This document shows positions 1 to 42,208 of a DNA stretch of 42,208 nucleotides, piece after piece (within the stretch, counting starts at the first letter, position 1; each line of letters begins with the position of its first letter). Position numbers and translations under genes: made by a program. Source of the DNA: Ectocarpus siliculosus (Eukaryota > Sar > Phaeophyceae > Ectocarpales > Ectocarpaceae); contig FN649748.1 in assembly GCA_000310025.1 (NCBI GenBank), forward strand, positions 195,058-237,265. Direction: 5' to 3'. The notes below the pieces were generated by a model that worked only from the letters and a program-made list of their open reading frames with translations, was not told the DNA's origin and did no database searches.

Positions 1-356
1 AAAAACCCCCCCCCCCCCCCCCCCCCCCCCCCACGAGGCCCCCGCCGGCCAAAGCTGTTCGGTTGACGGACCGAAACACGAGGGGAGCCCCAAGGGCGCG
101 TATAAAAATATATACTTCGAAGTACGTTGAAAGCGACGTAAACTCAGCCACCAGGCTGATCGTCAAGAAAAACGTCACACACAACACTTACACTCTAGAC
201 GAACACAAACACGCGCCTTCCGGTTGGGCCGGCAACAAATCACCCCTTTCCATCCTTCTACGCTAGAAGTATGCCACGCAGGAAAAAATATCTGTAAAGT
301 TGTCGCTTACGCACGTAGATACGTAAGAAATGCTTGCGCGCGTACAAGATGCTTAC
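1..356. other. Left edge: poly-C tract and CLPTM1 intron sequence
   Basis: Positions 6-32 are an unbroken C run. The remainder follows the splice donor (gtaagc on the minus strand at 356) of the last visible CLPTM1 exon and is presumably intron. No other gene is seen. A short plus-strand reading frame here has no recognisable motif. Confidence 0.6.
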
Positions 357-1299
357 GTTAGGGTTCGGGGAGTGTCCTTTCTTGGTCAAGAAAACGTGCG
401 CCCATGCGGAGCCGTTGTTCAAGAGCATCGGAGGCAGGTCCAGCTTCAGAGTGGTGCTCCTAGTCATGTCGCCGGCCTGCAAGGTGGTGGTGGTGGGGGT
501 ACACTCATGTATAATGCATGCCTTTAGCGGTTAGACTTATGACCACGGACGGGGGGGGGTGGGGGAAGCTCACCCATTTGTAGGTTGCCGCAAATTTCGA
601 CACGACGCATCGCGATTCTCACTTGGGACACGAGCGATGCTGCCCTATTCGGGGGTGGCTGTCACTCTGTCCTCCGCCGCTTCTACAATTGTACCGTGGT
701 CCAAAAAACAAGAGTCATGCTCTTCTTCGCAGCGACGCTGATTCTTCCTCGACCCCGCTGCACGCTATTTTCTATCCTCTGGACACTGTGTACAGAGACC
801 GGTCGCCTCTTTCTTTCTACGTGAACGGGGGGGGGCGCGCGAGGCGGGCTGATTACAGCCCTAACCTGGTAGCGCAAGACACGACGGTTTTGTCTTGAAA
901 TCGACCAACATACACGACAGGACACAGAGGAAGGGGACAAACGGTGTGCCGAGAAAAACGGCATTCGGAAGTTTTTTTTTATCGAGAACGTGACGATGTG
1001 CAGGAAGGCCTTTTTAATGTGGGTTATGGGCTATTAATGCGCGTTAGTGTCGCCTCAACGCAAGAGCAGGAGGCATGGGGCTCCGTCCGTCGTACTTGTA
1101 GCACCACCGCCAACAGGTACCTTGCACCACCTTCGCCGTCATCATCCACAGGGACCACACCACCAAAAAACACTGGGCATGTTCCTTCCCGCCTGACCGG
1201 GAAAACACAACCCCGAACCACGCTAGAAGCAGACGAGCCTCGCGCCTGATCCTCCCTAAAAAAATTATCTCTCTCTCTGTCTCTCTCTGTCTCTCTCTG

Positions 1300-1330
<31 letters not shown>

Positions 1331-3705
1331 CTGTCTCTCTCTCTTTGTTCGCAAGTCAGCTATGTCCAGCCGGGGGGAACCCGACCACTGCTACTGCACG
1401 CAGGGGGCTGGAATCACCAAGTCCCAAATGGTACTCGACCATTCAACTGCACCCAACGGCTGCAACAAAGACACAACCGAGAGCAGCAAGTAGAGCAGCC
1501 GTAGAATGGTAGATACTTCGACAAACTCCACCCAAAGCACCCCTGACAACAGAGCGTCAACAACAACATCAGCATCAACAGCGAGCAAATCGCAAAAAAA
1601 AAACCCGCCCGATTCTCACCTCTCCCGCAAAAACCAGGTTGCTCTCGTGCCACAACAACCTGGCGGGTAAGCTGTTTGCTGTCCCCTCCTCCCCTTCCGG
1701 TCCCGCCCCCCGCTCCCCCGCTTCCTCCCCCTGTGTCTCCCACACGCTCGCCTCGTCTTCCGAACCGGACATATACCTGACAAAAAACAGAAGCCGTGGT
1801 GGGAAAATGAACATGAACAAAGAGCAAATGCGAAAGAATACATCATGACGTACCCAGAGGGGGGGGCAGTGAACAAGCTGTGGTGATGTTGTCTCTACCC
1901 TGTCTCATGTCTTGTCTCTCCCGCTGTGTGTTGAGCCTAAGGTGGTTGGTAAACACCTATTATACTGCAGCTGCATTACTTGCCGCGGCCGGCTGCGCTG
2001 GTTAAACGCGCACCACACGTGGGTTTTCACTTGTCTCTCCTTGTCAAAGTAGACAGGCAGCTGTGCCTTTTTACATATGACATGAATACCAATGCCACGG
2101 AATTCACGTTATTGGCCTCGAGGGGTGCGGAAAAGGGGGGGGGGGCTGAATGGGTTTATGCCATGGTACATCGGAACATGTTTCCAATGCCTAGACGGCA
2201 ACGCAAACAACGACGCTGGTTGTTGAAAAAAAAAACTCGGCAAGTCCTATGTATATCAACTTACACATGTAAATCGACTTTTTGCCCCCTGTTAAAGGTG
2301 CACCGATGGACCGATAGCTGCCTCCCGCGAGCGTCGTACTCGGGGAACTGCGGGATCCTGCTGCTCTGGAGACCCATCGCTTCCTTCATCCAGTTTACGT
2401 CCTGAAAAAGGAATCAATCGTGAAAGCGCCGTGTACACCATACGGCGTAATGGAAACGTTGTTACTATGCTCGACCTTTTGGCACAAACCAAAACAGTTC
2501 CACCTCTACCGTTTCCGTTGTTCTACAGCTCATATGCAACGACGGCGTAAACTAACTGTCGAACCTACACCCCCACCATGGGTGGTTAATGGTGCCGCCA
2601 TTACTGAGGTGGCTCTAACGAAACTGGATTACGAATGTTAACCAATAGAAACTCACGCTCTCCTCCCCCTTGGGCAGCGGCTTGAGGACCTGCGAGACCT
2701 CGTCCTGCTCGCTCTCCTTCATGATCGCCACCGCCTCCTTAATCTGGTGCGTCTGAAACTGCTTCGAGAAGAACATGAAACTCATGTACAGCACCGCGAG
2801 CTGCCATAATAATCCACGGGAGTGTGGGGTGGGTGGGGGGGGGGCACAGACGGAGGAAGACGAGCTGAGAGAAGGAGAAAGAGGGAGACAACAAAGACTG
2901 ACGCAAGAAAAGGTACAAGCTCAACTTCACGCAGACGGAGTCACGGACGCCCCAGCAGTCACAGGCAACCAGCCCTCGCCTTGGAGTCAAGGGGGACCTA
3001 GCCCCGACCAAAACACCACCAGCGGCGCGCACATCGTAATGCAAGCGGCTACCCAGGCGACAGCCGAAAATCCATGGGAGGACAATGAGGCTTGCCCCAC
3101 GCAAACCAGGCGCGTTTTGTTTATTGTCAATCGCGGAGCAGAGATGGAATCTTGGTTGGGAACTGCGAAGATAGATTAGGATATGTCTACCTTTAAGTTA
3201 ACGTGTTTCATGATCTCGAATTTTCAGGAGGAATGCGTGCTCCACGTGCTGGCATTGGAGCAAGAGGTCAAGGTCGGTAAGAGGGGTGTGGGAGCAGCAG
3301 AGCTGAAGGGATGGTTTGGGGTTGATATGGTAGAGAAAGTCGTTTCGCTTGTGGAACACCATCATAAGCAAGGTGCTGCATCCGCCTGTTTAGAGCGCTT
3401 GATTATGGCGGCTGTGAGCCCGCAGAAGGGCTGAAGGGTTTCTATACGATGAAGAGAAGAAGGAGCCCAAGAAATCGCAACCGGAACAAGAACGGAAGGA
3501 GATAGAGATGCGTGACTCAGAGAAACCTCAAGATTACATCGCTCGAGCAGCAGCTCTCCGCCGCCGCCTGCGTCTTGCCTCCATAGGGACAAGTAGATAT
3601 GTTACAGGGGCCAACAACGACAAATTGTTCGTGGTCTTCCCTTCGATTTCGACGTGTGAAATAAGCGATTCTCCTGGCGGAAGAGGTGTTGAGCTTGCGT
3701 AGAGG

Positions 3706-3792
<87 letters not shown>

Positions 3793-5000
3793 GACAGAAA
3801 GAGGCCCACGGCATTCGCGTTCTGACGACGGGGGAGAGAGCAGGCGTACGTTGCGTATTACGTCCACTTGTCCACGACGACAGCTGTACAGTACTATGTA
3901 CGGAGACGACGGCGACGGGGTCGAACCGAAATTGACCGAGATGACCGGCGGCGTGGGCGCGGGAGGTGTCGACGCAACAGGGAAAACATAATTAACTCCC
4001 CTCGCCGGCTAGCGCCGAAGCCACAAACGACACGTCGTCGGTATAGACGACGCGGCAGGTGGACGGCTCGAGCACCTTGATGGTCGTAACACCCGCCGTT
4101 GAGGTAGTAGCACAGGGTGGCCTGTTCGTCAAGCTTGCTGCGGCGCTTCTGGAGAGCGGCATGCTCCAGAAGCGCCGCGGCAACCTCGACGAACAGACTA
4201 CCCTGTGCTGCTACCTCAACGGCGGGGATAAGCCACGCGAGTGGCGCCATCAAGGCTCTCAAGGTGTCTACCAGCCGCGTCGTCTACATCAACCATGTGC
4301 CGTTTTGGCGTCGGCGCCAGCCGGCGAGGGGGGGTTGTTCTGGTACATTCCCGCTATGCCGACACCTCCCGCGCCCACGCCGCCGGTCATCTCGGCCAGC
4401 TACACTGACACAGGGGGTAGCAATGGTCTTGTGCCCAGCGCTAGACAGCGACGGTCTATCCACCGGACGTACATGCTACCTCATGCACACCCACCCACCA
4501 CAAGAGAGTGAAGTACTGCTGTTTTGGCGCTCGACGATCGCTGCTGCTCCGTGCCAACACGAACATGACGAGCGAAAACATGATGGGCACACCAATAACA
4601 TGAGCCGCATTGCCCTACAGCAGTGTAGATGTTACCTTAGCTGCACTGCTGTGCTCTCGCGGGCCACATCCGCTGTCAGCAAGACATAATTTCGGGGACA
4701 GAATTAATTGGTTTTTACCACCGCTTTGTGTGTAGTTTCCCGCACCTATCTGTCACTAGGGGTGGAAAGTAACGCTTGTTGTGGTGCAGGTTCTAGCACT
4801 GGCACAGAGAGGGCGCCACACGTGACCTCCACTCTGCGGTTGTTGGTCTCATAATTCACTTTACGTACCTTGATAAACAGTTGGGCAAAGCCAGGCTTTT
4901 CCTCCTGGTTCTGCGGCTTGTTTTCCCTTCCCACTGCTCCCGTAGCAGGGACGACGGCTTCAGCCATCTTTTCTTTTCCCTCTCGATGTATCTCGGCCAT
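357..5000 (-). CDS. CLPTM1-family transmembrane protein, 5' part (partial, runs off left edge)
   Basis: Four exons are visible on the minus strand: 5000-4869, 2800-2657, 2401-2312 and 476-357. Each is flanked by AG and GT and each is a whole number of codons. ATG at 5000 opens a charged N-terminus (44 codons). A hydrophobic stretch then spans the first junction (FAQLFIK joined to LAVLYMSFMFF), like the single N-terminal helix of CLPTM1. The last exon reads LPPMLLNNGSAWAHVFLTKK followed by GHSPNPN, which matches the CLPTM1 pattern of an NGS/NGT motif, an 'HVxFxKxG' strand and 'PDP/PNP'. CLPTM1 proteins are multi-pass ER proteins; relatives act in receptor trafficking and GPI-lipid scrambling. 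About 50 residues expected between the exons at 2312 and 476 were not located confidently; a 42-nt candidate at 1464-1423 (AG/GT-flanked, reading PLGAVEWSSTIWDL) is possible. The C-terminal multi-helix region would lie left of position 1. Confidence 0.75.
1269..1345. repeat. CT-rich microsatellite
   Basis: Imperfect (CT)n with regular GTCT interruptions, lying in an intron of the CLPTM1-like gene. Confidence 0.9.
3709..3792. repeat. (GA)n microsatellite
   Basis: About 41 GA units, almost pure, in the first intron of the CLPTM1-like gene. It creates artificial Arg-Glu and Leu-Ser frames that should not be called genes. Confidence 0.95.
3934..4400. mobile_element. Inverted duplication of a Ty1/copia integrase-region fragment
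   Basis: Two arms of about 220-240 bp (3934-4156 and 4162-4400) are reverse complements with only about 5 nt between them. Alignment shows substitutions and small gaps but continuous similarity from the loop outward. Reading outward on either arm gives KRRSKLDEQATLCYYLNGG (left arm, minus strand) or its diverged twin (right arm, plus strand). After a frame change comes IKVLEPSTCRVVYTDDVSF. These fit the copia pattern after the integrase core, 'KRSKLDPKA..C.FLGY' then 'YRLYDP.T.KV..SRDVxF'. The fragment is far too short and broken to be active. It lies inside intron 1 of the CLPTM1-like gene. Confidence 0.7.
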
Positions 5001-6565
5001 ACGGGGTAGTGTTGCTTGCAACCGCGGCAGCAGCGCAGTAGCGCAGCAGCGGGGTGTTTTCGCCCACAGGTTCCGCCGCATTTTTGCGTAAACGCCTCCT
5101 GAACTTAGGGAAACCAATTTCGAGAACAGCAGTGACGCGGCTGGGGGAGACACGCGCGGGACGCGCCAGGGGAAAGGTCGATAGCTCGACACCCAAAGGA
5201 TAATCTTGCGTTCGCCAGTTCGATTCTGCTGATAAAAGGTGAGGAGAAGAGTTGTGGTACCTCGGAATCGCGAGAATTCTCTCACATCCCCTAAAACTTG
5301 GTGCTGAAAAAGTGGTCGTCGTGTAGAATTTGGCTCAGAACCGCTTGTACACAACGGCGGTCGCGGTGCAGCAGTCATGTATTGTTTGTGGAGGTGTGTC
5401 TGAATGCCTTCTCTTTGGCTCTCTCTCAATGGTCGTACGCACAGCTTCCCGCTTCCCTCTCACGCTACGCCAGCGCAGACGCGCAGACCACTGTAGTTTC
5501 TCTCTGTCTCTCTGTCTCTCTGTGGCGGTCGGGTTGCAGTCGTGATGCCAGTTCAGAACTCAGAACCCGAATCTCGAGATTCCTCAGGTTCCCTGACCCC
5601 TGACCCCCGACCCCACACAGCCTGACAGCCCCGACATATTTGCATCCGTTTGTCATTCATCCATGGGTGCATCAGCTGGTTCTCTGGTAAACGGACGTCG
5701 CTGACTTGCTGCTGGTTGTTTATCTCTGTGTGTCGGCAAGCTCGGGTTGTCTCGTTGTCTCTGTCTTCTGTAGCCTTCGAACTCTACGGCAGGGTAGAGA
5801 ACTGAAAGAGAACCAGAAGACACGGAGCAGTATAGCAGTATGAGGCCAGGAACTCCAGGAACTCTTCTGATTCCCAACAGCTGGGAATGGTTGATGAAGC
5901 TTTGGGAGGCTGGGAAAATGTGTCCACGAAGGCGCGCCCACTCTCCGCACCACTCTAGCTTGACTGAGTTCGCTCGGTCACGCTTCGCATTCCTGGCCAC
6001 AGCGCACCAAGGGAATAGCCAGCCTCCGGCAGGCCGTAGCCACCAAGCTCCCGACTCCCTACCAGAGTTGAGGACTCCGTACTCGCGTCGACGAAGCGTT
6101 TTATTTTGTTTGCGCCCTGCAACCCACGTACATAGCAAAATATATGGGAGGACAGAAACACAAACCCAGAGGAAAAAATGTCTTTTTGGGTTTGTTTTTC
6201 CGTCCTCCTCCAATGCTTTGTGTACAGGGTGCAGGGCACAATCAAAAGAAAACGCTTCTTCGACGCCAATATGGAGCCCTCAACTCTGGGTGAGCGCTGA
6301 ATCTCCATACCCTGACCTCCGCAAAGAGGACTAATTGGAGGCAGGATTGGAGGCCGGGCGGGTGTTCTGCTGGGCTTGATCGCTTGATCGCTGAGAACAG
6401 AGAAGAGCAAAACGCACCGTTGCTGCTGCTGCTGCTGCCGTTTGTTACCCTTCGTTTCGCAACATCCAAAGAAGGAGCTTCTCTTGTCGCCTTTGTCGCT
6501 TTTCGTACGGCAGGGCCTGCCAGTAAGAGTCGAGCAGGGAGAGAGTTACAGCAGCAGGATAAAAC
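5001..6565. promoter_or_regulatory. Shared upstream region of the divergent CLPTM1-like and SND3-like genes
   Basis: The two start codons (5000 minus, 6566 plus) are head to head with about 1.56 kb between them, so both promoters should lie here. No TATA box or other element can be assigned with confidence. A CT-rich patch lies near 5495-5525 and a 229-nt foldback at 6062-6290. No convincing gene is present. Confidence 0.45.
6062..6290. repeat. 229-nt near-palindromic foldback
   Basis: The left arm (6062 to about 6172) begins ccagagttgaggactccg. The right arm (about 6182-6290) ends with its imperfect reverse complement. Matching blocks continue inward, for example gaagcgtttt, gccctgca and ggaggac, to a loop of only a few bases near 6172-6182. 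Transcribed from either strand it would fold into one long imperfect hairpin. It could be a MITE-like foldback or a hairpin small-RNA precursor; the sequence alone cannot decide. It sits 276 nt upstream of the SND3-like start codon. Confidence 0.8.
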
Positions 6566-9500
6566 ATGGGGAATCAAGGCTCCTTCATGGAGAAGGTGTA
6601 CGTGTATTTGCCTGTGCTGATGTGCCACTCCAAGATGGACTACTCCGACAAGTCCACCTTGTGGAACATCCGAGCTGCCTACTTCGCTGAGCAGGCAAGC
6701 AATGCGGAAACTGGACGTGACGAGTGGTGCCGGGAATGTTGGGCGTGATTTCTCTTGCTTGGGCCAAGTGTCGGCCGCTGAATTTTAGAAGAGTCGAAAG
6801 AAGCAGCGGTTTGCGTCTGTAGGGTTGCAGGCGTGGTTCGGTTTTCAGGGCGAGAGCAGGAAAGAGACACATTCGACACAAGTTGATGATAGGGTTTCTA
6901 TGACGCGGCAGGTAACGGTTGCTCTGCTGCTGAAGGGTAACGGGTTGGCTGAACTTCATGTACGACCCCCCTCTTTCCACGCGTGCACCTGTTCGTCGGC
7001 CCAACGCCATGCCACCAACCAAGAGTATAGCACTACATTTACTGAATTTCGGCCCTCATTCGGATGGGGGGGGGCGGGTACAGCACCTTTGATGACAACG
7101 AGACCGGCATCGCTGTTTACTGTTTTCTCCTGTGGTTTGTTTACGGCTGTCGGTGGTGAGAAACTCGGTCAGAGAAAATGGTGGTGACGGCCAGATGAAG
7201 GCAAAAAAACGGGGAAGATATGCATAGGAGAATAGGGTTGTACAGACAGCAGGAGGGGCCCGGCAGTACGAGAACAGCCCCTTCGACTGTGGCTGTATCT
7301 CGAACGGGTAGTCTTTATGTGTTTGTATTTGTTTTTCCTAGCATTAAGAGCTTTGACATATTCATTTTTTAAACCCAACGGGGTATTCTGTTTTTCTAGA
7401 CCCGAAATGGACAGTTCTTACTCCACGGCGCTAACTGCTGTACACAAACCAGTGCCACGACATGTGGGCCCCGTATCCGACAGCGAAACCTTCGAGCACC
7501 GCGACCACATCTCTTCCCCACCGAAAGAAATAAATGCCATTCCACCACCACCACTTGCCCTCGTGTTTCTTCGGCCGCACGCCTCATCATCAGATCGGCC
7601 TCTTCGCGTTCACGGCGTACTTCGTGTTCGCCATCCGAAGAAGGCGCGACCATCGAAAAATACTCGTTCCAGATATAACGCAGGGGCAGGTCCTAGCCAA
7701 CAACGTCCCTGGTCCGGATGAATTGATGTACCGGAAGACGACCTACTTCCAGCACGAGATGACGGAGGTGGGCGAGTGGGCTGGCAGGAGCATGTCTTTT
7801 GTGTTTTGCCCACCGGTGGGCAGAGCGTTGTTTTGGCATGTTTGAGAAGAGCCAGCCGGCGTCATGGTTTGTCTAGGATTTTCATGCCTTTGAGAGGGTG
7901 GACGTCCTTTGAGAGGGTGGGCGTATAGCAAGAACCGGGTCGGGGATTCTGTTTAAGCACCCCAACAGGGGCTCGATCGCCAGCTGGTGCACTTACAAAA
8001 AGGACTGCTGCCGGTTCAGCGTTGTCCTCTTGGATGAACCCGCCATGCTCCTCTCGACCGTTCGCCGCCAAAGCCCGTGCCTCACCGTGACACATTCGTC
8101 TTTTTTTTGGCCAAATTCTTATGGAAGGTCTGCATTTTGGCTGGAAACCACAGAATCAGGCGGAAATTCCACGGTATCCAGAGAGCGGCTGCGATTTTTG
8201 AGATCAACCCTTATGGTCAGAACAGGGAAAACACTGGCTTTGAATCGACAGACCACCAACTGACGGTTGACAGACCACCAACTAACAGTTGGTTCCTTTC
8301 AAACACCACACATGACGCATGACTGCGACAGACATCAAAACAGCGCGGCTACTACGCCGCCGTAGGATCGGGAGCGATACACACACACACCTACTACGCC
8401 TGCTCTGTGTTGAGCAGTACACCACTCAACAAGCAAAAATAGGCAACGGCCGATTGTGTAATTGTAGATGAGAGCATTAATGTGCCCTTCTTTTTTTTTT
8501 ACCTTTGAGAAAGGGTGTGTCGTCTGCCTCTCTCCACCAAAGCTCTCCACATATTCCCAGCAGAGAGTTGACACACGCACACACGTCGAACATCTGATCT
8601 GTTCATCATCATCAACACGATACACATGGCGCACACGGGGGCACGGCGGTGCACGGGTGCGGTGCAAACGTGCAATCGGTGCCGCGCGCGAGCAACAACG
8701 CCTGCACGACGACCTCTAACCCAAATCGCAGGAAGAAATCCCCGCTGCGATTTGAGCCTTCTAATCGTAGCGGGCAGAGCGATTCCGGGGTATACACGAT
8801 TTCAAATCGCGTTTTTCCGGCAAATAACAGCACCATAGGAGTTAGTATGTTCTGCCGGCCTCACTACAAACCCAAATCTCAGCAACTGCAGACCTTCCAT
8901 AAGAATTGGTCTTACTAGCGGCCAAAGACGGGACTTCCATTGCACCAGCAGCAGTAGTCCCGACATTCACACACACACCCACCCGGTGTTTGCCATCGGG
9001 GTTGGGTTTTCGTCGCTTGGTAACGACGTTGTAAAAGAAGCCAATTCACTTCGTGAACTCGGCAACCAGGTTACCGTTTTTTTTGCCTTTTTTATATTGC
9101 TGTAATCATAATGGTGGTCGAGTAGATTATGTTGTGCGGGGTCGAGAACCCTCACTCCGCGCAAGGGGGATGATCGCACCACGTTGTGTTAAAAGGGTCA
9201 AGCATCCTCGAGGCAGTTACACAGTGCTTACAACTGTCTCTGGAAGTGAAAGCACCAGAAAGTAAATTAAGTCATACGCAGCTGTCACCCGTACGCAAGG
9301 AAGTAAGCACAAGATGCCGAACACCCATAGCAGGACGCAGCGCACCCTTCGTGCGACTCGCCGAATACCTCACGGCGCTTCGCGCTTGGTGATGTGAGAG
9401 CCTGGTCCGGTGAGGACCCGGCGTGCTCCGTCCCGGCTTTATAGGAATGCGAGGTCAATGGTCTAACGACTACGGCATGCACGACTATGAGTACCCCCCC

Positions 9501-11089
9501 CCCCTCCCCATATTAATATTAAAATGCCCCCAACAGGTGTTCCAGCAGCTCCAGCAGCAGTTCGTGGCCCTTATGCTCACGATCCTGGCGCACTTCGTGC
9601 TGGGCTTCCGGCCCATCCTCCTGCTGCAAATATTCTCCGCGCCCTACCACTTCTCGGAGAACCGCCTCCTGCGCAAGCTCGTCCTGGGCCTCAAGCCCGG
9701 CTACCGCGTCTGGGGGGAGAGGTTTGAAGGAGAGCTGGAAGGGGATAAGGTCAAGAAGGAGGAGGAGGCGGCTCCGACGGCGGTGGCGGACGGGGAGGGG
9801 GCGGGCGACATTCCGGCGTTGGATTCGTCCTCAGCCGTTGCTACTTCTGCTACTGTGAAGGTGAGCGTGTTGTGTTTTGTGTACGGGGGCATGGGAACGC
9901 CCTTGAGGAAGGGACGATGATAGAGACAAGTGCGCGCCACGCTAAGGTTTTGGAACTCGAAGGGAAAGCGACGGCTGACACGAAGAGATCCTTAGATGGT
10001 GGTCAGGCAACCAGGACGTATAGTGTAAGTTGAGGAGGTCATTGTTTGCAACACCAAACAAGTACCACGTCGATCGTCTTCAGCGTAAAATAGCACGAGG
10101 GTGCGCTGTCCAGAAGAAACGCGAAGCCAAACAAGCCGCCGCGCTCCTCATAACTATTTAGCCTACCCTACTCCCACATCTACCCAAACATAACCCACAG
10201 GCGGAGGCCGATCCAGCAGTAGCCATCGCCGCCGCGGTGGCCGGGGGGGACGACGGAAGTAATAGTCTGCCGATGCCGAGGGAGTTGGAGGACAAGCTGA
10301 TCGACGCTTGGGAGGCTGCTGGGGAGGGGGACTTTGGCGCCGTCATGGAGCAGTTGGGGCCGTTCACCGTCAACACGCGGACTCCCGCCTTGGGGTGGAG
10401 CCCTCTCATGGTGGCGTGCGGCTTGTCGCAGGTGTGCCCAGCTGCCGAGGTGCTTGCGAGCGCGTGGGGTGTGTGTGTGTGTGGTAATCGTGGCATGTGG
10501 TAGTAACGTAGTTGGTTACGCTGTTGTGTAGAATGATGGTGTATTTCTTGGTTTTCTGTGTCTTGGCGTTTGCTTGTGTGGGGACTCTCTCTCTCTCCCT
10601 CTCTCTCTTTCTCTGTTCTCCATCCGTGGGACCTGATTTCATCGGCTTTTTCGCACCATCGCCGCCGTCATGCATGCGTGCGTGCCAGTGCCCTCTTGTC
10701 AGCGTGTAGTCAGCCGCAAGTGCTGCATTATTTTGCCTACATACAAACCGAACGACCCGCAAAACCTTGACCCCCCTCTTCAGGTGGGAGAAGGAGACAT
10801 CAAGGCGATGGTCGAAGACCTCGACGCCCAGGTCGACCTCCAGGACCAGGACGGGTGGACGTGCCTCCACTGGGCCGCGCAGCAAGGCCGTGTCGATGCC
10901 GCCCGGGTGATCTTCGAGGCACTCGGGAGCATCGCCAGCGAGCCGACCGCCGCGGCGACCATGATCCAAGACCTCCTAGCGATGAGGGATGCGGAGGGGA
11001 AAACAGCGGCGGATGTGGCAAGGGGGGCGGGGCTGGCCAGTTCGGATTTGGAGGAATTTTTGGGGGTCTTGGAAGACGGGGCTCGGTAG
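6566..11089 (+). CDS. SND3/PHO88-like ER membrane protein with C-terminal ankyrin repeats
   Basis: Five exons join in frame: 6566-6694, 7594-7767, 9537-9860, 10201-10431 and 10784-11089 (387 aa, stop TAG). Intron 1 uses a GC donor (CAG|gcaagc). Residues 1-110 follow the PHO88/SND3 plan: a hydrophobic N-terminus, a short acidic loop (KMDYSDKSTLWNIRAAYF), a second helix (IGLFAFTAYFVFAI) ending in RRRR, and a 'YRKTTYFQHEMTE' segment. A long membrane segment from QQFVALML to LLLQIF and a 'L.L.LKPG' end complete it. In yeast, Snd3/Pho88 is an ER membrane component of SRP-independent protein targeting and also affects phosphate transport. An acidic low-complexity linker follows, then about three ankyrin units (for example LGWSPLMVACG and DGWTCLHWAAQQGRVDAA). 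Known SND3 proteins lack ankyrin repeats as far as I recall. The fusion is the main oddity; assignment to SND3 is by pattern, not search. Confidence 0.65.
8247..8292. repeat. 22-bp tandem repeat, two copies
   Basis: The unit gacagaccaccaactgacgg recurs at 8269 with few changes, in intron 2 of the SND3-like gene. Confidence 0.8.
9389..9490 (+). repeat. Dispersed ~100-bp repeat, copy A, near the end of SND3-like intron 2
   Basis: Shares about 100 bp (roughly 80-85% by eye) with 37584-37684 in CCT6 intron 2, in the same orientation relative to transcription. Shared blocks include ggcgtgctccgtcccg, gcgaggtcaatggtc and tacggcatgcacg. It ends 46 nt before the 3' splice site at 9536/9537 and is followed by a poly-C run. 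Confidence 0.85.
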
Positions 11090-12761
11090 GCGGGGGGGGG
11101 CGGGGTGTGTGTGTGTGTACCGGGGAGTCATGCTCTCCAGGAAGAGAATGACTTGATTTCGACATAGATCCCGCTGAAAGTTTTTTGCGCCCATCGCAAC
11201 GAGGTAGGCGGAGTCTGGTGTTATGTTTGGTTACCTGTGTGATGATCCGACTGTATGTAATTGGGCCTAGCTGAATATATGTGGAGAGCAGGTAGCCTTG
11301 TGTGTGCATGCACCTTGAATGAGTAAAAGTCGAGAAGAGAGAGGTATTGAGAGTTATCGACTGGCTGTGAGTTGATCCTGAAACAACGTCGTTGTTTTTG
11401 TTTGCGGTGCAGCACGTTGTTGAGTGCTGCAGGGGCAGGAGCGTAAAATGCTATTGTCGGAGGGAGATTTTAGTATTACGGTTTGACTATGGGGTGATGT
11501 ATGTCGTCGAGTCGTCCGTTTACGGTTTCTGTAGGGTAATAAAGTTTTGTCGTCCTGTCCAGAGAAGACGGGCGTTGCCGCATGTCGCTTGATCAGGGGG
11601 GATGCTTTCCATTTTCCATGAGAAGAGAACGCTCCACTTTGTTTTCCCTCCCTACGCAAAGCTCGGCGTTTTTGCCGCAGAGGGAAACAGAACTCGTGAA
11701 CCCTCATTTACGGCATGGATAGGGAAGGAAGGGGGGAGGGGGAGAGACAGCATGTCGAGTGGCCGTAGCTTCACCGGTATAGGTGAGGAAGAGAGCATTA
11801 AAAGTGACTGGAGTTGGTTGGGAATATATGGCATGAGCAAATACACGGGTCCGTTCTACAGATAAGCGTCGCGAGGTCACCTGTTCCGTGGGCCTTGCAG
11901 TGTTTCCCACTAGCACACGCGTGTCCATCTATTCTAGCACCCGAACTTGTTGGCACCCGCAGTCGGATTAATTTTTACGTCCGGTCAACATGGGTGTTTT
12001 TTTGTCTCCATGTCGTCCAGCCGAAAGCATCACCCCTCCCTGCTGGGAACGTTCCCATCTTTGCCCCGACAACAGCTCGTCTGCAGATCTTCTCCTCCAC
12101 CGGCTAATCAACACATATCTCCTCGGATCCTTCGACAATAATTCACCCTCGCTATCTCTGCCGTTGTTCAGATCATTTCACCGAAAACAAATCCGCAATG
12201 TCGTACGCACTCAACACTCAGTTACTCTACCTCTCCAGACAAACACGCCGTAGATATTGAATCTCTATTTTCTTGTATCATAGGCGGAACAAGTTTTTAC
12301 GAAGGAGTGCAAAGACACACGAGCCCCGTATTTTCCCTTTGTCGAGTTTGTGCGTGCGCTCTAGACGCCAGACGCCAGACTCCAAACGCCTTACAGCAGT
12401 AGCACCACGCAACCACACATAGCACAATGCGCGAATGCGTGTCACAGTCCAGTTTGCGGCACAATATCGACCGGTTCGGCGTCAGAAGCGGGGTGGCTGG
12501 TACCCGTTCGGCGGAATGTGGTGATGAGTACGTTAGACGTGGGTGTTTGTGGGTGATGGGTGTGCACCAGACAGAGGCCGACACACACAGAGAGAGCGGG
12601 AGAGAGAGAGAGATAGGAGGCCCGTGGCTAGACTATCACACATATTTGCCGTGTAGAAGGCTGGAGGGCTGTAGTGAAATGACACCGAAAGAGACAGTAT
12701 CGTACAAGTCAGCAGTTTGCTTCCTGGCTCAACAGCACGGAGGTCGTAGCAACTGGTCCTA
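11090..12761. other. Intergenic region between the SND3-like and FAM228-like genes
   Basis: Holds the 3' flank of the SND3-like gene and the 5' flank of the FAM228-like gene (both plus strand). GT- and GA-rich patches occur at about 11107-11118 and 12590-12612. I see no conserved coding segment, RNA gene or clear promoter motif. Confidence 0.5.
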
Positions 12762-15700
12762 ATGGGAGCCTCAAATCATCATGGTCTAGGCTCTGGGGGC
12801 ACCAACGCGTGCTCACCGTACGCGCAACCGTCAAATCGACCGCCGGCGTTCCGCGTTCGTGTATACAACGATGGTCTGTTCAAGTCTCTGCTGGACGACG
12901 GGAAGACGTCTTCAACCTCTCCAAGGTCTCTCGGTCGATCTGCAAAGTCCAGGTGCGATGCTGATGGTGCATGACTGTCGAGATAATTCCATCTATACCT
13001 CTCGCTTGCCACATACTCCTCTCACACAAAAAACAACTCCTAATTTGACAGCCATGTTCTTGACAGACTTCGTTTCAGCTTCTGCGTACGTACAAGGACG
13101 GCACACACAACCGCGGCAAGGGTTTGGTATATTTATTTGCACTATGAAACCCGCTTCCAAAGGGAGATATCAATCCTACTGGCCGTTCGTAATTTGTCTG
13201 GCCTAGCAGGCCATCCCGCCCACCACAGGAGGACCGGTCTGAAGCGATGCTCAAAGCCGGGGCGTTGGCGAAAAAGAAGCGGCGTGAGAAGCAGTACCTG
13301 TTGCAGCTCACGCAGCAGCAGCTGTTGCAGGATAGACTGGTGAGAGACAAGTTGCTGGAGGCAGCAGCCAGCAAGGAGAGAGAGTTCGTGAGGCTCTCTG
13401 GAGAGGTCGAAGCAGGTAAGGATGCAGACCCTGTATCCTGAAATGGGGGTGCTCTGCAAAAGCTCAAATGATTCCGCCTGTGTCTGTGCTGATGTGCATC
13501 TGTCTCTCTGTGTGCATCAACCGCTAGACTAATTGTCTTCGGCTCTCTCATTCGAGGAACCTGCAGGTGTACTCTCGGATTATGATCTACACGCGGTAGA
13601 ATAGTGATACAGCTAGCAACAATGACATAATCCAGCGGGCAGGCAGGGAGACGGGCGGCTTTGTTTCGTAGATGATCCTTGTACGTTACAACTTTTGGAC
13701 GAGCTGGATTCGATTGGACGAATTGTTCTGCCATCCTACCCAGGGTAGTGCAAGTGTGCAACTGTGTACTCTGTAGCTTTTCACAAACAAGTGTGCGCTC
13801 CGCCCAATTGTCTATGTTTATCGCGCAAGGCCGAACATTCGTGAAGGAGTTGGACCGCATTCTGGGCATCGCAGACGAAGCGCAGCAGGGCAAAACTCTC
13901 AAGCAATACCAAGAGTGGGACGCAAATGTCCACGGGGCGATCCAGGTGCAGATGCAGAGACGTAGGCATAATGTTTCGGTCGTTTCGCACCATCTATTCT
14001 GGGCACACCAGCATACAACTTTCGACTTCTGTTGACGCACCAGCTGGGGTCACCCAAGAGGAACTCTTCACACAGGAGGCTTGAGATGTACATAATATCA
14101 GGACAGGTAGCTGCTGCCACCGGCAGCAGCAGCAGCAACAGCAGCAACAGCAGAAACAATGCGGTTCTTCAACCCGCCTTGGTGGAGTGATGGCGAAACA
14201 AGACGGTACCTGCTCGCAGTATGCATAGCACAGGATTGGTTTGGAAGATGAAGAGCAGGAGCACGTGCCAAGAGGAGTACTTGAGGAACGGTCGTGTGTA
14301 GGACGCTCGTTGGTCTCCTGCAGGAAAAGTACTTCAGCGACGAGGACACAAAGCCGACTGGTTCAACCTTTCGCCTCCACGCACTACCCTCGCCAAACTC
14401 ATATGATATCATTAGATATTAATACATATGAAAGCACGATTCAATAAATCAAATGTGTTTTCAGGGACGAATCGACAAGGTCCTTGATAAAATGTCTTCC
14501 AAAGACATCAACGAGCGCAGGAGGGGAGATCTGGACAAGTTCCTGACGACCACCAACACCAAGGCGGCCGTGTTCCGCGATATCATCATCGAGTCAGGTG
14601 AAGAAGCGGACCAGAAGCCCATTGACCAATACTTCATTCTCTCTTGCATGCATCTGCAGACACACAGACGTTGATTCTTTCTCGCCCAGCTCCACCCGAA
14701 ACCATGCTTATCAGGTTCCTACCTAACTCTTGTGTGTTTGATGGTGAGATTCTGCCGGGAGCGGGTGTCCGTGGACCCCCCACACTTCCCCGGTCTATAC
14801 TGTGCACATTTCGATATCAAAGAAAACAATCTCATCGAAGTCCACATGCCATGCGACACACGCTTACTCTCGGTTGGCACTGGGAACCTTCGCGTGGTCT
14901 ACCGTTTTCCCACCCTCCGGCAACGCCAAGCCACCAAGGTTTACTTGCTCCCAAAAACAGGCTCGTCTTGGAATAGGTATGCGACCTGCGCCACCCAGCA
15001 GGGGTCGGCTCCAGAATCTGTGGCTCCAGATTCACCAAATTAGCCTCTTGTCCTTGCCATCGCGGCCGTTTCACGTATACCTACTCAAAGAGACTCGTAC
15101 CTCCTCGTGAATTCTCAACGCGTACGTTTTTGCATTTACTAGCGTATGGCAGAGCACGACCCGCTCCAGAATCCGTGGCTGTAGACTCACCCAAACAAGC
15201 CTCGCCATCACTGCTGTTCCATGCATGCCTACTCAAAAGTTTCGTGCCTCGCCATGGACACTCAACGCGTACCTTTTGTTTGAATTTACACGTGTTTGGT
15301 AGAGTACGACCCGCTCGAGCCCAACCGGCGGGCGGTCAAGGCCAAAGTCGGGCACCTCAGGGACCCCTGCAGTCGCGTACTCGACAAGCGTGCTGAGGAG
15401 AACGGGCTCCTCGCCGACGAGGGTAAGATGGGAGGACGTTTTTTCGGAGATACCGGACGTGTGGATGCTATGCTATGTGTACGTACGTACCTGGTCCTTT
15501 CCGGATTTTTGTTGTTGATGTTGTTGCTATTTTTTCCTCGTCCCGGGTAGCGTAGTGGTTCAGCTTTCTTGGTGGTGGCCACGGAAAAGTTTCTTCTATG
15601 CCTTGGAAGAGGGAGCGGGAAGGCGAACGGGAAGGAACGGTTGGAATATGAAGACAACAACAAAGAACACCACAAGAACAATATCAATAGAAACAACAAC

Positions 15701-17812
15701 GAAATCAACAACTGCAACAACAACAACAACACCCGCAATAACCACAACAACAACAACGGGAACAGTAGAAGGGTGGGGGGGGACCGCGAGAAAATGTCTT
15801 GTGGCTCAGCCGCAATGTATAGGGGGCACGTGGTGCGTGCGGCAAGTGAACATCTTTCAATCTGATGTAGAATGATTATTTCCGCTCTTCTATCGGCCGA
15901 CGCGTGGCGTTCGCTTCAGCATGGACAGCAGTGCAACGCTATGTAGTCGACATACGGCGGGTCGGTTGTTGTCGCCCATATGCCGCGCCGTGGTTTTGAT
16001 GGTTATTGCCGCATGTAAGTGCTGATTCCCTCCCTCTCTCCTTCTCTCTCTTCCTTCCTCCCTCCCTTCGTGTGGCACTATCAACCTAATTCGTACGGAA
16101 AGGCGCGGGCGGCGCGGGGGCCATGCTCAGGGAATCATTCGACGTGATACAATGGGAAGAAAGAAAAGTACACGACACGCCGCATGGCTTCTTTGCGAAG
16201 ATGATGGGCCGGGAGGCGGCCAGAGTGAGTGGAGAAACCAACAGCGGACAATCTGGCGTTGATGTTGTTTCGATTTGAACGGATGCGGCGGCGGTGGCGG
16301 CGGAGATGGTAACGACAGCACTACATCGCTCGAAGAGGCCTAAACATGGTGTTGTTTGTGGTGCAGTCAGCGTAAGATGCTTACACCATGTCTTAGATAA
16401 AATCGATCGGGTATCCGCAGGGCGTTTCTGCAAGGCGCCATGAAAAGGATAGCAAGCACCACACGGGGTACGAGACTTGCGCTAGAATGTAAAAGTTTTT
16501 TGTTCGACACACTCCAACACTTGTCTGTCTGATTTTGTCTTCTTCTTTTGGGGCTTGTCCAAATGTGGGTATATCTCGCCGTCTCTCCCGTGGCATGAAG
16601 AACAAGATGGGAGGCGCGAAGACAACCAGCAAGACGTACAGGTCCACGATCAAGATGGACGACTACAACGTCGACCGCGGAAGGTGAGCTCGAGACGCCT
16701 GTGGTACTGAATTACCAGGGTCTTTAGAAGAGTTTGTCGCTGCGACCGGCAGCCCCCTTCCCTCCCCCCGCCCAAACAGCCACGAAACAAAGTCGACGTT
16801 GCTTCGTGAAGGCGGCGAGCCTCCTCCGCCCCCCCGGTGATTCTGGACCGATCGTTTGTGTCTGATGTAGCGAGGACAGCCACAACCATGGTTGGCAGGT
16901 AGGGGTGCGGGGATGGACACCAACAACCTGCAATCGAAACTTGACCCTTGCATAGGGCCACATAAAAAGTGCCACAGGATGTGGCCGGCCCTACCTCGGG
17001 AACCCGGCCCTAATCAGAGTACGAGAGAACTCGTCCCTCTTTGCGACGATGGCCTAGTCTGTGTATAGAGTCTTATTTTCTTCGGCGTGCCGGCGACGCA
17101 CCAGTCAGGCAGAAAACGACGTTACCTCTGGCAATAGGGTTGTTGTTCAAGTCCCGTCGAAGTGGTACTGACACACGGTCCTCGGGGGAAAATACAGTTG
17201 TTCTGTTCAAAGGGGCTGCAACATGACCCCTACAGCGTGTTAGGATGATCCGAACTGGGGGTAGCTTGTCGCAAGACGTGTGTTGAATAGGGTGTCGGCA
17301 ACTCGGCGAACTCGCGCCAAGGAGGAAAGATGTGCTGGGTTTGTTGTATAGACTTCTTCTACACATGAAAAACATGGACTCACATGAACACATGAACACA
17401 TGAACACATGAACTGCACGCACGCGTGCACGCACCACCATGAGGGGGCGACGCAGTATACAACAGGGGTACCTTGCACACCCTGGAAATACATTCCACGT
17501 ACCACACAATCCTACAACCACTTGGCATTGCTACAAGTATATCTATCACAGCGTGGCTACAGAACGCGCCACAACGCGTCGATGGCGCACCTCCCTCGAA
17601 ACATCGGGGCATGGTGTATTTATAGAACAACCCCCGCAACGAAAGAACCTTCTTAAGCCAGTTCGTTGCCTGCGCCGTTATTCATGGTGTCGGTTCTCTT
17701 GTTCAGGGATATCGTGACGAAGGAGTTTCCCAAGGGCAAGAAAACGTACGCGGCGGGAGACGAGTTCGCCCCCCCATCCAGCGATGCCAAGAGTCTGATT
17801 GGGATGGGATGA
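12762..17812 (+). CDS. FAM228-family protein
   Basis: Eight exons join in frame: 12762-12952, 13210-13415, 13830-13945, 14465-14597, 15303-15422, 16103-16224, 16601-16683 and 17707-17812. They total 359 codons including TGA. ATG at 12762 is the first in its frame after a stop at 12747. Exon 2 encodes a charged, glutamine-rich helix. Exons 3-5 carry the diagnostic order: GRTFVKELDRIL, then DKMSSKDINERRRGDLDKFL, then VFRDIIIESEYDPLEP and LRDP. This matches the FAM228A/B block 'E..KR..L..FL...N.K..VF...Y...EYDPF..DP'. Exon 6 has a conserved-looking VIQWEERKVHDTPHGFFAK. No membrane segment or signal peptide is seen. FAM228 proteins are poorly characterised and found mainly in ciliated organisms; a flagellar role is inference. 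The acceptors of exons 3, 6 and 7 (AAG) are the least certain. Confidence 0.65.
14997..15302 (+). repeat. Tandem duplication inside FAM228 intron 4, abutting exon 5
   Basis: Two diverged units (about 14997-15149 and 15150-15302, period 147-155) share ctccagaatc, ctactcaaa and ctcaacgcgtac. Unit 2 begins agcacgacccgctc, and exon 5 begins agtacgacccgctcgag. The start of exon 5 is therefore effectively the start of a third unit, and the duplication has left a decoy acceptor (ggcag) at 15148-15152. Confidence 0.8.
15650..15762. repeat. AAC-rich low-complexity tract
   Basis: Imperfect (AAC)n in intron 5 of the FAM228-like gene. It produces long Asn/Thr-rich pseudo-frames that are not coding. Confidence 0.85.
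17371..17412. repeat. 10-bp tandem repeat
   Basis: The unit catgaacaca is repeated about four times in the last intron of the FAM228-like gene. Confidence 0.85.
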
Positions 17813-20100
17813 GGGGGTAGTCGATGGACGAGCACGGACAAAAGCAAGTGCCTACGGTTGGTGTTGCCAAACCAGGAGGACTCACGTCTCTGGTGATCAG
17901 TAGGAAAACGAAGAATATATGTCGCGCTGGAATATGCCGCTGCTTGATGTGACGAGCCAACCCGGGGGGGGGGGGTCGGCAACAACGAAACACATACCGA
18001 CCTGGTTGGCGAGGTAAGACAAGTAACCTCCTCATACCTGCTGTTTTGTGTTGATTTCCCTGTGTACTAACTGTCATGCTGTTCTAGTGTGTTTTTCCTC
18101 TGGTTGTCGCTGTGCTGTCGGTTGTGTTGATGGTAAATGAAGGCCTGATGAGCCGTTCGTTGTTGTTGTTGTTGTTCTGGCGTGGGGAACACGCGGGATG
18201 GAGTTGTCGATGATGGCAGTAGTCCATTGCCTGCGGAGAAACAAGCGCCCGTCGCGGCTCCCCCGAACAAACATGTAAATACAGTGACCATCAAACCACG
18301 AGGTAACGGGTGTTGCTCGTGCTAGCTTAGTCTTCCCTGTGTCGATAGATTCCTCTTTGTCAAGCATACTCTGCAGAGACAGAGAAGTAACCCTTGCTGC
18401 CGTTTTTACGCAGCGAATTTTCGTTCAATATTTTCCTGCTGTGTTTTGAAGTCTCGCCGTCAAGAGTTTTCTAGGCGGAAAATGAAAACAATGGTTGTTG
18501 TGTTCTCGGGTGTTGCTACAATTTGCGCATGTGTGCAGGACTTGTGTTTTTAAGAGTTGGAGTCTTGCGCTTCTTTTTGGTTGATTTCAGTCAGGTGAAA
18601 AGCCAGTCTTCTTCTGAGGGAAACTAATGTTGAGCTAAACTTGCCCTACCGAAACCACTTGTGTGCACGTTTAGGCACGTTTAAATAACGTTTGACGACA
18701 AACTCGAGGAAAATGAGTGTTGAGCTTACTCCATCCAAAAACGGTATGCATTTGTGAATGTGAAGGCGCGTTACAGGACGCACCGACAACTAATTTAAGA
18801 GACACGTATGCTGCCCGAAGCTCGATCCTTGTTTTCCTCCGTGGGGAAACCAAACGGGGAGCACAGAAGGTTTCAGCATCAGGCAGGGTTCAAGGCCCAA
18901 TATCCTGGGAAGTCTGAACCCTCTTCTTCCGCTGCGGCGGCGGACCCACGCACCGCCGAAACACCGCAAGGTTCAGCACGTGGCACAAAACAAGCCTTCA
19001 GTCGAACAAAAACCTCACGGGTACAAGGCGAGCCTGCTCAGCTGCCACGCAGACCCTTTTCACTTTGTTTTCCTCATCTGGTCTCTTAGATGCGATAGTC
19101 TTTACCCGGATCAAAACATGCAAGGAAGCACGGTCGGGAACCGTTTCCTAGATCAACGCCATCAAGGTGTGAAAGCCGTAAAACTTTACAGTTTCCTCCC
19201 TGTAAAAATAAAACCGCATCACAGCTCTATGATACATGCATGCGTCAATGAGGCATCCCGTGACACTCGTGGTCGGCCGGTGCCGTTTTTCACGGAACGC
19301 ATCGTAGGGGACGCGTGAACCTTTCTTTCAAAATCGAAAAGGGAGACGGAACGTTTTTTCCTTCTCTTCTATCCCGAAGTGGTAATAACCGAAACACAAG
19401 AGAGACACCTATATTCTCTGTCTCACTACAGGGCCACCAAGAAAAAACGACAGCAAACAGCAGCAGCGGAAGGTAGGGACAGGGTTAACCCTTACCCTCA
19501 AGACCCCTTCGGCGGCCTGAGCCAAGCCACGGTCGTCCCAACCAACCCCGACGTAGCAGAGGCACAACGTCGCCACCGGCGGAAGAAGAACCGTTTCGCG
19601 CGAAAACAGCAGCGCTCGGTCAACTCAAAACTTGCTCGGAACGGCACGCAGAACACACACACCCCGACAAACGTGCACACCGAGAAAGGGTGCGACTCAT
19701 ACAGCACGGCGGCGTCTTTGATACAAGGCGACACTTGACGGGGGAACGCCGCGGGGACCCATATCCCGCCAACTTCATGAAGGCCGTTTTGGGTGGTTGC
19801 CCGGTTAGCGCGGTCGATGCTAGCCCCCGCCCGCAACCACACCAAAACAGACGAGACAACCCCTCCCGCCTCCCTCACGCCCCATTCTACAACTAATCCA
19901 TAACATCGCGCTCTTCTCATCAATCACTAAATCCCGGCCCAAAACCTCTGGTACTTACTGTAGCACTAACCCATACCACATGGCGTCCGCGCCAGTTGGA
20001 CCAGTACGGTCTGAGTGGAGACCGCAACAGTTTCGACGTGAAGAAGACAACAACAAAAACAACAACCATAAAAGCTTGTTGTCTTCTCTCTCATCGCTCA
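17813..20100. other. Convergent 3' flanks of FAM228-like and PI4K genes, with unassigned reading frames
   Basis: The two genes end tail to tail here. Two plus-strand stretches look mildly protein-like. One is 18808-19089, rich in Ser/Ala/Thr/Lys. The other is 19431-19738, preceded by a good acceptor (ctcactacag) and containing PYPQDPFGGLSQATVVPTNP and then a very basic segment. They match no family I know and no complete gene could be assembled from them, so I do not call a CDS. A CAA/GTT-type repeat lies near 18155-18178. Confidence 0.3.
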
Positions 20101-20145
20101 TCAGTAAATTCCGGACCAAAACCTCTGGTACTTGTCGTACCAGGC
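19922..20145. repeat. Partial duplication of the PI4K terminal exon end
   Basis: About 45 bp covering the PI4K stop codon and last codons (around 20099-20145) recurs, diverged, at about 19922-19966 (period 177). The shared core is ccaaaacctctggtactt. The downstream copy is not part of the reading frame. Confidence 0.7.
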
Positions 20146-21005
20146 CGTCGTCCAGCTCCCGGCCGACTGCTGCACCAGCTTGTGCACGAAGTCCTTGCAA
20201 GCCGGGTCGTTCAGCTCCGGCTGGAACCTCGCCGCGAGGTCCGCCGCCGCCGCCGCCCCACCCCCGGGACCCTGAAAGCACGGTAGGTTCTCGTTACCGC
20301 TGGCCATCATCTCCACCAGCAGCACGATTTCCTACGCGAACGAACGCGGGGTTTTGTGAAGACGCCGGACAAGGGGGGGGGGGGGCAGCTTTGCTGGACG
20401 CGTTCCGCGTGTCAACACATGGTAGGGGAAGGAAACGTGGGTACGACAGCATACAGGGGGCAAAAAAGTAAAGGTTCCTCCTGCCGCCATCAGCTAGGCA
20501 CACGACGCTCAACCACACAACTGTTGTATACACACATGAAAATATGAAGGGTGAACTGCGCTAAATAGTCTACTTGCTTGATTTTTTGTTTTTGATGGGC
20601 AAAAGATGGAATGCGTGGGCTCACACGCCTTCTTCTTGTATATAACCTCATTTGGATCACCACACTCATTTCGTTGCTGTCAAAAGAAATATGATGGGAG
20701 CAAGTGTCACCACGACTACGGGAAAAAAGAGCTCACCTGAGAACTTCGCCGAAGGGCGAGAAACGTGTCCACGCACAGCCCCCGGAACTCTCGGAAACAT
20801 CTAGACTGCGTGCCCCCCATCAGGTTCAGGAATCCCTGTGTCAGCTTGAAGGGGGCGGACTCGAACCCAAGGTTTCCCCCCGGGCTGTTGGCGAGCATGA
20901 AGCCGAAGTCGACGTGGATCACGCGTCCTTGGGAGTCCAGCAGAATGTTGCCGTTGTGCCTGTTGGGGGGTTCAGGGTCCAAACCAAAAACCGTGGCACA
21001 GGGAC

Positions 21006-21057
<52 letters not shown>

Positions 21058-23534
21058 GGGGTTGGCTCGCCATCGACGTCTCGACAGAGATAACTCTCAC
21101 TTCGTCCTGAACATCAAGTAGAAGCCTTTAGATTTGAGTAGCCAACGACAACGCCGGAGCCCCCCCCCCCCCCCCCCCCCAAGGGACCCACTTTTTAAGG
21201 ATATTCCTGAACACAAAAACCAAATTCATGGACAACCAACCCCCACCCCCTTTTCCCGGCAATCTGGAAACAAAACACCACTCCCGCAATGAACGTCAGG
21301 TCCTGACCTTTTCCTACAACACGTCAAGCTTAACCCCCCCGCAGCCCGTGCCCCGGCGTGGGGGGGTGGGTCGGGTTTGTTCTCGGGGGAACCATCCCCT
21401 TTAGTGGGGGCCGGCGGCGACCTCCAACTTGTTGGGGTTTTAAAAACCCCAACTCCAACCACTGGACGAATAATACGACAGTCAGCGGTTCAATAGCCCC
21501 TCTGGGCAAAAGGGTTGACCCCCGCCTCCACAAAAAATTACCGTGAAAGTTCGGGCCTCAGGGGGGGAATGTTGGGAACCGCGCGCACCCGACCCGCGAA
21601 AACACACGAAACCCCACCCGACCCACCTGTGCTTGATCTCCNNNNNNNNNNNNNNNNNNNNNNNNNNNNNNNNNNNNNNNNNNNNNNNNNNNNNNNNNNN
21701 NNNNNNNNNNNNNNNNNNNNNNNNNNNNNNNNNNNNNNNNNCCCCCCCCCCCCCCCCCCCCCAAGCGACCGACTTTTGAAGGATATGCATGAGCACAAGA
21801 GCTAGATTCATGGACAACCAACACGCACACACTTTTCCCGGCAATCTGGAGACAAAACAGCAGTCGCGCAGTGAACGTCGGTTCGTGACCTTTTCCTACA
21901 GCACGTCACGCTTACCCCCGCCGCTGCCCGTGCCCCGGCGTGTGCGGTTGTGTCGTGTTTGTTCTCGTGTGAACCGTCACCTTTAGTGGTGGTCGTCGTC
22001 GACGTCGACGTTGTTGTGGTTTTAAAAAGCCGACATCAAACCATTGGACTATTAATACAATAGTCAGTGGCTGACTACGCCATCTGGCCTAATGGTTTGA
22101 TTCCGGCTTCCAAAACAAGTTACCGTTAAGGTTTGGGCGTTGGTGTGACTTCGTGGTTACCGCACGCACCCGTCCGCTGAGCCCCAGCCCAACCCCACCC
22201 TACCCACCTGTCCTTGATCTGCAGGAGGTAGCACGCGATGGAGTAGGCGGCCAGGCTCTCGATGAAGCGCCGCTGAGCCTCGCGGAAACCGTCCGACCCC
22301 TTAGCCCCGAACCTCGCCTCAAAGAACCCGGTCAGACTGTGTGCACGAGAGGGCGGCAGGTAGACCAATGATGCAAATTACAACAAGGGCAGCCACGCCA
22401 AGAGGGGGAGACGTGAAGATTGGGGAGGGGCGGAGGCGGGGGGGGGGGCTCAGCCAGCGAAAAACCTTCATCCGGAACGATCGAGGGTGCTCGAGCAACC
22501 CGAGGAGGGACTGGGAAAAACACGCGTGCATATCCATGGTCACCTCTTGTCAACACCCGCCACAACAAAGAGAACAACAAATTACAAGAAGCGAAGTGTA
22601 CGCAGGTGTGCTGCACATGGCACCAAGGTAAACAATGTCACATGTTCGCTCACACAAGCACAAGACAAAACCAGCGCTCCTTTCTCCTCTCGCGCGCACA
22701 CGCACCTGAAGCGCGAGGCCGCCGCCGCAGAAGCGTCGCCTCCCTCCTCCGCCGCCGCCGCCGCCGCCGCCTTCGCCCCTTCCCGCCCGCTTCCCCGGTA
22801 CCTCCGCAGTGCGTCCAGCGATATCGTGTCCGGAACGGCCTCCACCAGCCCCGTGTCCGCGGACAGGGCCACGATGTCGTACGGACGCAGCCACACCCTG
22901 ACCCCTTCCGCCCGGAGGATGCGCTGCATGACGAACAGGAGCTGGGAGGCCAGCTGCTCCTGGCGCAGGTCGTCGTTGCTCTTGACGATGACCGGGAGGA
23001 GCCGCCACCCTGGCTCCTCGGCCCACGGCGAGACCCTCCGTATCCGGTTGCTCTTGTCGTGCCACAGCTCGTTGAACAGCACCTGGGGCTGAGGGAGCCC
23101 ATCTCCGCTCGATGACGCGGCCCCTCTCCCACCATCGCCCGATTCCCCCTCCTCCTCGCTCCCGCGCCGCGAGGCACCGCCCGTAGAGTCCGCTCCGCCG
23201 CTGCTGCTGCCGCCGCCACCGCCTCTCGTGTACCCCTCCGGCAGCGGCTTGCTCGTCGGCAGGCGCCGCTCCAGTACGTCCGCTAATGTGTCGTCGCCGA
23301 CGTCGTCGTCGTCGCCCCCCCAGGGCCGCCCCGTGCCCGTGCTGCTCGCCGTCCACCAGTCCCTGGCGTTGCCCATGGAAGACAAGGGCAGGACGCCGGG
23401 GCCGGAGGTAGTGTCCCCGGTCTCCTCGTCCACCAGCAGCCGGTAGTGGTCAGCGGTCGCGTCGTCCGGGCGGCCCCTGCCAAAGCCGCCGCCACGGCGA
23501 CGCCTGTACTTCTCTCTGGGAAGTCTCTCGTCGT

Positions 23535-23572
<38 letters not shown>

Positions 23573-26129
23573 ACTCCGAGGTTGTTGGTTGTGCCCCCCC
23601 CGCCCTGTTCGATGTCCTCGGACCGAACGCGAATCGCACCGCTTGCCCTAGCCCCTCCTCCTTCCTCCTCCTCCTCCTCCTCCTCCTCCTCCTCCTCCTG
23701 CCCCGTTACGCTCTGCGGCTCGACGTCGTCGCTCTCTTCGGTACCCAGGGACAGCGTCCACCCTTTAAATCCTCCCGGTAATCCTTCTCCCCTTGACGAC
23801 CCAGGGAATCGCAACTGCTGAAACGATACGCCGCTGGGTAGCCACTGGCGCAGGGCCTGAATCCTTCTCGAGAGCATGTTACCGCCACCGCCGCCGCCTC
23901 GTTCACCCTCCTCGTCTTCTCCCTCCCCCCCCGCTTCCGCGAGGCCACCTTGGTCTCCCTCCCGCCTCCGCCGCCGTTGCCGCCTTCTTCCAAGCCCCGG
24001 CTCCTTCGCCCCGACAACTTCCAGGCAAACAAAGCACGGCGCTCGCTCCCTCGTCGAAAAAGCGAAAGACTCGGAAGGGTGGACGGCAACGATGCGGTGG
24101 TGACGGTCCCCGACGGGCACGTACACGAGGCGCTCGCCGCCGTTCCCCTCGTCCCCGCTCCTCCCTTTACCCGCCGCCGCTCCGGCCCCCAGAAACGTCT
24201 CGCCGACCTCCGCCAGTTGTTCCTTCAGGACGTGGGTCCGCTCGGCCTTCGACAGCGGGGTCAGGGAGGACGCGATTTCGCCCAGCCTTGCCAGGAAGTC
24301 GATCGTCTGTCGGTAGAGCAACGGGGCTTGCTTCTCGCTCTTGCCGTCGCCGCCGCCGCCATCGCCGCCCCGGACACCACCCTTGGTTCTCGCCTGTGCG
24401 CCGGCGGCGGGGGCAGCCACGTCCTTGCTCCCCGCCACCGCCGCCGTCATCGCCGGAGGCGCACGAGCCAGTCGCCCGGAAGACTCACCCCCGCTATCGT
24501 CGCCGCCGCCGCCCTTGTCAAGACTGGCCGGCCGCACGGCGGCGGCGGCGGCCTCAGCGGCCTCCTCAACAAGCCTTCTTGCGGCACGCTCCCCGTTCTC
24601 CGCGATCTCCTTCAGCAGGAGCTCCACCGCTCTCCTCCCAACCCTATCGATGCCGCCGCCAACGCCACCGTCATCGTCTTCTGCCACCGCACCTCCGCCC
24701 TCCGCGGCACTAGCCGCCAGAGAACCACCACCGCCGCTGCCGCCGCTATTTCTGCTGTCTCGGCGCGAAGTAGCCAAGGCGGGCGGATTCTTCCCGCTAG
24801 GAGACAAGAAGTCACCGCCGCCGCCGCCGTCAGACGCGGGGGCTCCGTCTATCGCGGTTGCGGCAGTGGGAGCGGCGGCGGGCAGGCAAGACGCCCTGAG
24901 CTGGAACTCGAGGGCGTGCGCGAAGTAGACGTTCTCCGAGCACCGCGCGAGCAGCCATGCCTCCATCTGCCCGCTCATGTAGTACGAGCCCCACACCAGA
25001 AACGATGCAAGCTGTTTCGCCGTTTTTTTTCGTCGCCGGTTGTTAACCATGTAGCAGCACATTAATGAAGGCATGAACGTGGTCACGTGGGTCACGGCGG
25101 GGGAAGAGTTGCGACGGAGAGAGGGAGGAAGCAAAGAAGGCTGGAATGAAAAGCAAGCAGGCCTGCAACCGGAGTCTCTTCCACACAACCAACCTGTGAC
25201 ACAGAGGGCGAGTCCACGGGATGACAAAAAAGAGACTAAAACCACACACCCGTTCTCCTCACCCTATGCCGTTTGTTCCGTAACGGTAAACTAGATTTGC
25301 CAGCGAGACCTCCGCCACCTCGCGGCGACAGGCAAACAAACCCAGGTAATAATTATCCGGCTGAAAGCTGATACGGCAAGGCTAAATCTGGGCGAGTCAA
25401 TCATACACAGAGGCGATCTTGTGACAAAATTAAGCACCAGCGGCAGCTGCTGCACGCCCTTCAGCAACCAAGCAAGAACAACAAACACGCCCTAACCACA
25501 AACAAAACAGCAGCCAACAACTCCTCCCCCTCCCACCTGCGGCGCGAACGCCTCCAGGCACATCGGGTCCTGCTCCGCCGCCAGCCTCAGGTCCTCCAGG
25601 GTGTCTTCGTAGGCGTACAGGCGGACGATCAGCCCGAACGTGAGCCGAAGCGCCGCGTCCCGGTCCGCCGCCGGGCTGCCGCCGCCGCGCACGCCCCAGC
25701 CGTCCCCGCTCAGGAACGACGCCTGCCACCTCTTCTGGAGCGCGCTCACTCTCGCCGACCAGGCGGCCCTCGCTTCCTGGGGGGCGCCGTACGTAGCGAC
25801 GGCAGGTATGTACCAAGATAGGTGGGCAGTTTGTTGTACTTGGGCAGATGGTTGTATTCGAAAAAAAAAAGAAAAATGGGTGAGAATTTAGGGCGTGTGT
25901 GGTATAGCGAGGGCAGGGTACAAAGATAGGGGTGGGCAGATTGAAAAACGGGTGACGAGAGAAGGGTATGTTGGCCTGAGCAAGAGGAAGCGGGAGCATG
26001 CTACACGCCTTGTGAATACTTTCTGATCCGATCAAGCGCTGAGGGGAAGAAGATGGATACACCACCGTGTGCGCGACCGAAATGTGTCTGTCTACGAGAG
26101 GCTCACGATACCGGAAACACGATCTGAAC

Positions 26130-26161
<32 letters not shown>

Positions 26162-28388
26162 AGGGCCGCAAGGGCCGCAACAGAAGCAGACAGAAAACGG
26201 ACCGCACGCCGAGGCTCCACCTGCATCCGGTCGGCGAAGTAGTCGACCAGCTCTCTCGTGGACTCCTGCCGATGCCGGAAAGACCCCGACCTATTTCTCC
26301 GCCTCCTCCTTCTCCTCCGAGCACTGGGATGAGCGGCGCGGGACTGGGTGCGCTGGCGCTCGGTCTTCTTCGTGGGCGGTTGTCGGCAAGCGCCCGTGAC
26401 GCGTCCGAGGTACGCTTTGGTTTCTTCCGAACCGCCGCTGCCGCCACCGCCGCTGCCGCCCCCCCTTTCCCCAGCCTCCATGCTGCTATCTACACCGCCG
26501 GCGCCGCGACCCAGCTCTTCAGACGAGGAGTAGTCATCGTCGTCATCGTCGTAGTCGCTGTCCGTATCGTGATCATACTGCTCGTCGAGGAGACGTGCGT
26601 CGAGCCGGGAGCCCATGAAGATGGTCTTGTACCTGGGCGCAGGCGCGCGGCGTTTTGATGTTGCGGTGAGACACTCGAAGGAGTGAGGGTACATTCTAGC
26701 GCGACCTTCGGTGCAGCACCAGCAAGTGATAGATGGTTGTAGGAAGAGCGTGGCTGTGTACGGGTTGGAAACTGTGGCTGCTGCGAGCTGTAGCTGATGG
26801 AGTTGATTAGGCGCGGCTTACTTTACTCCTGCTGCTTACCCGTGATGGATGAAAAACGATGTGTCGCGTCGCACCTGTACCGCCACACAGGCCGCGTGTC
26901 ACACGAAAGCCTTAAGGATGTTCCTTCCCCAAACATGCACCTCGTTCCACGAACTTGGTATACATGCGCGCCTACAGCAAACAGCACGAAATGCAGGCAA
27001 TGCTGAGTCGCAAGCCCTACCCCCTCCTCACCAAGAATTTTTTTCTCTTTCACTACCGCTGTTTAAGGGTAGAATTATACACATGGACATTGCTCCTGCG
27101 GTTTGCTTGGGGCTTTTTTTTCGTGTACAACAACACCACAGACGACACACACGCACCTCGGGGTGGGCATGCTGCTCCGGAGGTGGTGCAGGCAGCCGCG
27201 CTGCGCGACGATTGACACGGCCGAGAGTACCAACAGCAGCCACCACAGAAGGGTGACCTTCGGGTCCGGGCCGCCGACGAGCATGGCGATGACCTTTGCC
27301 ACCACGAAGAACATGTTCGCCACCACAAAGGTGTGGTGGAAGCCGGGGCAGCTGAGGCGCCGGCGCTTGAGAAAGCCTAGGACGTGCGGGAGCAAGAACG
27401 CGATTCGCAGCATCGCCAGCCATACCTTTGGAGCGGCGAGGGGGAGAAGAAACGCGTTCAGAGAGAGAAACTTGGGGCATCAGTGCCAACGAGCATTGAA
27501 GAACAGCAGCAGCAGCAGTATTGGCGGTAGTAGTGAAGCGCGGAACGGCCCTCTCAGGTACACGGTAGGATACTTCAGCGCAACCGGCAGCCCACATGGA
27601 ACGGCAACATACCGCCGCCGTCAATCCGTGACAGGATCGCTCCGCAGCGTGGCAACCCAAAACCTTTGATGAGAAGCACACCAACAAGGGCCGAGGGCAC
27701 GATGTTCGACTGAGTCGAAGCAGACTATACCGCTGGTTGGCAGATTTGGATGCGTGTATGGCCCGGGTTCGTCGAGAGACCGACGTCAGCGAACAGCCTG
27801 CTGTAACATGAAGAACGAGATTGCCTCTGTAGCTGCCGCAGCAGACAGGAGTGTCAGACCGAAAACTTGAAAACTTGGTGTCTAGCCATCAACACCTCGC
27901 AGAAACTGCAGTTGAGATATGCTGTACGCGGCACCTTTCTGGACAGACCTGTGCACAGCAAATCGAAAACTCTAGCCGATCGCACAAGGAGAGCGTTGTG
28001 CTGTTCTCCGGCCTGCCAAACGCAAGGATACAGAGGAGGGGGAGGCACTGCCGCTTTTCGTCTGCTGGACGTTGTCGGGGCATTCCGCCCGCTCCGGTCA
28101 CTACAATTCATTGACACAGGCATTCAACACAGGCAGGATTGGTGCCTGGCCGAGGAAGAAGCGACAACGTAGACACTGCAGCAGCGCAACGACTCCAGGG
28201 TTACAAGCATAGTCGCGACGACACAGCCGCTAGAAGACGCTTACCACATCTACCGCCTCCGTCGCGAAGCCGTGTCCATCCTCAATGACGAACCAGGGCG
28301 TCCCTCCAAATTCCAGGGAGCGTTGGAGGTAGATCACGATGATCGCCGCGTCGCAAGAAATTGATACTGTGAACGGCGACACGAACAT
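20101..28388 (-). CDS. Phosphatidylinositol 4-kinase, type III beta class, with a predicted N-terminal membrane module
   Basis: Eight minus-strand exons join in frame: 28388-28245, 27425-27157, 26632-26221, 25776-25537, 25011-22706, 22336-22208, 20959-20737 and 20331-20101. They total 1317 aa. The C-terminal half is clearly PI4K-beta-like. A lipid-kinase helical region (FGLIVRLYAYEDTLEDLR then FAPQ joined to LASFLVW) comes first. Then come APCFVCLEVV, RRVSPWAEEPGWRLLPVIVK (ATP-binding Lys about 1032) and NDDLRQEQ. The catalytic loop DRHNGN (about 1166) is rebuilt across an intron, followed by VIHVDFGF and a final LLVEMMASG. It would make PI4P, probably at Golgi or endosomes. Exon 5 carries long Gly-, Ala- and Glu-rich insertions. 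Exons 1-2 encode about four hydrophobic helices (for example KVTLLWWLLLVLSAVSIVAQ), unlike known PI4K-beta. Alternative starts without them are ATG 26694 and 26616. Kinase call about 0.95; inclusion of exons 1-2 about 0.5. Confidence 0.85.
21010..21056. repeat. (GA)n microsatellite
   Basis: About 23 GA units in PI4K intron 6. Confidence 0.95.
21160..22221. other. Assembly gap (100 N) flanked by two versions of the same ~480 bp
   Basis: Ns occupy 21642-21741. The sequence before them (21160-21641) and after them (21742-22221) is the same from end to end. Both begin with a poly-C run, share blocks such as gattcatggacaaccaac-like and ttttcccggcaatctgga, and reach the splice donor of PI4K exon 6. 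The left version differs mainly where single bases are absorbed into neighbouring G or C runs, as expected from a poor-quality read end. It lies in PI4K intron 6, so the protein is not affected if the right version is used. Confidence 0.9.
22717..24800. repeat. Trinucleotide-rich coding tracts in PI4K exon 5
   Basis: GCC/CCG-type and CTC/CCT-type triplet runs (for example near 22738-22770, 23540-23570 and 23665-23700) encode poly-Ala, poly-Gly and an 11-12 residue poly-Glu on the minus strand. They lie in the variable regions between the conserved helical and catalytic blocks. Confidence 0.85.
26130..26182. repeat. CAG-rich tract in PI4K intron 3
   Basis: About eight CAG units followed by CAA/CAG and a twofold agggccgca. 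It lies just downstream of the exon 3 donor on the minus strand, so it is intronic in this model. Confidence 0.7.
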
Positions 28389-31300
28389 GACGCAATCAGT
28401 CTCGCTACGGTATTCGAACGCATGGGTTGCGCGCAACAGTATGGGTGCACTCCACCACCCTTTCACATCACATGCTGTCGGCGGCTTGCAACATGACGTG
28501 AGGGGGCCGCTGGATGTGTGTTGAAAATGGGGCGGGGGAAAACCACGGAGCACCCATTTTTTGGATCCGGACACACTCCTCCGCACTTCACAGTCCACTA
28601 CCGGCTGTATCGGACGACGCCATTAGTAGGGGTGGATGGGCCCTGCCCTAGCGATCCCACGAATATACACTGCAATCGCGGAGCGGTGGGTGGATTTTTC
28701 CTCCTGCGACACGTAAGCAAGAGCTGCATGCAGCAGGAAAGTAGAAGTGGGGCCGGACCACACCCCGATCGGGAGCAGCAGCACTACTAAATGAATTATT
28801 CATTTTGCGTGAGGTTCGTTCCAGCCGGGTTAGGCCAGGGCGTACTGCTGCAGGACTGGGCCATGGGAAGCGAGGGGGTATGTATAACCGCAAGGAAGGT
28901 GAGATACCCGCAATCAGCTGAAACGCGGGTCTACCTCGACGGCTATTCGCAGCAGAAGCGAGTCACGTAAATGCCCTGCGCCTACTATATATAGTCTACG
29001 TACATAGATAGATAGAAGAAGGAGAGTCGTAGATAGAGTGCGATCCTATCTATCTACTGCTGCTGCTGCTGTTGTTGTAGACTATATACAATATATGGTT
29101 GGTTTTTCGAAGAATTAACTCTTCCAAGCCGTGAAAGACCTTGGCTTGGGCCGACAGAGACGCAGATAAATAGGAATGCGCCCGTGGGCGACCCGTATCG
29201 ACCTACGGACGCAATCCTATCTGCGCCTCCTATGAACTATCCGTCCAAGTCTACGGTTTTTGTGGTTGTGGTTTGGATATATATGGCCGATGGATGGATG
29301 CTTTGTTGCAAGAATCATGGCCGCGACTTCGTCTCTCCTTCTAGGCGTGGGGCATTTACGGTCTCTCACTCGCTTCTGCGGCGAATAATAGCCGTGGGGG
29401 TACATCAATAGGCCCCCGTTTCTACTGATTACGGGTATCTCACCTTGGAGGCATAGTCTGAGACTACCTCCCTCGCGATGCATTCCTTCGCTTCCCCGTA
29501 ATAATAAGTAGAAACAGGGGACACGGCTATTCGCAGCAGGAACTAAGCGAGATGACGAGATTGGAGTGGGGTGGCCGGTGAGGGAGGGTATCGGCAGCAC
29601 GATATGGGTGTCGACGTTCTACTCTTAGCCGGACATCTCGTTCGTCGTTCGTGGGGTAGCGCGCCACGCCCACGCTCCGACCCAGAGGCATTGGAAGGCG
29701 ATCATTCAGATCCTCGCCCACCTGAAGGGACGAGGGACCTCGGCATGACGGGGGTCGGGGGTAGAGCTGGCTGTATGCGGAAACGCCAGCTACGATGACA
29801 CCACAGCTACGTACCTCTAACCGTTGTTGCCAACCCCGCTGAAACTTCGATCGTAACCGCGCGTGTTTGCCTGTGGTAGGTTGGACATAAACCACGGAAG
29901 AGCTTCACAACAACAAACTGCGGTGCTACCACACCACCACAGAATAATTGGACTCGTAGTGTTGCACGTTAGAACGCCGGAACCAGTTCACGTGCTGGGA
30001 GTACACGGGGCATGGGGCGAAGGATTTTGAGCAGCTGCCGTGCCTGCCCGCATCTCTGCGAAGTTGCGGAAGCAACGAAGGTGGAAGAGCGGCATGTACC
30101 TACCGTGGCAAACAGGGGCACGGCCGGGAGCTAAGAGGTTCATGAACTCCGCACGAGGATGAAGAGGAGGCTAGCCGACAACTAGCGTTCAACGAAACGA
30201 CAAGCCCAGCAACAGCACGGGCATGACAACAACCAATGGGGCGGGAGGAGGGCAGCAGACGGACGAGACGGCGAAGGAAGAAAGCAAACGAGGGAAAGCG
30301 GACCGAAGATTCGCGATATGTGCCGGAGTGCCCCTGATTGAGTAGCCCCCCTGCCCATCACTGCACCATTGCACCCTCCACGGGTGATGACGTGCCTGTG
30401 CTGTCTCTGATGGCCCTTTTTGTTGGTTGTTTGTTCCTTTCAGTGGTGGTTCTGGCGATTTTCTTCGTGTTCATTCTCATTTCTGTTCCAATCCAGATGG
30501 CCTTCTCTCTTTTTCTGTAAATTACCAATATTGAACCAGGGAATATATATGCGTATTACCCATCTGGCCCATGATGTTGACTTCCAGTCTCTGTTTACCT
30601 CGCATAGCCTGTGAAGGCGAGCGGAGAGTCTTAGACTCTGTCGTTGACTTCTATTGAACTTGCGGAACCTTCGGATCCATTTTATTGTTGAACACTTGTG
30701 GGAGAATCGACCGCGTCAAGTGTTAGACTATACGGACAGATGAAGGCACTGGATAGAGACATCGGAACGGTTTTCAATGTGAACACAACAACTTATTCAG
30801 GTGCAGGTCTGACACGGTTGATCGTGTTGTCGGCGTGACCATCGCGAGGATTATCGGGAATTCTCGTCCAGCAATTAAGTGCAGAGGTGGTTGCGGCAAG
30901 ACCGCCCCAGCGCGCAGTGTGTTTGGTTGCAAGCAACCGGTCGGAGGGTCAGAGGCCTCCTATAAATGGAGCGCGTGTTCTATGTATGCATGCATACGTT
31001 GAAGCACGCCAATAAATTAAGGGGCAAGCAATAAACGGTATTAAAAACCCCCCAGCAGAGTTGAAGGTAACGCATGGAAAAGGTCGCCAATGGAGTCACG
31101 GGTTGCAACTTTCCGACGAGAGGAAATGGGGTTGCCATCAACGCGAGAATATTAATATTCCCTGAGGAATCTGAATCTGGGCCTAGAATTGACTTAAAAC
31201 CACAAGGGCTGCCACCGCTGAATACAATGCCGATCGCAGACTCAATGAGAAGCACACGAAATGTGTCACACGCGCCTACCCACTGAGTGACGCTGGCGCA

Positions 31301-32019
31301 CGAGATCTTCGAACACTGCGGTGCTGTCGCTGGCTGATGGCATGATGACTCTCAGTACGCTAGATACTTGAATGTACGAAGCCGCCGCGTCCGCTTCAAT
31401 GGGGATGCACACCCAGGACACACCGCTGTACGTCAGGTTACAAAAGCCACTCCAAGACTGTGCGCGAAGTATATGTACCAGCCAGTTATGTCACACCTCA
31501 TATACTTACACTATTATAGCACACCTCTCACATCCTGTGCAGCCATGAATCGACCAAATCACGCCCAACGCCAACACCATACGGTCACGGAAACCCGGGT
31601 TTTTCACGCATGCTGCACCAGCTTCCAAGGTAACTATAATACCAGACACAACGGTATGCTGCTTACGGGCACGTTCGCCAGACTCTAAAGCACTAGTGAT
31701 GCGCCGAACGGAAATATCCGGATTGAGACTATTGTATGTCGTCACCTGCTTCACACAAATTTCGACTATGGGCAGGTGCAGTTTCTTGATGAAACCCCGA
31801 AAAATGCTGAGGAATTGAATCAATCGTGTAAATCACCGCCCGTACTGCTGTCTGGCAGTGATGGCTTGTGCACAGAGTCCAAAAGTCAAAAAGGCGAGCG
31901 GCCCTCAAAAAAGCATCCATCATCACGAACACACAGCAGCTCACCCAACGGTACCGACAGCGCGTCCAAGGGCGTATGTCCTGGCCGACGCCCCAACATG
32001 CTTCGTCTGGAGCTCCCGT
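28389..32019. other. Gene-poor region upstream of the PI4K gene
   Basis: No recognisable gene. It holds the foldback cluster at 28868-29545 and several short frames. One is a 60-codon plus-strand frame at 30338-30520 with a hydrophobic stretch; others are minus-strand frames near 30980-31255 and 31506-31823. None shows a known domain, supporting splice sites or conserved neighbours. The PI4K promoter should lie at the left end of this region if the start at 28388 is right. Confidence 0.45.
28868..29545. repeat. Foldback/MITE-like cluster of inverted repeats
   Basis: The arm at about 28868-28985 (containing aaggtgagatacccg and cggctattcgcagcagaagc) recurs in inverted form at about 29341-29480, with matching blocks in reversed order. 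A third, partial copy in the first orientation lies at about 29490-29545 (gaaacaggggacacggctat then tcgcagcag). It forms a second inverted pair with 29404-29432. The interior (28982-29092) holds a smaller hairpin made of tagtctac and gtagacta plus (TAGA)n and (CTG)n. The layout fits nested insertions or rearrangements of a non-autonomous foldback element. Confidence 0.75.
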
Positions 32020-33660
32020 TCACAAGAAGCCTACGACCGTGCGGAATACGTCCTTCACCTCAAGATCCACCAGAAACGTTACGACACCGCTCAGCCCCGC
32101 ACCTTTGGCTCCAGCTTCAGTTCCAACTTTACCCCCGTCGTTGCAAGGTTGCCCATTGATGTCATGATGGTGCCCAAGAGTTACTGTACCCTCGGTTTCG
32201 TCATTTTTCAAGCTCTTTCCTGGTCGGCAACCCGCTTGGTTTGAAAAACAGCGGGTCTCGCCATTCAATCTCATAGCCGTTTGCTCCTGCCTTCGAAGAG
32301 CGGGAACGAAGCATGACCAGCCAACCCCGTCGACGCCAAGCTCTGTCTGCCGGGGCGCGGGTAAGCAAAAGTCGTACGCGCTTGACCTCAGCTAGGGGGC
32401 AGTCACCGCAAGAAGATGGAAGTTCATGGAGCTTCGTCGCCGGTGTCTCGTCGGCGTCGTCCAAGTCTGTTTCGTCCGCCCCCCATCGCAACAGCAGATC
32501 CACGCCCCACTCTAGGCCGGGGTACTTGAGAAAGCAAACCTGTTGCAATGGCGTTGTCCAACATCATCACAGGTGCTAGCGATAGCTCCATGCCGGAAAA
32601 GGGCTAGCATTGCTTCGCGTTTGTTGAATATTGTGGCACGGAGCAGCGGTGTCCACCCTTCGGTCGATTTGAGCTTGATGTTCGCCCCGGCCTCGATGAG
32701 TGCATCTGTAGCTCCCACCTGGTCCGATGCAGCTGCATGATAGAGGGCGGTACGCCCGTCGCCATTGCAAGAATCCACGTTTGCCCCGTGTTCAAGGATC
32801 ACTTTGAGGATAGACACATGCCCCGATGCAGCTGCATGATGGAGGGCGGTACGCCCGTCACCATCGCAAGAATCCACGTTTGCCCCGTATTCAAGGATCA
32901 CTTTGAGGATAGACACATGCCCAGCCATAGCAGCGTTGTCGAGCGCAGAGATGCCGTTTGGACGCCTCCGAACGTTGACATTGGCACCATTTGTTAGAAG
33001 AGTCTCAACTACGGCCAAACGACCATTCCACGCCGCCCACATCAGCGCCGAATCACCGTCGCAATCAAGAGCATTCTTGTCAGCCCCGCGAGCAATAACA
33101 AATCGGACACGATCTCCACCTGCCCTTCTCCGGCAGATTCATGCAGAGCAGTTCCACCGTAACATCCTCCACGTAGTTGTGGATCTGCACCACCTATCAA
33201 CAAGTCGTTCACCAGTTGTTCGTGCCCTCCGACCGCGGCCTCGTGCAGGACGCCATACTGGCGCACGGGGTCCTTATGGTCCACATCCGCCCCAGCGAGA
33301 ATCAAACTTCTCGCCGCCTCTCCGTGGCCGCTCATTGTTGCCACGTACAGAGCCGGTCTTTTCGGGGACATGGACACAACTTCATGTCCAGCCGAGCTCC
33401 TGCGCGAAGCAGGTCAGTGATCACGCCCGCGCTTCCTCCGAGAGCAGCCGCGTCGAGCAGAGTGCGACCTCGACACCCCTCCATCCCGCGCTCCCGTCCG
33501 CCCCAGCCTCGATCAGCATGTTCACCAGATCCAGGCTGCCGCGTCCGGCGGCGTGCTCGAGAGGTACCCGAAGCCACTCCGCCCACTGCTCCGGAGTTGC
33601 ACCGTATGAAACAAGCTTGAAGATCTCGCTCTCGAATCCTCGAAGGGACGCGCGCTTGGG
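32020..33660 (-). pseudogene. Frame-broken ankyrin-repeat protein gene
   Basis: Continuous ankyrin-type homology on the minus strand passes through several reading frames with no room for introns. It starts with EIFKLVSYGATPEQWAEWLR (near 33640). It changes frame near 33480 (before GRTLLDAAALGGSAG), near 33365 (before SPKRPALYVATMSGHGEAAR) and near 33095 (before ARGADKNALDCDGDSALMWA). It changes again near 32545 (before LEWGVDLLLRWGADE) and near 32230. It ends VFRTVVGFL-stop. From memory the order and wording match a large Ectocarpus ankyrin family that ends with a similar VFR-IVGFL tail, so a full-length gene seems to have decayed by about five small indels. At least seven ankyrin units are recognisable. 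Sequencing error is the alternative; five errors in 1.6 kb would be many. Confidence 0.8.
32724..32921 (-). repeat. 99-bp ankyrin-unit tandem duplication
   Basis: Positions 32724-32822 and 32823-32921 are about 95% identical with a period of exactly 99 bp (33 codons, one ankyrin repeat). Both encode HVSILKVILE followed by GANVDSC and DGRTAL. Such similarity implies recent duplication or conversion. Confidence 0.9.
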
Positions 33661-33958
33661 AAAGAGATGCGTCTGTAGTGCCGCGTGTGTGCTTGTGTGT
33701 GTGAGCAGCAATGACCACCAGCAGCGCCGCAAGCAGCAGGTGTGTGTCTTTATTATTAGCATCGACCGCGCTAACCGGCTGACCGTGAGAGGATTCGTAG
33801 GAGAACTGTTCAATGAAAAGACGTCAGTGTCAGCGGGTAAAAATCAAGGTCCCTGGAAGGGGATCAAAATCCGAAATGTGCGCAATGCGCTGAATGCGAA
33901 TGTCAGTCTGACTCTCTCTGCAAATTCAATCACATACACACCCATAATCATCATAGCC

Positions 33959-34600
33959 CCACACATACCCTCGCCCGAACCTAGGAAGCCACTGATGCAT
34001 AGAGCGGAGGACAGCAAAAGGGTTAGTTCAAGCCCAGCCAAAGCCAGGATATCGTGGTATGCTGCATCTTCTCCCAATTTGAAAATCGTACACTCCCAAG
34101 ATCCAACAGTCATCGTGTCAGCAGCTAGTCTAGATGACCCAAACAAAACAGCAACACCTTCATCATCATATCTCCACACATGCCCTTGCCCGAACCTAGG
34201 AAGCCACTGATGCATAGAGCGGAGGGCAGTAAAAGGGTTAATTCAAGCCCAGCCGAAGCCAGGATATCGTGGTATGCTGCATCTTCTCCCAATTTGAAAA
34301 TCGTACACTCCCAAGATCCAACAGTCTTCGTGTCAGCTCAGCTATTAGATGACCCAAACAAAACAGCAACACATACATCGTCATAGCTCCACACATGCCC
34401 TCACCCGAACCTTGTGGGAAGCCACTGATGCATAGAGCGGAGGGCAGCAAAAGCCCAGCCGAAGCCAGGATATTATCGTGGTATGCTGCATCTTCTCCCA
34501 ATTTGAAAATCGTACACTCCAGATCCAACAGTCATCGTGTCAGCAGCTATTATAGATAGATGACCCAAACAGAACAGCAACACATACGTCATCATACGTA
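33959..34600. repeat. 215-bp satellite, three units
   Basis: Units start at 33959, 34174 and 34389 (ccacacat...cgaacc) and run through gccactgatgcatagagcgg, cgtggtatgctgcatcttct and tgacccaaaca. Identity is about 90% or more by eye, with small deletions in unit 3. The period is not a multiple of three, so the apparent minus-strand frames are not conserved coding. It lies on the 5' side of the ankyrin pseudogene. Confidence 0.9.
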
Positions 34601-35288
34601 CGCCCTTGGTTGGATTGGTGAAAGTGGATAGCCCTCTCGCGAGACGCAGAGTGCTTTGCTCAAGGTCCCAGTTTGCCGACTCTCGTGGTATTATTTTTTT
34701 TTATTTTTCTTAATATGACACCACGAAACCATCTCCATCATAGAAAAAAGTCTGAGACAGATTAGCAATGGATTCATAGCGTCAGAAAAGTACCTGTATG
34801 TCTACGATTTCCCAGACAGCATTATTCTTTTTTGTGAACGTGTCCAGCAGGAATCCAGTATCCGCAGCAGCAGTCAAGTCGTAGTGTTGTAGCAAAATCC
34901 AGGTTGTAGTCTACCCGTTCGTTGTCCACACAAAGATTTGTGATTCCGTGATCGAAAGAGATACCACCGCTGTCGCAGGGTTCAAGGCACAGTCCGCCAA
35001 TGAAGGCTGTGTGGTAGGTGTTGCCATGTGCTCTTGGCCTGCCCGCCCGTGAGGGTCGTGACGAGGCCTAAGGCTAAAAGCTGTGTGTGTGGTGGCTGAG
35101 AGGCGGGCTAACTTGCACTGAATGCGGCCCCGTGGATGTTGGGGGGGATATTGTTGTGCTTCTTTCGCGTATCCCCCATCGGTTGCTGGCCTTGGAATCC
35201 CTGTGGGCGTGGCTGCTTTGCTTGCCAACTCTACCGCCGCATCAGTCTGCACCCACGCTCAGGCAAAAAATCCGCCAGAGGCAATAAC
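34601..35288. promoter_or_regulatory. Upstream region of CCT6
   Basis: Lies between the 215-bp satellite and the CCT6 start codon. It includes a T/A-rich stretch near 34690-34715. No specific promoter element can be assigned. No coding segment recognised. Confidence 0.35.
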
Positions 35289-38200
35289 ATGGCCGCTCCG
35301 ACACGATTCGTGAATCCCAATGCGGAGGTGGTGTCCAAGACGCAGGCGCTGATGGTCAATGTGGCCGCCGCGCGAGGTTTGCAGAACGTTTTGAAGACAA
35401 ACCTGGGTGAGTCGGTTGCCGTGTTCGGCAGAGTTAGCGCGCGCTAGGTTGGTAGCACACACAAGCCCCCACGCAAAACTTGTGATAGGGTCTTTGTGCG
35501 ATAGTGATGGGGTGCCCAATAAGCCATCTTGTGTGGCATCTCCAAACTACGATAACGGCACACAGCCCTTCCGCTAAACACAGGTGGAATATAGGATCTG
35601 GCTTTGAAGGTTTGAACGGATACGATCGACCAAACCAACACGACCTCTCGCCATCTGCGGCGGGTGGTCGCCAACAGCCTTCGCCGAGCCTTGTGTAGAG
35701 CTACTGTAGATACCCTGGGTTGCACCGGTTGGTAGTTTTTTGTTGAAAGCAGATATTATGTATATCCCGCCCCCGCGCCGACCAAATTATGTTGATGTTT
35801 TGATTTGAAAACCCGGTGGGAAAAGGCAAAGAAGGAGACGGGAGAGGGGGATACTGGTACAATACGTCCACTGCTGACTCGCCCTGTATCTTTCAGCAAG
35901 GGACATGCGACGATGTCTCGCTTCCAGTTCTTACCATCAAACAGTCAACTCTCTATTGATCGAGGCACGTTGTGGAGTACATGGCCTCTTTACCCATGCA
36001 TGAGCTCTGAGCGCAGCGTGTGGGTCAATCCCGCCACTTGAGCTTGTTGTGTGGCGAATCACACCCGCTCGCCGCTATACTGCTGCCCCCGGTATCAGGT
36101 GGCACACACGGCAATGACTCCAATACAACCAATACAGCAGTAGTTCCCCTCGCGTGCTCGCAGAGACGCCGGCATTGCTATTCTCTGCTCTCGAGGCACA
36201 AACGAGCGACGTGCCCCGCCGATATTCATCCTTTCGCACATTCTCGTGTAGCAACAGCAGTAGCTCGTGGAGGGGCTACAACGCTAAAATGAACCAGAGT
36301 ACCAGACCGGAAAGAGGCGAGGAGATGGCACCCCCCGTACATGTAGACTGATATTCAATGCTCGATGGTCCCACAACCAAAAGCTTGTGCCAGCACCAAA
36401 AATGTTGGTTTTGGAAACATGTCGTCGAGGCTTTCCGTTGACGTATCGGGCTCCTCAGTAGTCACTTTTTTGTGGAGCAATCGAGCTTTGAAAGCAGGTC
36501 TGGGGGGGTTGCCTTCTCTCCACCGCTTTCGGCAGTCAGCGCTGACTACTCTGTTGGTCTAGGGGATAGTTTGGGCTATAATAGAGGGGGGCTCACCGTC
36601 GGTAGTTGCATGTGTGTGTAGTAACATGGCGATGGGATGCGGCTCTTTCGGACCGTAGTTTTGTGTTGGGAATTGCTGCGTTGAGCTGGTCAGACCGTCC
36701 ATGCGAATGGTCTCTAGGCACTGGAAGGAGAACGCAGTCTCTTTTTTTTCAGACCGTACTGCTGTTTCACAATAGCCAAGACGCGCGCGTGCGCGGAACC
36801 ATCTGTCAGATGTTAGTGTTCACCAGGCAGATTGTCTCTGAAACAGTACTTGTACATACAACTCACCTCTGCACCATTGATCCATGTCCCACAGCATCAC
36901 TTGCTGTCCCCCGCCCCGCTCCTATCTATCTTTTTCAACGCCGAAGCGATCGCAGCAGATGTTGATAGCAAAGCAGCGTAGCAGATGAGCCCCCCCCCCC
37001 TCCCGCCCCCACCATCTCTCTCTGAATATGTTTTTCGTTAATCGGCTCTCCCTCCCACCGTTTTTCCCCTCCAACGTTTATTTTTTTTATGTTCTCGATC
37101 CTTGATGTTTTCTTTGTCGCTTCAGGACCTCGCGGCACCCTGAAGATGCTCGTGGGCGGGGCGGGGCAGATCAAGCTCACCAAGGACGGGCGAGTGCTGC
37201 TGCACGAGATGCAGATCCAGCACCCCACCGCGATGATGATCGCGCGGAGCGCCACCGCTCAGGTAACGAACTCTCGTCTGCGGGTGGCAACTAGCCTAGG
37301 GAGTCCGTCTCGTGAGCTTGTTCAAGGCCAACCCCTTCTCCCGGCCTTCGTGAACAGAGTCAGGGTTTTTGGGCTGATCTGTCAAAATGTTTACTGGAAG
37401 GTGTAGAGACTTGCTGGCGCCAGAGACGGGACGAAAACAACACCATACGCACAGCAACTGTGACGCGAGTACATGGCACGATAACCTCGGTGATGCCCCC
37501 CCGCCCCCGTGCTCCGTCTCGAAAGGGACGCGTGGTCAATGGTCAAGTGACTAAGGCAAGCAACAAATGAGTACGCCCCCCCCGTGATGTGCTAGACTGG
37601 TCCGGTGAAGACACGGCGTGCTCCGTCCCGACTTTTGTGGGGATGCGAGGTCAATGGTCCAACGGCTACGGCATGCACGGCTAATTTTTTTTTTTTTTGC
37701 CCGCGCGACCAGGACGACGTCACGGGAGACGGCACGACGACGTCGGTGCTCTTCACCGGAGAGCTGCTGCGGCAGGCGGAGCGATACCTGACAGAGGGGC
37801 TGCACCCCAGGGTGCTCACGGAGGGCTTCGAGCTAGCCAAGGAGCACGCTCTCGAGCTGCTGGACACCTTCCGAAGCACCAGGCAAGAGGATTGTTATTT
37901 GTTTTTCTCGGATAAAAGCAAGAAGCCGTTGGTGTCGGTTGCGCCAACGGCTGGTGAGAGTTGGGTTTTCGTGGTTAGATTACTGTGTGTGCGTGGATGG
38001 GGCACTGGGGTGGCGTTTTTTTTAGGAAGTGTACGGCGTTTTTTGTTTTCTGTCTTTCACTAACACTAATAACAGCGATTGTCGGTGTTACGCCAGGCCC
38101 CCAATTGTTGTTTTCGTGCGGAATGTGTTCGTTCGCTAGACCAAATACAATACAATATGTCGCGTTGATTGAAGAGGACGGCAAAGAGGGAGAACGAGTG

Positions 38201-40098
38201 GCTGCCCCCAAATGTGGCTGCAAATAATTTGCTGCAGGGTATCGTGAATACTGCTCGAAGTCTTGGTGTGTGCGCCCTTCGCACGTGTGTGATGCCCCCT
38301 TTTTTTTATGTATCCCTAACCGTTTTTTCCTCTCTTGCTTTTGATTGTTCTGGGGAATGTTTTTTCGTTTCAGATCAGCGGTGGAGGAAGACCGGGAGCT
38401 GTTGGAGTCCGTGGCACGGACGTCGCTGCGCACTAAGCTGCGGGAAGAGGTGGCGGACAACGTAAGTGGCATCCATCCTCTCGTGCAAGAATCTTCAGTG
38501 CTATGGACGTTTCGAGTTCCATCATGCCCCTCAAAGTAATGTCTATCTGGCAGCCTAGCAGTATAGCGGCAGCATGAGTGTACCGGTCCGCTCCACAGGT
38601 GGCGTATGCTTTCTAGGGAAAGACGACGGTAAATACACCTGTGGCGAACCACAAGCCGAAGACAACGAGTGAAGTGCATGGACGTGCACGTCATGGTTTG
38701 CCTAACTAGCACGGCAGCAGCGAAGACGAGTGGAGTGCCGTGTGTGGGGAGAACACTCCCCCGTTCGTTTTTGCGCCCAGTGATGGTAGCGAATTGTTTT
38801 GAAGACGGGCTCGGGGGATAAAGACAATCCGATTTCTTCGCGGTATATGTTGTTGTTGCTGCTGATGCCGCCGAGCGAAGGTCGCCGCCCTTTTCGTTCG
38901 CGGGGAAGATTTTTTCCCTAGAACTCTTGCCCTTTCTTCCTCCTGAAGCAAGCCGCAAAAATGAAAAGATCTCGTTTGTTTCTTTCAGTATGCATATATA
39001 AACACATTTTAACAGGACCAGAGAGAGAGAATGTTATATTTTGCTTTGGGATTATCTTTGGGAAATCCATTGTGAACGCTCGTGCCCTCGTTTTGACCGA
39101 TGCGCAAACTGGCCAATTTTGGGACTGCGTGTCGTCGGTGGGTGGGGGTTTCAGATGACGGAGGCGGTGACGGGAGCGGTGCTGACCATCATGAAGTCCA
39201 GGGACGAGATCGACCTCCACATGGCGAGTACTGCTTTGGTGGTTATTGTCGCCGTTGTTGTTGCTGTTGTTGTTGTTGTTGTCATTATTGTATTTGTTGT
39301 TATGGTCGTCGACGCAATATTCAAGGGGCTTGTCACGTTCATTGCTGTTGTTTTTGTGGTTGCCGTCGTCGACGCAGTATAGGGTAGGGAGGCTTGCCTG
39401 TCGTTGTTGTTGTCGTTGTTGACGCAATATACAAGGGGCCTGTTGTTGTTGTTGTGTTCATTGCTATTGGTTTCGTGGTTGCCGTTGTCGACGCACACGA
39501 GGCGTGCCTGCCTGCCTCTTCTCGCCGCAGCACGAGTGCCACGCACATACTATTCAGACGCTGCAAGCCCAAAGCCATTGCAGTCCGCGGTTCAACCGAG
39601 CTCGCGGAGTTCTGACGGAGTATGTATCACATCCGTCTGCGACAACCGCTGGCCTCCTTCCCCCTGGCAGGCTACTAGGGTATTTTCGCCTGGCCCGGCG
39701 TTTTGTGCGCCTTTGTAATGTTGGCGCCTTCTTTGTTGCCGGCGGTTTCGGCCTTGGTTGCGCTTGCTCTTGATCAGGTGGAGATCATGCAAATGCGGCA
39801 CAAGGCGGGCACGGACAGCGTGCTGATCAAGGGCCTGGTTATGGACCACGGCGCGAGGCACCCGGACATGCCCCGCAGCCTCAAGAAGTGAGCGCGGGGG
39901 GGGGGGGACATGCGTTTTTGCCTCTTGCTTTTCGGGTCGGGTCGCGTGAGGTAGAGTTTGTCCGACGTTATGAGCGTGGGGGTTCGGCAGGGCGCAACAG
40001 CAGCAGCTGCTGTTGTCATAATATCCACCTTCACGATAAAAACTTTCACGTAAAAACGATTTGGTTGGTTGGTGAAGCGGACATTTCCTGGCAGCATG

Positions 40099-40142
<44 letters not shown>

Positions 40143-41456
40143 TTGTTGTTATGTATCCAAGTCCACGATAAAATCGATTTGGTTGATTGATGGAGCTGGC
40201 ATCTCCTGACGCGCTGCTTGTCCCGCCGTCCGCCCGCGTTCCTGTTGCCGGCTTCTTCGTGTTTGGGGGGGCGGTGTGTGTGTGTGTGTGTGTGCAGCTG
40301 CCACATCCTCACGTGCAACGTGTCTTTCGAGTACGAGAAGACGGAGGTGCAGTCGGGCTTCTTCTACTCCACGGCGCAGGAGAGGGAGAAGCTCGTGGAG
40401 AGCGAGCGCAAGTTCACCGACGAGAAGGTGCTTAATTTTTTTTTTGTGCCCTTTTTTTTGTTTTTCCTCGCTGGATGCAGATGCTGAGCTGTGCTGTGCT
40501 CGTACTCTGCTCCCGTTGCTTCGAAGAGAAACTTCCATTTTTTTCTAATTTGCCGGCGTTTTTTTGCTGTTGTTCTCGCTGGATGCAGATGCTGTTCTGA
40601 TCTGTGCTGTGCCAGATAGTACTCCCTACGCTTGTGCTTCGAAGAGAAAATTCCGCGGCTGACGTTTCTGTACACAGGTTCGTTGTCTTGTCGTGCTTGC
40701 CCAACAGGAACGCTTTGCTTATCAGCGCTTTTCTTTTCTTTTTCTTTTGTCTGATGCATGTGATGTAGTAAATCGCCCTCAAAATGCGCGGCATCTGCTG
40801 CTGTTTTTTTTATGCCGCTACCGCTGCACTGTACCAACAGGTGATGCAGGTGATCGAGTTCAAGAGGAAGGTGTGTAAGGAGGGCGAGTCGTTCGTCATC
40901 ATTAACCAGAAGGGCATCGACCCCCTGTCTCTCGACATGTTCGCCAAGGAAGGCATCTTCGCTCTCCGGAGGGCAAAGGTGCAGCTTTTATTGTTGTTTT
41001 TCACGCGGCAGTGATGATGGGTGGGTATTCTTGGTGGTGGTTGTCGGGTCGATGCCGATGATGGTGTTAGTTGGTTGGCTTGTTGGTGTGTCACCAACAC
41101 ATGTTTTTGGGTTTAGTTTTCTTTAAGAAACAGAACAAATAATATTTCAACTTTTTCACAGATAAATACGTAGTAAATAAGAGTCCGGGACAGACTAGCC
41201 GACAGATTTATTTTTTGCTCGGAAACTGAAGACGTCTGGTTCCACACGTCAGTGGGGTTCGACGCTGCTTGGGTGATTTGCACTTTGCGTCACCCCCCTT
41301 GACCCCGCCCCACTCCCTCGTTGTTTTGTCCCCGAAACGGCGGGGCACACCTGGTAACAGAGGCGTAACATGGAGCGGCTGACGCTGGCGTGCGGAGGCA
41401 TGGCTGTAAATAGCACGGAAGACATCTCGGAGGAGATGCTGGGCTGGGCGGGACAG
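35289..41456 (+). CDS. CCT6: T-complex protein 1 subunit zeta, N-terminal two-thirds (truncated by window end)
   Basis: Nine exons join in frame: 35289-35406, 37126-37262, 37713-37882, 38374-38461, 39155-39223, 39778-39887, 40298-40427, 40841-40978 and 41361-41456 (352 codons). ATG at 35289 begins [20 protein letters not shown]. Group II chaperonin signatures follow: [11 protein letters not shown] rebuilt across intron 1, [11 protein letters not shown], and the ATPase motif [10 protein letters not shown] (about 86-95). CCT6-type segments come next: [46 protein letters not shown] and [13 protein letters not shown]. The protein is one of eight subunits of the cytosolic TRiC/CCT folding ring (actin, tubulin and other clients). 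Introns 3 (CAG|gcaaga) and 5 (ATG|gcgagt) use GC donors. The remaining ~180 codons are beyond the right edge; intron 9 starts at 41457 (gtgaga). Confidence 0.95.
35407..37125 (+). other. CCT6 intron 1 (1.7 kb)
   Basis: Bounded by gtgagt and ttcag. No internal gene recognised; short frames inside lack conserved features. A poly-C run lies near 36989-36998. Confidence 0.7.
37509..37684 (+). repeat. Tandem pair of the dispersed ~100-bp repeat (copies C and B) near the end of CCT6 intron 2
   Basis: Copy B (37584-37684) matches 9389-9490 in the SND3-like gene. A more diverged partial copy C (37509-37580) precedes it with a period of 109 bp (shared gtgctccgtc and ggtcaatggtc). Copy B ends 28 nt before the 3' splice site at 37712/37713. 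Confidence 0.8.
39240..39515 (+). repeat. GTT-rich 110-bp tandem duplication in CCT6 intron 5
   Basis: The unit containing gacgcaatattcaaggggc at 39311 recurs at 39421 (gacgcaatatacaaggggc), with the following ttcattgct and gtggttgccgt conserved. It is embedded in (GTT)n-like sequence. Confidence 0.85.
40008..40205 (+). repeat. Tandem duplication with (CTG)13 in CCT6 intron 6
   Basis: Two units share ccac/tcacgataaaa, cgatttggttg and atttcctg/atctcctg, with an offset of 118-132 bp. They are separated by a pure CTG run at about 40100-40139. A (GT)n tract follows at 40275-40294, just before the exon 7 acceptor. Confidence 0.8.
40437..40660 (+). repeat. ~111-bp tandem duplication in CCT6 intron 7
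   Basis: ctcgctggatgcagatgctg occurs at about 40468 and 40579, followed in both by ctgtgctgtgc and gcttcgaagagaaa. Confidence 0.85.
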
Positions 41457-42208
41457 GTGAGACACGGCAAGCAAAAGCTCAAACACCACGGTTGCGTCAT
41501 CTTGCCGTACTCGAACAAGTTTTGATTCGGTTGTACTTAAGTACTGGACATAATTTGTTTTTGACGCGTGGTTTTGAGTCTTGTTGATATCGTTTTGCTT
41601 CTGGCTGGCCGCCCGGTTACCGGCGGCGATGGTTTGTGGCCATGGAGTGGTCTTGAGACCACCTGTCTCTTCGAGGGTTGTATGTACGATGTACGATCGT
41701 TTATTCCGGCGTCGTTACGGAACGCCAGGTCCTTGAAACCCTGCGAGACAACGAGTTCAAACCTTCGCGGCTGAGCACATGGGATTTGTCAAGTGTTCGT
41801 ATTTGGCTTTTGTTTTTTGCTGGGTGGTTGGGTGTTGGGGAAGTGCGCTGTAGCCGAGCACCAACACACGTTCCCGTACCCATGTCGTGGGTCGTCGGAT
41901 ATTGGAAGCGCGCTGTAGCCTCCTCACGCAAGCACTCGCGCGCACCCCATGGTTTGGGTGGTTGGATGTTGGAGAAGTGCGCTGCAGCCTCCTCGCGCAA
42001 ACACCAACACACATTCGCGCGCACCCGTGTCTTGTGATTCCCTGGGTCGTCGGGTGTTGGGGGGAGTGCACCGTAGCCTCACGCAAACACTGACACAACA
42101 CATACGCGCACCCATGTCTTGGGTCGTCAGATGTTGGAAGGGCGGTGAAGACTCCTCATGCAAGCACCAACACGCATATCTCTTCTGTTACCCCCCCCCC
42201 CCCCCCGA
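41457..42208 (+). other. CCT6 intron 9 and right edge
   Basis: Begins with the donor gtgaga. No further CCT6 exon is found before the end. The last 17-base C run is at 42190-42206. Confidence 0.6.
41821..42187 (+). repeat. Minisatellite, five units of 67-87 bp
   Basis: Units start near 41821, 41888, 41957, 42044 and 42120. Each begins tgggt(c/g)gt(c/t)gg.tgttgg, then a (a/g)gtgc(g/a)c(t/c)gtagcc-like block, then a CA-rich stretch with cgcaagcac or caccaacacac. Divergence between units is 15-25% by eye. Confidence 0.85.

Follow-up and report, generated by a model that had tools for sequence, protein, structure and literature searches.

The locus lies on the plus strand of a 42,208-nt stretch of Ectocarpus siliculosus DNA, which is referred to here as the window. 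Five exons join into a 387-residue reading frame that begins with an ATG at 6566, ends with a stop codon at 11089, and has no internal stop. The predicted protein would consist of an N-terminal half of the SND3/Pho88 type, an acidic linker, and a tail of ankyrin repeats. The features of the gene are as follows.

6566..6694, plus strand: exon 1, residues 1–43, with the start codon in the context AAAACATGG; TMD1 region and start of TMD2, with a GC donor next
7594..7767, plus strand: exon 2, residues 44–101; remainder of TMD2, a basic run (RRRRDHRK), and the N-claw region
9537..9860, plus strand: exon 3, residues 102–209; TMD3, TMD4, the C-claw region, and the start of the acidic linker
9861..10200, plus strand: intron 3 (gtgagc...ccacag), 340 nt, phase 0; the fusion hinges on its junction
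10201..10431, plus strand: exon 4, residues 210–286; end of the linker, a degenerate first ankyrin unit, and the start of the second
10784..11089, plus strand: exon 5, residues 287–387; remainder of the second ankyrin unit, the canonical unit GWTCLHWAAQQGRVDAARVIFE, an insertion, the last unit, and the stop codon
11538..11543, plus strand: AATAAA, a candidate polyadenylation signal 449 nt past the stop

The five exons and their coordinates had been proposed in an earlier note on this DNA and were reproduced here, with the open frame of 387 aa and the phase-0 introns. The four introns are 899, 1769, 340, and 352 nt long, which fits the mean intron of 740 bp given for Ectocarpus, a genome with 54% G+C (PMC6418280); the G+C content of the window is mostly 50%–60% per kb. 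The start ATG has A at -3 and G at +4. Donors follow G[TC]NNGC and acceptors end in CAG in all four introns. Introns 2–4 are GT-AG, and intron 1 (6695–7593) is GC-AG, with the donor GAGCAG/gcaagc inside a conserved coding region. The choice of this donor is supported by the protein alignment to fungal SND3, which is ungapped across intron 1 (RAAYFAEQ before and IGLF after the splice site, aligned with RAAYLASNLIIL; RAAYFAEQ aligns with RAAYLASN of the Chaetomium thermophilum protein, ctSND3, up to the splice site).

Two repeat structures accompany the gene. A palindromic, MITE-like element at 6062–6289 has 76-nt arms of 80% complementarity, encloses a hairpin at 6147–6208, and ends 276 nt before the ATG. 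Inside intron 2, 24-nt inverted repeats with 96% complementarity bound ~794 nt (8114–8907), a possible terminal-repeat element that would explain part of the length of this intron. Farther along the window, exons of a phosphatidylinositol 3-/4-kinase lie on the minus strand at 20719–21096 and 22585–25263 (61.5 and 35.0 bits, cut-off 27.1), and a possible TCP-1/cpn60 chaperonin exon lies on the plus strand at 40191–40484 (27.9 bits, under the cut-off of 34.3). The family scan of the window covered 20 of the 204 stop-to-stop frames of at least 90 aa, and Rfam gave no RNA family in the window.

The N-terminal part had been described in the earlier note as PHO88-like, and a profile search upholds this identity. 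The 387-aa model matches Pfam Pho88 (PF10032) with 47.7 bits against a cut-off of 25 (E = 1.5e-12), from residue 9 to 151 and from profile position 6 to 141 of 184; the last 43 positions of the profile are without a match. Residues 1–170 by themselves score 50.6 bits against the same cut-off. Exon 3 alone stays under the Pho88 cut-off (12.6 bits) and exon 4 alone has no family match in Pfam, and thus it is the spliced reading that carries the signal. At the level of sequence profiles, the Pho88 score and the ankyrin scores given below are far beyond chance. A phmmer search of the PDB with residues 1–170, at E values up to 10, did not reach ctSND3 and returned an esterase (E = 1.6) as its only match, and the SND3 assignment is thus based on the Pfam profile. 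The yeast protein Pho88 matches chain 9i78_6 (E = 2.1e-53) of PDB 9I78, the entry for the C. thermophilum SND3 translocon (PMC12572126). An alignment of three sequences, namely the algal protein, yeast Pho88, and a ctSND3 stretch of 189 of 224 residues, gave the algal protein 19% identity to ctSND3 and 16% to yeast Pho88, with R36, Y39, D70, T72, T92, T93, H120, and Q132 among the invariant positions. Phosphate transport, a historical family name, was set aside as a function.

ctSND3 has been reported as an insertase that has four TMDs and an atypical fold and sits beside CCDC47, SEC61, and TRAP at the ribosome (PMC12572126). Features expected of an SND3/Pho88 protein are four TMDs, with TMD1 and TMD4 short, a hydrophilic groove from TMD2, TMD3, and TMD4, and an acidic N-claw and C-tail that form a hydrophilic arch; in ctSND3, TMD1 is short, the N-claw and C-tail are acidic, and the polar groove residues are S41, N42, S100, Q101, Q124, and S135 (PMC12572126). 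Besides the Pho88 match, the algal protein and its fungal counterparts (ctSND3 of PDB 9I78 and yeast Pho88) have the order of hydrophobic and claw regions in common. The named groove positions are also polar in the algal protein, where the six counterparts are E42, Q43, Q108, Q109, Q132, and N143 (six of six) in an alignment at 16%–19% identity. Polar residues make up 17 of 60 in the assumed TMD2–4 segments, and the naive P value for six of six is 2.5e-4. Q132 pairs with Q124 where the conserved proline of TMD4 sits one residue off, and a shifted register would lose it. Because of this one-residue doubt, and because yeast Pho88 is polar at just four of the six positions, support from the groove is modest.

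Hydropathy windows above 0.9 occur at residues 41–57, 109–125, and 122–138, with none at TMD1, and the peak of the whole protein falls in exon 3 (109–125/113–131). Three windows in the tail (208–224, 272–288, and 328–344) pass 0.9 as well, which means that the threshold is not specific. The N-terminal part had earlier been called a three-helix protein, probably an undercount given the four membrane segments of the solved fungal SND3. The count of three probably arose because TMD1 gives no peak in the hydropathy profile, in which TMD2 and TMD3 are seen together with an overlapping TMD4; we infer the fourth membrane segment from the fungal structure. The pI is 9.8 for residues 1–165 and 3.8 for the remainder, and the net charge is -10 for the linker and -18 for the ankyrin part. 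In contrast to the acidic fungal N-claw, the algal N-claw region (residues 59–104, with borders chosen by us) has a net charge of +1. Where the fungal protein stops after a short acidic C-tail, the algal protein continues for ~220 more residues, which comprise the acidic linker and the ankyrin repeats.

The tail matches several ankyrin profiles, the strongest being Ank_2 (PF12796; 35.6 bits, E = 1.4e-8, residues 248–331, cut-off 27.3). Ank (PF00023) scores 26.0 bits against 21.1, Ank_3 25.6 against 22.3, and Ank_4 24.2 against 22.7, and Ank_5 (23.1) is below its cut-off of 27. Exon 5 alone exceeds two of the ankyrin cut-offs (Ank_4 and Ank) and falls under three. By eye there are about four units, with clear ones starting at residues 274 and 309, degenerate ones at 237–271 and 358–387, and an insertion before the last. 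The ankyrin assignment of the tail holds, and the earlier count of about three units is better read as about four, the first and last of them degenerate. A phmmer search of the PDB returned 305 sequences, of which the best 60 are ankyrin proteins of many kinds, without a specific family. Folding exon 5 alone, without an alignment, gave a mostly helical model that was not usable (mean pLDDT 53.4, pTM 0.35).

Whether the two halves belong to one gene depends on intron 3. The Pho88 match spans introns 1 and 2 and the ankyrin match spans intron 4, leaving 9860/10201 as the sole junction without profile support. Intron 3 has splice sites like those of the other three introns, and reading continues across it in phase 0 without a stop. 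Judged from the sequence, exons 1–3 and exons 4–5 quite probably form a single-gene fusion. We think it unlikely that there are instead two adjacent genes, a plain SND3 that ends by read-through of exon 3 at a stop at 9918–9920 and an ankyrin protein of ~154 aa that starts at an ATG at 10273 and is encoded by exons 4–5. Exon 3 does extend open to that stop, and the ATG at 10273 is in frame and directly before the first ankyrin unit, but its context is poor (C at -3 and C at +4) when compared with the ATG at 6566. Intron 3 has no ATG in the frame of exon 4. A 3' UTR, a promoter, and a 5' UTR would also have to fit within ~350 nt. TGTAA, a polyadenylation signal in green algae, occurs at 10024 within intron 3 and favors two genes. 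Against them, AATAAA and ATTAAA are absent from this intron, and the only plus-strand AATAAA in 9700–12300 is the one at 11538, past exon 5.

The linker has a weak coding signal, a point in favor of two genes: the end of exon 3 scores -0.5 in its true frame, and the score of the first 24 codons of exon 4 is reached by 59 of 1304 intron windows. Intron windows doubled as the background of this test, and the simple coding score does not separate linker from intron. The tail of exon 5 (10922–11086), which was outside the training set, scores higher in frame than all 481 stop-free intron windows. A count of 0 of 510 windows for 10273–10431 was discarded as partly circular, since 10315–10431 had been used for training. 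In those 24 codons of exon 4, only the spliced frame is open; the other two plus-strand frames have stops, which argues against a second gene. No such tail is present in the two aligned fungal sequences (yeast Pho88 and 189 of 224 residues of ctSND3), a point on the side of two genes. A scan of the junction for bacterial-type promoters and terminators found nothing, and since its model is bacterial this means little for an alga.

Searches of the genome covered 189,456,909 bases in 492 contigs and ignored introns, and distant copies would be missed. The whole protein gave 27 matches at E values up to 10, and the five exons are all at this locus. The other 22 matches are weak (best E = 8.3e-4); 19 touch the ankyrin part and three are in the linker or the C-claw region. 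No second Pho88-like locus was found in this intron-blind search of the 189-Mb genome. One locus of the EMC3/TMCO1 family was found, and the two of its three pieces that were compared with the PDB matched EMC3 only. For the Asterix family, two exons on one contig exceed the cut-off, which a third match, at another place, does not reach. Intron-blind searches of this kind found no TMCO1 locus, a weak negative, and no SND2, for which 14 controls were silent too, making the result uninformative. Both absences mean little because introns are disregarded in such searches and even the present gene was missed by the Pho88 profile. A homology survey places SND3 instead of TMCO1 in stramenopiles (PMC12572126), and the pattern of EMC3, Asterix, and SND3 seen here fits that statement. 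No relatives were found for exon 3 and exon 5 among viral contigs or for the whole model among genome contigs; these collections hold viruses and prokaryotes, and the searches therefore say little.

Ankyrin repeats are generic binding modules, usually for linear motifs or protein surfaces. Docking of a targeting factor, a client, or a translocon partner by the algal tail would follow from this general property. Alb3, the chloroplast insertase, belongs to the Oxa1 family. Chloroplasts likewise pair an insertase with an ankyrin protein, in that cpSRP43 binds a motif of the LHCP client through its ankyrin repeats and docks at the C-tail of Alb3 (PMC4660199). Unlike the arrangement in the algal fusion, cpSRP43 is a separate protein and docks via its chromodomain (PMC4660199); the likeness is one of analogy, and no homology is claimed. 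Plant AKR2A also uses ankyrin repeats in membrane-protein targeting, as a cytosolic chaperone with chloroplast and peroxisome clients, and is likened to the algal protein by analogy only (PMC8644595). The ankyrin module of the algal protein probably docks a partner. In the fungal structure, the C-tail is a cytosolic element lying over the N-claw, close to both CCDC47 and the ribosome (PMC12572126). The algal tail is placed where fungal SND3 has this C-tail, and it should for that reason be cytosolic and near emerging chains.

The reading we consider reasonably likely is that of an ER membrane insertase of the SND3 type that has a cytosolic ankyrin tail, for which we infer an ER location, the topology, the insertase activity, and a single transcript. 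Residues 1–165 would cross the ER membrane four times; in concert with CCDC47, Asterix, and SEC61 at the ribosome, they would thin it. Short luminal loops of multipass proteins would cross via the polar groove between TMD2, TMD3, and TMD4. The ankyrin domain would be exposed to the cytosol close to the ribosome exit and hold a partner there; the likeliest such partner is a linear motif in a targeting or chaperone factor, in a client, or in the translocon. The earlier note had proposed an ER receptor for SRP-independent targeting. Its PHO88/SND3 identity stands, and the receptor role is dated, as ctSND3 is now reported as an insertase in a ribosome-bound complex with SEC61, CCDC47, and TRAP (PMC12572126).

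A more specific version, which we offer as speculative and put on the improbable side, is an SND3 translocon to which, in this algal lineage, a docking arm is fused. This arm, the ankyrin tail, would capture a client motif or targeting factor by the ribosome exit and hand it to the groove, so that one chain would merge what is split between cpSRP43 and Alb3. Still more doubtful is a true fusion in which the ankyrin module does not serve insertion and, for example, ties a partner in signalling or lipid handling to the ER, with membrane anchoring as the role of the SND3 part. The generic nature of ankyrin repeats would suit such a role, as would the best 60 of the 305 PDB matches, which point to no specific family, and the Pfam title of the N-terminal family, which is still "Phosphate transport". 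A mere anchor would not need polar groove positions, yet the aligned positions are polar here, and the intron-blind genome search, which misses distant copies, found no second Pho88-like locus to fill the core role.

The insertase with an ankyrin tail would have a layout that is not known to have been described, and literature searches on SND3/PHO88 with ankyrin, of partial coverage, gave no report of this fusion. The word ankyrin is absent from the main text of the study of the fungal translocon (PMC12572126), and the layout may be catalogued in protein databases without discussion. If the fusion is real, the C-tail of SND3 is able to carry a large added domain, and the ankyrin module would offer a way to identify the factors that bring clients to the SND3 insertase.
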